Positions 1-64,000 of a stretch of DNA of 64,000 nt are shown here, piece by piece. The stretch is from assembly GCA_003153395.1 (NCBI GenBank), contig PLYP01000003.1, forward strand, positions 1 to 64,000, in the 5' to 3' direction. Positions within the stretch are counted from its first letter, which is position 1. Every line of letters begins with the position of its first letter. The position numbers were made by a program, and so were the translations under genes. The stretch comes from Candidatus Saccharimonadota bacterium. GTDB lineage: Bacteria; Patescibacteriota; Saccharimonadia; Saccharimonadales; UBA4665. A model generated the notes under the pieces. It saw only the letters and a program-made list of their open reading frames with translations. It was not told the DNA's origin and did no database searches.

Positions 1-2
1 CT

Positions 3-815
3 ATGGTAGCGGTTTCCTGCTTTATCGGTTGGGCAACCAATCACACCGTTACAAATGTCTACAATGAAGTCGTAAGACAAGGTATCACGACTGCGCAGAA
101 CCCGTTTACAGGAGTTTCCCCACTGTTCTACGCACGAAACACGATTATTTATATTGTGCTTATCGGCGCGCTACTGGCAATCGTGCTTGGCGTACAAGCA
201 GCGTTACGCGACCGTAAGGCTAAAGTGGATGACTTACTACTCAGCCGTCCAGTAAGCACCCCTGTCTATTTAGGAGCAAAGTTAACTGGGTTATGTTTGT
301 GGCTATTCGGTATCTTAGTAGTTTCAGCTTTAATAAACTGGCTTAGTATCAGTGTTATTGTCAGCCATGTCCTGTCGTTGCAAGATAGCGTACGACTCAT
401 TCTTTTTTACATAGTGGCATGGCTATTCTTAGTACCATTCGTTACTTTAGGTTTACTTAGCGGTTTATATGCTCGCCGCGAAACAAGTGCTTTGCTGGTT
501 CCTATAGTAATCTGGAGCGTCCTGACTTTTGTTATACCGCAACTTGGAACTGCAGAACACCCCGTTTCGCTGCTTAATCCGGTTCCCGCTCAGATAGTTT
601 CTCACGGCTTCTTTTTTCAGGTTAATCAATCCGTCCTTGGACCCTTATCACTAGCCGAACACTTTAAGCATTTAAGTGGTGTCATTTTACAGGATAGCCA
701 AGTCAGGGGTAGCTCAACTAAGAGCCAGATAGTCGTTGGCAGCTTTGCCCTCGTCAGTGTAGCTACTCTATTAAGCACTAAACGAACACACTTAAGGAAC
801 GAGTTAAATGAGTAG
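3..815 (+). CDS. ABC-2 type transporter permease, 5' end outside or at window edge
   Basis: Integral membrane protein of the ABC-2 permease type. The visible 270 residues hold a soluble stretch (1-45), then about six hydrophobic segments. The cytosolic sequence RDRKAKVDDLLLSRPVS (about 70-86) matches the amphipathic coupling region (usually ...LLLSRP.S) seen after the first membrane helix of such permeases. The frame is open to the window edge, so the first Met shown is probably internal. It overlaps the next permease by 8 bp, so the two are co-translated and likely form a heterodimer. No ATPase subunit is visible; it probably lies upstream. The substrate cannot be inferred. Confidence 0.75.
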   Translation: MVAVSCFIGWATNHTVTNVYNEVVRQGITTAQNPFTGVSPLFYARNTIIYIVLIGALLAIVLGVQAALRDRKAKVDDLLLSRPVSTPVYLGAKLTGLCLWLFGILVVSALINWLSISVIVSHVLSLQDSVRLILFYIVAWLFLVPFVTLGLLSGLYARRETSALLVPIVIWSVLTFVIPQLGTAEHPVSLLNPVPAQIVSHGFFFQVNQSVLGPLSLAEHFKHLSGVILQDSQVRGSSTKSQIVVGSFALVSVATLLSTKRTHLRNELNE

Positions 816-1776
816 CTTGATAGTCATTTGTAAAAAGGAGCTAAAGGACTTCACGCGCAACCGTTTTTTCGTCATACTCTTTTGTTTTCTTGCAATTATC
901 ATGGTGGTATCTGTAGCAATATCTTCTGCGGATTTTCGTTCTAAAATTGCTGACTATAATCACTATGTTGCGGCGTTGAAAGCAAGTGGAAACGCCATCT
1001 TACCGCAACCGCAATTGTTTGCATTGCAGTTGCTTCGTGGCAGCATTGAGTACCTTGAGCTAATTGGTGCTTTATTTGCCATCATTATTGGTTACGGTAT
1101 GATTGCCAAAGAAAAGCAGCGTGGTACACTCCAGTTGCTGTTCAGTCGCCCCTTAAGTAAGTACTCATTAGCAAGCGGTAAAATACTCACCTTAGCTATT
1201 GTTTGGTTTGTAACTATCGTAGCTGTCTTTATTGTTATTGTCGGCTCATTGTTAGTAATTGGTAATGCACCCTTACATGCAGTGGATTTACTACGTCTTG
1301 GCATCACAGCGGTACTATCGTGGGTATACTTATTATTTTGGAGTTGTCTGGCTATGGGCTTTGCCGCTCTGTCTAAACGGCTTAGTAGCGCACTCATCAT
1401 TACGTTGGTCATATGGCTGGTATTCGTACTCATCATGCCACAGATTGGCGACACAATGGATCCCGACAATCAAGTGCCTGGTGGATTGTTCAAAAGCTTG
1501 CAAGTTGATAAAGCTCACGAGCAGCAGGTAATAAGCCACTTTTCAGGCTATGAAACAACCCGTAACTATATTGAAGTAACGTCAATCACTAAACAGTATG
1601 AACGACCTGTCTTTGGCTATCTTGGTATTAATGAAACGTACAACCAAAAGTCAGTTGGTTTTGTTACAGTAGGCTTATGGCCGAATGTTATTTGGTTATT
1701 CGTGGCTATGATTGCTTCACTAGGTTTTGCAATGTGGAGCAGTACCAAGCAAAAGTTATTAAGAAAGGAAGCGTAA
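808..1776 (+). CDS. ABC-2 type transporter permease
   Basis: A 322-residue permease, second subunit of an ABC-2 exporter. It has an N-terminal cytosolic KKELKDFTRNRF segment, TM1 at about 18-40, an extracellular loop (40-80), then five more hydrophobic segments, the last at about 290-310. KEKQRGTLQLLFSRPLSKY (about 101-119) is the hallmark coupling helix of this family and parallels the same motif in the preceding gene, so the pair look like diverged duplicates. ATG lies inside the upstream gene's last codons. The following anchored protein starts 1 nt after its stop. Substrate unknown. Confidence 0.8.
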   Translation: MSSLIVICKKELKDFTRNRFFVILFCFLAIIMVVSVAISSADFRSKIADYNHYVAALKASGNAILPQPQLFALQLLRGSIEYLELIGALFAIIIGYGMIAKEKQRGTLQLLFSRPLSKYSLASGKILTLAIVWFVTIVAVFIVIVGSLLVIGNAPLHAVDLLRLGITAVLSWVYLLFWSCLAMGFAALSKRLSSALIITLVIWLVFVLIMPQIGDTMDPDNQVPGGLFKSLQVDKAHEQQVISHFSGYETTRNYIEVTSITKQYERPVFGYLGINETYNQKSVGFVTVGLWPNVIWLFVAMIASLGFAMWSSTKQKLLRKEA

Positions 1777-1777
1777 T

Positions 1778-2335
1778 ATGAAGAAAATTATACCTATTGT
1801 TGTTGTGGCAGTTATTGTTATTGGTGGCTTACTCACCTGGCAGCTTACAAAATCAAAAAAGACTGTAACACCAACTAAAAATACCGTGAGTACACAGGTA
1901 TTGCCAGTAAGTAGTAATCCAATCCAGAACACCAGCCAACAAGCCGGGTTAGGCATCGCTGCCGCAGACGTAGAAAATAACGTTGATCCCTCAACCAAAC
2001 AAGCAATCTCTGACCGCTTGCAACTCACGTTACAAAATACCAGTTCACAATCTATGTCTAATCTAGAGATTTATTACGAGATGAAAGATGCAAAGACTGG
2101 ACAGAGTGAAGCCTACCATCAGACATTGACTGGGCTACAAATTGCTCCGAGTGAGTCAAAAACTATCTACTTTGATAATCAAACAGGAGCTGGGCATTAC
2201 CCTGAAAATAAATATAGCCTATACCGCAGTTCCCAGAATGAAGTGGACTTTACGATTCAGGTTAGCGTGCCTGGTTTCAAGCCTGCCACAGCCACTGCAA
2301 AGAAATCGGCTGGAACGGGTGAAACATCAGGGTAA
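1778..2335 (+). CDS. membrane-anchored extracellular protein of the ABC operon
   Basis: 185 residues. Residues 4-22 form a hydrophobic anchor after MKK, followed by a Lys/Thr/Ser-rich linker and a soluble domain (about 50-170) with the alternating polar/hydrophobic pattern of a beta-sandwich (LQLTLQNTSSQSMSNLEIYY). That pattern, with an internal Gln/Asn/Ser-rich turn, resembles small FxLYD/DUF-type surface domains, but I do not recognise the family. There is no lipobox Cys, so it should stay tethered by the uncleaved helix. A GGAAG Shine-Dalgarno site lies just before the ATG, one base after the permease stop, which points to a partner of the ABC exporter. Confidence 0.6.
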   Translation: MKKIIPIVVVAVIVIGGLLTWQLTKSKKTVTPTKNTVSTQVLPVSSNPIQNTSQQAGLGIAAADVENNVDPSTKQAISDRLQLTLQNTSSQSMSNLEIYYEMKDAKTGQSEAYHQTLTGLQIAPSESKTIYFDNQTGAGHYPENKYSLYRSSQNEVDFTIQVSVPGFKPATATAKKSAGTGETSG

Positions 2336-2367
2336 GAGATAGCTATTTTGAAAGTAGCAAATACTAT

Positions 2368-2484
2368 CCAGCAAACAAGATTCTAACCTATTCTTAGGTG
2401 TTAGCGAATCTTCGTAAATTATCCAAAATAAAAACGAGGGCGCAAATCACCCCTGTTCTAACATTCAACATTCTTGTTTGGTAC
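2368..2484 (+). repeat. folding intergenic element, copy 1
   Basis: First of two homologous ~118 bp elements (the other is at 6665-6783, same orientation). Three nested pairings are visible: CAAACAAGA (2372-2380) with TCTTGTTTG (2472-2480); TGTTAG (2399-2404) with CTAACA (2458-2463); AGGG (2437-2440) with CCCT (2451-2454). On the minus strand the innermost hairpin is followed by a T-rich tract (complement of the A-run 2425-2434), so it can act as an intrinsic terminator for the leftward lipid operon ending at 2533. It sits between convergent genes. Whether it works as terminator, RNA or recombination site is open. Confidence 0.7.
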
Positions 2485-2532
2485 AGCGTCATCAACAAAG
2501 TAAGAACGGGTATATTACAGAGTATAACTGGT

Positions 2533-3294
2533 TTAGCGTCTGTATAAACTTGCTGTATTTATCAATAACTTGAGTTCATGGTATATGTAACCTATGTGAT
2601 GATTAGGGCCGTATGAAGTATAAACTTTAAGTAATAGCACCGAAAATATAAAAGTGGCAACTAAAAACAGACGAATATAATTGCGGTAAACGTATTTATG
2701 CAAAACCGGGTAGATACCCGATAGGAATAGATAGATAACGTAATAGCGACTAATTCTAACTATTACTGCGAAAATCAAGAAAGTAAGAAAAAAGTAGTGA
2801 TAATGTGGAGCTAGATGTGTAAATACTTTGTATGGCACGCCGGAGAAAGGCTGATAGACTAGCCCAAATATACCATGTGCATTAAACCAGTGTCTTACTT
2901 GTAAAACCATATTAGGTTGAACGTAAGGTAGCATATCAATCAACTTTTCGGGTATGTGTATAACAAATGCGATGAGTGTGCCAATGGCTGTACCGTAAAT
3001 GTCGTAAAACAGGAGTTCTCTTTTTCTTTGTATCCTCATAAAAATAAGTAGTATTAGAAGAAATTCTGGGATAACAAACCAAATAAGAGCTTCGCCCATT
3101 GCCCAAAAGAAAACTAACCAATTCGCATATTTACTTGTAAAAAAATATTCCAAATGACGGTTAAAGTTAACTTTAACTTCGCCGTCTTGTACATAATTAC
3201 GTCTATACAGCCAATAAAACGGGAGTATAAACAGAATTATACAAATCTGCACCACTAGGTAGTTACCGACTATTTTGAGGATAGTATCAAACAT
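2533..3294 (-). CDS. VTT/DedA-family membrane protein (YqaA-like)
   Basis: 253 residues, about six hydrophobic segments. The central GTAIGTLIAFVIH and the re-entrant FSGVPYKVFTHLAP segment (about 150-165) match the VTT (SNARE-associated/DedA) fold, in particular the P-Y-K-V-F signature of YqaA-like members. DedA/VTT proteins scramble or flip lipids and affect envelope homeostasis; that role is inferred from the family. An acidic AMGEALIWFVIPE helix (about 65-77) corresponds to the E...P element. It is last in a four-gene leftward operon, its start lies 25 bp inside ubiA-like, and it ends next to the folding element. Confidence 0.6.
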   Translation of the reverse strand: MFDTILKIVGNYLVVQICIILFILPFYWLYRRNYVQDGEVKVNFNRHLEYFFTSKYANWLVFFWAMGEALIWFVIPEFLLILLIFMRIQRKRELLFYDIYGTAIGTLIAFVIHIPEKLIDMLPYVQPNMVLQVRHWFNAHGIFGLVYQPFSGVPYKVFTHLAPHYHYFFLTFLIFAVIVRISRYYVIYLFLSGIYPVLHKYVYRNYIRLFLVATFIFSVLLLKVYTSYGPNHHIGYIYHELKLLINTASLYRR

Positions 3295-4157
3295 AAAAGT
3301 ACCGCCGCTTCAAATTGATTGTGTCCGAAAACGCTCTTATGGAAGATTACGTTTAACTTCTTTTCATTTTTCGTCTTTGTCAACGCGAGCCGAAGCATTG
3401 TGCTTCTTAGGGCTAAAATAATGACTAAAAGTAGCGTTACAAACAGAGCTACAGTTCTGCTTCTTAATAACAGCATCCCGATTATACCAATGTAGGCAAT
3501 AACTGCCGTTATAAAGCTTGTCCAAGCCGTCAAGTTTGCGCCGTATCGTAAGTAAAAAGTCTTTTTATTAAATAGCTTGTCCCCTTTTACATCCTTGTAA
3601 TCTTTCATAATAGCCGTTGAAATCCGTGCTAAGAAAAAGAGGATAGCCAGTAGTAAGAAAGTAGCGCTTAAGGGCTTGCCGCTTGCAACCAAATATCCAT
3701 ATATAAATGGCAGTGCGCCGTAGCAAAGGCCCATTATTAAGATGGAAGCAATTGGTTTTTTAGATGCTCTAATCGGATTTAGGTTATATAACCAAGCTAC
3801 GAGCAATAAACCGAGAATAACAGTAAGGTGAATTCTACGATGTGAAGATAGGAGTGCAAAAACCACCGCCATAAGAACTAAGGCTTGTACAAAAAACTTT
3901 GCCCCAGAAATTGACAGATGGTGGTCTTGCAACACACTTTGTCGCTTGTTGGCCTTATCAATCTCAAAATCTTCTATGTCATTCTGCAACGTAGCAAGAG
4001 AATGGAGTGCTAATAGAATTATCAAGCCTACAAAAAAGTCAGGACTTAAAGTATGTATAGCAAAGAAATAGCCTATACAGTAGGTTATTACACTACCTGA
4101 TACATTTTGCGGTCGGGTAAGTTGTACATAAGGTTGAATATCAGCAACAGATGGCAT
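3270..4157 (-). CDS. UbiA-family prenyltransferase
   Basis: 295 residues with about nine hydrophobic segments. Both Asp-rich motifs of the UbiA superfamily are present: NDIEDFEID (about 59-67, NDxxDxxxD) and KDYKDVKGD (about 184-192, DxxxD), which bind the Mg-prenyl diphosphate. Such enzymes move a prenyl chain to an acceptor (quinone ring, haem, or glycerophosphate, as in archaeal digeranylgeranylglyceryl-phosphate synthase). The residues seen do not fix the acceptor, and no quinone genes are nearby. Neighbours for lipid synthesis (plsY, cdsA, VTT protein) favour a lipid-related substrate, as inference. Start ATG is 21 nt after the preceding gene. Confidence 0.85.
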   Translation of the reverse strand: MPSVADIQPYVQLTRPQNVSGSVITYCIGYFFAIHTLSPDFFVGLIILLALHSLATLQNDIEDFEIDKANKRQSVLQDHHLSISGAKFFVQALVLMAVVFALLSSHRRIHLTVILGLLLVAWLYNLNPIRASKKPIASILIMGLCYGALPFIYGYLVASGKPLSATFLLLAILFFLARISTAIMKDYKDVKGDKLFNKKTFYLRYGANLTAWTSFITAVIAYIGIIGMLLLRSRTVALFVTLLLVIILALRSTMLRLALTKTKNEKKLNVIFHKSVFGHNQFEAAVLLCLILSSK

Positions 4158-4178
4158 ATATAGTGGTCGCCATCTGCA

Positions 4179-4628
4179 TTACCCGGTTGATTGCGGATGT
4201 GGGTCTTTAGCAAAACCGACTATAGCTCCTGCGATTAAGCAGACTATAAAAATGACTACTCCTACACCAAGTCCACCGAAAACAACGAATGACTTTGCAA
4301 GAACATTGTTTACCCTTCTACTTGAGCGTATAGAGTCAATAAAGAATTTAATACCCGCAATTGCGCCCAAAATTATTATTGGGTAAGCTAGGGCTTGTGC
4401 TGCACTACTGTTAGGAAGAAAAATTGCCAATAGTATTAACACCCCTAATCCCAAAAATGCGTAGTTATGAGGCTTTTTTACGGGTGCGGTTTGAGCTGCT
4501 CCCGGTTGTCGCACTGGCGCTGGTGGTTGAGCCGAGATTGTTGGAACAGGAGGGATGTCTTGACCGGGCGTATTGTTGCTTACAGCGTTAGGAGTGTTAT
4601 TGGGTTGCGGGCTGTTTTCATTATCCAC
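4179..4628 (-). CDS. Pro-rich membrane protein of unknown function
   Basis: 149 residues from GTG at 4628; a TTG eight codons earlier is possible, but GTG has a GGAGAAG Shine-Dalgarno site 7 nt upstream and overlaps the previous stop by 8 bp, typical of coupling. Residues 1-55 are Pro/Asn/Thr-rich and probably disordered; then come three hydrophobic segments (about 58-75, 82-99, 113-137) and a short tail. Sequences of this build (disordered Pro-rich head plus TM hairpin) are common in Saccharibacteria, but I recognise no family. Second gene of the leftward operon. Confidence 0.6.
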   Translation of the reverse strand: MDNENSPQPNNTPNAVSNNTPGQDIPPVPTISAQPPAPVRQPGAAQTAPVKKPHNYAFLGLGVLILLAIFLPNSSAAQALAYPIIILGAIAGIKFFIDSIRSSRRVNNVLAKSFVVFGGLGVGVVIFIVCLIAGAIVGFAKDPHPQSTG

Positions 4629-5280
4629 GGGTCTTCTCCGTAATTTTTGCAATTAGCATATTTGACCAAATTAACATAACGAAGCATACGCCAATAGCTA
4701 CGAAGGATAAAACAACCGTGATGGTTCTTCTAGCAGCCAGAAATATTAGTGCAGCTATAGTTACCGCTACATAAATCGCTGAATAAGTAGAAGTAATATT
4801 TTCTTGCCCGATTTTATGGGTTATCAGCTTTGCTACACGTAAGTTAACAGGTAGCCAAATCAGGGCAAATATTAAACCCAATACTATTGCTACTATTGTT
4901 TGAGTGTTGAAAATCAGGATACCACCCCTCATATATGGGGTTGGTGAATAGTGTACTGCCCGTACGTAAAGCAAGCCTATGGCGACAAGTGCTGCAAGCC
5001 ACAGCCATAGTCGGTTCTTCTTGCCCAACCAGACATCTAGCATAAATAGTGTGCTTAATAGCAAAAAGCCATTGCCGACTATTATCGACCTTCTTAGCAA
5101 GTCATTGCCGCCGATTGCGGCAGCAACACCCCAAGTTATAAAGGCAAGTGCTAAAGAATAATAAGCGTAAGAAAACTGACTAAGTTTAAGGTTTGTTTTG
5201 CGAATTACTAGACTATTAAAGGTGTAGGCAAATATGATGAAGCATAATCCTGTGATAGTGAACCCCAAAGTCGCAAGCAT
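4621..5280 (-). CDS. polytopic membrane protein, unknown
   Basis: 219 residues with about seven evenly spaced hydrophobic helices and short polar loops; ends with a basic KTRG tail. No catalytic motif is visible. It opens the leftward operon (this gene, Pro-rich protein, UbiA-like, VTT protein) and starts 53 bp from the divergent plsY, so both operons share one promoter region. The seven-helix layout is rhodopsin-like in number only; there is no retinal-binding Lys context that I can recognise. Confidence 0.55.
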   Translation of the reverse strand: MLATLGFTITGLCFIIFAYTFNSLVIRKTNLKLSQFSYAYYSLALAFITWGVAAAIGGNDLLRRSIIVGNGFLLLSTLFMLDVWLGKKNRLWLWLAALVAIGLLYVRAVHYSPTPYMRGGILIFNTQTIVAIVLGLIFALIWLPVNLRVAKLITHKIGQENITSTYSAIYVAVTIAALIFLAARRTITVVLSFVAIGVCFVMLIWSNMLIAKITEKTRG

Positions 5281-5318
5281 ACTTTCCCTTTTTATGGATT
5301 ACTACTGAAAGTTTAGCA

Positions 5319-5324
5319 TATACT
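5319..5324 (+). promoter_or_regulatory. -10 box of plsY, leaderless arrangement
   Basis: TATACT ends 9 nt before the plsY ATG at 5334, so transcription should start at or next to the start codon. No convincing -35 hexamer and no Shine-Dalgarno site. Confidence 0.55.
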
Positions 5325-5333
5325 TAGTTCTAA

Positions 5334-5900
5334 ATGTACGGAACCTTTTTGCTATTGATTGTAGTGGCATACTTACTCGGCTCTATTCCTTTCGGAAAAC
5401 TGGTCGGCAAGCGTCATGGGATAGACATTCAGAAGCATGGAAGCGGTAACATAGGTTTCGCCAATGTACGCCGAACACTCGGTTGGCGACCGGGGCTAAT
5501 AGTTTTAGCTGGCGACATATTAAAAGGGTTAATTCCGGTTATCATAGCCAAACACTACTTACAACCTTATCAGGTATTTATCGTAGGCATAGTTACAGTA
5601 ATAGGCCACATATTTCCCATTTGGTTGAAGTTTAGGGGCGGCAAGGGCATTGCTACTGGGCTGGGCGTTACGTTTGCCCTCAATCCGATACTAGGTGTAC
5701 TAGGCGCAGTCGTATACTTAGTAGCTTTAGCCTGTTTTAAAAAGTCTGCACCTTCATCTATTTTAGCAACGTGGAGCTTGCCTATAGTGTGCTTAGCAAT
5801 TTCACCGCAATATACTTGGCTCTATTTTTGTTTTGCAGCACTTGTTACATGGACACACCGAACTAATATCAAGCAAGAAGTACTAATGAGAAAGACATAG
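5334..5900 (+). CDS. plsY: acyl-phosphate:glycerol-3-phosphate acyltransferase PlsY
   Basis: 188-residue membrane enzyme that acylates glycerol-3-phosphate from acyl-phosphate, the first step of phospholipid synthesis. All three PlsY motifs are present: GSIPFGKLVGKRHG (about 16-29), GSGNIGFANVRRTLGWRPG (about 36-54) and GHIFPIWLKFRGGKGIATGLG (about 85-105). Length is normal (~200). It is followed after 1 nt by cdsA. No plsX or fatty-acid genes are in the window, so acyl groups may come from a host or the medium, as assumed for Saccharibacteria. Confidence 0.92.
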   Translation: MYGTFLLLIVVAYLLGSIPFGKLVGKRHGIDIQKHGSGNIGFANVRRTLGWRPGLIVLAGDILKGLIPVIIAKHYLQPYQVFIVGIVTVIGHIFPIWLKFRGGKGIATGLGVTFALNPILGVLGAVVYLVALACFKKSAPSSILATWSLPIVCLAISPQYTWLYFCFAALVTWTHRTNIKQEVLMRKT

Positions 5901-5901
5901 A

Positions 5902-6663
5902 ATGGCTGTGAGCTCTGCAAGCACTGTACCGCTTGGACATCTTATAATCTTATTCTGCGTCCTATTATTTTTGGGCATTAGCCTGACGCTTCCACTTTTT
6001 CGCTTTAACTACAGGAAGTTTTTATGCTCCAGTTTATTTATAAAAATTATCTTTTGGATACCTATTTTTCTTGTTTTTCTTGGCATACTTTATGCGAGGA
6101 ATAGTGTTCGCTTCGGAGCTTTAATTGTCTTAATGGTTGCAGCCTTTAGTGAGTTTGTCATAGTTATACAAAGACAAAAAACCAGATTGCTGCTGACACT
6201 TTACTTCCTAATTTTTGCAATTGCTTTGACACACTTTTATTTTATTGGAGCAGCGTATGAAACAAAGTTCATAAACCTACTTGTTACTATATGCTTCGCA
6301 ACGGTATTATCCGATGTAACGGCGTTTTTCTTTGGTAACTACTTGGGGGTTCACAAACTACCTGCGTTGCTAAATAAAAACAAAAGCTGGGAGGGCGTAT
6401 TTGGGCAATTAGTAGGAGCTTTATTAGGCGTATTGTTAGTGAACGCTTTTGTTACACCCGTAGTATCAATAGGGCTATTCTTGCCGTTGGGTATAGGTGG
6501 TGCGCTTGGTGATTTAGCTAATAGCTATGCAAAACGGAAAGCGAACATCAAAGATTGGAGCAGTGCTATACCGGGTCACGGCGGTTTTATTGACCGTTTA
6601 TCAAGTCTAGCTGGTAGCGCAGTTCTTGTATTCTACTTTTTGAAGTTGACTGGCATTATTTAA
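5902..6663 (+). CDS. cdsA: phosphatidate cytidylyltransferase CdsA
   Basis: 253 residues, about eight TM segments. CdsA converts phosphatidate and CTP to CDP-diacylglycerol. The C-terminal half carries the family signature: LSDVTAFFFGNYLG (about 144-157), NKSWEGVFGQ (167-176), GALGDLANSYAKRKANIKD (197-215) and IPGHGGFIDRLSS (221-233). The signature usually ends H-G-G-x-x-D-R-x-D; here the last Asp is Ser (DRLSS). The other residues of the motif are intact, so activity remains likely. Operon with plsY; the folding element begins immediately after the stop. Confidence 0.88.
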   Translation: MAVSSASTVPLGHLIILFCVLLFLGISLTLPLFRFNYRKFLCSSLFIKIIFWIPIFLVFLGILYARNSVRFGALIVLMVAAFSEFVIVIQRQKTRLLLTLYFLIFAIALTHFYFIGAAYETKFINLLVTICFATVLSDVTAFFFGNYLGVHKLPALLNKNKSWEGVFGQLVGALLGVLLVNAFVTPVVSIGLFLPLGIGGALGDLANSYAKRKANIKDWSSAIPGHGGFIDRLSSLAGSAVLVFYFLKLTGII

Positions 6664-6664
6664 C

Positions 6665-6783
6665 ACAGCAAGCGTGAGTCCAAACCTATTCTAAGGTGTT
6701 AGTCATTTTTACAAAAATCACAAAACAAAAACGAGGACATAAATTACCCCTGCTCTAACATTTAACATTCTTGCTTGCTATAC
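6665..6783 (+). repeat. folding intergenic element, copy 2
   Basis: Homologue of 2368-2484. Shared blocks are CCTATTCT.AGGTGTTAG, AAAA.AAAAACGAGG, ACCCCTG.TCTAACATT and AACATTCTTG.TTG. The terminal stem is kept by paired change: CAAAC/GTTTG in copy 1 becomes CAAGC/GCTTG here (AGCAAGC 6667-6673 with GCTTGCT 6773-6779). TGTTAG (6697-6702) again pairs with CTAACA (6755-6760). It begins right after the cdsA stop and lies between convergent genes, like copy 1. On the minus strand AGGGG...CCTCG plus a T tract resembles a terminator for the gene ending at 6898. Confidence 0.7.
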
Positions 6784-6897
6784 CTCACTGGCTGAGGTTA
6801 GAACTGTATTAATAGGTAACGCTACTTAGCTAAATTAGTAATTTAAGAGGCTAGTGTAAAGGTTCGCGTCTTTTAGTAAGAAGCTTATTTTGTAATT

Positions 6898-7236
6898 TTA
6901 GTTAGTTAATGAAGCTTCAAATCCTACAGGAGGGCAGAACGGACTATTAGGATAAACTTCACTAGTAAATTGAGGTGTGCCAATATTCTCCTGAACAACT
7001 AAAGCCGATGAAAGTGTCTGATTGTCAGGACCCGAAGCTCCTACACAATGAACCGCAAATGATCCCATTCCTCTTTGAGGAACCGCAAGCGTTACTTCGC
7101 CGAGATGGGAGTTTGAGCTATCAGTACCCTCAATTAGACCCGCGACTCCCATAACAGCCAAAGTGCTTAACATTACTGCAAGTGCTCGAGCTGGAGGTTC
7201 ATTTTTTATATCAAACAATCTTTTAAGCTGATCCAT
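6898..7236 (-). CDS. small anchored or secreted protein, unknown
   Basis: 112 residues. A short cytosolic head (1-16) precedes one hydrophobic segment (about 17-35), then an exported domain with two Cys (about 64 and 100) that could form a disulfide. The exported part alternates beta-type stretches (GEVTLAVPQRGMG, SSALVVQEN), but I recognise no family. An AT-rich promoter (TAATAT) stands 6 nt before the ATG, consistent with a leaderless transcript. Its 3' end faces folding-element copy 2. Confidence 0.5.
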   Translation of the reverse strand: MDQLKRLFDIKNEPPARALAVMLSTLAVMGVAGLIEGTDSSNSHLGEVTLAVPQRGMGSFAVHCVGASGPDNQTLSSALVVQENIGTPQFTSEVYPNSPFCPPVGFEASLTN

Positions 7237-7284
7237 AATATTATATTAACATAAAAATAGTTAAAGTCAACGGTGACTGATTAG

Positions 7285-7304
7285 GTGGCGAGCAGGATTC
7301 GAAC
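7285..7304 (-). other. tRNA T-arm/3' end remnant
   Basis: Reading leftward, GTTCGAATCCTGCTCGCCAC is a tRNA T-loop followed by acceptor-like sequence. The core GTTCGAATCCTGC is identical to the T-arm of tRNA-Arg about 120 bp away and in the same orientation, but the T-stem has lost a G, no anticodon arm or D-arm precedes it, and the CCA end is gone. It could be a decayed tRNA or a target-site copy left by an integrated element. Confidence 0.5.
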
Positions 7305-7392
7305 TACTTTAAGGAGCTAAATATTAACTAACCCAAAAGTGTTAAATTATCTGAACTGAATATTACAGAGGTTACAACACGTATTGTAGAAA

Positions 7393-7469
7393 TGGTACGC
7401 GTGGCAGGATTCGAACCTACGACCTTTGGCTCCGCAAGCCAACGCTCTATCCAGCTGAGCTACACGCGC
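7393..7469 (-). tRNA. tRNA-Arg (anticodon GCG)
   Basis: 77 nt cloverleaf on the minus strand. Acceptor GCGCGTG pairs with CACGCGT (the outermost pair is G-T), D-arm GCTCAGCTGGATAGAGC, anticodon stem TTGGC/GCCAA with loop TTGCGGA, T-arm GTAGGTTCGAATCCTGC, discriminator A and encoded CCA. Anticodon GCG reads CGC/CGU. Confidence 0.95.
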
Positions 7470-7636
7470 AAATGTTCAAATTTTGTAATGAAACAGAGGT
7501 AATATTAACATATTTAAGCCATCCTATCTATATTTATAAATATTAATTATGGCAGTATGCAAATTAACTGGAGTGCCCTTTCTTAATAGTGTAATCATCT
7601 TACACAAAAACCATAGCTGCTAAAATACTCAGTTAA

Positions 7637-7728
<92 letters not shown>

Positions 7729-7772
7729 GGCAGTGATATAAATAGAAGATTTACTGTTATTCAGCGTTGATA

Positions 7773-7778
7773 TACACT
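7773..7778 (+). promoter_or_regulatory. -10 box of ROK kinase gene, leaderless arrangement
   Basis: TACACT (overlapping TATACA) ends 8 nt before the ATG at 7787. No Shine-Dalgarno site. Confidence 0.45.
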
Positions 7779-7786
7779 TTTATCTT

Positions 7787-8677
7787 ATGAGCAGTAATCC
7801 TTATGGAGGAATAGAAGCCGGAGGCACAAAGTTTAGCTGTGCCATAGGTACTAGCCCTGGTGATATCCAACAGATCATTCATATTCCTACGACAACACCA
7901 AGCGAAACTTTAAGTAAAGTAGTAGAGTTTTTTAAAAATAACGGCCCTATCGAAAGTTTAGGACTAGCTGCTTTTGGTCCCATAGAAATAAATAAAAAAT
8001 CTCCAAATTATGGTCACCTTACATCCACACCTAAGGAAGGCTGGAGAGGTTTTGATCTCCTAGGATATTTAAAGGAAAAATTAAACATTTCCATATATCT
8101 GGAGACAGATGTTCAGAGTGCTTTAAGAGCAGAACATTTACTGGGAGCTGGACAAGGCATAGACAATCTTTTGTATATAACTGTAGGAGGTGGCATTGGT
8201 GGCGCGAGTCTAGTAAATGGTCACCTTTTAGAAGGTTTAATGCATCAAGAAATAGGCCATATGTTTATTCCTAAACTTGAAGAAGATAAAAGTTTCGACG
8301 GAGTTTGTCACTTTCACAATGACTGCTGGGAAGGATTATCAAGTGGCCCCTCAATTGAAACAAGATGGGGTAAATCGGGCGAAGATCTTGGTATTGACCA
8401 TAATGCCTGGGAACTAGAAGCTAAGTATTTAGCTTACGGAATAGTGAATGCACTGCTTGTGACTATGCCGGAGCGCATAATTGTGGGCGGTGGAGTAATG
8501 AAAAATGAGGGGTTAATAGATAAAGTAAGACTTAATATATATAAAATGCTAAATGGGTATATAGATCTTCCGTCACTAACAAATCTTGAAGCATTAGAAA
8601 AGTATATCGTTCTTCCGAGTTTAGGATCTAGTAGTGGAATATTAGGAGCCTTAATGCTTGCTAGATCAGAATCTTAG
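7787..8677 (+). CDS. ROK-family sugar kinase (fructokinase-like)
   Basis: 296 residues. N-terminal phosphate loop YGGIEAGGTKF (about 6-16), the sugar-binding and catalytic Asp in YLETDVQSALRAE (about 104-116), GGGIGGASLVNGHLLEG (about 134-150), and the ROK zinc site HQEIGHMFI plus GVCHFHNDCWEGLSSGPSI (about 172-190) are all present. The wording of these motifs is closest to the fructokinases of Firmicutes (ScrK/GmuE type), which phosphorylate fructose or mannose with ATP in the cytosol. Length is normal. It is a single gene downstream of tRNA-Ser, with no sugar transporter next to it. Confidence 0.85.
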   Translation: MSSNPYGGIEAGGTKFSCAIGTSPGDIQQIIHIPTTTPSETLSKVVEFFKNNGPIESLGLAAFGPIEINKKSPNYGHLTSTPKEGWRGFDLLGYLKEKLNISIYLETDVQSALRAEHLLGAGQGIDNLLYITVGGGIGGASLVNGHLLEGLMHQEIGHMFIPKLEEDKSFDGVCHFHNDCWEGLSSGPSIETRWGKSGEDLGIDHNAWELEAKYLAYGIVNALLVTMPERIIVGGGVMKNEGLIDKVRLNIYKMLNGYIDLPSLTNLEALEKYIVLPSLGSSSGILGALMLARSES

Positions 8678-8698
8678 AGTTATATAATTTATTAACGA

Positions 8699-9103
8699 CT
8701 AAGATTGTTTGTAAGACGACGGAAACTGCTGGAGTAGCCATAAATTACCATCAGGATCACTGAAACTTGCATACTTAACGCCTTGCATATCTGTTACGTC
8801 ACCTACTTCTATCCCCTGCTTAAGTAAATATCTCCTGGTATTTTCCATATCTTTTACTACTAAGTGCAAACCTTTTATAGAACCAGGCGCCATATCGGAT
8901 ATTCCACTCATTCCGCTACCAAAAACTATTGAACAAGCTGAACCTGGCGGCGTTAGTTGTACCACTCTCATAGTTTCGGTAGGTTTTATGTCTACTTCAA
9001 GCTAAAATCCAGCTTTTATATAAAACTCTTTAGCATTATCAATATTAGAAACTGGGATCGGTACTAACTCTAAATACATCTCCGGTATATTATTATCGGA
9101 CAT
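8699..9103 (-). pseudogene. VOC (glyoxalase/bleomycin-resistance) protein, interrupted by TAG
   Basis: Reading from ATG at 9103, 33 codons give a typical VOC start (LVPIPVSNIDNAKEFYIKAGF); an in-frame TAG follows at 9004-9002, then the same frame continues for 100 codons (LEVDIKPTETMRVVQLTPPG, then SIKGLHLVVKDM and a C-terminal FSDPDGNLWLLQQ). The downstream part alone could start at ATG 8971 (90 aa) but would lack the first beta strand and a metal ligand. TAG is a normal stop elsewhere in the window, so this is a nonsense mutation or an assembly error. It follows the 9108-10328 gene by 4 nt. Confidence 0.75.
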
Positions 9104-9107
9104 AATC

Positions 9108-10328
9108 TTATTGAATTAGCCCCCTGTTATTTGATTTAGGCTTGGCTTTTAGCAGTGGTGCGGATGATGGTGATGAAGAGTTAGATTGAGAAGGTATGGG
9201 ACTTATTGAGTCTACATAGCTAATAGGCAGAACTTTTGATTGTTTAGTGTTTGATGAACCTACATTCTCTTGATTACTACCTGGCTTCCCTGCTTCTGAA
9301 TTATCCACAGGTGGTTTATTTGTTAATGACTTACGCCTTAGAACTAGCAGCAAAATTATTAAGATTAAAGCTAAAATTACGTACAATACTCCAATTTCTA
9401 GATCGACTTTTGCTATAGACGTTTCAATTTTGTTAAATAAATTAATCAGTACTTGATGAAAAGTACTTAATTGAGAATTATTTCGTATAGCATCTCTAAG
9501 TTGATTAGTAGCTGCACCTGTAACAGCTTTAATGACTATTAGGATTATTCCGCTAATAAGTAATATTATGCTTATATTTTTTATTCCACGTCGTTTTCTT
9601 GCTGAACAAAACAAAATTCCCAGTGCGCAAATTATCGCAAGAGAGGCTAAAAGCCACGGCATTTTTAAATACCATTGGTAATATGATGGTGCATTAGGAT
9701 ACTTTTGGTAATAAAGACTATGGGGGGTATTTTTAGTACTAAGATTAGCGGCAGTTATTTGAGCATTGCTAAGAACCGTACTACCGCTATCTACTTCACT
9801 AATAAGTTGTGCGCTAATACTGCTTAAATCAATGCTAGGCGGCTTACAGCCTAGAGCAAGAGGGTTTGAGGGCTGTAACTGAAGCAACTGCGCCTTTGTG
9901 CAATTAGGTAATGCAGATATCTGGGTTTGGACGAACCTATTAATCCCATCATTTAGATTGTGCTTAACAGTAGATAAATCAATTTTGAAATTTGGTGATG
10001 AAGAATGGCCCTCTAGCCATAGATAATTATTGTTTATTATCGTATTTACGTCTTGATTAAAAACGGATTTAGGAAAGGCTGAGACTATTGCAGGTTTAAT
10101 GAAATTGTTTAGACCGTTTATCTGGTAACTGGATGAAAGAGATTTTTGTGTATCAGATGCTAACTTATCGATGAAGCTTTCATACAAGTTACTTTGATTT
10201 AGCCAACCTTCAATTTTTACAGGATTGGAAAATGTATGAGATATACTCGCGGTAAATGCCGTTCCAAGAAGTGAGACTAGAAAAACTAATGACAGTACTC
10301 CAACAAATAGTTTCCTTACCCTCAGCAT
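9108..10328 (-). CDS. large membrane-anchored protein, unknown
   Basis: 406 residues. A signal-anchor helix at about 8-28 is followed by a ~190-residue exported domain (NLYESFIDKLASDT...), then three hydrophobic segments at about 220-240, 250-268 and 315-332, and a Ser/Pro/Lys-rich tail of about 70 residues. The arrangement is like the Asn/Ser-rich integral membrane proteins found in Saccharibacteria and Actinobacteria next to envelope genes, but I cannot name it. A TAGAAT box 6 nt before the ATG implies a leaderless transcript. Two Cys in the exported part may form a disulfide. Confidence 0.55.
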   Translation of the reverse strand: MLRVRKLFVGVLSLVFLVSLLGTAFTASISHTFSNPVKIEGWLNQSNLYESFIDKLASDTQKSLSSSYQINGLNNFIKPAIVSAFPKSVFNQDVNTIINNNYLWLEGHSSSPNFKIDLSTVKHNLNDGINRFVQTQISALPNCTKAQLLQLQPSNPLALGCKPPSIDLSSISAQLISEVDSGSTVLSNAQITAANLSTKNTPHSLYYQKYPNAPSYYQWYLKMPWLLASLAIICALGILFCSARKRRGIKNISIILLISGIILIVIKAVTGAATNQLRDAIRNNSQLSTFHQVLINLFNKIETSIAKVDLEIGVLYVILALILIILLLVLRRKSLTNKPPVDNSEAGKPGSNQENVGSSNTKQSKVLPISYVDSISPIPSQSNSSSPSSAPLLKAKPKSNNRGLIQ

Positions 10329-10334
10329 GTATTT

Positions 10335-10340
10335 ATTCTA
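10335..10340 (-). promoter_or_regulatory. -10 box of the 9108-10328 gene, leaderless arrangement
   Basis: TAGAAT on the minus strand, 6 nt before ATG at 10328; no Shine-Dalgarno site. Confidence 0.45.
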
Positions 10341-10425
10341 GCCTAAATAAACATAATTAGTATCAGATACGTTTTATTCTTAATATATTTTTAGAAGTAG
10401 AGAATGCTAGAAGTTTCATTTCGGC

Positions 10426-10431
10426 TATAAT
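10426..10431 (+). promoter_or_regulatory. -10 box of HIT gene, leaderless arrangement
   Basis: Consensus TATAAT ends 8 nt before ATG at 10440; no Shine-Dalgarno site in the gap. Confidence 0.6.
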
Positions 10432-10439
10432 TATATTTA

Positions 10440-10832
10440 ATGGAAGACAGTATATTCACTAAAATCGTAAAGGGTGAAATCCCTAGCTATAAGATATACG
10501 AAGACGATTACACCCTGGCCTTCTTAGATATTCACCCCGTTCAAAGCGGGCATACCCTAGTGATACCTAAGCAACAAGTAGAGTTCCTCTGGGACTTAGA
10601 CGATGAAATATATCAGCGAGTTATGGCTACCTCTAAAAAGGTTGCTAACCGAATAAAGGATGTAATTAAGCCAAGTTTTGTAGGCATGCAAGTCATTGGA
10701 GTGGACGTAGCACACGCTCATGTTCACTTAATACCCTTCTCTAGTGTTCAAGAATTTCGAAAAGTGCCGAACATGACCGAAGAGCCTGACCATAATTCAT
10801 TAAAAGAAACTGCCAGAATATTGGCATTTTAA
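10440..10832 (+). CDS. HIT-family nucleotide hydrolase (HinT-like)
   Basis: 130 residues. It begins with the family motif IFTKIVKGEIPSYKIYEDD (5-23), then AFLDIHPVQSGHTLVIPKQ (28-46), and has the histidine triad HAHVHLIPF (about 92-100) with the catalytic middle His. HinT-type enzymes hydrolyse AMP-lysine-like phosphoramidates or dinucleoside polyphosphates in the cytosol. Length is normal. A small membrane-protein gene follows after 23 nt with its own -10 box. Confidence 0.9.
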   Translation: MEDSIFTKIVKGEIPSYKIYEDDYTLAFLDIHPVQSGHTLVIPKQQVEFLWDLDDEIYQRVMATSKKVANRIKDVIKPSFVGMQVIGVDVAHAHVHLIPFSSVQEFRKVPNMTEEPDHNSLKETARILAF

Positions 10833-10843
10833 GCATCATTACA

Positions 10844-10849
10844 TATAGT
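10844..10849 (+). promoter_or_regulatory. -10 box of the 58-aa gene, leaderless arrangement
   Basis: TATAGT ends 6 nt before ATG at 10856. Confidence 0.4.
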
Positions 10850-10855
10850 TAAGCT

Positions 10856-11032
10856 ATGGCTTTTCTATACTCTTTATTTTTCGGTGGCGGAGTAGCTGCA
10901 TTTGCTTACAGTACCCTAGCTAGAAGAGTTGGCTATAACAATAATCAAAATGTAGCCATATTAGTAGGCGTAATTTTTGTACTTGCAACTGCCGTTTTCT
11001 ATACATTTCTAGCGTTTATTCTTCACGTCTAA
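10856..11032 (+). CDS. 58-residue membrane protein, unknown
   Basis: Small open frame with two hydrophobic segments (about 2-20 and 33-55) joined by a basic/Asn turn (ARRVGYNNNQN). The even hydrophobic pattern, TATAGT box at the leaderless distance, and fit between two real genes support it as a true gene. No family recognised; small TM hairpins like this are frequent in Saccharibacteria. Confidence 0.5.
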   Translation: MAFLYSLFFGGGVAAFAYSTLARRVGYNNNQNVAILVGVIFVLATAVFYTFLAFILHV

Positions 11033-11090
11033 TAGCCTTTTAAGGTTAGTTTATATTGGATATTTAGGCTTTCGCTGATACCATAAGGCT

Positions 11091-11936
11091 ATGGATGAGA
11101 GAGGTCTGGGTAAACATTTGCAGTTGGCGCGTCAGAACGCCGGTTTAACTCAACAGCAGTTGTGCAGTAGAGCTAATCTTAGTTTTTCGACCCTGACAAA
11201 AATAGAAAGAGGCGCTATAAAGTCGCCCTCGATCTTTACCGTTCAAGCAATTGCAGGTGCGCTTAACGTAAGCCTTGATGAACTGATAGGCCAGCCTAAA
11301 TCTAAAGCTGAAGATCGTAATTATCAGGTAACTAAAACCGGTGTTAAATTCGTATATTTCGACGTAAACGGCTGTCTGGTTTATTTTTATCAGAGGGCCT
11401 TTGATAAATTGGCTTTAGATACCGGAGCGCAGCTAGAAACTGTCGAATCCGCTTTCTGGCATTTTAATGATCAAGTATGCCGGGGCGAATTAAGTTTAAG
11501 CGATTTTAACCATGAACTCGCAAAACGTCTAAGTGTAGACTCAATTAACTGGCCTAAATATTATCTTGATACGGTTGAACCTATTAAAGAGATGCAGGAA
11601 CTTCTGGTATGGGCTAGTCAAAGGTACAGAGTAGGTTTACTATCCAACATTATGCCCGGATTACTTAGCTCGATGCGACGCAACAAGCAATTACCAGATA
11701 TAGATTATGATGTAATTATAGATTCTTCGGAGGTGGGTGCAATCAAACCAGAGGCAAAAATATATGAAATTGCCCAGCATAGAGCTGGATTTCCGACTGA
11801 GCAGATACTACTCATAGACGACGGACGCGTTAATTTAATGGCCGCAGAGCGTTTAGGCTGGCATGTATTATCTTTTGATGATTCTAGGTCTGAGGAAGCC
11901 GTAAATAGAGCTAAACAGGCGCTAGAGCCGGCTTAA
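11091..11936 (+). CDS. XRE-type HTH fused to HAD-superfamily hydrolase
   Basis: 281 residues, two domains. Residues 6-68 are a Cro/C1-type helix-turn-helix (LGKHLQLARQNAGLTQQQLC...LTKIERGAIKSPS). Residues 85-280 are a HAD domain: motif I FDVNGCLV (the second Asp is Asn), motif II LLSNI (about 187), motif III IKPEAKIYE (about 223-231), motif IV LLIDDGRVN (about 245-253). Motif I without the second Asp resembles the YihX-type FDxGxV sub-family. The fusion suggests a DNA-binding sensor that handles a phosphorylated metabolite; this is inference. TACCAT lies 6 nt before the ATG. It is convergent with valS, 1 nt apart. Confidence 0.8.
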   Translation: MDERGLGKHLQLARQNAGLTQQQLCSRANLSFSTLTKIERGAIKSPSIFTVQAIAGALNVSLDELIGQPKSKAEDRNYQVTKTGVKFVYFDVNGCLVYFYQRAFDKLALDTGAQLETVESAFWHFNDQVCRGELSLSDFNHELAKRLSVDSINWPKYYLDTVEPIKEMQELLVWASQRYRVGLLSNIMPGLLSSMRRNKQLPDIDYDVIIDSSEVGAIKPEAKIYEIAQHRAGFPTEQILLIDDGRVNLMAAERLGWHVLSFDDSRSEEAVNRAKQALEPA

Positions 11937-11937
11937 A

Positions 11938-14574
11938 CTAGCTACTAAAGCGCTCTACCTCAGCTTTTATTGAATCTAATAGGGTTTTGGCATCTTCTAT
12001 TTGATTTTTAGTTTGCTTAACTACATTTTTGGGAGCGTTTTTAACATAGTTTTTATTCTGTAATCTAAGTTCCAATTTCTTAATCATATTTTCTTGATCG
12101 ATTATTCTATTTAGAAGCTCGGTTTTATAAGTGTTGGCCATCGATTCATCAATGTCTAGCCAAGAGATGCGCTTAGTATTGGTAAGATGAATTCCCTTGC
12201 CTTCTTTAACTGATTCGACTGCCTGAAGGCCTGCCATACGCTTGATGACAGCAGAGTTAGCTTCTATGAATTCGTCCGATGTATGGTAAAGCGTTACTCC
12301 TGAGACTTTCAGGGCTTTTATTATGTACCTAGCTTCCGAGATTATGGATTGAATTTCAGTGAAATCTTTAGCCTTAGCTTCGTCGCTCCCAATTGTAGGA
12401 CCCAAGGTTTTAGATGCTAAGATTGTCCCTTCTTCCCAATTTAGCGTTTGCCAGATAGTTTCTGTAACAAAAGGCGCGAATGGATGAACGAGTACTAATA
12501 TCTCTTCCAGCAAGTATGCTAACAGAGGTATATTTACCTCAGCTTTACTAGCTTCTATATACCAATCAGCAACATCATTCCAAATAAATTGGTAGAGGCT
12601 TTCATATACTTCACTAAAACGATAATTATCTAAATCGGTAGTCGACTTCTCTTTAATTCGTTGTAAATTAGTCAATATCCAGTGATCGGCTAATGATACC
12701 GGTTGAGGTTTCTTTATATCCGTACTATCTCCAACTACTCCTTCTATATAGCGGGCAATATTCCAAATTTTATTAGCAAACCGCTGATTGGCTTCGATTT
12801 TACTCCAGCCCCAGGTTTGATCATTTCCAGGTGTAACACCCATAATTAATGCCATTCTCAAGGCATCGGTTCCATATTTAGGAATAATATCCAACGGATC
12901 TATGATGGATTCCGGCCGGCTCTTACTCATTTTTTTACCATCTTCGGCCCTTATTAGTCCGTGTAAATATACTTGCTTAAAAGGGATTTCACCTGTTACG
13001 TAAGTAGTTGCTAGAATCATTCTCGCAACCCAGAAAAATAGTATGTCCCAACCAGTTTCCATTACAGACGTCGGATGATAAGCGTTATAGTCCTTGCTAC
13101 GCTTGAGTAGTTCGTCCAGTGATAAAGAGTAGTCCTGAGCTAATTCGGGATCTACTAGGGTACTCCATGTCCAGAGAGCTGAACTGAACCAAGTATCAAG
13201 AGTGTCAGGGTCTTGCTCCCATTCATGCCAGCCTTCACTGTGATCAGTTGGTGGCTTAACACCTACATAAGTTTCTTCCCTGCCATCGGTATCGTTTCTA
13301 TACCAGACTGGAACTCTGTGTCCCCACCATATTTGACGGCTAATACACCAGTCTCTTAAATTATCTATCCAGTTGAAGTATATTTTTTCAAATCTTTTGG
13401 GTATAAGCTCAATATCTTCGTCTCTTATGACAGATTGAAGCACTTCCTTTAAGCTTAGTTTTTTACCTTTCCAAGGGATGACTTGTTTTTTAACGTCAAC
13501 GAACCACTGTAATCTTATCTGCGGCTCAATTATTCCCTTGCCTCTTTCGTTAATTGCAACGTTATGCAGGTAATTTTCATCAATCTTAATCAGTAACCCC
13601 TTACTCTTCAATTTTTCTACAATTTTTGGCCTGGCTTCTTCAATGGATTGACCTGAAAACTCCTCGGCGATAGGAAGCAAATTACCATGAAAATCTATGA
13701 TTTGTTCCTTATCTAGCCCGTGTCTCTCGGCAATCTCAAAATCCACTAAGCTATGCCAAGGAGTAATTGTCATTACACCAGTACCGAACTTAGGATCTAC
13801 CGCTTCGTCTTTAATAATTGTCGCTATTATAGGACCATTTATCCATTCAACTTCAATTTTTTCACCATGTTTGTACTTAGCGTAACGCTTATCATCGGGG
13901 TGCATTACAACATACTTATCACCGAATTTAGTTTCTGGTCGAGCAGTTCCTATCTCAAAAGGACCATATTTAAAGGTATAAAATTTGGACTTCTCTTCAA
14001 TATATGTGATTTCATCATCGGAAACGTTTGTTTCAAGTTTAGGATCCCAATTCACTATTCTATGACCCCTGTAAATTAAGCCGTCATTGTACATCTTTAC
14101 AAAGGTCTCATTAACGCATCTATTTAAGGCCTCATCTAGTGTATATCTCAGCCTAGTCCAATCTGTACTGGCACCCATGGCTCTCATTTGTTCGAGCATA
14201 GTTTCGCGGCTGTTACCTACGAAATCCCTGGTCATTTCGATGAACTTTTCCCTGCCCACCTCATGTTTGTTTGTCCCCTCTTGCTCTAACTTCTTTTCAA
14301 TAATTGCATTAACGGCAAGAGCGGCGTGATCTGTTCCAGGCAGCCAGAGCACATCCATTCCCTTTTGCCGAGCATGACGCGCCATAATATCTTGTAAGGT
14401 TATAAATAAAGCATGGCCGATACTTAGGGTACCTGTTTCATTTGGGGGCGGCATACTAATAGAAAAGTGCTCTTTGCCGCTATCCGGATTTGCCACAAAG
14501 GCGCCACTCTTTTCCCAAAGAGCATATATATCTTTCTCATAGTTGCTAGCTTCGTAGGCTTTAGGTAGTTTCAT
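11938..14574 (-). CDS. valS: valyl-tRNA synthetase
   Basis: 878-residue class I synthetase that charges tRNA-Val. Recognised by PPPNETGTLSIGHAL (42-56), the editing CP1 domain (about 190-340), WCISRQIWWGHRVPVWY (about 402-418), GWDILFFWVARMI and the KMSKS loop GKKMSKSRPESI (about 543-554). A C-terminal coiled coil (about 810-878, rich in K/N/E) is the usual tRNA-binding arm. The HIGH motif reads S-I-G-H: the first His is Ser51 (codon AGT at 14424-14422). A four-codon mini-ORF overlaps the start codon. Convergent with the XRE-HAD gene. Confidence 0.95.
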   Translation of the reverse strand: MKLPKAYEASNYEKDIYALWEKSGAFVANPDSGKEHFSISMPPPNETGTLSIGHALFITLQDIMARHARQKGMDVLWLPGTDHAALAVNAIIEKKLEQEGTNKHEVGREKFIEMTRDFVGNSRETMLEQMRAMGASTDWTRLRYTLDEALNRCVNETFVKMYNDGLIYRGHRIVNWDPKLETNVSDDEITYIEEKSKFYTFKYGPFEIGTARPETKFGDKYVVMHPDDKRYAKYKHGEKIEVEWINGPIIATIIKDEAVDPKFGTGVMTITPWHSLVDFEIAERHGLDKEQIIDFHGNLLPIAEEFSGQSIEEARPKIVEKLKSKGLLIKIDENYLHNVAINERGKGIIEPQIRLQWFVDVKKQVIPWKGKKLSLKEVLQSVIRDEDIELIPKRFEKIYFNWIDNLRDWCISRQIWWGHRVPVWYRNDTDGREETYVGVKPPTDHSEGWHEWEQDPDTLDTWFSSALWTWSTLVDPELAQDYSLSLDELLKRSKDYNAYHPTSVMETGWDILFFWVARMILATTYVTGEIPFKQVYLHGLIRAEDGKKMSKSRPESIIDPLDIIPKYGTDALRMALIMGVTPGNDQTWGWSKIEANQRFANKIWNIARYIEGVVGDSTDIKKPQPVSLADHWILTNLQRIKEKSTTDLDNYRFSEVYESLYQFIWNDVADWYIEASKAEVNIPLLAYLLEEILVLVHPFAPFVTETIWQTLNWEEGTILASKTLGPTIGSDEAKAKDFTEIQSIISEARYIIKALKVSGVTLYHTSDEFIEANSAVIKRMAGLQAVESVKEGKGIHLTNTKRISWLDIDESMANTYKTELLNRIIDQENMIKKLELRLQNKNYVKNAPKNVVKQTKNQIEDAKTLLDSIKAEVERFSS

Positions 14575-14585
14575 CTTTGTCCCAT
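14571..14585 (-). promoter_or_regulatory. mini-ORF leader (Met-Gly-Gln-Arg-stop) overlapping valS start
   Basis: ATG GGA CAA AGA TGA on the minus strand; its stop TGA overlaps the valS ATG (ATGA). The only good Shine-Dalgarno site, AGAGGTG (14597-14591), is spaced for the mini-ORF (5 nt) and too far (19 nt) for valS. A consensus TATAAT lies at 14609-14604. Translation of valS may depend on re-initiation after the mini-ORF. Confidence 0.5.
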
Positions 14586-14659
14586 GATATCACCTCTGTA
14601 AATATTATAGAAACGAGGTTTATTTGCAGATTCATATGAAAAAGAGAACAAAACAAACA

Positions 14660-15718
14660 CTACATGGATAAATTGGAAGCTATATCTAAGCTGTAAGGAT
14701 CAGAAGCAGGTTGGTGCGAACTTGCTTTAAAATAACCAAGAGCCCCGACCATAGCTCCATTATCTGTACAAAGTTTAGTGTCTGGATAATTTATAGATAT
14801 GGGCAATCTGTTGCTGAGTTTATTTCTAAGTTCCTCGTTGCTGGCAACGCCACCGGCCAGTACCACGCTTTTTGGGGAATATTCATTAAAGGCTTTTATT
14901 ACTTTTTCTACGATAGTTTCTACAGCAATACGCTGGAAGCTAGCAGCAATATTAGCTTTCTGGGGCTCAGACAGTCTCTCAGCAAGCTTTGTAGAAGGGA
15001 AGTCGTAATTCTCACCTATTTCGGCCTGGGCGGCCCTCAGAACCGCCGTTTTAAGTCCACTGAAAGAAAAATCGTATTTATTCATCTTAGCTATAGGGAA
15101 GGTATAGGCGTAAGCATCGCCATTCTTAGCCATTTTACCGATCGATGGTCCTCCCGGGTAGGGCAACCCCAGAATTTTTGCCACTTTATCGAAGGCTTCG
15201 CCGATAGTATCATCAAGCGTTCGTCCTAATAAGACATAGCTAAAGTGGTTTTTAAAGAGAACTAATTGACTGTGGCCGCCTGAAACAATAACAGCCAGCA
15301 TTGGAAACTCAGGTTGTTCAACTGGCATAGTATATCCGGGAAGGGAAGTAGCAGTTAAAAAATTGGCATAGACGTGTGATTCAACGTGGTTTACACCGTA
15401 TAGAGGTTTATCGAATGCCAGTGCCAGGCTACGCGCTGAAAGAACTCCGATTAATAAACTACCCCCAAGCCCAGCTCCATAAGTTACAGCTATAGCGTCT
15501 ATATCCTGCCATTCACATTTCGCCTGAACTAAAGCCTGGTCAATAACTGGGATAATTACTTCAAGATGACTTCTAGCTGCTACCTCAGGAACTACGCCGC
15601 CGTATGGTATATGCAGATCAATACTTGAAGATACAACATTACTTAGCATCGAATGGCCGTCTTCTATAACTGCAGCCGAAGTTTCATCACAACTAGTCTC
15701 AATCCCTAAGATTTTCAT
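14660..15718 (-). CDS. tsaD: tRNA N6-adenosine threonylcarbamoyltransferase TsaD
   Basis: 352 residues, ASKHA fold. It transfers threonylcarbamoyl to A37 of ANN-reading tRNAs. Visible marks: start ILGIETSCDETSAAVIEDG (3-21), metal-binding GVNHVESHVYANF (about 111-123, HxxxH), IVSGGHSQLVLF (about 149-160), GLPYPGGPSIGKMA (about 194-207), FSFSGLKTAVLRA (about 223-235), VLAGGVASNEELR (about 291-303) and DNGAMVGALGY near the end. TsaB and TsaE partners are not in the window. A TATCCT box sits 6 nt before the ATG. Confidence 0.95.
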   Translation of the reverse strand: MKILGIETSCDETSAAVIEDGHSMLSNVVSSSIDLHIPYGGVVPEVAARSHLEVIIPVIDQALVQAKCEWQDIDAIAVTYGAGLGGSLLIGVLSARSLALAFDKPLYGVNHVESHVYANFLTATSLPGYTMPVEQPEFPMLAVIVSGGHSQLVLFKNHFSYVLLGRTLDDTIGEAFDKVAKILGLPYPGGPSIGKMAKNGDAYAYTFPIAKMNKYDFSFSGLKTAVLRAAQAEIGENYDFPSTKLAERLSEPQKANIAASFQRIAVETIVEKVIKAFNEYSPKSVVLAGGVASNEELRNKLSNRLPISINYPDTKLCTDNGAMVGALGYFKASSHQPASDPYSLDIASNLSM

Positions 15719-15791
15719 AATGTAAGGATATCATTTGAATTTAATCTTAGTATTTATAATAAGTATTTTGGAGCATCAGTAAATGAGGCCG

Positions 15792-15797
15792 TATACT
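15792..15797 (+). promoter_or_regulatory. -10 box of the MurE-type gene, leaderless arrangement
   Basis: TATACT ends 7 nt before ATG at 15805; no Shine-Dalgarno site. Confidence 0.5.
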
Positions 15798-15804
15798 TTT
15801 AGCA

Positions 15805-17109
15805 ATGACTTTGCGCAGTGTAATTAAGAAATTGTTTCCTAAAGCAGTTTTCCGCTTTATTGAGCCCTATGGACATTTGCTCGAAGCCTTCGTGACTAAC
15901 TGTTTAAATGGTTTTCCGGGCAGAGGGCTGAAAGTAATCGGGGTAACCGGAACTAATGGCAAAACCTCAACTTCTTTCATGATCCATAAGTTGCTTCAAG
16001 AATCAGGCTATAAAACAGGACTAATGACCACTGTTTCATGGGGAGTGGGGAACGATATTAAGGAACAAGTCCAGCACTGGACTAATGTACCTTTACCTGT
16101 ATTTATGAAGCGATTAAAAATAATGCGCAGTAACAAAATAGACTGGTTAGTTTTAGAGACAACTAGCCAAGCTTTAGCTCAAAACAGAATTTATGGCATT
16201 AAGTATTCGGTCGCGGTAATGACTAATGTGACCCATGAACATCTGGATTACCATAGAACTTTCACTCGCTACGTAAACGCCAAACGAAAAATGTTTAAGT
16301 TAGCTAACAGAAACCGAAAAGGATTAAGGACTGGTGTAATTAATGCCGAAGACCCTAGCGCTGAACTATTTGCTAAAGATATTAAGTACCCTATTCTCTA
16401 CGGCATAAACAAAGGTGAGTTAGTAGCAGAAAAAATTAATAGTTCTCCCTCAGGCTCGACCTTTACGGCAAAAATAGATAACGATGAATATCAGATTGTT
16501 AGCCATTTACCAGGTACTTTTAATATATTTAACTCGCTGGCTGCTATCGGGGCAGTAAGAGCTATAGGCCTATCTAAAGAACAAATCGAATCTGGAATTG
16601 CAGCACTATCAAGCGTTAAAGGCAGGATGACTAAAATTGATGATGGCCAAGACTTTGATCTTATTGTGGATTATGCACATACACCCGATAGCTTTGAAAA
16701 ATTATTCAAGGATATTAAACTGCTAACTAAGGGCAAGCTTATAGTTATGTTTGGTTCGCCAGGAAGGCGCGATGAAGCAAAGCGGGCTCAGCAGGGAGAA
16801 CTAGCAGGAAAGTACGCTGATGAGATAGTTCTTACTGAAGAAGATGACAGAGATGCCGACGGAGAGAAAATATTGAGTGAAATTGCCGACGGTGTTAAGA
16901 AACATAAAAAACAAGAAGGTAAGGATTTGTTTCTTGTCCACGATCGTAAAAAAGCCATTAGATTTGCAGTAGCCCGCGCTAGCAAAGGCGACACTGTCTT
17001 ACTTCTGGGTAAGGGACATGAGAAGACTATAGAAACATCAGGCGGCGAAATTCCGTGGAATGAAATCGAAGAAGCACACAAAGCTATAAAACATATACAA
17101 AATAACTAA
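15805..17109 (+). CDS. murE: Mur ligase, MurE type (UDP-MurNAc-tripeptide synthetase-like)
   Basis: 434 residues; ATP-dependent ligase of peptidoglycan precursor synthesis. P-loop IGVTGTNGKTSTSF (about 46-59), METTS-like LETTSQALAQNRI (about 117-129), MTNVTHEHLDYHRTF (about 139-153), GTFNIFNSLAAIGA (about 235-248), DYAHTPDSFEKL (about 288-299), FGSPGRRDEAKR (about 316-327) and KGHE (about 405). The N-terminal UMP-binding domain is short and its usual TTxxR.G motif is altered. The amino-acid specificity loop (DNPR/DNPA) is replaced by EEDDRDAD, so the added residue cannot be predicted. The gene symbol is by family. Confidence 0.8.
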   Translation: MTLRSVIKKLFPKAVFRFIEPYGHLLEAFVTNCLNGFPGRGLKVIGVTGTNGKTSTSFMIHKLLQESGYKTGLMTTVSWGVGNDIKEQVQHWTNVPLPVFMKRLKIMRSNKIDWLVLETTSQALAQNRIYGIKYSVAVMTNVTHEHLDYHRTFTRYVNAKRKMFKLANRNRKGLRTGVINAEDPSAELFAKDIKYPILYGINKGELVAEKINSSPSGSTFTAKIDNDEYQIVSHLPGTFNIFNSLAAIGAVRAIGLSKEQIESGIAALSSVKGRMTKIDDGQDFDLIVDYAHTPDSFEKLFKDIKLLTKGKLIVMFGSPGRRDEAKRAQQGELAGKYADEIVLTEEDDRDADGEKILSEIADGVKKHKKQEGKDLFLVHDRKKAIRFAVARASKGDTVLLLGKGHEKTIETSGGEIPWNEIEEAHKAIKHIQNN

Positions 17110-17145
17110 ATACCAGAGGTGATTAACATATTTTATTAATCGGTC

Positions 17146-17183
17146 TTGACCAATATTTGGCACTCAGGTATATTGAGTGCTAG
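17146..17183 (+). promoter_or_regulatory. groESL promoter with CIRCE operator
   Basis: TTGACC (17146-17151), 17 nt spacer, TATATT (17169-17174). An inverted repeat TTGGCACTC-N9-GAGTGCTAG (17157-17165 and 17175-17183) matches the CIRCE consensus, GCACTC-N9-GAGTGC exactly, and overlaps the -10 box. HrcA should repress here until heat or unfolded protein titrates GroEL; hrcA itself is outside the window. Confidence 0.93.
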
Positions 17184-17244
17184 ATACAGGTGTTTAATTG
17201 CGAGGAAACATCTGTAAAGCGATTAAGTTAAAACGGAGGTTAAT

Positions 17245-17511
17245 ATGAGTGCACCTTTGCAGCCATTGGGTGATTATATAGTTGCAGTAAGTGAAGAGGC
17301 TGAAGCAAAAACGGCTAGCGGCATATTTCTTCCTGAAAATGCACAGGAAAAACCAAAGACCGCCAAAGTAGTAGCTGTAGGCAAAGATGCCAAACAGGTA
17401 AAAACAGGCGATCGAATTGTATATAAAAGCTACAGTACTACTGAGATTAAAGTTGGCCGTGAAGAATATATTTTAGTAAAAGAGGAAGACGTCCTGGCGA
17501 CGGTTAAATAG
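17245..17511 (+). CDS. groES: co-chaperonin GroES
   Basis: 88 residues (usual ~95). GroES caps the GroEL cavity. It begins LQPLGDYIVAV, has the mobile loop EEAEAKTASGIFLPENAQEKP (about 19-38) and the typical VVAVGKDAK, GDRIVYKSYSTTEIKV and EEYILVKEEDVLATV strands. A strong GGAGG site precedes the ATG by 6 nt. CIRCE-controlled operon with groEL 12 nt downstream. Confidence 0.96.
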   Translation: MSAPLQPLGDYIVAVSEEAEAKTASGIFLPENAQEKPKTAKVVAVGKDAKQVKTGDRIVYKSYSTTEIKVGREEYILVKEEDVLATVK

Positions 17512-17522
17512 GAGGAATTTAA

Positions 17523-19169
17523 ATGTCTAAGAAAGTTTTTTATGATGATGATGCACGTAAACGTGTACTTGGTGGAGCGGAAATCCTATATAACGCCGTT
17601 AAAACTACTATGGGTCCAAAAGGACGAAATGTAGTTATAGGTAAAACTTACGGAAATCCAACTGTTACTCATGATGGCGTAACTGTGGCCAAAGGTGTTG
17701 AGCTCGCTGATGTCGACGATGAAACGCTAGGCTATAAAGTTGGTGCCGAACTTATCAAACAGGTTGCTTCAAAAATGAATGACGTTGCCGGTGATGGTAC
17801 TACTACGGTAACTGTTCTTACGTACCATATTCTTTACGAGGCTAATAAACTCATAGCTGCCGGTCACAATCCGATGCAACTACGAAAAGGCCTAGAGTCG
17901 GCGGCACAAGATGTCATATCTAAACTGGGATCATTATCCGAAGACATTCAAGGAAAGAAGGGCAGAGTAGCTGAAGTCGCGACTATCTCAGCAGGTGACA
18001 GCGAAATAGGTAATCTCATAGCAGACGTAATAGATAAAGTAGGTAAAGACGGTGTGGTTACGGTAGAGGAAGGCCAGGGGCTACTACTGGAGTCTGAAGT
18101 AGTGGAAGGCTTTACATTTGATCGAGGCTTTGTCAGCCCATATATGGTTACTGATACGGCACGCATGGAAGCGATTTACGATAAACCGGCAATAGTAATT
18201 ACAGATAAAAAGATTTCCAGCATACAAGAATTTTTGCCGTTACTTGAAAAGCTTGCTCAAGCCGGAAAGAAAGACCTAGTTTTAATAGCTGAAGATTTAG
18301 AGGGTGATGCACTCGGAACCCTAATTCTAAACCGACTGAAGGGCGTGTTTAACGCTGTAGCAATAAAAGCCCCAGCATTTGGGGACCGTAGAAAAGATAT
18401 CCTAAATGACATTGCTATCCTAACTGGTGCCGAAGTAATTTCTGAAGATCGAGGAATGAGCTTTGAAAACGTGGATTTAGACGTTGTTGGTTCAGCTCGT
18501 AAAGTAATCGCTAACAAAGACGAGACTACAATAATTGAAGGCGGCGGGTCTGAAGTAGAGGTTACGGCAAGAATTAAGCAAATAAATGCGCAAATTGAAC
18601 AAGCAACGAGCGAATATGATAAAGAAAATCTTGAGAAGAGACGTGCTGCGTTATCTGGAAAAGTGGCAGTCATTAAAGTAGGTGGCGCAACTGAAACGGA
18701 AATAGAAGAGAAGAAGTTCAGAGTAGATGATGCAGTGCATGCAGTAAAAGCGGCACTAGATGAAGGCATCGTTGCTGGAGGCGGTGTTACGCTAATTAAT
18801 CTGTCCAGCACAGTAACTACAACGGACGACAACGATGATTCTGTTATTGCCGGAAAACAGTTGCTAGTAAAAGCGCTGGAGCAACCATTCCGTATACTTC
18901 TAACAAATGCCGGAATTAATGCCGATGAGTGGTTGCCTAAGGTAAAATCTGGTAAAGCTGGCCAAGGTGTAGACGTTAATAATCCTGCTAAGCTGGTGGA
19001 CTTAAAGGCCAGCGGAATAGTAGATCCGTCTCGAGTTACTAAAGAAGCTATTCAAAATGCTGCGTCTATTGCCGGAACCTCAATGACTATGGGTGCTCTA
19101 GTTGTAGATGTGCCAAAAGAAGAAAAGTCTGCGCCTGACATGGGTGGTGGAATGGGCGGCATGATGTAA
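17523..19169 (+). CDS. groEL: chaperonin GroEL
   Basis: 548-residue chaperonin that forms the 14-mer folding chamber. Visible: TMGPKGRNVVIGKTYG (about 29-44), VAGDGTTTVTVL (nucleotide-binding GDGTTT, about 86-97), ISAGDSEIGN, the apical domain (about 190-375), VGGATETEIEEKK (about 410-422), EGIVAGGGVTLI (about 435-446) and the GGGMGGMM tail. AGGAGG lies 8 nt before the ATG. Confidence 0.97.
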   Translation: MSKKVFYDDDARKRVLGGAEILYNAVKTTMGPKGRNVVIGKTYGNPTVTHDGVTVAKGVELADVDDETLGYKVGAELIKQVASKMNDVAGDGTTTVTVLTYHILYEANKLIAAGHNPMQLRKGLESAAQDVISKLGSLSEDIQGKKGRVAEVATISAGDSEIGNLIADVIDKVGKDGVVTVEEGQGLLLESEVVEGFTFDRGFVSPYMVTDTARMEAIYDKPAIVITDKKISSIQEFLPLLEKLAQAGKKDLVLIAEDLEGDALGTLILNRLKGVFNAVAIKAPAFGDRRKDILNDIAILTGAEVISEDRGMSFENVDLDVVGSARKVIANKDETTIIEGGGSEVEVTARIKQINAQIEQATSEYDKENLEKRRAALSGKVAVIKVGGATETEIEEKKFRVDDAVHAVKAALDEGIVAGGGVTLINLSSTVTTTDDNDDSVIAGKQLLVKALEQPFRILLTNAGINADEWLPKVKSGKAGQGVDVNNPAKLVDLKASGIVDPSRVTKEAIQNAASIAGTSMTMGALVVDVPKEEKSAPDMGGGMGGMM

Positions 19170-19189
19170 TTACCTATTTAGGTAATTAC
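19166..19189. terminator. perfect palindrome between convergent genes
   Basis: GTAATTACCTA, 2-nt centre, TAGGTAATTAC: an 11-bp perfect hairpin holding the groEL stop and ending at the stop of the leftward gene. Symmetry lets it serve both strands. There is no T-run on either side, so if it ends transcription it does so by an unusual route, or it protects 3' ends. Confidence 0.5.
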
Positions 19190-19827
19190 TAACCCATATT
19201 GCTAATCTGATCTAAATTTACTGAATCTTGAGTCTGCTGTGTAAAGTAGTTAATTTCGTTAACTACATCTAGTAGTGCCTGAGCTTTAACTTTTTCATCA
19301 GGTATATTGTGAGCGGCTTCATAAACTGCTTGAACTAGATTTTGGTTATCGCTAGCTTGGATCATCATTAGAAGCGTTCTGAATCTCTCCTCTGGTGTTT
19401 GGTCTAACTGGTCTATTAGCGGGAAAAGTTCGTCGAGTGCTTTTTGCTTTATACCTGCGAGATCGTTCTCGTCATTACCAGGAGCGTTAAAGACTGGTTC
19501 GTCTGCTTTGCTTCCTGGTCTTATTTTAGAACTGGGTGTCTTAGGATAGCCTCCAGCGGGTGATAATACATCCCTGCTAGGTTCTTCAGCTTGAGCTGGT
19601 TGTTCAAATGAAGGTGTAGGTGCTTCTATAGTTGGAACATCAGAGGTATCGCTATCTGAAGCAATAGTTGGCATGCTGGTAGGAGACGTAGTGTCAATTA
19701 CCGGTGTTGCATCCTGTTGGCTATATTGGTAATCATCAGCCGGCGTAGTGGCTGCTGACGCTACTGCATCCGTGTTGCTATTACTCTCATGCTGATGCTG
19801 AGATTCGTCGTCTTGGTGCCCAAACAT
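19189..19827 (-). CDS. acidic protein with disordered head and helical C-terminal domain, unknown
   Basis: 212 residues. Residues 1-110 are Ser/Thr/Pro/Asp-rich and repeat-like (SPTSMPTIASDSDTSD, PTIEAPTPSFEQPAQ), likely disordered; residues 118-212 are helical (LAGIKQKALDELFPLIDQLD, FRTLLMMIQASDNQNLV, ALLDVVNEINYFTQQ), a pattern kept by selection. No membrane segment or signal peptide, so cytosolic. It is convergent with groEL. I do not recognise the domain. Confidence 0.55.
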   Translation of the reverse strand: MFGHQDDESQHQHESNSNTDAVASAATTPADDYQYSQQDATPVIDTTSPTSMPTIASDSDTSDVPTIEAPTPSFEQPAQAEEPSRDVLSPAGGYPKTPSSKIRPGSKADEPVFNAPGNDENDLAGIKQKALDELFPLIDQLDQTPEERFRTLLMMIQASDNQNLVQAVYEAAHNIPDEKVKAQALLDVVNEINYFTQQTQDSVNLDQISNMG

Positions 19828-19908
19828 TTATCCCCCTATAATCGATATTTTTCTTAAGCTATACTATATACAACTTAAAGCTAAAAGCACAAGGAGTTTG
19901 CGTTTATT

Positions 19909-20940
19909 ATGCTAGATGATTTAAAACTTATTCATGAAAGAGATTCTGATGACGCATTAGGTGTCGCAGAAAAGCAGTGGCAGCAGCTACTACACACATA
20001 CGATGTTAAATTAGAGGGCGTAAAAGATATAAAGAACGTAGTTCTTGCCGGTATGGGTGGATCAGCATTGCCGGCAGTATATTTAAGATCTTGGCCCGGT
20101 ACTAAAGTTCCATTTGAAATAGTCAGGGACTATGAGTTACCTATTTACGTTGATCAAAATACTCTTTTTATTTCTTCCAGCTATTCAGGAAATACCGAAG
20201 AAACTCTTACAGCGCTTACTGAGGCAGAAAATAGAGGTGCGCAGATAGTTGTGATTGCAGCCGGAGGAAAACTAGCGGATAAGGCTAAACAAATGGGCTA
20301 CCCGCTGTTTACTATTCCAAGCGGAATACAGCCCCGAATGTCCTCCTTTTATTTCCTAGCGGCATTCTTGCAGTTACTTGAGCCATTAGGAATTATTGAA
20401 GAGGGTAAGACAGAAGAATTAAGAGCAGCCGGACAGTGGCTTAAAGAACAAACTGCAGGATGGAAGTCTGAGATTCCTGCAAGTGATAATCCAGCAAAAA
20501 AACTAGCTTTGGAGCTGGTCGGGAAGTCCGTAGTTGTCTATAGCGGGCCCAAGCTTTTCCCGGCGGCAAATAAGCTGAAGATATGCATGAACGAGAATGC
20601 AAAAAACGTAGCATGGGTTAATCAATATCCCGAATTTAACCATAATGAGTTTGTTGGCTGGTCTAGTCACCCGGTAGATAAGCCTTATGCTGTGGTCGAA
20701 ATAAGATCTAATTTGGAGAACGATAGAATTCAAAAGAGATTTTTAATCTCTGAAAGACTTCTGTCTGGAAAAAGGCCTAAACCAGAAGTCATTGAACCAC
20801 AGGGCGATACGTTAATTAAGCAGTTACTTTGGACATCAAATTTCGGAGACTTTACTAGTCTTTACGTAGCTCTAATGAATGGGCTAAATCCAACTCCCGT
20901 AGATTTAGTCGAAAAACTTAAAGTTCTCTTAAACGAATAG
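19909..20940 (+). CDS. bifunctional phosphoglucose/phosphomannose isomerase
   Basis: 343 residues with two SIS folds. N-terminal SIS: VLAGMGGSALPAVYLRSW (about 46-63) and ISSSYSGNTEETLTAL (about 87-102), the phosphate-binding Ser/Thr-rich loops. C-terminal half (about 200-343) has the bifunctional PGI/PMI pattern: KLKICMNENAKNVAWVNQYPEFNHNEF (catalytic Glu and His). Interconverts glucose-6-P or mannose-6-P with fructose-6-P. A TATACT box about 35 nt upstream and AAGGAG about 12 nt before the ATG give a short leader. Confidence 0.9.
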   Translation: MLDDLKLIHERDSDDALGVAEKQWQQLLHTYDVKLEGVKDIKNVVLAGMGGSALPAVYLRSWPGTKVPFEIVRDYELPIYVDQNTLFISSSYSGNTEETLTALTEAENRGAQIVVIAAGGKLADKAKQMGYPLFTIPSGIQPRMSSFYFLAAFLQLLEPLGIIEEGKTEELRAAGQWLKEQTAGWKSEIPASDNPAKKLALELVGKSVVVYSGPKLFPAANKLKICMNENAKNVAWVNQYPEFNHNEFVGWSSHPVDKPYAVVEIRSNLENDRIQKRFLISERLLSGKRPKPEVIEPQGDTLIKQLLWTSNFGDFTSLYVALMNGLNPTPVDLVEKLKVLLNE

Positions 20941-20956
20941 ATTTCCCTCTTTAAGA

Positions 20957-20962
20957 TATACT
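20957..20962 (+). promoter_or_regulatory. -10 box of the DUF1361 gene, leaderless arrangement
   Basis: TATACT ends 6 nt before GTG at 20969, which supports this GTG over the internal ATG at 20993. Confidence 0.5.
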
Positions 20963-20968
20963 TTTAAT

Positions 20969-21670
20969 GTGAGACCAGAGACTAGATCTCCTATGAAGCA
21001 GTTTGTTATTTCTTTGCTAGTTGCGTCTGCGGTCAGCGAAATCCTGTTTGTTTACTCTGCTATGCAGCATCATAGCTTGGTCTTTGATTACCTATCAATT
21101 AATTTGGGCCTTGCATGGATACCGCTAATATTTGCATGGCGTTTAACTAAAATATTAAAAACAAAGTTATGGTCTAGTTGGGAAGCACTTGGGCTAAGTG
21201 TGCTTTGGTTAGTTTTTCTACCAAACAGTTTTTATATGATAAGTGACTATATTCATTTGCAAGATGTTAGTCAAAACAACATAAACTACGACGCAATTAT
21301 GCTTACATCGTTTATTTTTACAGCTGTAATTTTAGGGTTTAGCAGTTTGTATCTAGTTCATTTACACCTTAAAAGACGCTTAGATTCTGTAACTGCGGCT
21401 AGTTGGATAGCAACAGTTTTATTTGTATGTAGCATTGCAATATATTTTGGCCGTGACTTACGTTGGAGCAGCTGGAATATACTTACAAATCCCGGCGGAT
21501 TGCTTATAGATTTTTTAGATAGAGTAAGGCATCTTTCTTCTTATCCAGATATGATAACTACTGTTCTGGCGTTTTTTGTACTGCTATCTACTTTTTATAA
21601 TTTGCTTTGGAAAGCTGTGTATTTATTACAGATAAATACACTTTCAAACAAACCGAATATTATTAAATAA
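20969..21670 (+). CDS. DUF1361 membrane protein
   Basis: 233 residues, about six to seven hydrophobic segments. The pattern of DUF1361 is visible: NLGLAWIPLIFAWRL (about 45-59), WLVFLPNSFYMISDYIHLQ (about 79-97) and GRDLRWSSWNILTNPGGL (about 160-177). Function of the family is unknown; the His/Asp/Asn/Arg residues kept in loops suggest a membrane enzyme or transporter. GTG start is favoured by the -10 distance. Followed by argS after 34 nt. Confidence 0.75.
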   Translation: MRPETRSPMKQFVISLLVASAVSEILFVYSAMQHHSLVFDYLSINLGLAWIPLIFAWRLTKILKTKLWSSWEALGLSVLWLVFLPNSFYMISDYIHLQDVSQNNINYDAIMLTSFIFTAVILGFSSLYLVHLHLKRRLDSVTAASWIATVLFVCSIAIYFGRDLRWSSWNILTNPGGLLIDFLDRVRHLSSYPDMITTVLAFFVLLSTFYNLLWKAVYLLQINTLSNKPNIIK

Positions 21671-21688
21671 GTAGTTTCTTTGATCTGT

Positions 21689-21694
21689 TACACT
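21689..21694 (+). promoter_or_regulatory. -10 box of argS, extended TGN type
   Basis: TGT-TACACT; ends 10 nt before ATG at 21705. No Shine-Dalgarno site. Confidence 0.45.
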
Positions 21695-21704
21695 TATTAA
21701 AGTT

Positions 21705-23372
21705 ATGAAATTTGAGTTGGAACAAAAAGTTAACCTAGCTTGCATGGAATTATTTAACATTGAAGCTAATGTTGAATTAAGCAGACCTGATGAACAATTT
21801 GGTGAATATTCTACTAGTGTTGCAATGCAAATAGCTAATAAATTCGGCACTAACCCTATTGAAATAAGTAATAAACTTGTTCCATTATTAAAAACAAAAC
21901 TTGGAGACCAGGTAACTGATATAAATGTTGCTGGCCCAGGATTTATTAACATTAAATTATCCGATCAAACCTTAATTAGAGCACTAGAAGATCAACCACA
22001 AAAAAAGTATCAGGGTAAAACAATTGTTGCAGAGTATTCCGACCCCAATCCATTTAAAGTTCTGCATGCCGGCCATTTATATACCAGCTTAGTTGGAGAT
22101 GCAGTATCCCGGCTCATGGAATATGGAGGAGCAAAGGTATATCGAGTAAATTTCGGGGGTGACGTAGGTTTGCATGTAGGAAAAACTATGTGGGCAATTA
22201 TCAAAGAACTTCAAGGAGAATTTCCTGAAAAATTGAATGCAATCAAAGAACAAAAATTGGATTGGTTAAGTGAGCGATATGTAGAAGGCAATAATGCTTA
22301 TGAAGAAGATGAGCAGGTAAGAAACGAAATAAATTCTATGAATAAGCGAGTATATGTACTTCATGCCGATAATGACCACACTTCTTCATTTGCTCAAATA
22401 TACTGGACAGCTAGAGAGTGGAGCTACAAGGGTTTTGACGACCTATACAAGCGCTTAAAAATGCTGCCTTTTGATAAATATTATCCAGAAAGTGAAGTGG
22501 CTGATTTAGGATTACTGAAAGTTAAGGAAAACGTCGGAAAAGTTTACGAAGAGTCAGACGGAGCAATAATTTTTAGGGGCGAAAAATATGGGTTATTTAC
22601 CCAAGTATTTATTAATGGAGAGGGCTTACCCACATATGCAGCAAAAGACGTAGGTCTTATTTTCCATAAGCAGCAGGATTTTTCTCCGAACTTATCTTTT
22701 ATTATTACTGACGTTGCCCAAAAAGACCATCTTGCAGTAGTGTTGAAGAGCATTAGTCTGTTTGAACCTGAGCTAGTAGAAGCTACAACTCATTTTATAC
22801 ACGGCCAAATTAAAATGGCCGGTGGTATAAAAATGAGCAGCCGAAAAGGGAATATCTTGAAGGCAGCAGATATTTTAGAGGCAGCAGCCGATGCTAGCAA
22901 AAAAATAAACAGCCATGATCAACAGGATATAATCTTGTCCGCTGTAAAGTATTCTTTCTTAAAAAACCGTGTCGGAGGCAATATAGTGTATGACCCTAGC
23001 GAATCAGTTAGTTTAGAGGGTAATAGCGGCCCGTATTTACAGTATGCTCATGCCAGAGCTCGATCTATACTAAGGAAAGCTAATACGGGCGGCAATTTAG
23101 GTAGTGAAACACTTGAAGGCAGCGAACATTCCTTACTTAGAAAAATTACTGAATATCGAGAGATTGTCGACAAGGCTGTTTCGGAGCTAATGCCTCATTC
23201 TATCTGCACTTATTTATATGAACTTGCTCAGGTTTTTAACCGATTTTATGAGCAAAATAGGGTGATAGACGATCAAAGGCAGGACATTAGACTGGCATTA
23301 GTCGAGTATTATGCTAATACATTAAAAGAGGGTTTAGATTTACTTGGTATTCCCGCGCCTGATAAAATGTGA
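21705..23372 (+). CDS. argS: arginyl-tRNA synthetase
   Basis: 555-residue class I synthetase. N-terminal Add-1 domain (1-100), HIGH as VLHAGHLYTSLVGDAVSR (about 117-134, after YSDPNPFK), GGDVGLHVG (about 151-159), KMSK region GGIKMSSRKGNIL (about 374-386), and the C-terminal DALR anticodon domain (SVSLEGNSGPYLQYAHARA... to the end). Charges tRNA-Arg, for instance the tRNA-Arg(GCG) here. Length normal. mscL begins 16 nt after its stop. Confidence 0.95.
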   Translation: MKFELEQKVNLACMELFNIEANVELSRPDEQFGEYSTSVAMQIANKFGTNPIEISNKLVPLLKTKLGDQVTDINVAGPGFINIKLSDQTLIRALEDQPQKKYQGKTIVAEYSDPNPFKVLHAGHLYTSLVGDAVSRLMEYGGAKVYRVNFGGDVGLHVGKTMWAIIKELQGEFPEKLNAIKEQKLDWLSERYVEGNNAYEEDEQVRNEINSMNKRVYVLHADNDHTSSFAQIYWTAREWSYKGFDDLYKRLKMLPFDKYYPESEVADLGLLKVKENVGKVYEESDGAIIFRGEKYGLFTQVFINGEGLPTYAAKDVGLIFHKQQDFSPNLSFIITDVAQKDHLAVVLKSISLFEPELVEATTHFIHGQIKMAGGIKMSSRKGNILKAADILEAAADASKKINSHDQQDIILSAVKYSFLKNRVGGNIVYDPSESVSLEGNSGPYLQYAHARARSILRKANTGGNLGSETLEGSEHSLLRKITEYREIVDKAVSELMPHSICTYLYELAQVFNRFYEQNRVIDDQRQDIRLALVEYYANTLKEGLDLLGIPAPDKM

Positions 23373-23388
23373 TCAAATAAGGAGAATT

Positions 23389-23862
23389 ATGGCAGCGAAA
23401 GAAAGAAGACGTCAATCAAGCCAAGTCCAAAATGTTACTACTGGAAGCAACATTAGAATTGAAGCTGTAAAAAGTACTAGAAAGCCAAAGCAATCACGAC
23501 CACAAGTAGTAGTGAGCGTAGCCCAAGACATTAGTCCAGTAAATAATTTCTTAGATTTTCTAAGAGAACATGCTGTAGTAGGACTAATCATCGGTTTTGT
23601 AATAGGTGGTCAAGTACAGGCCCTAGTAAAGCAGCTTGTAGCAAGTTTCTTAGATCCAATAACGCATTTATTGTTCGGCACAGCACTGAGCCAAAGAACT
23701 TTTACCCTGCATTTTAGAGACAGAGCAGCGGAATTTGGATGGGGAGCTTTAATTTATGCTCTAGTTATTTTCATGTTTGTAATAGTAACAATGTACGTAA
23801 TTATTAAGGTTTTAAATCTTGATAAATTAGAGAAAAAAGAAAAGGAAAGCGTCGGCAAATAA
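23389..23862 (+). CDS. mscL: large-conductance mechanosensitive channel (MscL family)
   Basis: 157 residues from ATG at 23389, chosen for AAGGAG 5 nt upstream; longer frames start inside argS. Residues 1-50 form a basic extension (KERRRQSSQ...KPKQSRPQ) absent from E. coli MscL. Then NFLDFLREHAVVGLIIGFVIGGQVQALVKQLVASFLDPI (about 51-89) matches MscL's amphipathic helix and TM1 with Gly spacing, and GALIYALVIFMFVIVTMYVIIKVLN (about 119-143) is TM2. A pressure-relief valve that opens under membrane tension. Family match moderate. Confidence 0.75.
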   Translation: MAAKERRRQSSQVQNVTTGSNIRIEAVKSTRKPKQSRPQVVVSVAQDISPVNNFLDFLREHAVVGLIIGFVIGGQVQALVKQLVASFLDPITHLLFGTALSQRTFTLHFRDRAAEFGWGALIYALVIFMFVIVTMYVIIKVLNLDKLEKKEKESVGK

Positions 23863-23866
23863 GTAG

Positions 23867-24262
23867 ATGGCCATTAATCTATCTGATGAAGATTGGAAAA
23901 AGAGGTTAACAAAAGATCAGTATGAAGTATTGCGAAAACAGGGTACTGAGCAACCCTTCACTGGTAAATTGCTACATAACGATAAATCGGGTGATTACAC
24001 CTGTGCAGCGTGTGGCCAGGTAGTCTTTAAAAGCGATACAAAATTTGATAGTCGTGATGGATGGCCGAGTTTTTATGATCCCGCAAATGCAGACGCAGTG
24101 AAACTAGAAGAAGATAATAGCTTCGGCATGCACAGAGTTAAAGTCACCTGCGCTAATTGTGGAAGCCATCTTGGACATGTGTTTAATGATGCTCCTGATC
24201 AGCCTACCGGAATGCATTTTTGCATAAACTCCGCAGCTCTAGAGTTTAAAGGCAAGAGTTAA
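23867..24262 (+). CDS. msrB: peptide methionine-R-sulfoxide reductase MsrB
   Basis: 131 residues. Reduces Met-R-sulfoxide in proteins. Has the full zinc site CAAC (about 45-48) and CANC (about 94-97), FDSRDGWPSFYDP (about 59-71) and the active-site HFCINSAALEF (about 117-127). Usually RYCxN; here HFC. Overlaps the convergent hxlR by 4 bp. Oxidative-stress context with the following hxlR/FMN-reductase pair. Confidence 0.95.
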   Translation: MAINLSDEDWKKRLTKDQYEVLRKQGTEQPFTGKLLHNDKSGDYTCAACGQVVFKSDTKFDSRDGWPSFYDPANADAVKLEEDNSFGMHRVKVTCANCGSHLGHVFNDAPDQPTGMHFCINSAALEFKGKS

Positions 24263-24612
24263 ATACTTACTTTTTCCTGATCACTTATGTGTTTAGTTCC
24301 CCAGTTTGCCATCTGTTTTAGTATTGGAAGCAGATCCTGTCCTTTACTTGTTAGGCTGTATTCAATCCTGGGAGGAACTTCGGCAAAACTCTTTTTAGTA
24401 ATGATTCCATGCTCTTCGAGGTCATCTAGCCGCTGAGATAAAGTACGGGGATTAATGTGGCCAACTGATTTTTCTAGCTCACAAAACCTTTTAGAACCGG
24501 TGAAAAGGTCACGCAGAATAAGTGCTGTCCATTTTTTTCCTATAATTTGCATGGAAGCTTCAATGCAACCCACATGGGGTTCTATGGCGGAAGAATTAGT
24601 AGATAATTTCAT
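24259..24612 (-). CDS. HxlR-family transcriptional regulator
   Basis: 117 residues; winged helix of HxlR/MarR-like type: single Cys near the N terminus (CIEASMQIIGKKWTALILRDLFTG, Cys16), then RFCELEKSVGHINPRTLSQRLDDLEEHGII. The conserved N-terminal Cys of this family (YodB, HypR) senses quinones or electrophiles. Divergent from an FMN reductase whose promoter carries an inverted repeat, so autoregulation is likely. Confidence 0.9.
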   Translation of the reverse strand: MKLSTNSSAIEPHVGCIEASMQIIGKKWTALILRDLFTGSKRFCELEKSVGHINPRTLSQRLDDLEEHGIITKKSFAEVPPRIEYSLTSKGQDLLPILKQMANWGTKHISDQEKVSI

Positions 24613-24623
24613 AGCTTTACTTT

Positions 24624-24645
24624 GTATAGTATTAGCCCTATACTA
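24624..24645. promoter_or_regulatory. inverted repeat between hxlR and FMN reductase
   Basis: GTATAG (24624-24629) and CTATAC (24638-24643) form a dyad; TAGTAT (24627-24632) and ATACTA (24640-24645) form an overlapping second dyad. The site lies between the two divergent starts, overlaps the TATACA box of hxlR, and is a good candidate operator for the HxlR protein. Confidence 0.6.
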
Positions 24646-24690
24646 CATATTACTAATAACTATAAAAAGTATAGCACAGGAGTGGATAGA

Positions 24691-25293
24691 ATGAAATTAG
24701 GTGTAATTACCGGAAGTACAAGGGATGGCCGAAAAACCCCCAATCAATCAAAATGGATAGTTAAATCAGCTAATGCTATCGAAGGTATTGAAGCGGAAGA
24801 AATTGACCTGCTAGATTACCCCATGCCTTTTTTCACAGAGCCTGTATCCCCAAGATATAACCCAGACAGAATTATTGATCCAACAGCTAAAAAATGGCTA
24901 GATAAATTAGAGGAATTTGATGCTTATATTTTTGTTACTCCTGAATATAATCATTCAGTAACCGGAGTTTTAAAGAATGCAATTGATTACATTACGTGGG
25001 AAGTTCAAAGAAAACCTACGGCTGTTGTCTCGCATGGTGCAGCAGGAGGAGCACGCGCAGCTACTGATCTTAAGGAAATTCTGTCAGAAAGTAGAGCAAC
25101 AGTACTTAATTCAGGTTCACGTCTTGCTATAGCCAGCATGAGTGAAAAAATTGATGATCAAGGGAACCTTTCAGAAGAAGCTAAGGCAAACCCTTATGGA
25201 CCGCAAGGATCATTAGAATCTTTACTCAACGAGCTTAAATGGTATAACGATGCACTTAAACCGGCTAGAGCGAAAATTCAAGCCGGCCTATAG
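24691..25293 (+). CDS. NAD(P)H-dependent FMN reductase / flavodoxin-fold oxidoreductase
   Basis: 200 residues from ATG at 24691, chosen for AGGAG 8 nt before. Flavodoxin-like fold: phosphate-binding GVITGSTRDGRKTPNQSKW (about 4-22), FVTPEYNHSVTGVLKNAIDY (about 79-98, the classic PEYN motif) and SHGAAGGARAA (about 110-120). Family members reduce FMN, quinones or azo dyes with NAD(P)H. Divergent HxlR regulator suggests induction by electrophiles. Confidence 0.9.
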   Translation: MKLGVITGSTRDGRKTPNQSKWIVKSANAIEGIEAEEIDLLDYPMPFFTEPVSPRYNPDRIIDPTAKKWLDKLEEFDAYIFVTPEYNHSVTGVLKNAIDYITWEVQRKPTAVVSHGAAGGARAATDLKEILSESRATVLNSGSRLAIASMSEKIDDQGNLSEEAKANPYGPQGSLESLLNELKWYNDALKPARAKIQAGL

Positions 25294-25353
25294 AAAACTA
25301 AGATCATATCCTCATTAAAAGTTTGAGAGGGTAGTTGTATAGACATCTTTTGC

Positions 25354-25359
25354 TATGAT
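25354..25359 (+). promoter_or_regulatory. -10 box of orn, extended TGN type
   Basis: TGC-TATGAT; ends 7 nt before ATG 25367. The upstream in-frame ATG (25355) lies inside this box and cannot be transcribed from it. Confidence 0.55.
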
Positions 25360-25366
25360 TAGTGCA

Positions 25367-25924
25367 ATGATAGACAAGCAAGCAGTACCTAGTAAATTAC
25401 TTTGGATTGACTTAGAGATGACAGGACTTGATGCACAAAACGATGTAATTCTAGAAGTCGCTGCTGAGATAACGGACTTTGATTTTAAAACTCTGGCTAG
25501 CTATGAAGCTATTGTTAAACAGCCACATGATCTAGTGGTTGAAAGAATGCAAAAAAATATATGGTGGGCAGATTTTCCTAATAACAGGGATGAATTTGTA
25601 CGTAAACTTGAACAGGGCAAAGACCCACTTCAGGTACAAAACGAACTTGTAAAACTTGTAAGTGATAATTTTGGAGAAGAACCAGCGGTACTTTCCGGCA
25701 ATAGCATTCATAATGACCGTGCTTTCATCCGTCAATATTGGCCTGAACTTGATCTGAAGCTTCACTACCGGATGTTAGATGTCAGCGCCTGGAAAATAAT
25801 AATGCAGGGAAAATTTGATGTTAAATATGAGAAAAAAGAGATACACCGGGCCTTTGATGACATACAGGCAAGCATTGCAGAATTACAGTACTATTTAGAG
25901 TGGTTTAAAAATCAATCTGATTAA
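25367..25924 (+). CDS. orn: oligoribonuclease
   Basis: 185 residues. DEDDh exonuclease that finishes RNA decay by degrading 2-5 nt RNAs. Catalytic residues visible: WIDLEMTGLD (D and E of motif I, about 13-22), GNSIHNDRAFI (motif II, about 107-117), YRMLDVSAWK (about 130-139) and HRAFDDIQASI (about 158-168, His and Asp). Length matches the ~180-aa norm. The start is set from the -10 box position. With RNase J and PNPase here, it completes an RNA decay set. Confidence 0.92.
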   Translation: MIDKQAVPSKLLWIDLEMTGLDAQNDVILEVAAEITDFDFKTLASYEAIVKQPHDLVVERMQKNIWWADFPNNRDEFVRKLEQGKDPLQVQNELVKLVSDNFGEEPAVLSGNSIHNDRAFIRQYWPELDLKLHYRMLDVSAWKIIMQGKFDVKYEKKEIHRAFDDIQASIAELQYYLEWFKNQSD

Positions 25925-25964
25925 TAAAAAAGCCAAAAAGTTTTTACCTTGCATTGGCAATTTG

Positions 25965-25970
25965 TATACT
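25965..25970 (+). promoter_or_regulatory. -10 box of the MmcQ/YjbR gene, leaderless arrangement
   Basis: TATACT ends 9 nt before ATG at 25980. Confidence 0.5.
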
Positions 25971-25979
25971 TAATAAATA

Positions 25980-26330
25980 ATGGATCACAAGAGTGTAAAT
26001 AAGTTTTTGTTAGGATTTCCAAATACCTGGATAGATTATCCTTTTGGAAAAGAAGTCGCAGTATATAAGTTTGGTTCCAGTCCCGATCCAAACGAAGAGG
26101 GCAGGATGTTTGCTCTAATCAGTGTAGGAAAAACTCCGGTAAGATTGAGTCTCAAATGTGATCCATTGCTCGCTAAGCATCTTAGAGAGAAATATGACGA
26201 AGTTATGCCAGGATTTCAACTAAATAAAAAGTATTGGATAACGGTTGTTTTGAGTGGTCAACTTACCTGGGAGGAGATACAAGGACTTATAAGACTAAGC
26301 TATGATTTAGTTGCAGAACCTGTAGTGTAA
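25980..26330 (+). CDS. MmcQ/YjbR family (DUF419) DNA-binding-like protein
   Basis: 116 residues. MmcQ/YjbR pattern: FPNTWIDYPFGKEVAVYKF (about 14-32), MFALISVGKTPVRLSLKCDPLLAKHLREKYD (about 43-73) and PGFQLNKKYWITVVL (about 77-91). The fold is CyaY-like and is thought to bind DNA; its role is unknown. Convergent with the next gene, with stops adjacent. Confidence 0.85.
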   Translation: MDHKSVNKFLLGFPNTWIDYPFGKEVAVYKFGSSPDPNEEGRMFALISVGKTPVRLSLKCDPLLAKHLREKYDEVMPGFQLNKKYWITVVLSGQLTWEEIQGLIRLSYDLVAEPVV

Positions 26331-27434
26331 TTAATTGCCTTGATTTAATTGAACAAGCAAAAGTTTAGCCTGGTTATAATCACTTGTCAGTAAAGCTCTG
26401 CCCTTTAGCCCTTTAGTTACGTTATATGCGGTACCTAGATCGTTTAAATACCCATTTAAATCCGATTGAGCAACTTGATTAAAAGTTTGGTTATATGTAC
26501 CGGCTGCTTCAGCGGTTGTTAAAGCCTGATCCGTACTACTACTTATTTTTAAATTTAGTAGCTTAGGATTTACTTTTATATGATTGGCAGCTAGATAAGT
26601 CTGTAGTTGAGTGTATGAACTGGACATAGTTAGCTGAGTAGTAGCAGAAAAGGTAGAATTATTGCCCGAGATATCATGAGGCAGAATGGCAGGTGAAGTT
26701 ATGTGCAAAAGCTCTTGCTGATCTTGCATGACCGTAGTTAGTTGAGGTAAATTAGAGCCCCCCGATAAAACGCTTTTAACAACGCTGAATATTATTAGTA
26801 GTAATAATAAACCGAAGAGAGCTACGGATAATCTAAAAAGCTTAGGACTTAACCCAGGTAACCCGAACTTTTTGGCCCGAACCGATCCAGGATCCATAAT
26901 AAAATCATACGACGGTTCACCATTAGGCTGCGGTTGCTGACTACCAGATATAACTTGCGGACCACCTTGAGGTTGAGGGGGCGGCTGCAGATTGTTTTGT
27001 GCCTCCGACTGACTTTCAAACATAGACTTCGAAGCAATTGGCAAAGTATTGAGTTCAACGGTATGCTGTTCACCACCGGGCATTGAATGACCACGGCGAA
27101 GAGGGTCAGGAACTGGCGGATGTGGAGCCGGTCGAGGTGGTTGGAATGATGATACGTTAGGTCTGATCCCGTTTGGTTGCATGACCTTCTGTTGCATATA
27201 GGCGCCCGCATATTGTTTTAAGTGAGCAGGCATATTTTTTTGCATGGCATTAGATAATGTACTCTCCATACTACGTGGAATGTAGGCAGCACCACCGTCC
27301 TGACTCATATATTTTTTAAGATTAGCTGGCATAGATTGCTGCATATGTTGGGCCATAGCTTGTTCAATATGAGGTGGAATATACGTGCTTCTATTTATGG
27401 ATGTCTGTGAAGGTTTATAGGCCATTGCACCCAT
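26331..27434 (-). CDS. single-pass membrane protein with repeated helical head, unknown
   Basis: 367 residues. Head (1-100) has two imperfect repeats of IEQAMAQHMQQSMPANLKKYM (about 20-40) and MESTLSNAMQKNMPAHLKQYA (about 55-75); a Pro/Gln/Ser-rich linker (95-170) leads to one TM helix (about 200-222). The exported C-terminal part (225-367) is helical and Thr/Gln/Ser-rich. The start is uncertain because two ATGs are close. No known family. The cytosolic amphipathic repeats could bind DNA or membrane; this is conjecture. Confidence 0.5.
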   Translation of the reverse strand: MGAMAYKPSQTSINRSTYIPPHIEQAMAQHMQQSMPANLKKYMSQDGGAAYIPRSMESTLSNAMQKNMPAHLKQYAGAYMQQKVMQPNGIRPNVSSFQPPRPAPHPPVPDPLRRGHSMPGGEQHTVELNTLPIASKSMFESQSEAQNNLQPPPQPQGGPQVISGSQQPQPNGEPSYDFIMDPGSVRAKKFGLPGLSPKLFRLSVALFGLLLLLIIFSVVKSVLSGGSNLPQLTTVMQDQQELLHITSPAILPHDISGNNSTFSATTQLTMSSSYTQLQTYLAANHIKVNPKLLNLKISSSTDQALTTAEAAGTYNQTFNQVAQSDLNGYLNDLGTAYNVTKGLKGRALLTSDYNQAKLLLVQLNQGN

Positions 27435-27496
27435 TAAACCATAAGCTTATCTGTAAAGTGAAGGTAAGATTTAGATATTTTGATATCCTTTAGTTA

Positions 27497-27721
27497 ATGA
27501 TACGCCTGCAAAAACTAGTACTAATGGTAAGTATTCTGGCTTCTTTCGTTGTTTTTCTAGATGACTCAATCGTAAACGTTGCTTTGCCGGCTATCTTAAA
27601 AGAACTAGGCGGAGGACTAATCTCCCAGCAATGGGTAGTAACAGTTTTACTTTTAGCTGGAGGTGTAATTTCTTTAATTGGTATTAAAAAACCAGCCCAG
27701 CCGCCTAAAAAGTATAGTTAA
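27497..27721 (+). pseudogene. MFS (DHA2) transporter remnant, internally deleted
   Basis: 74 residues. Residues 5-47 closely follow the start of 14-TM DHA2/EmrB-type exporters: TM1 FVVFLDDSIVNVALPAILKEL (about 17-37) then QQWVVTVLLLAG. After about residue 55 it jumps to a short GGVISLIGIKKP stretch like a transporter C-terminus. A full transporter has over 400 residues. It is either an in-frame deletion product or a small single-hairpin protein still using a TATCCT box 7 nt before the ATG. Confidence 0.6.
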
Positions 27722-27747
27722 ACATATATTGGGACAACTATCTAGCG

Positions 27748-27753
27748 TACAAT
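27748..27753 (+). promoter_or_regulatory. -10 box of dnaG-rpoD, leaderless arrangement
   Basis: TACAAT ends 9 nt before the dnaG ATG at 27763; no Shine-Dalgarno site. Confidence 0.55.
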
Positions 27754-27762
27754 GTTAAATAT

Positions 27763-29532
27763 ATGGATGCTGTTGACGAGGTAAAAAACCGATTAAACAT
27801 TGAAGAAGTAATCGGTGAGTATGTTCAATTAAAACGCATGGGGCGCAATTGGAAAGGACTCAGTCCTTTTACTAGTGAAAAAACGCCTAGTTTCGTCGTA
27901 AGTCCTGAAAAACAAATCTGGAAAGATTTTAGCTCGGGTAAGGGCGGTAGCATGTTTGATTTCGTAATGGAAGTTGAGGGCTTGGACTTTAAAGGGGCCC
28001 TTGAACTACTTGCCAGAAAAGCCGGCGTTGATTTAGAAAAGTACCGACCTAATAGTAATAACAAAGGACCCAATAAAGAGCGGCTATATGAACTATTAGA
28101 ATTAAGTACAAGATTTTATCAGGTGCAATTCTCTAAAAATGGAACAGCCCTAAACTATGTTTTTAAAGAAAGAAAATTTACTAAAGAAACAGCCTTAACT
28201 TGGAAGATAGGCTATTCTCCCAATAACGGCAAAGCATTGGTAGAATTTGCCAAATCGAAGGGATTCAATGACAAGGAAATAAATTTAGCCGGACTTAGCT
28301 CTTCAACCTATAGTGGTGATCCACAAGACATGTTTAGAGGAAGACTTATGATCCCTTTGCAGGATATTCAAGGAAGGATTATTGGTTTTACTGCACGGTT
28401 ACTTGAAGATATAGATAAAGCGCCAAAATATATTAATACTCCTCAAACAGTTCTGTATGATAAAAGCCGCCATGTATATGGGTTACATCTAGCTAAAGAA
28501 TCAATTAGGCGCAGCAAGTTTGCTGTGTTAGTAGAAGGTAACCTTGATGTTATTGCCAGTTATCAAGCTGGAGTACACGAAACGGTGGCTACTGCCGGAA
28601 CGGCATTAACTGATTCACACTTAAAGGCTCTAAGTAGGTTTACTGGAGATATACGACTGTGCTTCGATAGTGATAAAGCCGGAATAGCCGCAACCGAACG
28701 GGCGATACCAATTGCAAGCAAGAATAAAGTTTCGTTAAGCATTATTGACATACCTACTGGCAAAGATCCAGACGATTTAATACGGCAAAATCCTAAACTA
28801 TGGCAGGAGATAGTAAATAAGAATGTATACGCACTGGACTGGTTAATGGAAAGATACAATAAGTTACTGGATCTAAACTCAGCTCAAGGAAAAAAACAAT
28901 ACAGCGATATTATTCTGCCCATAGTCAGAGAACTAGTTGATGCTGTGGAGAGAGACCACTATCTAAATGCAATTGCGAATAATATAAAAGTCAGCCGGGA
29001 AGCATTAGAGCAAAAATTAAATAGCACCAAAAGTTCCAATATACCTGAAAGAAAGAAAACCATTAGGGCAAACATAGTTAGACAGGATAAAGCGACCATT
29101 GAGTACATTAAAATTCAAGACAAATTTTTAAGCTTAGTTCTTATGAGGATCACATTAAGGGAACTATTAGGTGAGCATATTAAAGAAGAAATGTTCCTAA
29201 CTCAAGAAGCTCAAAAACTTTTTGCGCTTCTTAAAGAGAACCCAAAACTTTCATCAAAAGACATAGTTAAGGTGCAAAATATTGCAGATTATGTTAAAAT
29301 AGAATCATTACTCTATGAGGAGCTTTACCAGGGGCTCGAGCTAAATGAACTTCATGATGAAGCGGCTCGATTGCAGGCTGATCTGGTAACTAAATTTGTA
29401 AAAACTGAAAAAGAAAAGCTATCCCTAGCACAACGAGAAACTACAGATGATGTGGAACTACGTTTATTGCAGGAAAAAGACAAACAATTCAATCTATTAT
29501 TAAATGAAGTTAAAGGAGTAGCCCGTGGCTAA
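27763..29532 (+). CDS. dnaG: DNA primase DnaG, zinc-ligand-free
   Basis: 589 residues. DnaG makes RNA primers at the replication fork. The N-terminal domain is recognisable ([21 protein letters not shown], then [21 protein letters not shown]), but the zinc ligands Cys-His...Cys-Cys of the family are Ser-Thr...Asp-Ser ([14 protein letters not shown]). The TOPRIM core is intact: [16 protein letters not shown] (about 254-269, EGxxD) and [16 protein letters not shown] (about 301-316, DxD). The C-terminal helicase-binding region is short and helical. It overlaps rpoD by 8 bp, as in the classic macromolecular synthesis operon but without rpsU. Confidence 0.93.
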
Positions 29533-30673
29533 AAAGAATAACAAGACTAAAGTAAGCAAACTATCTCTAGAAGAACAACAAAACTTAGAGCAAAAAAAAG
29601 ACAAATTAGCTGAGAAGGCTAAGAAAGATGGTCATATTGACCAAAGAGAAATCTTTGCCACAATTCCTGAAACCGTAGAAAATGCCGAGATACTGGATCA
29701 ACTTTATACGGAACTTGCAGACTCCAACATAGAAATTACTACTACAGAACCAAGTCCTGAAACGTTTACTGATGTATGGGAAGCTGAAGAACTTGAAGAA
29801 GAAGAGGTTGTAACTACTACCAACGTGTATCTTGATGATGATGTTGCAGATGACTCAGTCAGGCTTTATCTTCGTGAAATCGGTAAGATTCCTTTACTGA
29901 GCTCTGAAGAAGAACTTGCCTTAGCTCAGCGTGTAGTATCTGGCGATAAAGACGCCAAGGATCAAATGGCCGAAGCTAATATGCGACTGGTAGTTTCTAT
30001 TGCTAAAAGATATGTTGGTCGAGGACTTGATCTATTAGACCTAATCCAGGAAGGCAACACTGGTTTATTAAGGGCTGTTGAAAAATTCGATCCGGATAAA
30101 GGCTTTAAATTTTCTACATATGCCACCTGGTGGATTAGACAGGCAATAACAAGAGCAATTGCTGATCAGGCAAGAACTATTCGAATTCCTGTTCACATGG
30201 TGGAAACTATTAACAAATTGCTACGAACCCAAAGACGTCTTACCCAGGAACTTAACCGCGAACCTACAAACGATGAAATCGCGAAGGAAATGGAAATTGA
30301 TGTAGATAAGGTCGAGCATATCATGAAAATTAAACAGGATATTTCTTCGCTCGACGCGTCAATACGAGATGACGAAGAAGATAGTGTGCTAGCTGATTTT
30401 ATTGAAGACGAAGACACTATTAGTCCTGAAGAATCAGCTACTGGCCAGTTACTTAAAGAACAGGTTAAAGATATGCTTGGTGCGTTAACTGAACGTGAAC
30501 AAAAAATCCTAAAACTTAGATTTGGTCTGGAAGACGGCAAAAGCCATACGCTAGAAGAAGTTGGTCAGGAATTTTCCGTTACACGAGAACGCATACGTCA
30601 AATAGAGGCAAAGGCCTTAGCTAAATTACGTAAACACCGAGATGCCAAAAAACTACACGATTATATTAAGTAA
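29525..30673 (+). CDS. rpoD: primary sigma factor RpoD (sigma-70)
   Basis: 382 residues. An acidic/basic N-terminal region (1-115) precedes region 1.2 ([29 protein letters not shown]), region 2 with the -10-reading helix ([21 protein letters not shown]), region 3 and region 4 with the -35 helix-turn-helix ([32 protein letters not shown]). Short for a primary factor but complete. GTG start inside dnaG. Normal region 2.4 fits the TATAAT-like boxes seen across this window. Confidence 0.97.
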
Positions 30674-31235
30674 GATCTATACCTAAATGAGTTAAAAGAT
30701 TTTCTAAATCTTTTGTTGCTTCATCGACTGTATTCTCATTTGCTAAAAAGTAATCTGCATTTGCTATGGGGCCACCTTTTTCGAGGTTTTCAATCTCAGC
30801 GTAATCTCGCTCAGTTGCTTCCACTTCATTAAGCGGCCTTACTGTTCTATTAGTTAGCCTCTGATGCCTCACTTTTAAAGAGGCAACAAGCGCAATAATA
30901 ATCGCGTTGGGTCCAAAACTTTGTTTGAAAATCTTATATTCTGTCCAGCTATATAGTCCATCAACTACTACGTAATTGTGTCCGCTCTCAAACAGCTCTT
31001 CGATCTGCTTAATAATCCGAACTGCATATGCTCCATTACCTTCTTTAGCTCTGATATCTTCCCGAATAAACTTTTCACTAGCTTCATTTACATCCATGCC
31101 TCTTTGTTTTATTTCATCTAAGGTTATTCCACCAAAGTAGGCAGAGGGGAGCCCTTTTCGTTTTAAATACTCTACGCATACGCTCTTACCGGCTCCGGGC
31201 ATGCCCACAAATATAAACACTTTCTTATCCTGCAT
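30666..31235 (-). CDS. P-loop nucleotide-kinase-like protein
   Basis: 189 residues from ATG at 31235. Walker [21 protein letters not shown] (about 8-27) and a possible Walker [13 protein letters not shown] (about 89-100) suit the dephospho-CoA-kinase/AAA-like (UPF0200-type) nucleotide kinases; [11 protein letters not shown] (about 126-136) would supply phosphate-binding arginines. The substrate is unknown. A TTG six codons earlier is in frame, but a TACAAT box (31244-31249) makes the ATG the likely leaderless start. Convergent with rpoD (8 bp overlap). Confidence 0.7.
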
Positions 31236-31243
31236 AGTACTCC

Positions 31244-31249
31244 ATTGTA
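31244..31249 (-). promoter_or_regulatory. -10 box of the kinase-like gene, leaderless arrangement
   Basis: TACAAT on the minus strand, 8 nt before ATG at 31235. Confidence 0.5.
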
Positions 31250-31271
31250 GCAATAGTTAAGTTCATAGGGC

Positions 31272-32072
31272 CTACTTTACTGCACCCATATATTTTGCGT
31301 GTTTAGGCAACGCATCATATCCTGGTAAATTTCTTAGCCCTTTTTCTAGTAAGCGATAGAGCTCACGAACGGATTCGGCAATTTGCGGACTTTCAATTAT
31401 CATACCTATTGCTTCATTTCCAAAAGACATTATAGCCACCTTATCTCCATAAGCGTTCCATTCAACAGGTGATTTGTAGTCCCCGGCAGGGAGCCAAGTT
31501 CTTTCTAAAAGCATGAATGGATCACTCTCTCGATAATTTTTTGGAGCTTTTGGTCTATCTGGGGTAATGGCGTAACGCTGAATACCGGCCTTCCTGGCCA
31601 TATGTCGAATTTCCGACATAAAACCAAAATCATAGATGTCCATGTTGTAATTCGGTCTAATAATATAGATTGGCTTATTCGATTTAACCTGATCTAAATA
31701 GATATCCTTTAGTTCATCTTTTCCCTGAAAATATCTGATTCCTGCTTGTTCATGTACCTGGAAGTATTTATTTATCAAGTCTTGGGCATTTATTTCTAAT
31801 TCTTTTTCGCTTTTTTCTCGACTTAATCGTTCCTCTCTAGCAAGTTGGAGCAAATGAGCTGGATTTCTCCCCCTGTAATGCAGCACTTTGTGCTTATCGA
31901 ATCGCTCAGCCAAGTTTCTTTCAACAAGCCGATCAAGAATTTTATAACAATTTGTACGAGTTAAGTTGACATATTTGGCTAGCTCAGATGGTTTCCAATC
32001 CTCTTTTTCCAGCAAAGCCGAATAGCAAGACGACTCAGTAGGAGTCAAACCGGCAGCGGATAGATTAATCAC
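31272..32072 (-). CDS. TrmB-like transcriptional regulator
   Basis: 266 residues from GTG. An N-terminal winged helix (AGLTPTESSCYSALLEKEDWKPSELAKYVNLTRTNCYKILDRLVERNL, about 7-55) is the TrmB type common in archaea and CPR; residues 75-105 are a basic-acidic coiled segment, and 110-255 look like a PLD-like effector domain (KPIYIIRPNYNMDIYDFGF). TrmB proteins sense sugars in archaea, which is a family analogy only. A TATTCT box lies 6 nt before GTG. Divergent from the 32234 gene, whose promoter it may regulate. Confidence 0.8.
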   Translation of the reverse strand: MINLSAAGLTPTESSCYSALLEKEDWKPSELAKYVNLTRTNCYKILDRLVERNLAERFDKHKVLHYRGRNPAHLLQLAREERLSREKSEKELEINAQDLINKYFQVHEQAGIRYFQGKDELKDIYLDQVKSNKPIYIIRPNYNMDIYDFGFMSEIRHMARKAGIQRYAITPDRPKAPKNYRESDPFMLLERTWLPAGDYKSPVEWNAYGDKVAIMSFGNEAIGMIIESPQIAESVRELYRLLEKGLRNLPGYDALPKHAKYMGAVK

Positions 32073-32167
32073 ATCTACAGAATATCATATAAAATCAATA
32101 TTGTGAAACGTAAATATACAATAATTAACTAAACACTTAGAAAACTGTAAATAATAGTGAAATTAGG

Positions 32168-32196
32168 TTGACAGAAAACATATAAAACAATATAGT
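32168..32196 (+). promoter_or_regulatory. sigma-70 promoter of the 32234 gene
   Basis: TTGACA (32168-32173), 17 nt spacer, TATAGT (32191-32196): the strongest canonical promoter in this stretch. The start lies about 38 nt downstream with a GAGG site, so this transcript has a leader, unlike many neighbours. Confidence 0.75.
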
Positions 32197-32233
32197 GTCT
32201 TTTATTCAATAGAATATATGTGAGGCTAGTTAA

Positions 32234-33220
32234 ATGGTTGAAAGTATTAGACCCTATCAAAATCCTTCTCAAAATTCGCACGACGAATTAGCTCAACGTG
32301 CAGACTTAGAGATTGCTTGGCTTAATGAAGCTGCGGTAGTTGTTAGTGGTAAGGGCGCCACAGTTACTGATACTTTTGCTTTGCCCCCCGGAACTCGTGA
32401 CGATGCTCCTATGCCTAATTGGACAGAGGGACAGATTACAAATGTTAGAAGTATTGGGCAGAGAATGGGGTATGGCGCGAGAGAAACTGTACCTTCTAGT
32501 GTTAGAGGCGGAGTACGGTTTATAGAAGGCGGTAAAATTTGGAAAATACTTGCTGAAACAAAGGCTTTAGCCGAAGAGCAAGATTTTAATACGATAATTT
32601 TCGGCGGCTCTCCTAATAGGCCTCTTCCGGAAGATGAAAGAACTTTCCTTGATAAGCATTTAGAACTAGAAGAGGTAACTCCTGAAGGAACAACAGAGTA
32701 CGACGGCGCGCTGCTTATTGCGAAATTTGCTGTAGCAAAAACACTACATGAAGAAGTTTTACATTTTGGATATGAGATATCTGAGGGCAATCTACTAATA
32801 AGACGATCTACGGGTCAACTAGTGCAGATTGGACAAACCTCGCTAGCTCAAAATGTGCAGTTACTAAGAATTGATCGCGAGGATTATAAAAATGATGCTG
32901 GGGAAGACAAATATAGGTATCAACCTGATACTACTCGAGTCATGACCTTAGTATCTGAGATCTTATCTGCTCAAGGAATTAAAAAAGATTCAGTAGCACT
33001 TATTACAAGTAATACGTATGCGTCGCGAGTAGTAGCTGCCTGGAGAGCAGGTCTTAGCCATTCGAGACAATTTGACGTGGCAATGTATGGTAGGGACGTG
33101 CTGACTAATATGGGGGCGCCTGTGCCGGATGATTGGCCTCTAAATCAAATTCCGGGTGACCTGAGAGTAAGGTATGAGGAGCTTATTCAATTAAAAGATG
33201 AGTTAAGGAAAACTTCATAA
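32234..33220 (+). CDS. conserved-looking cytosolic protein, unknown
   Basis: 328 residues, no signal or TM segment. Repeated Gly and acidic/basic turns. IIFGGSPNRPLPEDER (about 117-132), EVLHFGYEISEGNLLIRRS (about 174-192) and VALITSNTYASRVVAAWRAG (about 254-273) hint at a Rossmann-like domain loosely similar to DUF218/YdcF, but the DUF218 catalytic residues are not evident. The strong promoter and divergent TrmB regulator suggest a regulated gene. Function not assigned. Confidence 0.55.
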   Translation: MVESIRPYQNPSQNSHDELAQRADLEIAWLNEAAVVVSGKGATVTDTFALPPGTRDDAPMPNWTEGQITNVRSIGQRMGYGARETVPSSVRGGVRFIEGGKIWKILAETKALAEEQDFNTIIFGGSPNRPLPEDERTFLDKHLELEEVTPEGTTEYDGALLIAKFAVAKTLHEEVLHFGYEISEGNLLIRRSTGQLVQIGQTSLAQNVQLLRIDREDYKNDAGEDKYRYQPDTTRVMTLVSEILSAQGIKKDSVALITSNTYASRVVAAWRAGLSHSRQFDVAMYGRDVLTNMGAPVPDDWPLNQIPGDLRVRYEELIQLKDELRKTS

Positions 33221-33264
33221 ATAAATACTAAAAATAATAAAGAGTAGTTTTATTGGCCTCAGGA

Positions 33265-33270
33265 TATAAT
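33265..33270 (+). promoter_or_regulatory. -10 box of kup, leaderless arrangement
   Basis: Consensus TATAAT ends 8 nt before GTG at 33279; no Shine-Dalgarno site. Confidence 0.6.
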
Positions 33271-33278
33271 AGGCATTA

Positions 33279-35171
33279 GTGAACAAATTACAAAAAAGTT
33301 CGATCGGTTTAATGGTAGGTGCATTAGGAGTGGTTTTTGGTGATATAGGCACTAGCCCCCTTTATGCTCTCAGCGCTGCTTTTGGCAAATTAGGCTTTCA
33401 TTTAGCAATAAACCAAAAGAACGTTTACGGTGTTATATCGTTATTAATTTGGGCCGTAAGTCTGGTTGTTTCTATTAAATTTATTCGATTTATTATGCAG
33501 GCAGATAACGAGGGGGAAGGTGGCATAATGGCGCTGGTCAGCCTTCTAAAAAGCAGTAAGTTAATGGCTAAATATAAATGGTATTTCCTGGTACTTGGGA
33601 TTATTGGCGTGGCCTTATTTTACGGCGATAGTACCATTACTCCGGCAATTTCGGTTCTATCGGCAGTCGAGGGACTAAAGGTAATTAATTCAAGTTTAGG
33701 GCCAGTTGTGGTTCCAATAACGTTAGTAATATTAACCTTGTTATTTGCCATTCAGAGATATGGGACGGGCCTTATTGGTAAATTGTTCGGACCGGTAATG
33801 CTAGTTTGGTTCATAACAATTGGCTTAGGAGGAGGTTGGCAAATATTGCAGCACCCAGGCGTATTAATTGCTTTGTCGCCAATAACGGCTATAAGCTTTT
33901 TTATTTCTGAGCCGGCCGTAGCCTTCATTGCGATTGGTGCAGTCGTCCTGGCTATTACTGGAACCGAAGCGTTATATGCGGATATGGGTCATTTTGGCCG
34001 TGCGCCGATTGCTAAAAGTTGGTTCTGGGTAGTTTTTCCTGCTCTTTTACTGTGCTACATGGGTGAAGGGGCTTTAATCGCTCATAACTCGGGTGCAGCC
34101 GAGAATCCTTTATTTCTACTTTTCCCAGTAGTACTTAGAACTCCAATAGTAATACTAGCTACGCTTTCCACCGTTATAGCCTCTCAAGCTGTAATATCTG
34201 GTGCTTTTTCACTTACGCGGCAGGCCGTGAACCTTAATTTTCTTCCGAAATTGTTAATTATGCATACTTCTAAAAAAGAAAGCGGTCAAATATATCTGCC
34301 TTTTGTTAATGCCGTACTTTTTGTAGTCGTATTACTACTAGTCTTTATGTTTGGCTCTTCGGTAAAGCTCGCCAACGCTTACGGAGTAGCAGTAAGTGGT
34401 ACGCTTGCAATAGATACCGTTTTATACTTAGTAATTATGCGTACAGTTTGGCAAAAGTCTTACCAGAAGATTGCTTTAACAGCACTAGCTTTTGTGCCAA
34501 TCGACTTATTATTCGTGAGTTCAACAATACCTAAGATACTTCATGGCGGTTGGGTGCCAGTCATAATTGGATTTTCCATATTTGTCGTAATTACTACTTG
34601 GCTTAAAGGACAAGAAGTCGTGGTAAAAGAAAGAAGAGCTCAAGAAGGCTCTCTGCAAACTTTTATAGATAATATATATAAAGAAGATCCACCTATTACT
34701 AGGATTCCCGGCACTGCAGTATATATTGGTCATCATTCCGATCTAACACCACTTGCTCTGCATGCCACATTTACAGATCTTCATGAGCTCCAAGAGGAGG
34801 TCGTAATTGTATCTGTAGAATTATCCACCAAATCTCATATACCTGAAAACATGAGAGCTAACGTAGATAATTTAGGGCATGACAGGGATGGAATATGTCA
34901 CGTGCATTTAACTTTTGGATTTCATGATGCATTAAATATACCGGAAACTTTGAAACTAGTTCACAAGTATAAGCCAGATTTTAATTTTAATTTAGATGAT
35001 GCCTCATACTTTATTTCTCTGAGTAGAGTAATACCAAGTAAAAGGCATAACTTACTTCGCTGGCGCAAGTCGCTATATTGCCTCATGGCAAGGAACGCCA
35101 CCAGTACAAGCGACTACTACAAACTTCCAATTGGCAGAACCGTAGAAATGAGTACGTTAATAAAATTGTAA
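33279..35171 (+). CDS. kup: KUP/HAK-type potassium uptake protein
   Basis: 630 residues, twelve TM segments (1-445) and a cytosolic C-terminal domain (about 450-630). Signature GVVFGDIGTSPLYALS (about 17-32) and ALFYGDSTITPAISVLSAVEG (in TM4) are the family marks, with the Gly-Asp pair needed for K+/H+ symport. A low-affinity K+ importer. GTG start is favoured by the TATAAT distance; no Shine-Dalgarno site. Length normal. Confidence 0.95.
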   Translation: MNKLQKSSIGLMVGALGVVFGDIGTSPLYALSAAFGKLGFHLAINQKNVYGVISLLIWAVSLVVSIKFIRFIMQADNEGEGGIMALVSLLKSSKLMAKYKWYFLVLGIIGVALFYGDSTITPAISVLSAVEGLKVINSSLGPVVVPITLVILTLLFAIQRYGTGLIGKLFGPVMLVWFITIGLGGGWQILQHPGVLIALSPITAISFFISEPAVAFIAIGAVVLAITGTEALYADMGHFGRAPIAKSWFWVVFPALLLCYMGEGALIAHNSGAAENPLFLLFPVVLRTPIVILATLSTVIASQAVISGAFSLTRQAVNLNFLPKLLIMHTSKKESGQIYLPFVNAVLFVVVLLLVFMFGSSVKLANAYGVAVSGTLAIDTVLYLVIMRTVWQKSYQKIALTALAFVPIDLLFVSSTIPKILHGGWVPVIIGFSIFVVITTWLKGQEVVVKERRAQEGSLQTFIDNIYKEDPPITRIPGTAVYIGHHSDLTPLALHATFTDLHELQEEVVIVSVELSTKSHIPENMRANVDNLGHDRDGICHVHLTFGFHDALNIPETLKLVHKYKPDFNFNLDDASYFISLSRVIPSKRHNLLRWRKSLYCLMARNATSTSDYYKLPIGRTVEMSTLIKL

Positions 35172-35204
35172 AGCTACTTAAAGGGCACTTCACTAAATAG
35201 TCTT

Positions 35205-35732
35205 ATGAATTCTGACAAAAAAGCATTACGAGAATATTTTAAAAAAGTCAGGCTTTCGCTGAGTCCAGATATTCGGCAGGCCCACAGCAAAAAAATAATT
35301 GAACAGATTCAAAGTTTAGTTGATTTACAAAAAGTCTCCGAGGTTCACATATATGAGCCGATTGTAAAATTGGCTGAAGTAGATATTAGTAGTTTGTCTG
35401 CATTAATTGTGAAAAATTATCCCTTAGTTAAAGTTTCTACTTCTAGAAAAATAGATAACAAGTGGCGGATTATATCTTTAAGAGATAACTTAATTTACCC
35501 AAAAACAAATTTTGATTTAATTATTGTACCTACCATTGCTTTTGATAAAGAGCTCCATCGATTAGGTTACGGAGGAGGCTACTATGATAAATTTTTATCA
35601 ACTCAAACGGAGGCTCTAAAAATAGGCGTAAGCTTTGAAAGCTGTAAAACCGATATTTTACCTCACGAACCACATGACGTGGCTTTAGATATAATAGTTA
35701 CCGAGAAAACCGTCTATAGACGTCCTATTTAA
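35205..35732 (+). CDS. 5-formyltetrahydrofolate cyclo-ligase
   Basis: 175 residues. Converts 5-formyl-THF to 5,10-methenyl-THF with ATP. Motifs: KKALREYFKKVRLSLSPD (about 4-21), FDLIIVPTIAFDKELHRLGYGGGYYDKFLS (about 104-133, the GxGxGxYD phosphate loop), IGVSFE (about 141-146), and VALDIIVTEKTVYR (about 159-172). Length normal (~180-200). It suggests salvage of reduced folate; no folate synthesis genes are present here. Confidence 0.9.
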   Translation: MNSDKKALREYFKKVRLSLSPDIRQAHSKKIIEQIQSLVDLQKVSEVHIYEPIVKLAEVDISSLSALIVKNYPLVKVSTSRKIDNKWRIISLRDNLIYPKTNFDLIIVPTIAFDKELHRLGYGGGYYDKFLSTQTEALKIGVSFESCKTDILPHEPHDVALDIIVTEKTVYRRPI

Positions 35733-35749
35733 GAACGTACTCTATACCG

Positions 35750-35755
35750 TATACT
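35750..35755 (+). promoter_or_regulatory. -10 box of polA, leaderless arrangement
   Basis: TATACT ends 9 nt before ATG at 35765. Confidence 0.5.
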
Positions 35756-35764
35756 GTCAAGGTA

Positions 35765-38428
35765 ATGAGTAGCGAAGATTTAAAGGGTAAAAAGTTTGCG
35801 ATCATTGACGGTAAAAGTGTTTTTTATCGTGGCTATTATGCCATGCCTAATTTAAGCAGTAAGGACGGAACTCCAACCGGCGGTGTTTTTGGCTTTGCAA
35901 CAATGGCTCTTGAAGTAATAAGACGATTAAAACCGGATTATGTGGCTGTAGCTTGGGATAAGCCCAAAACCAATATACGCAAAAGACTCGAAATGTATCC
36001 AGAATATAAAGCTGGACGTAAACCTGCGCCCGCAGATTTTTATGAACAAATTCCGTTACTTCATGATCTGCTCGATGCTTTTGGGTGGCCGCTATATGAA
36101 TTAGACGATTACGAGGCAGATGATATTATGGGAACTCTCGCAGTTCAAGCTAGCGCCAAAGGTCTTGAAACACTACTTATTACATCTGATTTAGACATGC
36201 TTCAACTTATAAACGACAACGTACATGTATATGCGCTCAAAACTGGACTATCAAATATAGAATTGTATTCACCTAAAAGTTTTGAGGCGAAGTACGGTAT
36301 TACAGTAAAACAGTTCTTGGATCTTAAATCCATTAAAGGTGACTCTTCGGATAATATTCCAGGAGTTCCGGGCATAGGAGAAAAAGGAGCCGTGGAATTA
36401 TTAAAGCAATATAAAACTTTAGATAATATTTACGAAAATCTAGCGCTTCTTAAAGACTCCACTAGTAAAAAACTTGAGGCTGGAAAAGAACTGGCCTATT
36501 TAAGTAAAGAATTAGCTCGTATATGGACAGATGCGCCAATAAAGTTAGATCTTGAAGAAGTTGACGGCAGTAAAATACAACCCGATAAGGTTCTAGATTT
36601 ACTGCAGAAGCTTGAATTTAGATCACTTGTCAGAAACCTGCCGGAAGTTATGCAGAATGCCATAAGCAATCACCAATCAGATAACGTTCATCATAGTTTT
36701 AGAATGGGTAAGGCGATATATATTGATTCTGTCGAGAAACTAAGCGAAATAAAGCTAGACACCAACACTATATATCTGCATAGTTTTTCCGCTGGAAAGC
36801 ATGGTAAAAAACCATTAATACTGGCATTTAGTGTGGACGGAACGGATGTTTACTCAGTAGATTTGCTTAGCGATGATTCTAAAAATATAGTCAGTGAATT
36901 AAGCAATATTTTTACCAAGGACACTAAAGTCATTGGATACGACGTAAAATCTGCTCTAAAAGTTTTGCTTGAACTAGGCGTACCTCTTCCGCAAGTTGAA
37001 CATGATGTTCAAATTGGCGCTTTCTTGCTGGATCCTTTGAACAGGGAATTATCACTTACTGAACTTGCGACTTCAACCTTAGATTATGACGGCGTTGGAT
37101 TTGATGAACTAGACCCAGATAATATGTTTGCTGCAACACCCGAAATAGTCGGACTGATAAAAGCGTTATATTTTAATCAAAAAGCTGAACTTAAGGATTT
37201 TCCTAAATTATCTAGTTTGGCTAGGGACATTGAGTGGCCCATCATTCCAGTACTGGCGCGCATGGAATGGGCGGGAATTGAATTAGATACAAAATACTTA
37301 GAAAAATTTTCTGTTGAGATAGATGATTTAATTTTAGATTATGAGCAACAAATATTCGGTCATGCGGACCAGGAATTCAATATTGCCTCTCCGACTCAAC
37401 TAGCAAAAATATTATTTGAGGAATTAAAGCTGCCGACGAAGAATATCAAAAAAGGTAAGAATGGCTATAGTACGGCAGCTCGTGAATTAGATAAACTTAG
37501 GGGGAGCCATCCTATAATCGACTTAATTACTCAGTACAGAGAAGTCGCAAAACTTAAAAATACCTATGTCGATACTCTGCCAAAGCTAGTTGATGAAAAA
37601 TCCCGATTGCATACAACTTTTAATCTGACAATTGCTCAGACGGGTAGGTTAAGTAGTACAGACCCTAATTTACAAAATATTCCAATTCGCACCGATCTGG
37701 GCAAAAGGATTAGGACGGCTTTTGTTGCCGGAAAAAAGATGAAGCTAGTCAGTGCGGACTATTCACAGTTTGAACTAAGGCTTGCAGCAGTCTTAGCTGA
37801 TGATAGAGAGCTTATAGAAATGTTTAACCGCGGGGCAGATATACATGCCGCTACAGCAGCGCAAGTATACAGCCGGGAACAAGAGGATGTAACTAAACAG
37901 ATGCGTCGTGCCGCCAAAGTAATTAATTTTGGAATATTATATGGCATGAGCCCCCACGGTCTATCTGTTGCTGCCGGTATGACACATGAGCAAGCCGTTT
38001 CATTTATTGATAGGTATAAAGAGCTACGTCGTCCGCTCTTTGATTATATTGATAGGGTAAAACTTAAAGCTCAAAAAGATGGATACGTTGAGACATTATT
38101 TGGGCGTCGAAGACCAATGCCGGACATTCACTCTAGTAATTTTATAGTTCGACAAGCTGCTGAAAGAGCAGCGATAAATTTACCCATTCAGGGAACTGAG
38201 GCTGATCTTATGAAACTAGCTATGATAAAAGTGGATGAGATTCTAAGAAATCAGCATAACGACTGTAATATGCTTCTTCAAATACATGATTCTATTCTTG
38301 TCGAATGTCCAGAAGAAGTTGCAGACACCATAGGTGAATTATTAAAAGAAATAATGGAATCCGTTTACGAACTACCCGTTCGCTTGGATGTCGACGTTAC
38401 TTCCGGTAGTAATTGGGGAGAACTTTGA
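35765..38428 (+). CDS. polA: DNA polymerase I, proofreading motifs absent
   Basis: 887 residues. 5'-3' nuclease (1-290) with the acidic cluster YELDDYEADDIMGTLA and GDSSDNIPGVPGIGEKGA. Middle domain (310-480) lacks the DxE and NxxxD residues of Klenow exonuclease (TIYLHSFSAGK, GYDVKSALKVL), so proofreading is likely lost. Polymerase motifs: A LVSADYSQFELRLAAV (usual Ile is Phe), B MRRAAKVINFGILYGMS, C LLQIHDSILVE (usual HDE is HDS). Used in Okazaki processing and repair. Its last 16 bp overlap the next open frame. Confidence 0.95.
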   Translation: MSSEDLKGKKFAIIDGKSVFYRGYYAMPNLSSKDGTPTGGVFGFATMALEVIRRLKPDYVAVAWDKPKTNIRKRLEMYPEYKAGRKPAPADFYEQIPLLHDLLDAFGWPLYELDDYEADDIMGTLAVQASAKGLETLLITSDLDMLQLINDNVHVYALKTGLSNIELYSPKSFEAKYGITVKQFLDLKSIKGDSSDNIPGVPGIGEKGAVELLKQYKTLDNIYENLALLKDSTSKKLEAGKELAYLSKELARIWTDAPIKLDLEEVDGSKIQPDKVLDLLQKLEFRSLVRNLPEVMQNAISNHQSDNVHHSFRMGKAIYIDSVEKLSEIKLDTNTIYLHSFSAGKHGKKPLILAFSVDGTDVYSVDLLSDDSKNIVSELSNIFTKDTKVIGYDVKSALKVLLELGVPLPQVEHDVQIGAFLLDPLNRELSLTELATSTLDYDGVGFDELDPDNMFAATPEIVGLIKALYFNQKAELKDFPKLSSLARDIEWPIIPVLARMEWAGIELDTKYLEKFSVEIDDLILDYEQQIFGHADQEFNIASPTQLAKILFEELKLPTKNIKKGKNGYSTAARELDKLRGSHPIIDLITQYREVAKLKNTYVDTLPKLVDEKSRLHTTFNLTIAQTGRLSSTDPNLQNIPIRTDLGKRIRTAFVAGKKMKLVSADYSQFELRLAAVLADDRELIEMFNRGADIHAATAAQVYSREQEDVTKQMRRAAKVINFGILYGMSPHGLSVAAGMTHEQAVSFIDRYKELRRPLFDYIDRVKLKAQKDGYVETLFGRRRPMPDIHSSNFIVRQAAERAAINLPIQGTEADLMKLAMIKVDEILRNQHNDCNMLLQIHDSILVECPEEVADTIGELLKEIMESVYELPVRLDVDVTSGSNWGEL

Positions 38429-39045
38429 TAGTAATTTTCTATGGACGACTACAACGATCAAACAATCAATATTCGTATAACGAGCATATAGCAGAATACG
38501 TCAGCGGCTCTCCTGGCAGTATTAGTAGCGATTTAAAAGCATGGATTGATCGTATTCTTGGGAATATACCTAAAAATAGTGCTGTTCTGGAAATTGGAAG
38601 CGGTTTTGGCAGGGATGCGCAGTATATAAAATCTAAAGGTTACAAAGTGATTCTAACCGATGCCTCAGTAGGTTTTGTGGATTTCTTAAAAAGTCAGGGA
38701 ATTGAGGCAAAACTTTTAAATGCTCTAACTGATGATTTAGGCAAAGGTTATGACTTAATTTATGCTCAGGCAGTGTTCTTACATTTTCCAAAAGAACTGA
38801 TTAGCAATGTTCTAGGTAAATGTTACGAAGCGTTAAATAATAACGGGATTTTAGCCTTTAGTGTAAAGCAGGGAAGCGGCAGCAATTGGTCTAATAAAAA
38901 ACTAAATGCTCCAAGGTATTTTTATTATTGGGATAAAAAAAGCATCGAAAAAGAAATGTCAGATTCAAAGTTTAAATTAATTGAGATTACTGAGCGCGAA
39001 ACGTCTACTGACAAATGGCTGCAAATTATTGCTAAGAAAGCCTAA
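38413..39045 (+). CDS. SAM-dependent methyltransferase, N-terminus probably frameshifted
   Basis: Up to 210 residues. Class I fold: SAVLEIGSGFGRDAQYIKSKGYKVILTDAS (about 56-85, motif I and the acidic loop), DLIYAQAVFLHFPKELI (about 110-126) and NNGILAFSVKQ (about 141-151). Substrate unknown. As read, the start is a TTG in polA and the first ~20 residues look unnatural. In another frame ATG at 38441 gives MDDYNDQTINI, a typical start that would join the body (SYNEHIAEYV) if one T were missing near 38467. So a frameshift or sequence error is likely. Confidence 0.65.
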   Translation: MGRTLIVIFYGRLQRSNNQYSYNEHIAEYVSGSPGSISSDLKAWIDRILGNIPKNSAVLEIGSGFGRDAQYIKSKGYKVILTDASVGFVDFLKSQGIEAKLLNALTDDLGKGYDLIYAQAVFLHFPKELISNVLGKCYEALNNNGILAFSVKQGSGSNWSNKKLNAPRYFYYWDKKSIEKEMSDSKFKLIEITERETSTDKWLQIIAKKA

Positions 39046-39494
39046 TCTAACTTAGTATGTCGCCGCACACGTCTTCTGGCAACGACTCTACCACCACCTG
39101 ACCTCATTAGTCTAAAGGCGAGCGTTATTACCCAAACAGACAGTACTAAATCTATAAAACTAGTAAATGATGCCAAGGCGCTATTGTGATAAGTAATACT
39201 TAGCTTGATATTATATGAAGCTACTAAAACGACCGCACCTTCTGCTGCAATAAGAAACTGAGAAAATCTTTTACTTCTTTTTGATTGGGCGGCATATCCT
39301 AGAGCCACAATAAATCCAAACCACGCGATTATTAGTAAATAAAATATTATCGAGGTAAGCATATTACCCACGCAATCAGAACCACTGTGCCCGCAAGTTG
39401 TCACAATAGACGTGACAGTGTTGGCTATATTCAAGAAAGCCAGCACAATAAATTGTATGAGCGTGGCTACGCCGGTCTCATATGTTAATCGCAT
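39042..39494 (-). CDS. four-helix membrane protein, unknown
   Basis: 150 residues with four hydrophobic segments (about 5-30, 42-66, 77-96, 105-128) and a strongly basic tail (RRRVRRHTKLD region). A loop between TM1 and TM2 has two Cys (GHSGSDCVGN). The pattern resembles small Saccharibacteria membrane proteins of the pilin-operon (T4SS VirB2-like) type, but the helix number is higher and no partner genes are near, so no function is assigned. Overlaps the methyltransferase by 4 bp. Confidence 0.5.
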   Translation of the reverse strand: MRLTYETGVATLIQFIVLAFLNIANTVTSIVTTCGHSGSDCVGNMLTSIIFYLLIIAWFGFIVALGYAAQSKRSKRFSQFLIAAEGAVVLVASYNIKLSITYHNSALASFTSFIDLVLSVWVITLAFRLMRSGGGRVVARRRVRRHTKLD

Positions 39495-39613
39495 TCATTT
39501 ATTATTGCATGAAATAACCCATGAAGGCAGAACCAAAAATAAATAATTCATAAGCTTGAAATATAATCATAAAAGTGTTAGTATAAGTTTATTCACAATT
39601 TGTGAGGTATATT

Positions 39614-40162
39614 ATGTGGAGATATTTTATCTGGTTAGCAGCAATAGTAGGCTTGATCATTGTATTGGTCATTCTTATTCTTCCTGGTAGTAAAAAAGCA
39701 CCGACTCCTCGAGGCATAGACCAATATTCTAATACTGAGACCATAGTACGCTTGACCATCAAAGGTCCTGTGGTATCTGATCAAAAATACGAATCAATTC
39801 AAATAAGTGTAGGAAAAGACAGTGTTACCTATGAAGAACTTAAAGGTTACAAAGGACAGGTAGCCAATCTTCAAAGTTATGCTAATAACGATGTTGCCTA
39901 TAATGTATTTCTACATGCACTGGCTCATACAGGCTTCACAGTAGGTGACAGAAGCTCGAAATTTAGCGATGAAAAAGGCTATTGTTCTCAAGGCGATACA
40001 TACGTTTATGAAATTATAGATAATAATACTGATATACAAAGGTTCTGGTCATCTACTTGCGGTAACCCACAAACATATGGTGGTAATGTGGGAGTTACAA
40101 ATAGTTTATTTCAGGCACAAGTTCCGGACTATTCTAGCCTAACCAACAGCATACATTTATAG
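39614..40162 (+). CDS. anchored extracellular protein with cysteine pair, unknown
   Basis: 182 residues from ATG at 39614 (GTGAGG Shine-Dalgarno site just before; a GTG 12 nt earlier overlaps it). One TM anchor (about 5-25), then an exported domain with two Cys (YCSQGDTYVYEI and WSSTCGNPQ, about 50 residues apart) that may form a disulfide. Pattern IRLTIKGPVVSDQKYESIQISV is beta-rich. The family is not recognised; it looks like a surface protein. Confidence 0.5.
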   Translation: MWRYFIWLAAIVGLIIVLVILILPGSKKAPTPRGIDQYSNTETIVRLTIKGPVVSDQKYESIQISVGKDSVTYEELKGYKGQVANLQSYANNDVAYNVFLHALAHTGFTVGDRSSKFSDEKGYCSQGDTYVYEIIDNNTDIQRFWSSTCGNPQTYGGNVGVTNSLFQAQVPDYSSLTNSIHL

Positions 40163-40187
40163 AGTCTCAATATGAGACAATAAGTAT

Positions 40188-40760
40188 GTGATTAAAGCTG
40201 TTATTTTTGATTGTTTTGGAGTTCTAGTTGGCAAGGGGTTTGAAAATACTTATCGATCAGCTGGGGGAGATCCTACAAGAGACAGAAATTTTATTGATAG
40301 TACCCTAAATAGTGCTAATTTAGGGCTTATTTCTGATCAAGAATTTAGAGAAGCAATGGCTGGAAAAATAGGTATTTCCGTTAAGGATTGGAGGGTGGCA
40401 GTAGAGACAGTTGAGCTACCAAACGAGGAGCTTTTAGCATTTATAAAAAATCTTCGCCCCAAATATAAGACTGCGATTTTAAGCAATGCAAACCTAGGTG
40501 TGCTTGGTAGGAAAATAGGTGTCGAACACTTGAAGGAATGCTTTGACGAAGTAATAGTATCTGCAGAAATCGGACTAGTTAAACCAGATCCAAAAATATA
40601 TACATTTACTGCAGATAAGCTCGGTGTGGCTCCTGAAGAGTGCGTTTTCGTTGATGATAAACAAATTTTTCTCGACGCAGCGAATAAGTTAAATATGCAT
40701 GTAATTTTGTATTCTGACTTTGATAGTTTTAAAAATAATCTAAACTCAATTTTAAACTAG
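40188..40760 (+). CDS. HAD-superfamily hydrolase, IA/YihX type
   Basis: 190 residues. Motif I VIFDCFGVLV (5-14; the second Asp is replaced, as in the YihX-like FDxxGV sub-family), motif II LSNAN (about 98-102), motif III LVKPDPKIY (about 128-136), motif IV CVFVDDKQIFL (about 145-155). Likely acts on sugar phosphates or related compounds, but the substrate is unknown. GTG start; a GTCTCA-ATA-TGAGAC palindrome (40164-40178) sits just before it. Confidence 0.85.
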   Translation: MIKAVIFDCFGVLVGKGFENTYRSAGGDPTRDRNFIDSTLNSANLGLISDQEFREAMAGKIGISVKDWRVAVETVELPNEELLAFIKNLRPKYKTAILSNANLGVLGRKIGVEHLKECFDEVIVSAEIGLVKPDPKIYTFTADKLGVAPEECVFVDDKQIFLDAANKLNMHVILYSDFDSFKNNLNSILN

Positions 40761-40996
40761 CCAGTAATACGAAAAGTTAACTTCTTTTCTATATCATATA
40801 GCTTTTTAATCTCAGGTCCTTTTAGCCGAAGTGTATTGGCAAGCGCTGCGCTTGGTACGGATAAAACTATATCTTTATCTCTAACTTGTACACCAACTTT
40901 AGTTTTATACTCGCGAAGTACATATTTCTTTATTTGTTCTATTTCAGACGGTTCGTCAAAATTCTTTTGTCTTAGAAGTGTAGATATCGAATCCAT
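40757..40996 (-). CDS. DciA-like (DUF721) small protein
   Basis: 79 residues from ATG at 40996. The C-terminal KTKVGVQVRDKDIVLSVPSAALANTLRLKGPEIKKL matches the DUF721/DciA pattern in which a short basic helix follows a beta-hairpin; DciA loads the replicative helicase. Only this half is visible, so it may be a minimal form. An ATG three codons upstream overlaps the TATAAT box. Divergent from mutM, convergent and overlapping by 4 bp with the HAD gene. Confidence 0.6.
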   Translation of the reverse strand: MDSISTLLRQKNFDEPSEIEQIKKYVLREYKTKVGVQVRDKDIVLSVPSAALANTLRLKGPEIKKLYDIEKKLTFRITG

Positions 40997-41003
40997 ACTA
41001 CAC

Positions 41004-41020
41004 ATTATACTTGCTACAAT
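41004..41020. promoter_or_regulatory. back-to-back leaderless promoters, DciA-like gene and mutM
   Basis: Leftward TATAAT (41009-41004) ends 7 nt before ATG 40996; rightward TGC-TACAAT (41015-41020) ends 7 nt before ATG 41028. The whole divergent intergenic space is 31 bp, which fits only leaderless transcripts. Confidence 0.6.
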
Positions 41021-41027
41021 TAATTAA

Positions 41028-41897
41028 ATGCCGGAGTTACCTGAAGTTGAGACTATTAAAATAGGACTCAATAAATTACTACCAACGCTGAAAATTTCAT
41101 CAGTTAGTTTTGACTGGGCTAAATCTTTTCCTAACTCTGCTAATGACGTTAACCAGTTTCTTATTAATTCAAGCGTTATGTCAGTCAAAAGACGAGCTAA
41201 GGTATTACTCATAGAACTATCCTCCAACTATTCATTAGTAATACATTTGAAGATGACTGGGCAACTTGTTTTTAGAAGCAAAGACTATAATTTTGGAGCT
41301 GGTCATCCAGGCAAGTCGCTACTTGGCCAATTACCTGATAAATCTACGCGGGTTAGTTTTAACTTCACAAACGGCAGCAAACTGTTCTTTAATGATCAGC
41401 GCAAATTTGGATGGGTTAGGTTAATTCCAACAGTTGAAGTTAAGAATTTGGATTTTTTTAAAAAAGTAGGCCCAGAACCACTAAGCGATACATTTATGTG
41501 GACTAATCTCAAAGAACGATTACAAAGAAGAAAAAGATCAAGTATAAAAGCAGCGTTATTAGATCAAAGCGTAATTGCGGGAATAGGAAATATATATGCC
41601 GATGAATCACTATGGGGCGCCAAAATTCATCCCTCTAGAATGGTTACGGACTTAAAAGATAGCGAAATTAAATCTTTGTATCAAGAACTAACTTATGTAT
41701 TAAGGCTCTCGATTAAAAAGGGAGGATCTACAGATAAAAATTACTTGAATGCGGAAGGTAAAAAAGGTAGCTATCTAAGTTTTGCCAGAGTTTTTAGACG
41801 TGAGGGGTTAACCTGTCCAAGGTGTGGCACTACTATTTTGAAGATTCGAGTAGCGCAGCGCGGTACTCATATATGCCCTTATTGTCAGAAGCTATGA
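41028..41897 (+). CDS. mutM: formamidopyrimidine-DNA glycosylase MutM (Fpg)
   Basis: 289 residues. Excises oxidised guanines. N-terminal catalytic MPELPEVETIK (Pro2, Glu3), VIHLKMTGQLVF (Lys near position 70), NDQRKFGWVRLI, and the helix-two-turn-helix YADESLWGAKIHPSRM (about 188-203). The C-terminal zinc finger CPRCGTTILKIRVAQRGTHICPYCQ is complete, unlike the metal sites of DnaG and UDG here. Ends convergent with the trehalose fusion (6 bp overlap). Confidence 0.96.
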   Translation: MPELPEVETIKIGLNKLLPTLKISSVSFDWAKSFPNSANDVNQFLINSSVMSVKRRAKVLLIELSSNYSLVIHLKMTGQLVFRSKDYNFGAGHPGKSLLGQLPDKSTRVSFNFTNGSKLFFNDQRKFGWVRLIPTVEVKNLDFFKKVGPEPLSDTFMWTNLKERLQRRKRSSIKAALLDQSVIAGIGNIYADESLWGAKIHPSRMVTDLKDSEIKSLYQELTYVLRLSIKKGGSTDKNYLNAEGKKGSYLSFARVFRREGLTCPRCGTTILKIRVAQRGTHICPYCQKL

Positions 41898-44075
41898 GGA
41901 CATTCTTTTCAATAAGCTAATAACTCCTTTATACGAACCAACTCTGTATTGAGCCTGGGTAATACCTCTTCCGACTTTAATGCTGTGAGATGACAAGGGT
42001 AATATAGAAAACAGCTCTTCGTCAGTTACATCATCTCCAATTGCGATAACAAAATCATGAGGCTTATTTAGCCAGAGCATAGCTGCGGCTCCTTTATTAA
42101 CATGCGGATTCTTTATTTCTAGGACCTTATTTCCCTGAAGGAGCTCTAAGTCTTCTCTTCTAAGAATAGGCTTTAGCGCTCGCTTAATTATTACCGCATA
42201 TTTCTGGGCGTGATAAGGCGAAGCTGCCCGGTAATGCCATACAAGACTATGTGGTTTAACTTCAACTCTAGATCCCGGAGTTAATGCGGAATATTTTTCT
42301 AGTGAAGGTAATAGAAGATGCTTCCACTCAGTATCACTTTTTTCAGTAGTATTCCACTTATGTCCCACATTTTTTATGGCTGCTCCATGCTCAGCGACTA
42401 AACTTATGGGTAAACTACCAAACCAAGCTTCTAAGTCTTTGCCACTTCGGCCACTTATTAATACAATGTCGTTCTTTTTATCTTCGGCAAGATTTCTAAT
42501 AAGGTTTAGCAAACTTTCAGGTGGCTCAGCTTTTTCGTAGTTTTCAGAAAATGGTACAAGACTTCCATCATAATCTAAAAGTAATAATCGCTTGTTAGCG
42601 TTTCTATATTCTTTCAACATGCGCGTCCTAAGTCGCTGAGTTAACGTTCTAGTGAGTCTAGGTGTTTTCGGAATTGGTTGCTGAAGGGTATCTACGAAAG
42701 TCTTAGCCCAGCTTTGAACGGTATTCGTAGATATTTTTTTCCTCATTCGCTTTAAACGATTTCTAAGTTCACGCTTTCGCATATTGATTGCCTGATTTAA
42801 GGCATTAGTTAAAGTCTCGGGATGGGAATGATCGACAATTAACGCATCGCTGAGTTCTTCGGCTGCTCCAGCAGTCTCGCTTAAAATTAATACCCCGTGG
42901 CGCTTATTAGTGGCTACGAATTCTTTAGCAGCCAAATTCATTCCATCTCTAAGCGGAGCAATAAAGGCTACATCTGCTATTTGAAATAGCGCACTGACAT
43001 TTTCAAAGGGAAGAGGCTCGTTTATATAATCTACTGGTAGCCATCCATCTTCACCGTAATTTTCGTTAATTTGGGCAGCAATCGTAACTAGCTTCTTACT
43101 GAGATCTTGGTAAGCTTTAATATCTGTCCGAGAAGGCGCTGCCACCATTACTAGAACTACTTTCTTTCGTTGTTTGGGATATTGCTCCAAAAATCTGTCG
43201 TATGCCCTCAGTCTTTCTACAAGGCCTTTAGTAGGATCTAGTCTATCAATACTTACTATAACTTTTAGTTTTTTATATTTTCTTTTGTATTCTTTAACAG
43301 CTAATCTAACAGTTGCTAATTTGCTAGCTTCAGCATATTTTTCGTAATCAATACCCATTGGAAACTCTGAAATACGAGCGACATGATTGTTCATAATGAT
43401 TTGGCTGTTTATTACTTCGCCTAAGCCGGCAAGAGCTATACTTTTACTAAAGTTCTCTACAAACGAAGAAGTATGAAAACCAATTAAATCCGATGATAAC
43501 ATTCCCGAAAGTATTTTCCTTGAAGTATCTAATTTAGCAAATCGTTTTGGCGAAGGAAAAGGGATGTGCAGAAAAAGTCCTACATTAATATCTTTATGTT
43601 CAGATTTTAATATTTCTGGCAGCAGCAGAAGTTGATAATCGTGAACCCAAATTTGACTCTTATCTTCAGCTGTATGAAGCACGGTTTCTGCAAAGCGGCT
43701 ATTAACTGCTTGGTAAGAATTCCACCACTCTTTAACTTGCTCCTCATTAAATTTTTTACCAGGAAGATCGTGAAATAATGGCCAGAGCACGGAGTTACTG
43801 TAACCATTGTAGAAATTTTCAACTTGTTTTTTACTCAGGAAAACAGGTATGTAACCTTGATTTCCTAATACTTGAGTTATATTTTCCTTGTCGACGCTAC
43901 TAAGATCATCACTAGCAATTCCTGGCCACCCGATCCATAAACTATTGTGCCGGTTACTGACATATGACGACAACCCAGTCGCAATTCCTCCAAGGCTTGG
44001 AGAAAAGATTAGCTGGCCCTTTTCCTTTTTGATACTTATGGGCAGTCGATTTGAAACTATAATTACCTGAGCCAT
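41892..44075 (-). CDS. fused trehalose-6-phosphate synthase/phosphatase
   Basis: 727 residues, OtsA-type GT20 domain (1-460) then OtsB-type HAD domain (about 490-727). GT20: VIIVSNRLPISIKK (4-17), SLGGIATGLSSYV (about 27-39), SLWIGWPG, WVHDYQLLLLPE, RLDPTKGLVERLRAY, LRDGMNLAAKEFVA. HAD: LLLLDYDGSLVPF (about 498-510), IVLISGRSG, GDDVTDEELFS (about 694-704). It makes trehalose from UDP-glucose and glucose-6-P in one chain. Fusions are typical of eukaryotes and some bacteria; the compatible solute would suit osmotic stress, in line with mscL and kup here. Confidence 0.92.
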   Translation of the reverse strand: MAQVIIVSNRLPISIKKEKGQLIFSPSLGGIATGLSSYVSNRHNSLWIGWPGIASDDLSSVDKENITQVLGNQGYIPVFLSKKQVENFYNGYSNSVLWPLFHDLPGKKFNEEQVKEWWNSYQAVNSRFAETVLHTAEDKSQIWVHDYQLLLLPEILKSEHKDINVGLFLHIPFPSPKRFAKLDTSRKILSGMLSSDLIGFHTSSFVENFSKSIALAGLGEVINSQIIMNNHVARISEFPMGIDYEKYAEASKLATVRLAVKEYKRKYKKLKVIVSIDRLDPTKGLVERLRAYDRFLEQYPKQRKKVVLVMVAAPSRTDIKAYQDLSKKLVTIAAQINENYGEDGWLPVDYINEPLPFENVSALFQIADVAFIAPLRDGMNLAAKEFVATNKRHGVLILSETAGAAEELSDALIVDHSHPETLTNALNQAINMRKRELRNRLKRMRKKISTNTVQSWAKTFVDTLQQPIPKTPRLTRTLTQRLRTRMLKEYRNANKRLLLLDYDGSLVPFSENYEKAEPPESLLNLIRNLAEDKKNDIVLISGRSGKDLEAWFGSLPISLVAEHGAAIKNVGHKWNTTEKSDTEWKHLLLPSLEKYSALTPGSRVEVKPHSLVWHYRAASPYHAQKYAVIIKRALKPILRREDLELLQGNKVLEIKNPHVNKGAAAMLWLNKPHDFVIAIGDDVTDEELFSILPLSSHSIKVGRGITQAQYRVGSYKGVISLLKRMSS

Positions 44076-44126
44076 GTAAGTTTACGTAGGATAACAGATT
44101 ATTGATTGAAACGAAGTATCAATTGT

Positions 44127-44132
44127 TACAAT
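44127..44132 (+). promoter_or_regulatory. -10 box of holA, extended TGN type
   Basis: TGT-TACAAT; ends 7 nt before ATG at 44140. Confidence 0.55.
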
Positions 44133-44139
44133 AACTTAT

Positions 44140-45060
44140 ATGATACTTACATTAGTTGGCAACAATAGCTATTCCTTGGGCAATGATTTAAAGTCAGCGG
44201 CAAATGATTTTATTGAAAAGTACGGTGATTTATCTATCGAACAATTTGAAGAACATGAACTTAACCTTGATAGATTAAAAGAGTCATTATTAAGCCCACC
44301 ATTCTTATCAGGAAAGAAATTGCTCATACTAAGACAATTGAGTAAAAATAAGGAATTTAATGAGAGCTTTGAGCAAATTTTTAATCAAATTCCTGATTCT
44401 ACAGATGTAATACTATTAGAGCCTAAATTAGATAAGAGACTCAAAATCTATAAGTTATTAAATCGTAAAACAGATTTTCGTATTTACCCGGAACTGAGCG
44501 AAAACGAACTAAAGCTTTGGCTAGTGAGTGAAACGAAAGAACGAGGAGGTAATATAAATAGTAATGATGCCCAGTATTTAATTAGTAGAATTGGTCTTAA
44601 CCAGCAGCTAATATCTAATGAATTAGACAAACTACTTCTTTACGACAACAATATTACACATTCGACCATTGAATTACTTACAGAGTCGACTCCGCAAAGT
44701 ACTATTTTTCAATTACTGGAAGCCGCATTTAACGGAAAAGTTAAGGATGTATTTAGTATTTATAGTGAGCAAAGATCCCTTAAAATTGAACCACAAAACA
44801 TTATAGGTATGTTAACTTGGCAACTTAATATATTAGCCTTAATAAAAACTGCTGGAGAAAGAAGTCTAAGTCTGGTTGCAAGTGAAGCAAAACTTAACCC
44901 TTATGTATTAAGCAAAAGCCAGGTAATTGCCCGAAGACTTACATTAAATCAAATAAAACAATCGGTGTTTGAAATTCTCAAGCTAGACGTACTGAGTAAA
45001 TCCGTAAATGTAGATGTAGATGAGGCGCTCAAGAACTACTTACTTGAGCTGGCCTATTAA
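44140..45060 (+). CDS. holA: DNA polymerase III delta subunit
   Basis: 306 residues. Clamp-loader subunit that opens the beta clamp. HolA-type order: ILTLVGNNSYSLGNDLKS (2-19), LLSPPFLSGKKLLILRQL (about 50-67), GGNINSNDAQYLISRIGLNQQLISNELDKLLLY (about 140-172), then the C-terminal collar helices ending DEALKNYLLELAY. No P-loop, as expected for delta. Convergent with rpsT (5 bp gap). Confidence 0.85.
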   Translation: MILTLVGNNSYSLGNDLKSAANDFIEKYGDLSIEQFEEHELNLDRLKESLLSPPFLSGKKLLILRQLSKNKEFNESFEQIFNQIPDSTDVILLEPKLDKRLKIYKLLNRKTDFRIYPELSENELKLWLVSETKERGGNINSNDAQYLISRIGLNQQLISNELDKLLLYDNNITHSTIELLTESTPQSTIFQLLEAAFNGKVKDVFSIYSEQRSLKIEPQNIIGMLTWQLNILALIKTAGERSLSLVASEAKLNPYVLSKSQVIARRLTLNQIKQSVFEILKLDVLSKSVNVDVDEALKNYLLELAY

Positions 45061-45065
45061 ATAGT

Positions 45066-45374
45066 CTATTTTTTCTTAGCAGGAGCTTTTTTAGCGGCCG
45101 AAGGTTTTTTTGGAGCCGTCTTTGTATGCTTTACGCCTGAGGATTTGGCTTTGGCTGAAGCTCGACTCTTTAGGCGGGCTGCCTTATTCTTATGAATGAC
45201 ACCCTTTTTAAGCGCTTTATCTACTTCGCTATAAACTTTGCTATGGCTTTTAGATGACGGAGATTTTGCAAAAGTCTTTAGCGCTCCTCTAAGACTTCTC
45301 TTAGTTTTACTATTTAATATAGTAGCTTTAGTAGCTACACGAACTCTTTTTTTAGCGGATTTAATTATTGGCAT
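45066..45374 (-). CDS. rpsT: 30S ribosomal protein S20
   Basis: 102 residues from ATG at 45374 (AAGGA upstream; a TTG one codon earlier is in frame). Very basic S20 fold: MPIIKSAKKRVRVATKATILNSKTKRSLRGALKTF, then KVYSEVDKALKKGVIHKNKAARLKSRASAKAK, which matches family positions, plus a Lys/Ala/Pro-rich tail (KKPSAAKKAPAKKK). Binds 16S rRNA early in 30S assembly. In many CPR it has such a tail. Confidence 0.9.
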   Translation of the reverse strand: MPIIKSAKKRVRVATKATILNSKTKRSLRGALKTFAKSPSSKSHSKVYSEVDKALKKGVIHKNKAARLKSRASAKAKSSGVKHTKTAPKKPSAAKKAPAKKK

Positions 45375-45535
45375 CAACTGTTCCTTAGATCATTAATTTA
45401 TTCTTGAATCGATTGAAGTTCAAGCTGTGACTATATCAGATACGGATAGGGGTTGTAAAGCAAAAGCATTTATGGTAATCTTGATATTAAGAAATAAGTC
45501 TAAAACAAAAACTCTAAATAAAAGTAAAAAATCTT

Positions 45536-47143
45536 ATGGATAGTGCCAAACAACAGCTGGTAGAAAAGCTAAACACTGCCAATAATGTTCTAGTTACTGT
45601 TAGCCAAAATCCTTCTGTAGATCAATTAGCTGCTTTGCTAGGACTAGCACTACTTATGAATAAGCAGGGCAAACATTGCGCTGCAGTGTTTAGCGGACAG
45701 ATACCTTCAACTATAGAATTTCTTAAACCTGAAGAAATGATCGAGACAACTACAGATAGTTTAAGAGATTTTATAATTGCGCTTGATAAAAGCAAGGCAG
45801 ATAAGTTGCGATACAAAGTCGAAGATAATGTTGTGCGCATCTTTATCACACCTTATAGAAGTTCTATTAGCCAAGATGATCTTGAATTTACTCAGGGAGA
45901 CTTCAACGTAGATGTCGTTATTGGACTAGGAGTTGTTTCTCAAGAAGATTTAGACCAGGCAATTACCTCACATGGCCGCATACTACATGATGCCGTACTT
46001 GCTACTGTAAATGTAGCTAGTGAAGGCGGATTGGGATCAATTAATTGGTACGAACCTGGGGCAAGTAGTCTCAGTGAACTTATTGCCGAACTAGCACAGG
46101 CCCTTGGAGATAATCTACTTGATGAACAAATTGCTACAGCCTTACTAACAGGAATTGTTGCGGAAACGGAACGATTTAGTAATGATAAGACTTCTTCTCA
46201 GACAATGAGCATGAGCTCAGTTCTTATGGCAGCTGGCGCTAATCAACAGTTAATTGCTACAAAGTTAGAAGAACAAGAGAATCAGCCAAATGTAAAACTA
46301 TCTGACGGTACCGACGCCAATGGAACAGATGTGCAAAACGATGACGGAACTTTGCAAATAAATCATACGGAGGAGCAAGAACCTAAACAGGGTGAAAAAC
46401 CTGAAGATGATGATATAGAATTACCAGAACCATCCCCGGAAGTAGTGGATACACCTGAAGCACCGGAACCAGCTGACCAATCAGGTCCACCAGCAGGATT
46501 CAGTAATGGCCCTAAACTTGTGACAGAACCACCTTCGTTAGGTGGAACATTGACTGCCAATTCCAGTCAAAATGATATAGAGCCAATTACAGATCCGTTT
46601 AGTATGCCACAGGTAGAATCGCCTAAGATGTTAAACCATAAGCCTGAAAACGTGCTTCCTACTGATACACCATCCGCTGCAAATGTGGAAACTCCAGATA
46701 TACCTATTCCGACTCCACCTTCGCCAGCTCTTCCAGCAGTAGATTCATTTACGCCACCCCCACCAACTTGGACTTCTCCTCCTGAACCAGATGCTTCAGA
46801 TTCCGAATCTTCTGATCAAGAAGAGGAAATAGAAACGTCAGAATTACATATAGATGAAGATGGAACACTGACGCAACTTGAAGAAGCAGTCCATAGTCCT
46901 CACTTAGAAAATGAAGAAAAAAATAATACTAATGCCGACAGCGCTAGGGCTGAAGTAGATAAAGCGCTTAACGCAACATCGGCTACCGATCCCCAACCAC
47001 CCTTGGATTCATTAAATGCTCAACCATTAGGTCCTGAACTTCATGACGATCAATCTGCAGATAAAGGTGGGTTACCAGACGCTCCACCAGTACCACCCCC
47101 TATTCCCGTAGAATTACAAAATCCACCAAGCCAGCAACAGTAA
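45536..47143 (+). CDS. DHH-like domain protein with long disordered acidic tail
   Basis: 535 residues. Residues 1-240 follow a DHH/nanoRNase-like fold: LVEKLNTANNVLVTVSQNPSVDQLAALLGLALLMNKQGK (the usual DGDAIGS/DHH is not kept), DVVIGLGVVSQEDL, NLLDEQIATALLTGIVAETERF. The DHH and metal-binding residues I would expect are missing, so it is probably non-catalytic. Residues 245-535 are Glu/Asp/Pro/Ser-rich and repetitive (PPPPTWTSPPEPDASD), likely disordered. It is followed by truB after 9 nt. Confidence 0.55.
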   Translation: MDSAKQQLVEKLNTANNVLVTVSQNPSVDQLAALLGLALLMNKQGKHCAAVFSGQIPSTIEFLKPEEMIETTTDSLRDFIIALDKSKADKLRYKVEDNVVRIFITPYRSSISQDDLEFTQGDFNVDVVIGLGVVSQEDLDQAITSHGRILHDAVLATVNVASEGGLGSINWYEPGASSLSELIAELAQALGDNLLDEQIATALLTGIVAETERFSNDKTSSQTMSMSSVLMAAGANQQLIATKLEEQENQPNVKLSDGTDANGTDVQNDDGTLQINHTEEQEPKQGEKPEDDDIELPEPSPEVVDTPEAPEPADQSGPPAGFSNGPKLVTEPPSLGGTLTANSSQNDIEPITDPFSMPQVESPKMLNHKPENVLPTDTPSAANVETPDIPIPTPPSPALPAVDSFTPPPPTWTSPPEPDASDSESSDQEEEIETSELHIDEDGTLTQLEEAVHSPHLENEEKNNTNADSARAEVDKALNATSATDPQPPLDSLNAQPLGPELHDDQSADKGGLPDAPPVPPPIPVELQNPPSQQQ

Positions 47144-47152
47144 ATATACGCT

Positions 47153-47842
47153 GTGCAAGGGACTTTACTAATAAATAAGCCTGTAGGATGGACAAGCTTC
47201 GACGTCGTTAATTACATTAGACGAATAGTTTCAGGTTTAGAAAATAAGAAGCCAAAGAGTATTAAGGTCGGACACGCCGGTACCCTTGATCCTTTTGCAA
47301 CTGGGCTATTAATTATCTTAGTAGGTAAAGAATATACCAAAAGGGCTAGTGAATTCTCAGGCCTGGATAAAGTATATGAAATAGTAATGAGACTAGGTGA
47401 GACTAGTGCAACTGGCGACACAGAAGGCAATTTAACGTTTGTATCAGATTTGCAACCCAAAGAAAATGAACTAAGCGAAACTCTAGATAAATTTAAGGGA
47501 GAAATATATCAAACGCCACCAAATTTTTCGGCAATAAAAATTAACGGCCAAAGAGCATATAAACTAGCTCGTGCAGGTAAGGAATTTAAGATTGAACCTC
47601 GAAAAATTACCATTCATGATATTAAGCTAAAGAAATATAACTACCCGGAGGCAGGAATAATAGCGGATGTATCATCAGGCACTTATATTAGAAGCTTAGT
47701 TGAGGATATTGGCGATAGTCTAGGCACGGGAGCATATACGACTGAACTAAACAGGATCAGTATTGGACGCTTTAATCTCAAAGACTCGCAGTTACCCGAA
47801 CAATTAAGAGCCGATACCATAAGGCAGTTTATTCAAAGCTAG
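47153..47842 (+). CDS. truB: tRNA pseudouridine(55) synthase TruB
   Basis: 229 residues from GTG. Makes pseudouridine 55 in the T-loop. Motifs: LLINKPVGWTSFDVV (4-18), KVGHAGTLDPFATGLLIILVG (catalytic Asp in TLDP, about 41-61), YEIVMRLG (about 75-82) and SSGTYIRSLVEDIG (about 182-195). Shorter than E. coli TruB (314) because the C-terminal PUA-like part is missing, as in minimal forms. A TATACG-like box lies just before the GTG. Confidence 0.93.
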   Translation: MQGTLLINKPVGWTSFDVVNYIRRIVSGLENKKPKSIKVGHAGTLDPFATGLLIILVGKEYTKRASEFSGLDKVYEIVMRLGETSATGDTEGNLTFVSDLQPKENELSETLDKFKGEIYQTPPNFSAIKINGQRAYKLARAGKEFKIEPRKITIHDIKLKKYNYPEAGIIADVSSGTYIRSLVEDIGDSLGTGAYTTELNRISIGRFNLKDSQLPEQLRADTIRQFIQS

Positions 47843-47904
47843 ATGCCATTTTGTTCCGAATACATTATTCAATTAATCATCTTGCTAAAGTGTCGTTCAT
47901 CTGT

Positions 47905-47910
47905 TAAAAT
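47905..47910 (+). promoter_or_regulatory. -10 box of rpsO, extended TGN type
   Basis: TGT-TAAAAT; ends 8 nt before ATG at 47919. It supports this start over the TTG two codons earlier. Confidence 0.5.
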
Positions 47911-47918
47911 ACTTGTAC

Positions 47919-48185
47919 ATGATTACAACTGAGAAAAAAGCGGCTGCCATAAAAAGCACGCAGGTTCATAAAGATGATACTGGTGGTTCTAGTGCTCAGG
48001 TAGCAATTCTCACAGATAGAATTAAAGAGCTTACCGAACACTTAAAAGTAAATAAGCATGACTTCATGGCTAGGAGAGGTTTATTACAAATGGTTGGCAA
48101 ACGAAGGCGTTTGCTACGTTATATTGCAAAAAGGAACAGCCAACAATATTTAGATTTAATCCAAAAGCTTGGTATTAGACGCTAA
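47919..48185 (+). CDS. rpsO: 30S ribosomal protein S15
   Basis: 88 residues, the usual length. S15 pattern: HKDDTGGSSAQVAILTDRIKELTEHLKVNKHDFMARRGLLQMVGKRRRLLRYIAKRN. Binds 16S rRNA and starts platform assembly. Conserved pairing with pnp downstream, separated by a 190 nt leader. Confidence 0.95.
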   Translation: MITTEKKAAAIKSTQVHKDDTGGSSAQVAILTDRIKELTEHLKVNKHDFMARRGLLQMVGKRRRLLRYIAKRNSQQYLDLIQKLGIRR

Positions 48186-48228
48186 AGTTGATGCTCAGAC
48201 CATTGCCCTTGAATATTCGAGGCCATAA

Positions 48229-48311
48229 GCTTGTGCACATTAAGACCAGGATAAACGTCTCCTCGTCAGAGCAACAGATATATTGGACTCAATTACATTG
48301 ATAGCACAAGC
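48229..48311 (+). promoter_or_regulatory. structured leader between rpsO and pnp
   Basis: GCTTGTGC (48229-48236) is complementary to GCACAAGC (48304-48311), and CTCCTC (about 48260) to GAGGAG (about 48340), so the 190 nt spacer can fold into a long irregular stem. In other bacteria the rpsO-pnp spacer is a stem cut and used by RNase III and PNPase for autocontrol; a like role is inferred here. No gene is seen in the spacer. Confidence 0.5.
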
Positions 48312-48375
48312 GGATCCATATATTTGAACTCTGTATGAGGAGCGCCTATAAACCAGGCAAACGAAAGGAAACCCT

Positions 48376-50520
48376 ATGGGAGAGACCATAAACCCGACCG
48401 GAAAAGATATTATTAAAGTAGAGACAGATTTTTGTGGTCGCAAACTATCCCTTGAAATTAATCGACTAGGCTTTAGAACAAGTGCCAGCGTGTTAGTCCG
48501 CTACGGTGAAACAGTCGTATTAGGTACGGCTATGATTAGTCCAAAAAGACTTGAAGGATTCGATTATTTCCCACTTAGCATAGATTACGAAGAACGTTTT
48601 TATGCTGCTGGGAAAATCAGCGGCTCAAGGTATGTTAAGCGCGAAGGCCGACCATCTGATGAAGCTATATTAATAAGTAGATTAATTGATCGACCTATTA
48701 GGCCACTTTGGCCTAAAGGCTACCGCCACGAAGTTCAGGGAGTAGCAACAGTACTTAGTATGGATCCTGCTTTTCGGCCTGATATGATTGCAATGATAGC
48801 TATGAGTGCAGCATTTTCGCTAACTGGTGCACCGTTTGATGGCCCAGTTGCAGGACTAAGGGTTGGATATGACGAAGACGGCAAATTAGCGGCTCTCTTA
48901 TCTGCTGAACAACTCGACACCGGAGGATTAGATTTAGTGGTTGCCGGGACTAAAGACGCAGTAATGATGGTTGAGGCCGGAGCTAAAGAAGTCAGTGAAG
49001 ATCAGGTCATTGAAGCCATAGAATTTGCTCAAAAAACTATGCAGCCAGCCATTGCTCTTCAGCAGCAACTTATAGAGAAAGTTGGCTTAACCAAGCAAGA
49101 ATACATTCTCGATTTACCAGATGAATCTATTCAAGAAGAAGTAGATAAATGGGTTGAAGGTAAGCTGGGCGAAGACCTTCGAAAGCCATACCCAGAGCGA
49201 AATGTATTAGTGCAAACTCTTAGAGACGAAATGCGTGCAGAGTATAAGGAAAAAATGGGAGAAGATGAGCACGCAAGAGTATGGCAGGATTATGACGATG
49301 CCTTTACTCTGGCCATACACAAAGATGTCCGTGAGGGAATAATTAAAGAAGGTGTACGACCGGATGGCCGAGCGTTTGATGAGGTAAGAGACTTAAGTTC
49401 AGAAATAAGTATTTTGCCTAGGGCCCACGGCTCTAGCTTATTCACGAGGGGCGTGACACAAGCTATGAATATCGTTACTCTAGCTCCGCTTAGCTACTCT
49501 CAAATGATCGACACTATGGAACGAGCAGGCGAAAAGCGTTATATGCATCATTACAATGCTCCGGGTTACACTGTTGGTGAAGTACGACGACTAGGTTCAC
49601 CAGGACGTCGGGAAATTGGCCATTCGTATCTTGCTGAACGCGCACTTTCTCCTGTACTACCAAGCGAAGAGGACTTCCCGTATGCCATTAGAAGCGTGAC
49701 TGAAATAATGAGTCAAAATGGCTCAACGTCTATGGCAGCAACCTGCAGTAGCTCTATGGCTCTTCTTGATGCAGGAGTTCCGCTAACATCCCAGGTCAGT
49801 GGAGTGGCGATGGGTCTAATCATGGATGATAATCGACCCTTAGTACTAACAGATATTGCTGATGCCGAAGATTTTGCTGGTGATATGGACTTTAAAGTCG
49901 CCGGAACCTCTAAAGGTATCACTGCTCTGCAAATGGACATGAAAGTTCATGGGCTAGGAATAGATATTTTACGAGAAGCACTTAATAAAGGCGCATTAGG
50001 TCGTGCTCAAATTCTGGAACACATGAACAGCGTTATTCCAGAACCAAAGAAAGAATTGAGCCCATACGCTCCTCGGGTAGAATCTATCCGTATCAATCCG
50101 GATAAGATTCGGGAGATTATAGGTAAAGGCGGGGAAACTATTCAAAGAATCACTGCTGAAACTGGAACCGAGATAGATATCAAGGACGATGGGATAGTAA
50201 TGATCTCTAGCCCAGATGCTAGCAGCATTGCTGCGGCTAGGCAGTGGGTCGAAAGTATAGTTGCAGAGCCCGAAGTAGGCAAAATATATAAGGACGTTCC
50301 GGTGGTAAGTGTCTTAGATTTTGGTGCTTTTGTTCAAATTATGCCCGGAAAAGACGGTCTGGTACACGTAAGTGAATTGTCAGAGGAAAGAGTTAATAAG
50401 CCTAGTGATGTAGTTAAAGAGGGAGATAAAGTAACTGTGAAGCTAGTTGCGATCGATGACCGTGGACGTCTCCAGCTAAGTATCAAAGCGGCAAATAGGG
50501 AACTCAAAGAAAATAAGTAG
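48376..50520 (+). CDS. pnp: polyribonucleotide nucleotidyltransferase (PNPase)
   Basis: 714 residues. Phosphorolytic 3'-5' RNA decay. Two RNase PH folds (about 10-240 and 315-550) with VLVRYGETVVLGTAM, FFPLSIDYEERFYAAGKI-like early motif (FDYFPLSIDYEERFYAAGK), GRPSDEAILISRLIDRPIRP; second fold SLFTRGVTQAMNIVTL. KH domain (about 575-630; IRINPDKIREIIGKGGETIQ) and S1 domain (about 640-705; GAFVQIMPGKDGLVHVSEL). AAGGA 6 nt upstream of the ATG. Confidence 0.97.
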   Translation: MGETINPTGKDIIKVETDFCGRKLSLEINRLGFRTSASVLVRYGETVVLGTAMISPKRLEGFDYFPLSIDYEERFYAAGKISGSRYVKREGRPSDEAILISRLIDRPIRPLWPKGYRHEVQGVATVLSMDPAFRPDMIAMIAMSAAFSLTGAPFDGPVAGLRVGYDEDGKLAALLSAEQLDTGGLDLVVAGTKDAVMMVEAGAKEVSEDQVIEAIEFAQKTMQPAIALQQQLIEKVGLTKQEYILDLPDESIQEEVDKWVEGKLGEDLRKPYPERNVLVQTLRDEMRAEYKEKMGEDEHARVWQDYDDAFTLAIHKDVREGIIKEGVRPDGRAFDEVRDLSSEISILPRAHGSSLFTRGVTQAMNIVTLAPLSYSQMIDTMERAGEKRYMHHYNAPGYTVGEVRRLGSPGRREIGHSYLAERALSPVLPSEEDFPYAIRSVTEIMSQNGSTSMAATCSSSMALLDAGVPLTSQVSGVAMGLIMDDNRPLVLTDIADAEDFAGDMDFKVAGTSKGITALQMDMKVHGLGIDILREALNKGALGRAQILEHMNSVIPEPKKELSPYAPRVESIRINPDKIREIIGKGGETIQRITAETGTEIDIKDDGIVMISSPDASSIAAARQWVESIVAEPEVGKIYKDVPVVSVLDFGAFVQIMPGKDGLVHVSELSEERVNKPSDVVKEGDKVTVKLVAIDDRGRLQLSIKAANRELKENK

Positions 50521-50537
50521 ATCCTGGTAGTACTAAT

Positions 50538-50753
50538 ATGTTGAATAATTTGAAAAAATGGCATGAAAGCAAGACAGGTCTTACGTTCTTTACTTTAATT
50601 GAACTTGGTATTACATATGCATTCGCCAGCCTTTCAATTGATCAAGGAAACCTGCTGTGGTATCTCTTGACGCTAATATTTTTTGTAGGGGCTTTGCAGA
50701 ACTTCATTAAATTAATTGGAACCATAATCCATGGTAAGCACCCAGCAAGCTGA
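50538..50753 (+). CDS. small membrane protein, unknown
   Basis: 71 residues. Charged N-term (LKKWHESKTG), two hydrophobic helices (about 15-33 and 38-60). It lies in tight spacing between pnp and udg and overlaps the latter by 23 bp, so it is probably translated. Family not recognised. Confidence 0.5.
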   Translation: MLNNLKKWHESKTGLTFFTLIELGITYAFASLSIDQGNLLWYLLTLIFFVGALQNFIKLIGTIIHGKHPAS

Positions 50754-51309
50754 GTTAGATAAGATTAAACAATCAATTATCGATGACAATGTGACTCCTG
50801 AACTCGCGAGCGCTGCTACGCAATTGGTTTTTGGAGACGGTGACCCGAATGCCGAGCTAGTATTTATAGGCGAAGCACCTGGAAAAAATGAAGACTTGCA
50901 GGGGAAGCCATTTGTGGGAGCGGCCGGAAAATTTCTAAATGAAATGTTAGAGATGATTGGTTTGGATAGAAAGAACGTATATATAACAAATATAGTTAAA
51001 TACCGTCCACCAAATAATCGGGATCCGCTTCCCGAAGAAAAAGAAGTTTTTCTAAAGTATCTGGAGAAACAGTTAGAGGTAATTAAGCCAAAGTTAGTAG
51101 TAACTTTAGGTAGGCACAGTCTTAATTGCTTCTTACCGGATCTTCAAATTAGCCTCAGTCATGGACGGCCGCTTCGGTTTAAGGGAAGGGTATTTTTACC
51201 ATTATTTCACCCAGCAGCTGCTTTATATAACGGAGGCATGAGGCAAACTCTTATAGACGATTTTGCAAAGATCCCAATCATTTTAAAGAAAATTAAATTA
51301 ACTTCTTAA
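50731..51309 (+). CDS. uracil-DNA glycosylase family 4, without Fe-S cysteines
   Basis: 192 residues. Family-4 UDG motifs: VFIGEAPGKNEDLQGKPFVGAAGKFLNEML (about 46-75, the GEAPGxxED loop and F stacking residue), ITNIVKYRPPNNRDPLPEE (about 88-106) and FHPAAALYNGGMR (about 162-174, HPAAxL). The four Cys that hold the 4Fe-4S cluster in this family are absent: the N-terminal CxxC is replaced by a short non-Cys stretch, KC.RPP is KYRPP, and the Cys in the following helix is hydrophobic (VFLKYL). It removes uracil from DNA. Overlaps the upstream gene. Confidence 0.88.
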   Translation: MVSTQQAELDKIKQSIIDDNVTPELASAATQLVFGDGDPNAELVFIGEAPGKNEDLQGKPFVGAAGKFLNEMLEMIGLDRKNVYITNIVKYRPPNNRDPLPEEKEVFLKYLEKQLEVIKPKLVVTLGRHSLNCFLPDLQISLSHGRPLRFKGRVFLPLFHPAAALYNGGMRQTLIDDFAKIPIILKKIKLTS

Positions 51310-51333
51310 TCACAAAGAAAAGGAGAAGAAAAT

Positions 51334-53400
51334 ATGACAGAAAATAATAACTCTAAACAGGGTCCACCTCCAAAAGACAACAGTGGAAATAAAAGACCCC
51401 AAAAACAGGGACCTAGAAATAATGCAATGAGCTCCTCGCTTACTACAAGCCGAGGCCAAGCTGTTAGAGCACAAAGGCGTTCACAAGCCGATGCACAGCG
51501 GATTGCTAATCAGTACTTGACTGCGGAACACCAGCCTACTCCCCGTGCTAATTTTGTAGATGATAGTCCAAGACTAAAAATAATAGGACTTGGCGGATTA
51601 GACGGCGGTGGATCTAAGAATATGATTCTAGTTGAATATATGAACGATGCCATCATCATGGACTGCGGTAATGACCTTGGTGTAGATTTGCCAGGAATAA
51701 ATTATGCAATTGCTGATACTGCATACTTAGAACAAATAAAGGGCAAACTTAAAGCTTACGTAATTACCCACGGTCACCTTGATCATATTGGTGGATTACC
51801 GCATATAGTTCCTAAATTCCCAGCACCAATTTATGGCAGTCGCTTTAGTATTGGCAGAGTTGAAGAAATATTTGAAAATTTCGGCTTACCGATGCCTGAC
51901 GGATTTGAGCTTAAAACAGTCACGATGAACGAGAACACTCATGAGCGACTCAAAATAGGTGAATTCTTTGTCGAACTAGTACGAATAACGCACTCTATTC
52001 CTGGCAGTACCTGCATAATTTTGGATACGCCCGTTGGTAGAGTTGTAAATACCGGTGACTTTAGACTTGACCCGAACCCGTTGGACCACGAGAGAAGCGA
52101 CGTTGAAAGGCTTAAAGAATTAGGCAATGAAGGAGTATTAGTACTCCTGAGTGAAAGCACGACTACTGAACGGCCCGGTCGAACTCCCAGTGAGTCGACC
52201 ATAGAACAGAGCTTCGTCGATATCATGAAGAATGCACCGGGAAGAATATTCATCGGAGTTTTCTCAACCAATATGAACCGAGTACAGATGATAATAAATG
52301 CTGCGGTTCATCATAATAAGAAAGTAGCCATGGACGGACGAAGCATGGTCAGTACGCTTGAAATGGCAGTAAGGCATGGCTTCGCTCGGGTGCCTAAAGG
52401 AACATTCGTTCCAATTGCTTCCGTCCCAGGAATGAAAGATGATGAACTAGTTGTGGTATGTACTGGCTCACAAGGAGAGCCTAGCTCGGCGCTTCAGAGA
52501 ATGAGTAACGGAGAACATAAACACATAAAGCTTAAAGAGCAGGATACGGTAATTCTATCCAGCACGCCGATTCCTTATTCCGGAAATGATGGAGCTATTA
52601 GGGCTATGGTAGATGAGTTATTTAAAAAAGGCGTTCATATATACCGCCATGAAACCAGAGAAGTAGATGGTGTGGGTCCGCTGCACGTTTCGGGTCATGC
52701 GTCCAGAGATGAATACGCTGAAATGATAGATATGCTTAAGCCTAAGTTTTTTGTTCCCATATATGGTGATTTCACAGCTAAGCGTTATCACATAGATATA
52801 GCCATCGAGCAGGGTATACCAAGAGCAAGCACTATCAATGCAGACAACGGAGATATTTTGGCATTTACGCCCAACAAGATGGAAAAGATCGGCGAAGTAC
52901 CGCATGGAACTATACTTGTAGATCAGACAGGCGCAATAGTTACTAACGTAGTAGTTAAAGACAGAGTATTGCTTAGTGAAGAAGGTTTAGTTGCAGTAGT
53001 GCTAACTATAGACAAGAAAACAGGCGGATTGCTTACTAGTCCGGATATAATAAGCCGCGGCTTCATATATATGAGAGACAATGAGGAAATAATGAATGGT
53101 CTGAGGATAGAACTTAAGAGGGCCGTTGCACAAAGATTCAAACGAGTTGATCTAGACCGCTTTAAAGCAGAACTAAAAGATCACGTGACTCATTACTTAT
53201 TTGAGCAAACCCAGAGAAGCCCGATAGTAATTCCCGTCGTCAATATAATTAGCGGCGGCGGAAACAAGCAGCCTGGAGATTCTAAAAAAGCTGGACCACA
53301 GCAAGAACCTAAATCTCCTGAACAAATTGCTGTTGAGCAACAGCAACGTTTTCAGGAAATGAGAGCTAGACTACTTACTCAAGATCCTAGGATAGACTGA
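51334..53400 (+). CDS. rnj: ribonuclease J
   Basis: 688 residues. Metallo-beta-lactamase/beta-CASP RNase with endo- and 5'-3' exo-activity. A disordered Asn/Gln/Lys-rich extension (1-80) precedes the core: IIGLGGLDGGGSKNMILVEY, THGHLDHIGGLPHI (HxHxDH, about 147-160), THSIPGSTCIIL (about 217-228), NTGDFRLDP, beta-CASP TGSQGEPSSALQRM (about 375-388) and LHVSGHASRDEY (about 450-461). The usual SDSTNA is SESTTT. AAGGAG site 6 nt before the ATG. No RNase E is in the window, so this may be a main decay endonuclease. Confidence 0.96.
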   Translation: MTENNNSKQGPPPKDNSGNKRPQKQGPRNNAMSSSLTTSRGQAVRAQRRSQADAQRIANQYLTAEHQPTPRANFVDDSPRLKIIGLGGLDGGGSKNMILVEYMNDAIIMDCGNDLGVDLPGINYAIADTAYLEQIKGKLKAYVITHGHLDHIGGLPHIVPKFPAPIYGSRFSIGRVEEIFENFGLPMPDGFELKTVTMNENTHERLKIGEFFVELVRITHSIPGSTCIILDTPVGRVVNTGDFRLDPNPLDHERSDVERLKELGNEGVLVLLSESTTTERPGRTPSESTIEQSFVDIMKNAPGRIFIGVFSTNMNRVQMIINAAVHHNKKVAMDGRSMVSTLEMAVRHGFARVPKGTFVPIASVPGMKDDELVVVCTGSQGEPSSALQRMSNGEHKHIKLKEQDTVILSSTPIPYSGNDGAIRAMVDELFKKGVHIYRHETREVDGVGPLHVSGHASRDEYAEMIDMLKPKFFVPIYGDFTAKRYHIDIAIEQGIPRASTINADNGDILAFTPNKMEKIGEVPHGTILVDQTGAIVTNVVVKDRVLLSEEGLVAVVLTIDKKTGGLLTSPDIISRGFIYMRDNEEIMNGLRIELKRAVAQRFKRVDLDRFKAELKDHVTHYLFEQTQRSPIVIPVVNIISGGGNKQPGDSKKAGPQQEPKSPEQIAVEQQQRFQEMRARLLTQDPRID

Positions 53401-53832
53401 TTAAGCAGCAACCTGTTGCTCATCTATATTAGGATGAGTAGCTAAGTTCAGCAGATGTAATTCACCTCCTCTAACAGCGTGAAAGGCGAAGGTTATGCGA
53501 TCGGCTCGCCATGTTAGCCTAGGCGGGTTACCATATCCAATACTTTCCAGAGCCTGGCTTTCTCTAATGGATTGCTCTAGATCGAAGGCGTATCTGTCTA
53601 TACCCGTACTTAAGAGTTGTTGTTCTACTGCTAATCCGACTGCCGGCAATAAGCGTCCAGGCCAGCCATGGTGAGGCTTACGTTTAATCGACGTTAGTAA
53701 AACATCCGTATCTGACTCCAACGCTTCAGTTAAATGTGAAACCAGAAATTCCGCGGTCCTGCCAACCCTAGCTTCTGTAATTTTTTGTTTGGCTTTTTCT
53801 TTGTAACCGGCCGTTAATTGGCCAAGGTTCAT
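53401..53832 (-). CDS. cytosolic protein, unknown
   Basis: 143 residues, no signal or TM segment. Lys/Arg-rich head (YKEKAKQKITEARVGR) and mixed alpha/beta body; HHGWPGRLLPAVGLAVEQQLLS (about 53-74) and RLTWRADRITFAFHAVRGGELHLL (about 103-126) look folded. The family is not recognised. A TAATAT box (53844-53839) lies 6 nt before the ATG. Convergent with RNase J, stops adjacent. Confidence 0.5.
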   Translation of the reverse strand: MNLGQLTAGYKEKAKQKITEARVGRTAEFLVSHLTEALESDTDVLLTSIKRKPHHGWPGRLLPAVGLAVEQQLLSTGIDRYAFDLEQSIRESQALESIGYGNPPRLTWRADRITFAFHAVRGGELHLLNLATHPNIDEQQVAA

Positions 53833-53838
53833 AAGCTA

Positions 53839-53844
53839 ATATTA
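53839..53844 (-). promoter_or_regulatory. -10 box of the 53401-53832 gene, leaderless arrangement
   Basis: TAATAT on the minus strand, 6 nt before ATG at 53832. Confidence 0.4.
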
Positions 53845-53989
53845 TTATTTATTACCAAGTTATTACAAGAGATATATATCACACCGGACTAGAAGGGCTA
53901 TTCTTGCTTTTTGTAGTATTTTGTGCTACAGTAAATATTGAATGCCATTAGCCTTTTAACAAGGATATTAGTAAAATAAATAGAGCAAT

Positions 53990-56200
53990 ATGCCAAAAAA
54001 GAAAAAAACTACAAGAAAAAAGAAAGCTATGCCTTCTAAAGCAGAGCGCTCTCCGTTCTGGGCTCTAAGTGGTGCTATAAGTCTAGTGCTAATAGCATTA
54101 CTGCTTTTACTTGGAGGATTTGGCAATGGGGGATCAGGCCCAGTAGATCTTTTTCACGGAGTATACTGGCTCTTTGGTTGGGCGGCTTATATAACTCCGA
54201 TTGCATTGGTATATTGGGGCGTCTATAAATTCAAATCAGAAGATCATCACGTACCTGTCAATAAATTGAGCGGCATGCTGGCAGTTCTACTTTTTTCAAG
54301 CGGATTTGCTTATAGCGCGTTTGCTTCAAAAAACGCCAGCGGTGTTTGGGTAAATGGTCATGGCGGACAAGTCGGTAGGAGTATAGGAAGCGTCGCGTTC
54401 GCTGTACTAGATAAATTTCCTGCAGCAATCTTATTCTTTATATTCGCTGTGCTGGCAATCTTTTTCGCTTTCGGTATTTCACCCAAAGTAATTACAAAAC
54501 TGAGTAGTTTGTTCAAGCGAGAAAATAAGGGTGAAGATTCTGAGCTGGCTGCTCTTAAAGCTAAAGCTGAAGAAAGCTCAGGCTTTAAGTTAAATGAAGG
54601 TGTACCGGTTATTCATCACACCCCCGGAGAACAACCGGCTGCCAGACTCTCCTCGTTAAAGAATACAGCTCAGAAACTTACAGGAAACGAATCCCATGAA
54701 GCACTTACTACAACTAGTGACCCTAACTGGCAGTTTCCCAGCATTAATTTACTAAACCAAAAACAAGACAAAGCAGACGCCGGAAATGTTAATACTAACG
54801 CTCAAATAATTCATGATACTTTTGAGAATTTCAACATTGATGTAGAAATGGAAGGTGCCAATATTGGACCGAGAGTTACACAATATACTCTTAAGCCTCC
54901 TACGGGAGTTAAGCTTACTAAAATTACAGCTCTTGAAAATAATCTGTCACTAGACCTTGCAGCACATTCTATTCGTATTGAAGCACCAATTCCCGGAAAA
55001 AGAGCAGTTGGTATAGAAGTACCAAACGTTAAATCAGCTACAGTAAGAGTTAGTTCTATTTTCTTGTCTCAACAGTGGCAGGCATTACAAAGCCCCTTAT
55101 CCATAGCAATCGGTAAAGATATATCTGGCTCAGCAATTGTCGCCGATTTGGATAAGATGCCCCATGTATTAGTTGCTGGACAGACCGGATCGGGTAAGTC
55201 GGTAATGATAAATACTATTTTAACTAGCCTCTTATATCGTAATTCTCCATCGGATCTGAAGTTGATTCTAGTTGATCCAAAACAAGTTGAACTTAAACCA
55301 TATGATGAGATACCGCATTTACTTACACCGGTAATAGTTGAACCTGAAAAATGTATTAGTGCCCTAAAATGGGCGGTTGCCGAAATGGAAAGACGGTACA
55401 AGGCGCTAGCCGACGTTGGGAAAAGAAATATTGGCGAATATAACGATCTTAAAAAAGAAGAGGGCATGCCTTACATAGTTATAGTAATTGATGAACTAGC
55501 TGATCTAATGATGATGGCTGCTCGTGACGTAGAAGCTCTAATAGTACGAATTGCCCAAAAAGCCAGAGCAGTAGGTATACATTTAGTACTTGCCACCCAG
55601 AGGCCCTCAGTGGATGTTATAACAGGCCTTATTAAAGCTAATATACCTGCAAGAATTGCATTTAAAACTACTTCCCAAGTGGACAGTAGAACAATTATAG
55701 ATCAGGTGGGTGCCGAGAAACTTCTCGGACAGGGGGATATGCTAATGACTTTATCTGACGCTCCTAAGCCTAGACGTATTCAGGGTGCATTAATTGGAGA
55801 CGACGAAACCACCAAAGTAATTGATTTTATTAGGATGCAGCGTCCGCCTCAATATGATGACGAGGTTGTATCTCAGCCGGTACAACTTAATGGTAGGGGC
55901 GGTATAGTTGCGGATTATGGAGGTCAGGACTCAGACGACGATATGTTTAAAGATGCTGTCAGGGTTGTTATAGATAACAGAAAAGCCAGTACTAGTTTAC
56001 TGCAGCGAAGGCTTCGTATTGGTTACGGAAGAGCAGCCAGGTTAATTGAAAACATGGAAGAGCAAGGTATTGTAGGCGCCGCAGATGGCTCTCGGCCTCG
56101 GGAGGTTCTAGTTCATTCACTCGATGAAGTATTCGGCGGCCATAAGTCCATAGATAGCGAAGAATATCTTAATGAAGCAGCTGATCAAGAAATACTTTAA
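53990..56200 (+). CDS. ftsK: DNA translocase FtsK/SpoIIIE
   Basis: 736 residues. Lys-rich start (KKKKTTRKKKAMPSKAER), four TM segments (about 22-165), linker (170-260), then the RecA-like motor: Walker A LVAGQTGSGKSVMINTIL (about 394-411), Walker B VIVIDELADLMMM (about 500-512), GIHLVLATQRPSVDVITG (about 532-549), and the C-terminal gamma winged helix (about 645-715; ASTSLLQRRLRIGYGRAARLIENMEEQGIVG). Pumps chromosome DNA through the closing septum. A likely promoter with TTGCTT-17-TACAGT lies in the 157 nt upstream spacer. Confidence 0.96.
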   Translation: MPKKKKTTRKKKAMPSKAERSPFWALSGAISLVLIALLLLLGGFGNGGSGPVDLFHGVYWLFGWAAYITPIALVYWGVYKFKSEDHHVPVNKLSGMLAVLLFSSGFAYSAFASKNASGVWVNGHGGQVGRSIGSVAFAVLDKFPAAILFFIFAVLAIFFAFGISPKVITKLSSLFKRENKGEDSELAALKAKAEESSGFKLNEGVPVIHHTPGEQPAARLSSLKNTAQKLTGNESHEALTTTSDPNWQFPSINLLNQKQDKADAGNVNTNAQIIHDTFENFNIDVEMEGANIGPRVTQYTLKPPTGVKLTKITALENNLSLDLAAHSIRIEAPIPGKRAVGIEVPNVKSATVRVSSIFLSQQWQALQSPLSIAIGKDISGSAIVADLDKMPHVLVAGQTGSGKSVMINTILTSLLYRNSPSDLKLILVDPKQVELKPYDEIPHLLTPVIVEPEKCISALKWAVAEMERRYKALADVGKRNIGEYNDLKKEEGMPYIVIVIDELADLMMMAARDVEALIVRIAQKARAVGIHLVLATQRPSVDVITGLIKANIPARIAFKTTSQVDSRTIIDQVGAEKLLGQGDMLMTLSDAPKPRRIQGALIGDDETTKVIDFIRMQRPPQYDDEVVSQPVQLNGRGGIVADYGGQDSDDDMFKDAVRVVIDNRKASTSLLQRRLRIGYGRAARLIENMEEQGIVGAADGSRPREVLVHSLDEVFGGHKSIDSEEYLNEAADQEIL

Positions 56201-56232
56201 TTTTAGACTTGCTAAATTCTGAATAACTTTTT

Positions 56233-56301
56233 AACATAAGCAATGTAACAAAAACTGCAAAGCAGGGCATAGCGGGGTGCAGTAAATTGCCTTGTTATGT
56301 T
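56233..56301. ncRNA. candidate structured RNA element in the ftsK-rpsF spacer
   Basis: Nested stems: AACATAA/TTATGTT (56233-56239, 56295-56301), GCAAT/ATTGC (56240-56244, 56286-56290) and CTGCA/TGCAG (56255-56259, 56278-56282) around an 18-nt loop. On the minus strand the inner hairpin is followed by TTTTT, like a terminator; on the plus strand an intrinsic terminator follows at 56309. It could be a 3' UTR fold of ftsK or a small RNA. It does not match the SRP, tmRNA or 6S signatures I know. Confidence 0.5.
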
Positions 56302-56308
56302 CCTGTAG

Positions 56309-56342
56309 AGACCTTTGTCTTTAATAGGGCAGAGGTCTTTTA
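56309..56342 (+). terminator. Rho-independent terminator after ftsK
   Basis: AGACCT (56309-56314) pairs with AGGTCT (56333-56338), with extra inner pairs, then TTTTATATT. It separates ftsK from the rpsF operon. Confidence 0.7.
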
Positions 56343-56467
56343 TATTACGCAGGAAGATATAACTTGACTAACAGAGGTATATTAAATATAATTTAGCAAC
56401 TAACAACTTCAGTTCATGACCAACTTTAAGTGTACATGGGCTATAACCAATAGGAAGGAGAAGTAAG

Positions 56468-56854
56468 TTGAATCAATACGAAATTGCGGTACTTTATCAT
56501 CCAGATTTGGAGGTCGACCTAAGTAAAGGCGAGGACCGAGTTAAAAAGATAATAGCCGATAATGACGGAAAAATAGTGAGTACCGATAACTGGGGTAAGC
56601 GTAAACTAGCATATAACATCAAAGGCAACGAGTATGCCATATATGTCTTTTATACGGTAGACATCCCACCTACAAATATCCAAAAGATGGAAACCACGCT
56701 TAATATTACAGGTGAAGTTATTCGTTTCCTCATAACACGTCCAGATCTTAAGGCAATAGCTAAAGCAGAGGCTCAAAAAGCTGAAAAAGCAGCTCAAGTC
56801 GCTAAGCGTGGAGAAGTACCTGAAGAAGATGAGCAAGAGGACAGCGAAGAGTAA
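56468..56854 (+). CDS. rpsF: 30S ribosomal protein S6
   Basis: 128 residues from TTG, chosen for GGAAGGAG 7-8 nt upstream and the family start NQYEIAVLYHPDLEVDLSK. S6 fold: GKIVSTDNWGKRKLAYNIKGNEYAIYVFYTVD (about 36-67) and EVIRFLITRPD (about 84-94), with an Ala/Lys/Glu-rich tail. Heads the conserved rpsF-ssb-rpsR order, followed by efp. Confidence 0.95.
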   Translation: MNQYEIAVLYHPDLEVDLSKGEDRVKKIIADNDGKIVSTDNWGKRKLAYNIKGNEYAIYVFYTVDIPPTNIQKMETTLNITGEVIRFLITRPDLKAIAKAEAQKAEKAAQVAKRGEVPEEDEQEDSEE

Positions 56855-56976
56855 TTTAAGATAATTGTTAAATATCGCTGCTTTTGAACTTGACGAATTG
56901 GTAAGTTGAGGCGTAGCGTTTAAATTGATAACTAAGAATGAAGACATACGTCTTATAAAGGAGGAAACTAAATAAT

Positions 56977-57465
56977 ATGGCACGAAGTCTAAACCAAGTA
57001 ACACTAATGGGTAATTTAACCAGAGACCCAGAACTCCGCCAAACACCTAATGGCCAAAATGTTACCAGTTTCAGCTTAGCTTTAAATAGAAGCTACAAAG
57101 ATTCAAGCGGTGAATGGCAGGAAGCTACTGACTATATTGATATAGTTTGTTGGGGACCCCTTGCAGAGAGAGTAGCCCAATATTTAAGTAAAGGAAGAAG
57201 GTGCTTAGTACAAGGCAGGCTCCAATCACGTTCTTGGGAGCAAGACGGCCAAAAGCGCAGCAAGGTAGAAGTACTGGCAAATGATGTTACTTTCCTAGAT
57301 AGCCGAGGAGCTGACAGCGACAATGGCGGTAATGCTAATCAAAACAGCTCTGATGAAAAACCGAGCGAAGATAAACCTAAACCCAGTAAGAAAACTAAGG
57401 AAGAAGATGTTGTTATTGAAGATATTGGCGACGAACCAATTAATTTAGACGATATACCATTTTAA
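56977..57465 (+). CDS. ssb: single-stranded DNA-binding protein SSB
   Basis: 162 residues. OB-fold (1-110): SLNQVTLMGNLTRDPELRQTPNGQNVTSFSLALNRSYKDSSGEWQEATDYIDIVCWGPLAERVAQYLSKGRRCLVQGRLQ, then a Asn/Ser/Glu-rich linker and the acidic tip DDIPF that recruits partners. AGGAGG 8 nt before the ATG; a small AAGAC-atac-GTCTT hairpin lies just upstream. Confidence 0.96.
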   Translation: MARSLNQVTLMGNLTRDPELRQTPNGQNVTSFSLALNRSYKDSSGEWQEATDYIDIVCWGPLAERVAQYLSKGRRCLVQGRLQSRSWEQDGQKRSKVEVLANDVTFLDSRGADSDNGGNANQNSSDEKPSEDKPKPSKKTKEEDVVIEDIGDEPINLDDIPF

Positions 57466-57476
57466 AGGAGTAATTT

Positions 57477-57680
57477 ATGGCTAAGATTTTTAAATATAGA
57501 ACTGAAGTACCGTTTTTTGACTACAAGGACTTTAAGACCTTGCAGCGTTATGTAAATGTTTATGGACAAATTGAAACACGAAAGAAAACAGGACTAAGCG
57601 AAGCTCAGCAACGTCGGCTTAGCATTGCGATTAAAAGAGCCAGACATATAGGTCTGCTTCCATTTGTAGCTAATAACTAA
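57477..57680 (+). CDS. rpsR: 30S ribosomal protein S18
   Basis: 67 residues. S18 pattern FDYKDFKTLQRYVNVYGQIETRKKTGLSEAQQRRLSIAIKRARHIGLLPF. It lacks N-terminal zinc cysteines, as in C- forms. AAAGGAG before the ATG. Confidence 0.95.
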   Translation: MAKIFKYRTEVPFFDYKDFKTLQRYVNVYGQIETRKKTGLSEAQQRRLSIAIKRARHIGLLPFVANN

Positions 57681-57699
57681 TTGTTATTAGGTTAGATCT

Positions 57700-58266
57700 A
57701 TGTTGTTAAGTATTACAGACTTAAAAAAAGGTGCGTTGTTTCAATTGGACGGCGAGCCTTACAGAGTGGTTGAGTATAATCAAAAAGTAATGGGCAGGGG
57801 TGGGTCGATTGTAAATGTACGGGTTAAAAGCCTTATCGACGGTAAAGTGTTAGAGAAAACTTTCAAGGGCAATGAACAGTTAGATAGTGCAGATATTACA
57901 AATGAAACTGTTCAATATCTATATAGCGATGGCCAGACCTTTTATTTTATGAACGAGGAGACTTTTAACCAGTTTGAAATCAAAACGGATCTAATTGGAG
58001 AAAGTGTAGGATACTTAAAAGAAGGTGATAAGGTCCAGCTCCAATTTTTTAACGGCAATGCAATTAGCGTAGAATTGCCTAAAAACGTTCCGCTTAAAGT
58101 AACTTACACCGAGTCAGTAGTGAAGGGCGATACAAGTACCTCTATAACTAAAGACGCAACACTTGAAACTGGGTTAGTAATTAAAGTGCCAGCCTTTATA
58201 AAACAAGGCGATACAATTTCTATTGATACTTCTAGCGGAACTTACCGTGAACGTATTAAGGCCTAA
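57700..58266 (+). CDS. efp: elongation factor P
   Basis: 188 residues, three beta domains. Relieves stalling at proline runs. SITDLKKGALFQLDGEPYRVVEYNQKVMGRGGSIVNVRVKSLIDGKVLEKTFKGNEQL is domain I; the tip residue that is Lys34 in E. coli is Arg here (MGRGG), as in EF-P proteins modified on Arg. No EpmA or EarP is in the window, so it may act unmodified or be served by an enzyme elsewhere. Confidence 0.95.
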   Translation: MLLSITDLKKGALFQLDGEPYRVVEYNQKVMGRGGSIVNVRVKSLIDGKVLEKTFKGNEQLDSADITNETVQYLYSDGQTFYFMNEETFNQFEIKTDLIGESVGYLKEGDKVQLQFFNGNAISVELPKNVPLKVTYTESVVKGDTSTSITKDATLETGLVIKVPAFIKQGDTISIDTSSGTYRERIKA

Positions 58267-58289
58267 AAGAGTCAGAAGCAAAGCTTAAT

Positions 58290-59009
58290 ATGAAAAAAAG
58301 ACTTGATCAAGCTTTAGTTGAACTAGGGCTTGTTAGTACCCGCAGTCAAGCTGAGAGTTATATAAAACTTGGTGATGCCAGGGTAAATAATAACGTGGTA
58401 ACCAAGTCAGGCTTTTTAGTATCAACAGACAAGGACGTGATTCAACTTAGTACCAAAGAGCAATATGTTAGTCGTGCAGCTCTAAAGCTAGCTTCAGTTG
58501 CTAGTGCATTGGACATAGATTTTAATGACAAAATTGTTCTAGATGTTGGAAGCAGTACCGGAGGGTTTAGTGAATACGCAATTAAGCACGGAGCTAAACT
58601 AGTAATAGCAGTCGAAGTTGGCACTAATCAGTTGCATCCTAGTTTGCGTTCAAACACGAAGATAGAATTACACGAGAAAACAGATATACGTAATTTTCAA
58701 ACTACCCATAAAGTAGATATCGTTTTAATAGATGTATCATTTATATCTCTTCGAGAGATTCTGCCTTCCGTTAATCGCTTAATAACTAAGCAAACCAAAA
58801 TTGTTGCTATGGTAAAGCCACAATTTGAGGCCGGCGAGAGCAACCTTAAACACAAAGGAGTAATTAAGAACGACCACATCAGGAGACAAATACTTAAGGA
58901 TTTTGAATCATGGGCTAATCCGTTATTTTTAACCCAAAATAAAATTGATTCGTCAGTTAGTGGTGCTAAAGGAAATCAGGAACGTTTTTATTTACTCCAA
59001 AAGTTGTAA
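58290..59009 (+). CDS. tlyA: TlyA-family rRNA methyltransferase (S4 + FtsJ)
   Basis: 239 residues. S4 RNA-binding domain (KKRLDQALVELGLVSTRSQAESYIKLGDARVNNNVV, 2-37), then an FtsJ-like fold: YVSRAALKL (about 54-62), VLDVGSSTGGFSEYAIKHGAKLVIAVEVGTNQLHPSLR (about 79-116), DVSFISLREILP and MVKPQFEAG (about 172-180). In Mycobacterium TlyA makes 2'-O-methyl marks on 16S and 23S rRNA. Cytosolic; older 'hemolysin' label is historic. Confidence 0.92.
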   Translation: MKKRLDQALVELGLVSTRSQAESYIKLGDARVNNNVVTKSGFLVSTDKDVIQLSTKEQYVSRAALKLASVASALDIDFNDKIVLDVGSSTGGFSEYAIKHGAKLVIAVEVGTNQLHPSLRSNTKIELHEKTDIRNFQTTHKVDIVLIDVSFISLREILPSVNRLITKQTKIVAMVKPQFEAGESNLKHKGVIKNDHIRRQILKDFESWANPLFLTQNKIDSSVSGAKGNQERFYLLQKL

Positions 59010-59019
59010 ACGTTAATGG

Positions 59020-59025
59020 TAAACT
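59020..59025 (+). promoter_or_regulatory. -10 box of the PRTase-like gene, leaderless arrangement
   Basis: TAAACT ends 6 nt before ATG at 59032. Confidence 0.45.
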
Positions 59026-59031
59026 TCTCTT

Positions 59032-59688
59032 ATGTATTTTGCTTCTAGGATGCAAGCTGGGCGTATGCTTTCGGCACGTCTGAAAGATAAATATCGCTAC
59101 GAAAACTGTGCCATTATGTCTATTGATGACGGCGGAGTAATGGTAGGTGCCCAAATAGCTGTAGATCTACACTGCGTATTAACTCTAATGACCAGTGCTG
59201 AGATAAAATTGCCTTTGGAACCAACTGCCGTCGCCGGAATTACAGGCACCGGAGCCCTTGCATATAATAGCCAATATGCAAAAGGTGAGCTTGATGATAT
59301 GTTATCTGAAAACAGAGGTTATTTTGAACAAGAAAAGCTGAGAAGCATGCATGAACTTAATCACATGCTAGGTCATATGGGCACGATAGATAAAAGACTT
59401 TTAAGAGGGCATAACATTATAGTGGTATCAGAAGGGGTTAAAAGTGCTTTTGAGATAGACATGGCCTATGAATTCCTTAAGCCCATTATGATTGAGAAGC
59501 TGATATTCGCAGTGCCTTTTGCCAGTGTGTCCGCCGTAGACCGAATGCATGTTCTGGGCGATGAGCTGGTATGTTTAGATGTATTGGAAGATTATATAGG
59601 TACAAATCATTATTACGACGATAATGATATTCCGAGCCACAGCACTATAGTTGATGCACTTGAAAACATTATGCTGAACTGGAGGTAG
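59032..59688 (+). CDS. phosphoribosyltransferase-fold protein lacking the PRPP loop
   Basis: 218 residues. Start FASRMQAGRMLSARLKDKYRYENCAIMSIDDGGVMVGAQIAVDLHCVL corresponds to the PRTase type fused in many genomes with erythromycin-esterase (F.dR..AG..LA..L...... RGGV.VA..IA), but the RGG is DGG. The PRPP-binding loop (DDxxTG...) that should follow HNIIVV is SEGVKSAFEIDMA, without Asp pair or Thr-Gly. So the fold is kept but PRPP binding looks lost. ATG is leaderless by a TAAACT box 6 nt upstream. Confidence 0.6.
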   Translation: MYFASRMQAGRMLSARLKDKYRYENCAIMSIDDGGVMVGAQIAVDLHCVLTLMTSAEIKLPLEPTAVAGITGTGALAYNSQYAKGELDDMLSENRGYFEQEKLRSMHELNHMLGHMGTIDKRLLRGHNIIVVSEGVKSAFEIDMAYEFLKPIMIEKLIFAVPFASVSAVDRMHVLGDELVCLDVLEDYIGTNHYYDDNDIPSHSTIVDALENIMLNWR

Positions 59689-59695
59689 GACCTTC

Positions 59696-60349
59696 TTAAA
59701 GATGTTTTCTAAGAGCATCAGGATCTATGAGTAAAATAGAAGACTGTTTATTTTCAAGCAGGCCTTTTCTCTCCAAAGCTGATATTTCTCGACTGGTAGT
59801 TTCCCTTGTAGCGTTAACTGAGCTTGCAATATCTTGGTGACGCAGGGGTACTTCAATTAATATACTCCCATCTTCCATTGGATTACCGAATCTTTGACCC
59901 ATATTAAGTAGGAAAGCAATTATTCTCTCACGCACGGTTCTATATTCAAGGGTAAGAATTCGGTCGCCGTGCAATCTGTACATCTCCATCGTCATATCAA
60001 GTAGAGGTATCAATGCGTCGATGTTATTGGTTATAAATTTAAGGAAAGTTTTGCGACTAACTTGAAAAGTTATAGTATCTGCTAAAGCTTGGTAAATAAT
60101 CTGATGATCATTACCAGTTACTGCCCAAATTAATGGGAATATTTCGTCTTGTTTACGGATTATAAGTAGGTTTTCTTCTCCGTATTTGGTTATATCGTAA
60201 GCTTTTACTAAGCCTTGATATATATAAAAAATTCCGTGTGGCGAATCGCCGGGACGGATAATAAAATCATTTTTTTTGAAAGTTTGCTTAACACCGTGTA
60301 CCCTGAAAAAGTCCACCAGTTCTGCTGTTTGTTTCAGCGTTGCCAGCAT
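59696..60349 (-). CDS. Crp/Fnr-family transcriptional regulator
   Basis: 217 residues from ATG at 60349, the usual length; a longer reading adds 25 non-conserved residues. Cyclic-nucleotide fold (QTFKKNDFIIRPGDSPHGIFYIYQGLVKAYDI), then the dimer helix and a HTH (IEVPLRHQDIASSVNATRETTSREISALERKGLL). The usual cAMP-binding Arg-Ser/Thr pair is not seen and no Fnr cysteines are visible, so the signal is unknown. CATAAT (60362-60357) stands 7 nt before the ATG. Confidence 0.85.
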   Translation of the reverse strand: MLATLKQTAELVDFFRVHGVKQTFKKNDFIIRPGDSPHGIFYIYQGLVKAYDITKYGEENLLIIRKQDEIFPLIWAVTGNDHQIIYQALADTITFQVSRKTFLKFITNNIDALIPLLDMTMEMYRLHGDRILTLEYRTVRERIIAFLLNMGQRFGNPMEDGSILIEVPLRHQDIASSVNATRETTSREISALERKGLLENKQSSILLIDPDALRKHL

Positions 60350-60356
60350 AGGACTA

Positions 60357-60362
60357 ATTATG
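60357..60362 (-). promoter_or_regulatory. -10 box of the Crp/Fnr gene, leaderless arrangement
   Basis: CATAAT on the minus strand (overlapping TATCAT), 7 nt before ATG at 60349. Confidence 0.4.
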
Positions 60363-60481
60363 ATAGAGATATGGCTAATTGTCAATTGTGAGATAAATCG
60401 CATGAGTTTAGTGACTATTTTCACCGATTTCTCAGCCTAAAGGATGTAGACTTAGAATTGCCAGAAAGCGGAGGTGTCAGT

Positions 60482-61519
60482 ATGGTAAGCAAACAAGAAA
60501 TTATTAAACAGTTAAAAAAAATTGACTTTAAGCACAGCGGTTGGGGAAGATCAGAAGTAGCAGAATTACCACATATTATTCTGCCAGATGAAGAAATTTA
60601 CGAATGTGTAAATGGCATTTATGAAGGTGGGTTTGCCCTACTTGTAGCTACTGATGTACGAGTCTTACTCGTAGATAAAAAACCACTAAATTATTTAACA
60701 GTCGAAGATATGCGCTTCGATATGATTAGCCAAATGGATTATAGTCACCGGATAATAGGTGCTGAAATTAATATTGCAGCAGGAGATAAGGCGCTACATT
60801 TTCGTAGTTATAACCAAGAGAGGTTACGCAAGCTAATTGGCCACGTGCAACACTGCATGGCTGAAGCCAAGAAACAACAAACTACCCATCAGGAAGGTCA
60901 GGTTCAGCACCTTGAGCAAATTAATCGGCAACTACAGAGCTATTTAGTAGCACAACAGCAATATCAGTTGCAGCTCCAGAAACAAACTATGGGTAGTAAT
61001 GCTCAACAAACAGCCGATTTTCCCGAACCGGTTTCCGTTCCGGAGCCCCCTAAGCCAAGTAGTGAGTTAGCAGATTTTCTATACGCTCAAAGCTTACTTG
61101 CTCAGCACCAATCTAGCGAGATTCGAACTCCAACTATTGAGCCAAGCCAAAATGAGCTTCAAGTAAAGCCTGTAACCACGACTAATCCTGTAGCTTCTCA
61201 GCAAAGTTCGTTATATGAAGACGGACTAAAGGAAATTTTCGGGGAGAGTTTAAAAAATGTTCAGGATATAACTAAGACAAATACAGATTCAACTAGAGTT
61301 GCAATACAAAACAGAATTATATCTGTGCTGCCATCCGATTTAACACATAAAGTTTCTAGAATTAACCCGTTGGAAATTAACCCGATTCAAATCGCCTATT
61401 CTAAATTACCTATGGTTCTAAGAAATAGAAAATTTGGCAGACCGTCAATGACTAAGCCCAGCAGACCAGGAATAAAGGCTACTCATTTAAATCTATTTAC
61501 TAACGTTGAACCTAAATAA
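60482..61519 (+). CDS. bacterial PH-like domain protein with Gln-rich tail
   Basis: 345 residues from ATG at 60482 (GGAGG 7 nt before). Residues 1-130 resemble the bPH fold (LPDEEIYECVNGIYEGGFALLVATDVRVLLVDKKPLNYLTVEDMRFDMISQMDYSHRIIGAEINIAAG): seven strands then a helix (ERLRKLIGHVQHCMAEAKKQ). The rest (about 135-345) is Gln/Pro/Ser-rich and likely disordered, with a basic tip. Function unknown. Convergent with ychF, overlapping by 27 bp. Confidence 0.65.
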   Translation: MVSKQEIIKQLKKIDFKHSGWGRSEVAELPHIILPDEEIYECVNGIYEGGFALLVATDVRVLLVDKKPLNYLTVEDMRFDMISQMDYSHRIIGAEINIAAGDKALHFRSYNQERLRKLIGHVQHCMAEAKKQQTTHQEGQVQHLEQINRQLQSYLVAQQQYQLQLQKQTMGSNAQQTADFPEPVSVPEPPKPSSELADFLYAQSLLAQHQSSEIRTPTIEPSQNELQVKPVTTTNPVASQQSSLYEDGLKEIFGESLKNVQDITKTNTDSTRVAIQNRIISVLPSDLTHKVSRINPLEINPIQIAYSKLPMVLRNRKFGRPSMTKPSRPGIKATHLNLFTNVEPK

Positions 61520-62572
61520 TACGACGTCGTTAGGCTGCATTATATAGTCTTTGCCTTCGGTTCTGACTTTGCCGTTTGACTTTGCTTTGTTAAAACTGCC
61601 ATATTCAATTAAATCCTGATAACTCACAATTTCTGCCGCTATAAAGCCTAATTCAAAGTCTTTATGTATTACCCCAGCGGCCTGCTTTGCAGTGCATCCT
61701 TTCTTAATTGTCCAAGCTCTTACTTCTTTTTCGCCTGCTGTCAGGTAGCTTTGGTAATTAAGTAGTTCATAAGATATATGAATTAGTTGTATTAAGCTTG
61801 ATTCATCTTGCCCGTAACTTTTTAATAGCTCTATAGCGTCTTGTTCATCTAAATCTTTTAGCTCATTTTCGAGTTTAGCACACGTGAAACTTGCTTTTGC
61901 CGGAGCAACCATTTCAGCGAGGTCTTTTTTCTTAGATTCATTGTTTAAATCTTTTTCGTCCAAATTAAATAGATATATAATCGACTTAGTAGTTAGCAGT
62001 TGAAGATCAGATAATGCATCTTGGTCCATTTCTGGATGGCTCCAAAGCGGAATTCCTTCGTTTAGATATCCTTCGGCTTTCTTGATTAATTCTAGGGTTG
62101 GCTTTAGTTTCGGGTTGGCTTTAGTTTCTCTTTCTAATCTGGCAATTTGTTTAGAAATGGATTGTAAATCAGCAAGCACAAGTTCTGTATTTATAATATC
62201 TATATCTTTTTGAGGGTTATATTCACTATCAACGTGCGCAACGTTAGGATCATCAAATGCTCTAACTACCTGAACAATAGCATTTACATTTCTAATATGA
62301 CTTAAAAACTGATTTCCTAGCCCCTCGCCGTTGCTTGCTCCTGCTACTAGACCGGCAATATCTACAAACGTCACCGATGCCGGAATTACGTTATTTGTTT
62401 TATGCAGTTTAGCTAATTTATTTAACCTGTTATCTGGTACAGCTACAATTCCGGTATTAGGTTCAATGGTCGCGAAAGGGTAGTTAGCAGCAAGAATATT
62501 ACTTCCAGTAAGTGCATTAAATAGAGTAGATTTACCCACGTTAGGTAATCCAACAATTCCAATGCTTAGCAT
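61493..62572 (-). CDS. ychF: redox-regulated GTPase/ATPase YchF (OLA1 type)
   Basis: 359 residues from ATG at 62572 (usual ~363); upstream codons are not conserved. G1 LSIGIVGLPNVGKSTLFNALTG (2-23), the NYPFATIEPNTGIV switch (about 31-44), G3 VDIAGLVAGASNGEGLGNQFL (about 71-91), G4 FNLDEKDL in place of NKxD, coiled coil (about 145-185), then the C-terminal TGS domain (KGCTAKQAAGVIHKDFELGFIAAEIVSYQDLIEYGS). A stress regulator near ribosomes; binds ATP in other species. Confidence 0.95.
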   Translation of the reverse strand: MLSIGIVGLPNVGKSTLFNALTGSNILAANYPFATIEPNTGIVAVPDNRLNKLAKLHKTNNVIPASVTFVDIAGLVAGASNGEGLGNQFLSHIRNVNAIVQVVRAFDDPNVAHVDSEYNPQKDIDIINTELVLADLQSISKQIARLERETKANPKLKPTLELIKKAEGYLNEGIPLWSHPEMDQDALSDLQLLTTKSIIYLFNLDEKDLNNESKKKDLAEMVAPAKASFTCAKLENELKDLDEQDAIELLKSYGQDESSLIQLIHISYELLNYQSYLTAGEKEVRAWTIKKGCTAKQAAGVIHKDFELGFIAAEIVSYQDLIEYGSFNKAKSNGKVRTEGKDYIMQPNDVVLFRFNVSK

Positions 62573-62622
62573 GCAACCCAAACTTGTAATTTCATCTGTT
62601 AATGATATCATTTTGGAGACTA

Positions 62623-62657
62623 TTGACATAAAGTTTACGTTAAGATAAACTTTAAAT
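62623..62657 (+). promoter_or_regulatory. toxin-antitoxin promoter with operator dyad
   Basis: TTGACA (62623-62628), 17 nt spacer, TAAACT (62646-62651), 6 nt to ATG 62658 (leaderless). A perfect inverted repeat AAAGTTTA-N8-TAAACTTT (62630-62637, 62646-62653) covers the spacer and -10 box, well placed for repression by the antitoxin complex. Confidence 0.8.
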
Positions 62658-62894
62658 ATGAAAACAGCATCTTCTAATACTACTAATACGGTTAGCCTCA
62701 AAGAGCTCCGAGAACAGTTTCCAAAGTATATCGAGGCTATTGCAAACGGCCAAAGTTTTACAGTTGTAAAGCGTTCTAAGCCAATATTTCAAATTAATCC
62801 CATCAGTGATGAGGGCAGTTGGCAGACCATCGTAGACTTTACGGAAATTGATAAACTTGGCGTATCCGCCGACGATATACTAACCCAACTATAA
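62658..62894 (+). CDS. Phd/YefM-family antitoxin
   Basis: 78 residues. Antitoxin head TVSLKELREQFPKYIEAIANGQSFTVVKRSKPIFQINPI (about 11-49) follows the Phd/YefM pattern (DNA-binding dimer). The acidic C-terminal part (IVDFTEIDKLGVSADDILTQL) should wrap and block the toxin. It overlaps the divergent ychF leader region. RelE-type toxin starts 11 nt downstream. Confidence 0.85.
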   Translation: MKTASSNTTNTVSLKELREQFPKYIEAIANGQSFTVVKRSKPIFQINPISDEGSWQTIVDFTEIDKLGVSADDILTQL

Positions 62895-62905
62895 GGGTTT
62901 TATCA

Positions 62906-63151
62906 ATGGCTGACAAAATCAAGAAACTGCTAGCTAAGCTATCTCCTAAAGAGCGCGATATCATCAAGCTGCTCATCATGAGAATAAAATTAGACGACAT
63001 AGAGGGGCTGGATATTAAGCAGCTTAAAGGGCATACTAACCTGTTCCGAGTCCGTAAAGGCCGTCTGAGAATTGTTTATCATAAGACCGCAACAGAATTT
63101 ATTGTTGTTCGAATAGACCGCCGAAATGAGAAAACCTATAAGGACCTATAG
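62906..63151 (+). CDS. RelE/ParE-family toxin
   Basis: 81 residues. The family pattern IKQLKGHTNLFRVRKGRLRIVYHKTATEFIVVRIDRRNEKTYK (about 37-79) contains the basic strand residues used by RelE-type mRNA interferases (R..R.RI.Y and a C-terminal R.....Y). Presumed to cleave mRNA in the ribosomal A-site when free. Forms an operon with the Phd-type antitoxin. Confidence 0.85.
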   Translation: MADKIKKLLAKLSPKERDIIKLLIMRIKLDDIEGLDIKQLKGHTNLFRVRKGRLRIVYHKTATEFIVVRIDRRNEKTYKDL

Positions 63152-63459
63152 TATAAAAGGGTGGTTATGGTCAGTGTTATCAATGACAAAGTCGGCTGCT
63201 GATTTATAGGTTTTGAAATAAGGTAAGTCAAAGATTTGAGTCAGCATGCTTTTCTGTGACGAATAATCTTTTTATGTGTGCAAATAGATAAATTTGCTAT
63301 TCAGCAAGTATACCAGAGGTAGTTAAAAAATGATTGGGGTACATTCAAAACTTATGCCCAATGTTAAATGTTAAATTTTACTTAGATTTAAATAAATAAC
63401 TGGGTGCATAATCCCATATTTGGTGCATTAAAGCTTATTTTAGCCATATGATATAAACT
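63152..63459. other. AT-rich spacer before the Pif1-type gene, no gene seen
   Basis: 308 nt. No convincing coding region. It holds GGTGCAT direct repeats (GGGTGCAT about 63401-63408 and TGGTGCAT about 63421-63428) and a doubled TGTTAAA. The last 13 nt carry the TATGAT box of the next gene. Confidence 0.4.
63447..63452 (+). promoter_or_regulatory. -10 box of the Pif1-type gene, leaderless arrangement
   Basis: TATGAT ends 7 nt before ATG at 63460. Confidence 0.45.
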
Positions 63460-64000
63460 ATGAACTGGATTTTACTGACTATATTCATGTCCTTAGTAAT
63501 TTATTATTCAGAGCAAAAATGGATTAGAAATGACAAGTCTGAAGCAATTAAAGCTGATAGTGACGAAGTAGTTATCCCTAAAATAATTACAGATAATAAC
63601 CGTATTCAAGGAAGCAATAATATAAAGATTCTACTTAGTAACGAGCAAAGTACACTTTTCAATATTTTAGAAAATACCAATAGGAGTATGTTCATTACTG
63701 GAAAAGCGGGAACGGGAAAATCTGTATTACTAAAATTCTTTAAAGAGCACTCACGTAAAAATATAGTTTCTGTGGCTCCAACCGGCGTAGCTGCATTAAA
63801 TATCGGCGGACAAACTATTCACTCGCTATTTAAAATATATCCCGGTGTCATAGATTTAAGATCCCTAAAGCTTGGCTCGGAAAAAGAGCTAATTAAACAT
63901 ATAGACACACTGCTTATAGATGAGATATCTATGGTGAGAGCTGATCTTATTGATGCAATAGATTTAAAACTAAAGAAAGCAAAGAAAAATAAGCTTCCTT
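63460..64000 (+). CDS. Pif1/RecD-like helicase with N-terminal hydrophobic segment, 3' partial
   Basis: First 180 residues. ATG 7 nt after a TATGAT box. Residues 1-16 (MNWILLTIFMSLVIYY) look like a TM or signal anchor, followed by a polar linker (17-60). The SF1 motor begins at about 62: LLSNEQSTLFNIL (Q-motif-like), Walker A ITGKAGTGKSVLLKFF (about 80-95), motif Ia VAPTGVAALNIGGQTIHSLF (about 108-127) and Walker B LLIDEISMVRADL (about 153-165), as in Pif1. It continues past the window. A membrane-tethered Pif1 is unusual; the start may also be later. Confidence 0.85.
   Translation, partial: MNWILLTIFMSLVIYYSEQKWIRNDKSEAIKADSDEVVIPKIITDNNRIQGSNNIKILLSNEQSTLFNILENTNRSMFITGKAGTGKSVLLKFFKEHSRKNIVSVAPTGVAALNIGGQTIHSLFKIYPGVIDLRSLKLGSEKELIKHIDTLLIDEISMVRADLIDAIDLKLKKAKKNKLP

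Follow-up and report, generated by a model that had tools for sequence, protein, structure and literature searches.

A putative integron-like gene-cassette array at the 3′ end of a tRNA-Arg gene in a family of Saccharibacteria

The locus

The window, i.e., the whole 64-kb stretch of DNA that was analysed, contains a lipid gene cluster bracketed by two copies of a repeat of ~115 bp, at 2368–2484 (copy 1) and 6665–6783 (copy 2), in the same orientation, as had been predicted from the sequence beforehand. The two-copy repeat is real and far above chance: three motifs derived from the copies have exactly two exact matches each in the 64 kb, where at most 0.11 matches are expected, and two matches were obtained in 0 of 100 shuffles. 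A third, degenerate copy (7392–7291) lies directly after a tRNA-Arg gene, and no further convincing copies were found in the rest of the organism's own 920-kb genome. Taking the minus strand as the direction of the array, each copy appears to be the junction of two cassettes, and the array begins at the 3′ end of tRNA-Arg(GCG). The features are given below in this direction; G206 is a genome of another genus than the window's organism.

7393–7469, minus strand: tRNA-Arg(GCG), putative capture site of the array, ends ..CACGCGTACCA (ARAGORN)
7291–7392, minus strand: att0, degenerate first site after the tRNA, ends CTCCTTAAAGTAGTTCGAATCCTGC (sequence; weak profile match 7401–7291, E 0.005)
6898–7236, minus strand: putative cassette A, 112-aa ORF, no Pfam match (ORF list)
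6776–6805, minus strand: right end (RE) of cassette A, AGTTCTAACCTCAGCCAGTGAGGTATAGCA (RE profile 6804–6776, E 0.007; alignment)
6666–6775, minus strand: left end of the putative lipid cassette B, i.e., copy 2 (profile E 2e-18)
6756–6727, minus strand: terminator-like hairpin inside copy 2, followed by CTAACACCTTAGAATAGGTTTGGAC at 6702–6678
5902–6663, plus strand: cassette B, CdsA-like cytidylyltransferase (PF01148, E 3e-29; 73% aa identity to the G206 homologue)
5334–5900, plus strand: cassette B, PlsY glycerol-3-phosphate acyltransferase (PF02660, E 2e-50)
4621–5280, minus strand: cassette B, 219-aa membrane-like protein, conserved in the cluster (86% identity in G206; no Pfam match)
4179–4652, minus strand: cassette B, 157-aa protein (83% identity in G206)
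3270–4157, minus strand: cassette B, UbiA-family prenyltransferase (PF01040, E 2e-28; 73% identity in G206)
2533–3294, minus strand: cassette B, 253-aa membrane-like protein (92% identity in G206; no Pfam match)
2479–2508, minus strand: RE of cassette B, CGTTCTTACTTTGTTGATGACGCTGTACCA (RE profile 2507–2479, E 0.014; alignment)
2371–2478, minus strand: left end of putative cassette C, i.e., copy 1 (profile E 3e-20)
2459–2430, minus strand: terminator hairpin inside copy 1, followed by CTAACACCTAAGAATAGGTTAGAAT at 2404–2380
1–2370, strand not assigned: cassette C or flank, with two ORFs for ABC-2 permeases and one of 185 aa (no right end is visible, as the contig starts at base 1)

The right end of a cassette is 30 nt long (GGTTCTRACYT-N9-RGGTGTACCA) and mimics tRNA-Arg in its T-arm and 3′ end, and the left end consists of GTACCA, ~75 nt (with an intrinsic-terminator hairpin in the copies of the window) and then CTAACACCTTANNNTAGGTTCGAATCC. 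The functional site starts further out than predicted, at GTACCA / GTATAGCA, which ends at 2479 and 6776 on the minus strand, plus ~24 nt upstream. Right ends are weakly conserved, with E values of 0.007–0.014 for the window's own RE matches, and copy 2 has GTATAGCA where GTGTACCA would be expected. The reverse complement of the RE (TGGTACACC-N9-AGGTTAGAAC) resembles CTAACACCT-N6-AGGTTCGAA, as judged by eye only.

Distribution and targeting of tRNA-Arg

A profile model recovered 45 sites (E ≤ 1e-4) in 22 Saccharibacteria genomes, all belonging to one family, when 295 genomes of the order were searched, and outside that family these genomes gave one weak match only. Among the profile matches with E < 0.01, the sites abutting a tRNA start in 14 of 14 cases at the 3′ end of tRNA-Arg, from its last 8 nt, the anticodon being GCG in seven, TCG in four and CCG in three, with no other tRNA represented. 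These counts show the targeting of tRNA-Arg to be exclusive. Insertion at the gene is precise and the tRNA is intact. Of 37 sites, 35 retain TACCA. Synteny around the GCG locus stops with the final base of the tRNA and picks up after 2.8–5.9 kb of differing cargo.

Cassette units and their cargo

A VapBC unit of ~880 bp follows tRNA-Arg(CCG) in two genomes and tRNA-Arg(GCG) in another, while three further genomes have it internally or at a contig end, and a RelBE unit has a comparable spread over positions. Homology of these units spans GTACCA to GTACCA, with an identity of 0.71–0.79 just inside the unit ends and of 0.53–0.61 outside, random 40-mers giving 0.52. The comparison shows where the units begin and end, and that one and the same unit can occur at more than one tRNA-Arg gene. 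It is from such comparison between species, in which neither circles nor excision nor an empty site within one strain turned up, that we infer mobility. The cassettes have a median size of ~0.9 kb (mostly 0.4–2 kb, against 4.3 kb for the lipid unit) and carry mainly toxin–antitoxin pairs: their 95 ORFs gave 20 matches to PIN, 15 to MazE, 8 to ParE, 7 to PrlF, 6 to RHH, and 3 each to PemK and Fic. Gene orientation within them is mixed, and the repeat does not sit at convergent gene ends as a rule.

As judged from the genome comparison, the lipid genes, which encode PlsY, the CdsA-like enzyme, UbiA and three other proteins, together form one such cassette. In G206, the six genes lie directly 3′ of tRNA-Arg(TCG) with 65–92% amino acid identity, and the left-end block is 79% identical to that of the window; the right end and the CTAACACC motif have been lost in that copy. 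PlsY was found in only 4 of 92 genomes of the family.

The repeat as a terminator or structured RNA

The original prediction had also considered a terminator or 3′-end RNA, in which case a structured element would be kept at convergent gene ends and its repetition around the lipid genes would be incidental. Several features of the minus strand speak for this: the predicted paired change in the terminal stem is there, from A-U to G-C on both sides with pairing kept, a second two-sided change (G-C to A-U, pairing kept) occurs in the inner hairpin, and G-U pairs are tolerated. Both copies have a terminator-like hairpin with a T tract, as had been noticed, clearly so in copy 1 (GC hairpin, then a T run, −10.8 kcal/mol) and more weakly in copy 2 (−4.5 kcal/mol). 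Both copies have the TGTTAG/CTAACA helix, but of 37 related sites just three do, copies 1 and 2 being two of these. Over 34 sites, arms pair no better with their own partner than in cross-pairing (Wilcoxon p = 0.16), and covariation of the terminal stem was not significant over the same sites; RNAalifold found no common pair in 18 sites. Conserved RNA structure fails as the common denominator of the sites, and by the refuting condition set beforehand, further copies that do not keep the pairs, the RNA reading is weakened. Own-arm pairing was better in the strong-terminator class alone (ranks 0–10 of 33), with a combined p of about 3e-4 for sites that are not fully independent. A strong terminator is a component of one class of sites and is missing elsewhere. 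Since many tRNA-proximal sites lack one, a role as tRNA trailer would not be general. The covariance models of Rfam 15 gave no match at E ≤ 5, in agreement with the earlier statement that no matching named RNA was known, and a search of genomes with a sequence-plus-structure model yielded few relatives; its matches in two genomes (G058 and G052) are not at tRNA-Arg and resemble ordinary terminators. It is tRNA-Arg 3′ ends that set the position of the sites. The RNA explanation is already largely refuted, and we consider it very improbable.

Candidate recombinases

No recombinase is evident in the listed cassette ORFs, and none is among the 25 Pfam families listed, the commoner ones, beside which there are 37 rarer families. 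A PF00589 search of the organism's own genome gave a single tyrosine recombinase, which is Xer-like and encoded at C5:85011-85538, at ~78 kb from the array, and the Xer-like protein is likewise the only one in most array-bearing genomes. The extra tyrosine integrases of G138 and G234 are ~30% identical to Xer, with no cassette site nearby. In G234 and G241, tRNA-Arg(GCG) is directly adjoined by a large serine recombinase belonging to a conjugative-like element. A canonical dif with up to 3 mismatches is absent from 8 of 8 genomes tested, in a lineage whose dif may differ. Pattern scans of viral contigs for possible carriers gave one match, a chance one inside a phage-like gene, and a lone match to the pattern in an alphaproteobacterial genome also lies inside a gene.

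Interpretation

The best explanation, to which we assign a probability of about 0.86, is that the repeats mark the junctions between gene cassettes of an integron-like array, which is parked at the tRNA-Arg 3′ end. The suggestion of a recombination or miniature mobile element was right in kind, the repeats probably being cassette boundaries at a tRNA-Arg gene. The mobile unit extends from GTACCA to GTACCA and comprises the left end, whose ~75-nt stretch often has an intrinsic terminator, one or a few genes, and the 30-nt right end. Units would be excised as circles and inserted via conservative site-specific recombination, with strand exchange presumably inside GTACCA, so that the tRNA stays intact, and those of the terminator class might supply the tRNA with a new 3′ trailer/terminator replacing the displaced one. 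The recombinase would act in trans, the candidates being the host's only tyrosine recombinase (Xer) or a large serine integrase brought in by a conjugative element visiting tRNA-Arg.

Non-autonomous transposons would also be compatible with a GTACCA direct repeat at both unit ends, a fixed orientation and tRNA targeting, if a transposase always inserted them in one orientation at the 3′ ends of tRNA-Arg genes, and if GTACCA were a 5–6-bp target-site duplication instead of a recombination core. However, the right end has a tRNA-like GGTTC...GTGTACCA module, as expected of a core shared with an attachment site, and the listed cassettes contain no transposase. We consider transposons unlikely. 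It is slightly less likely still that ordinary integrative elements using tRNA-Arg, such as ICEs or satellites, decayed to small remnants and left the array as accreted debris, with no cassette system at all. The serine recombinases at tRNA-Arg(GCG) in G234 and G241 and the degenerate state of some sites would fit such an origin, but the sequence following GTACCA in those two elements is unlike cassette left ends, and decay is an unlikely source because small units (~0.7–0.9 kb) recur intact, with both ends kept precisely, in several species and positions.

At somewhat better than even odds, the junction sites belong to a separate cassette system of one Saccharibacteria family, integron-like but with capture at tRNA-Arg and a recombinase in trans (Xer or a large serine integrase), that collects toxin–antitoxin and metabolic cassettes such as the phospholipid-synthesis set. 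No description of such a system was found in the open-access literature, where integrons, cassettes and tRNA-Arg arrays were searched for in connection with Saccharibacteria and Patescibacteria. Little is known of how Saccharibacteria, which live on other bacteria and whose genomes are very small, acquire genes; the tRNA-Arg cassette array would be a concrete and testable route of acquisition, and would account for their patchy toxin–antitoxin content. The phospholipid genes would travel as a single unit in bacteria thought to depend on the lipids of their hosts. Should Xer or a visiting serine integrase prove to be the enzyme, an integron-like system would have evolved without the integron integrase.

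Comparison with known systems

With integrons (sedentary chromosomal ones and the integrase-less attC clusters, CALIN), the arrays share small head-to-tail cassettes with one recombination site each, a richness in toxin–antitoxin genes and a fixed capture point at one end, at which exchangeable cassettes are arrayed. Each site may also have a pair of inverted core-like motifs flanking a variable spacer, to judge by eye. Here, however, no integron integrase lies next to the array (PF00589 family-level search) and the R-box GTTRRRY occurs in only 2 of 37 sites, and on these two grounds membership among integrons was rejected; moreover, the capture point is the 3′ end of tRNA-Arg, the boundary is GTACCA, the left end of one class has a terminator, and gene orientation is mixed. 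The dif/pdif modules of Acinetobacter plasmids are reported to be small, to encode toxin–antitoxin pairs in many cases and to be moved in trans by the housekeeping recombinase XerC/XerD (PMC13141974, PMC12907356). They resemble the cassettes in size, cargo and flanking recombination sites, whereas the sites here are chromosomal direct repeats of about 145 bp at tRNA-Arg.

Tycheposons insert at the 3′ end of a tRNA gene and leave the tRNA intact. The same is described for Islander islands, whose cargo lies beside the tRNA (PMC4383910). The cassettes share these three features with tRNA-targeting islands and tycheposons, which carry their own integrase, whereas the units here are small, have no evident integrase and are stacked in arrays. 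Finally, Rho-independent terminators and tRNA 3′ trailers likewise place a hairpin and T tract downstream of tRNA-Arg, and native tRNA terminators in related genomes pair with the tRNA's own ACCA end, but the terminator described here appears to travel with the cassette and recurs between cassettes.

The repeats in the window

The original prediction that a folding element occurs twice around a lipid gene cluster was confirmed: three shared motifs each have exactly two matches in the window, at 2368-2484 and 6665-6783, and none of 100 shuffles had two. On the minus strand, both copies carry an inner hairpin and, after it, a T tract, plus a terminal stem, in which the proposed two-sided base change was indeed found; the inner hairpin likewise has one pair altered on both sides. 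Genome-wide searches revealed no further convincing copies in the whole 920-kb genome, and Rfam held no match for the repeat. A tRNA-Arg gene lies on the same strand, and the array, in minus-strand order, reads:

7469-7393, minus: tRNA-Arg(GCG)
7392-7291, minus: att0, a degenerate third site
minus: cassette A (112-aa ORF)
minus: right end (RE) plus left end (copy 2, at 6665-6783)
minus: lipid cassette (PlsY, CdsA-like, UbiA and three more genes)
minus: RE plus left end (copy 1, at 2368-2484)
minus: cassette C, running off the contig end

Relatives and site anatomy

The first relatives were found with a covariance model built from the two window copies, which in G004 (by sequence match CP025011, Ca. 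Saccharibacteria YM_S32_TM7_50_20) detected two copies in the same orientation, 0.9 kb apart, around an antitoxin/PIN-toxin pair. With the conserved 3′ part as a search pattern, more genomes were recovered, in several of which the element begins at the GTACCA with which a tRNA gene ends. An alignment of 25 sites gave the anatomy: RE, GGTTCTRACYT-N9-RGGTGTACCA, is 30 nt long in nearly every internal site, resembles a tRNA T-arm plus 3′ end, and is followed by about 75 nt and then CTAACACCTTANNNTAGGTTCGAATCC; judged by eye, CTAACACCTTANNNTAGGTTCGAATCC and RE in reverse complement appear to be variants of a single core. The site middles are of two kinds, a strong terminator (window, G004, G163, G221, G026, G219) or a weak hairpin.

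A sequence model from 18 sites (E <= 1e-4), run against 295 genomes of the order, found 45 sites in 22 genomes, all of one family, and one weak match elsewhere; under a looser threshold (E <= 0.01), 31 of the 93 genomes of the family had matches. All 14 tRNA-abutting profile matches (E < 0.01) start at the last 8 nt of a tRNA-Arg (7 GCG, 3 CCG, 4 TCG). In exact searches, 84,980 species genomes plus viral contigs yielded two Saccharibacteria-type records, both already in the set (CP025011 and a G163 contig), the other matches being chance ones inside genes. Very short array contigs (3-7 kb) are frequent (G163:C69, G163:C31, G025:C59, G243:C34); the repeats probably break assemblies, leaving arrays undercounted in draft genomes.

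Recurrence and cargo of the units

In comparisons that are between species, a VapBC unit of ~880 bp occurs at tRNA-Arg(CCG) in G221 and G241, at tRNA-Arg(GCG) in G271, and internally or at a contig end in G208, G025 and G276; a RelBE unit is likewise found at CCG, TCG and internal sites. Identity is 0.71-0.79 just inside the unit ends and 0.53 outside (random 40-mers, 0.52), the RelBE left outside flank reaching 0.61 with one closely related pair pushing the value up. At the GCG locus, between-genome synteny ends at the final tRNA base and returns past a stretch of 2.8 to 5.9 kb whose content differs. At the level of sequence comparison, cassette boundaries, tRNA-Arg specificity and the recurrence of units are shown by these data.

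That the block between the window repeats, the one named in the original prediction, moves as a unit is supported most directly by comparison with another genus: G206 has all six genes of the lipid cassette in the same order (65-92% amino acid identity), directly after tRNA-Arg(TCG). Its unit opens with GTACCA and a left-end block with 79% identity over 63 nt to window copy 1, the right end and the CTAACACC motif having been lost. PlsY is present in just 4 of 92 family genomes; a related lipid cluster lies away from any tRNA in G211, and the short contig of G029 carries no tRNA.

The 51 between-site intervals, which include a few non-cassettes such as 60-187-bp ones and a tRNA-to-tRNA gap, have a median of 880 bp, the longest (4.3 kb) being the lipid cassette. 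Pfam matches among 95 cassette ORFs, where a single protein may count under several families, were led by PIN (20), MazE (15), ParE (8), PrlF (7), RHH (6), PemK (3) and Fic (3); no recombinase was among the 25 families listed.

Terminator or recombination end

The paired change had been read as a sign of selection on RNA structure. This stood within the strong-terminator class, where the terminal stem pairs better with its own arm than in cross-pairing, but not over all sites, and the second helix is nearly private to the window; because of this, selected RNA structure is not the common denominator of the sites, which is instead their character as tRNA-like recombination ends. Where present, the cassette terminator probably supplies the tRNA with a new 3′ trailer. 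In cassette-free relatives, native tRNA-Arg terminators include the ACCA of the tRNA itself in their pairing, and terminators pairing with the tRNA's own end were found at 11 of 145 tRNAs of various kinds and at none in shuffles. Native Saccharibacteria tRNA terminators are long hairpins whose stem takes in the NCCA end of the mature tRNA, e.g., ACCAGTAAAAACACC...GGTGTTTTTACTGGT; loci with such NCCA-pairing terminators are:

Just 3′ of tRNA-Arg: L141, L142, L145, L146, L150, L140, L092
Other: L143, L109, L080, L051

Mechanism and candidate recombinases

Movement would involve conservative recombination within GTACCA, with catalysis provided in trans. One candidate is an Xer-like tyrosine recombinase, the only one of its type in the window genome and most array genomes, with 72-85% identity to the window genome's protein across the order; canonical dif was not found in the 8 genomes scanned. 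The other candidates, large serine recombinases, adjoin tRNA 3′ ends in several array genomes, including tRNA-Arg(GCG) in G234 and G241, but the element flanks at these tRNAs have no resemblance to cassette ends, and such recombinases were undetected in four array genomes, some of them incomplete. Their genes end inside or against the tRNA 3′ end on the opposite strand at L069 (tRNA-Met), L070 (tRNA-Leu), L071 and L072/L161 (tRNA-Arg GCG) and L073 (tRNA-Glu), an arrangement that suggests serine integrases using tRNA 3′ ends. In G234:C7 (L159, 1-15547), tRNA-Arg(GCG) marks the end of a conjugative-like element that has both a large serine recombinase and a tyrosine integrase. G004 also has another palindromic repeat, AGAAAAGCT...GAGAAAGCTTTTCT, unrelated to the cassette sites, in the spacer from tRNA-Arg to the first cassette, and an apparent further copy, with a similar translated ORF, beyond the array (L018, 9300-9500 and 7492-7704).

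Relation to known systems

No published description of the cassette system was found in the parts of the open-access literature searched for it. It works like an integron but departs from one on both the integrase test and the R-box test, and it bears a partial likeness to dif modules and to tRNA-targeting islands.
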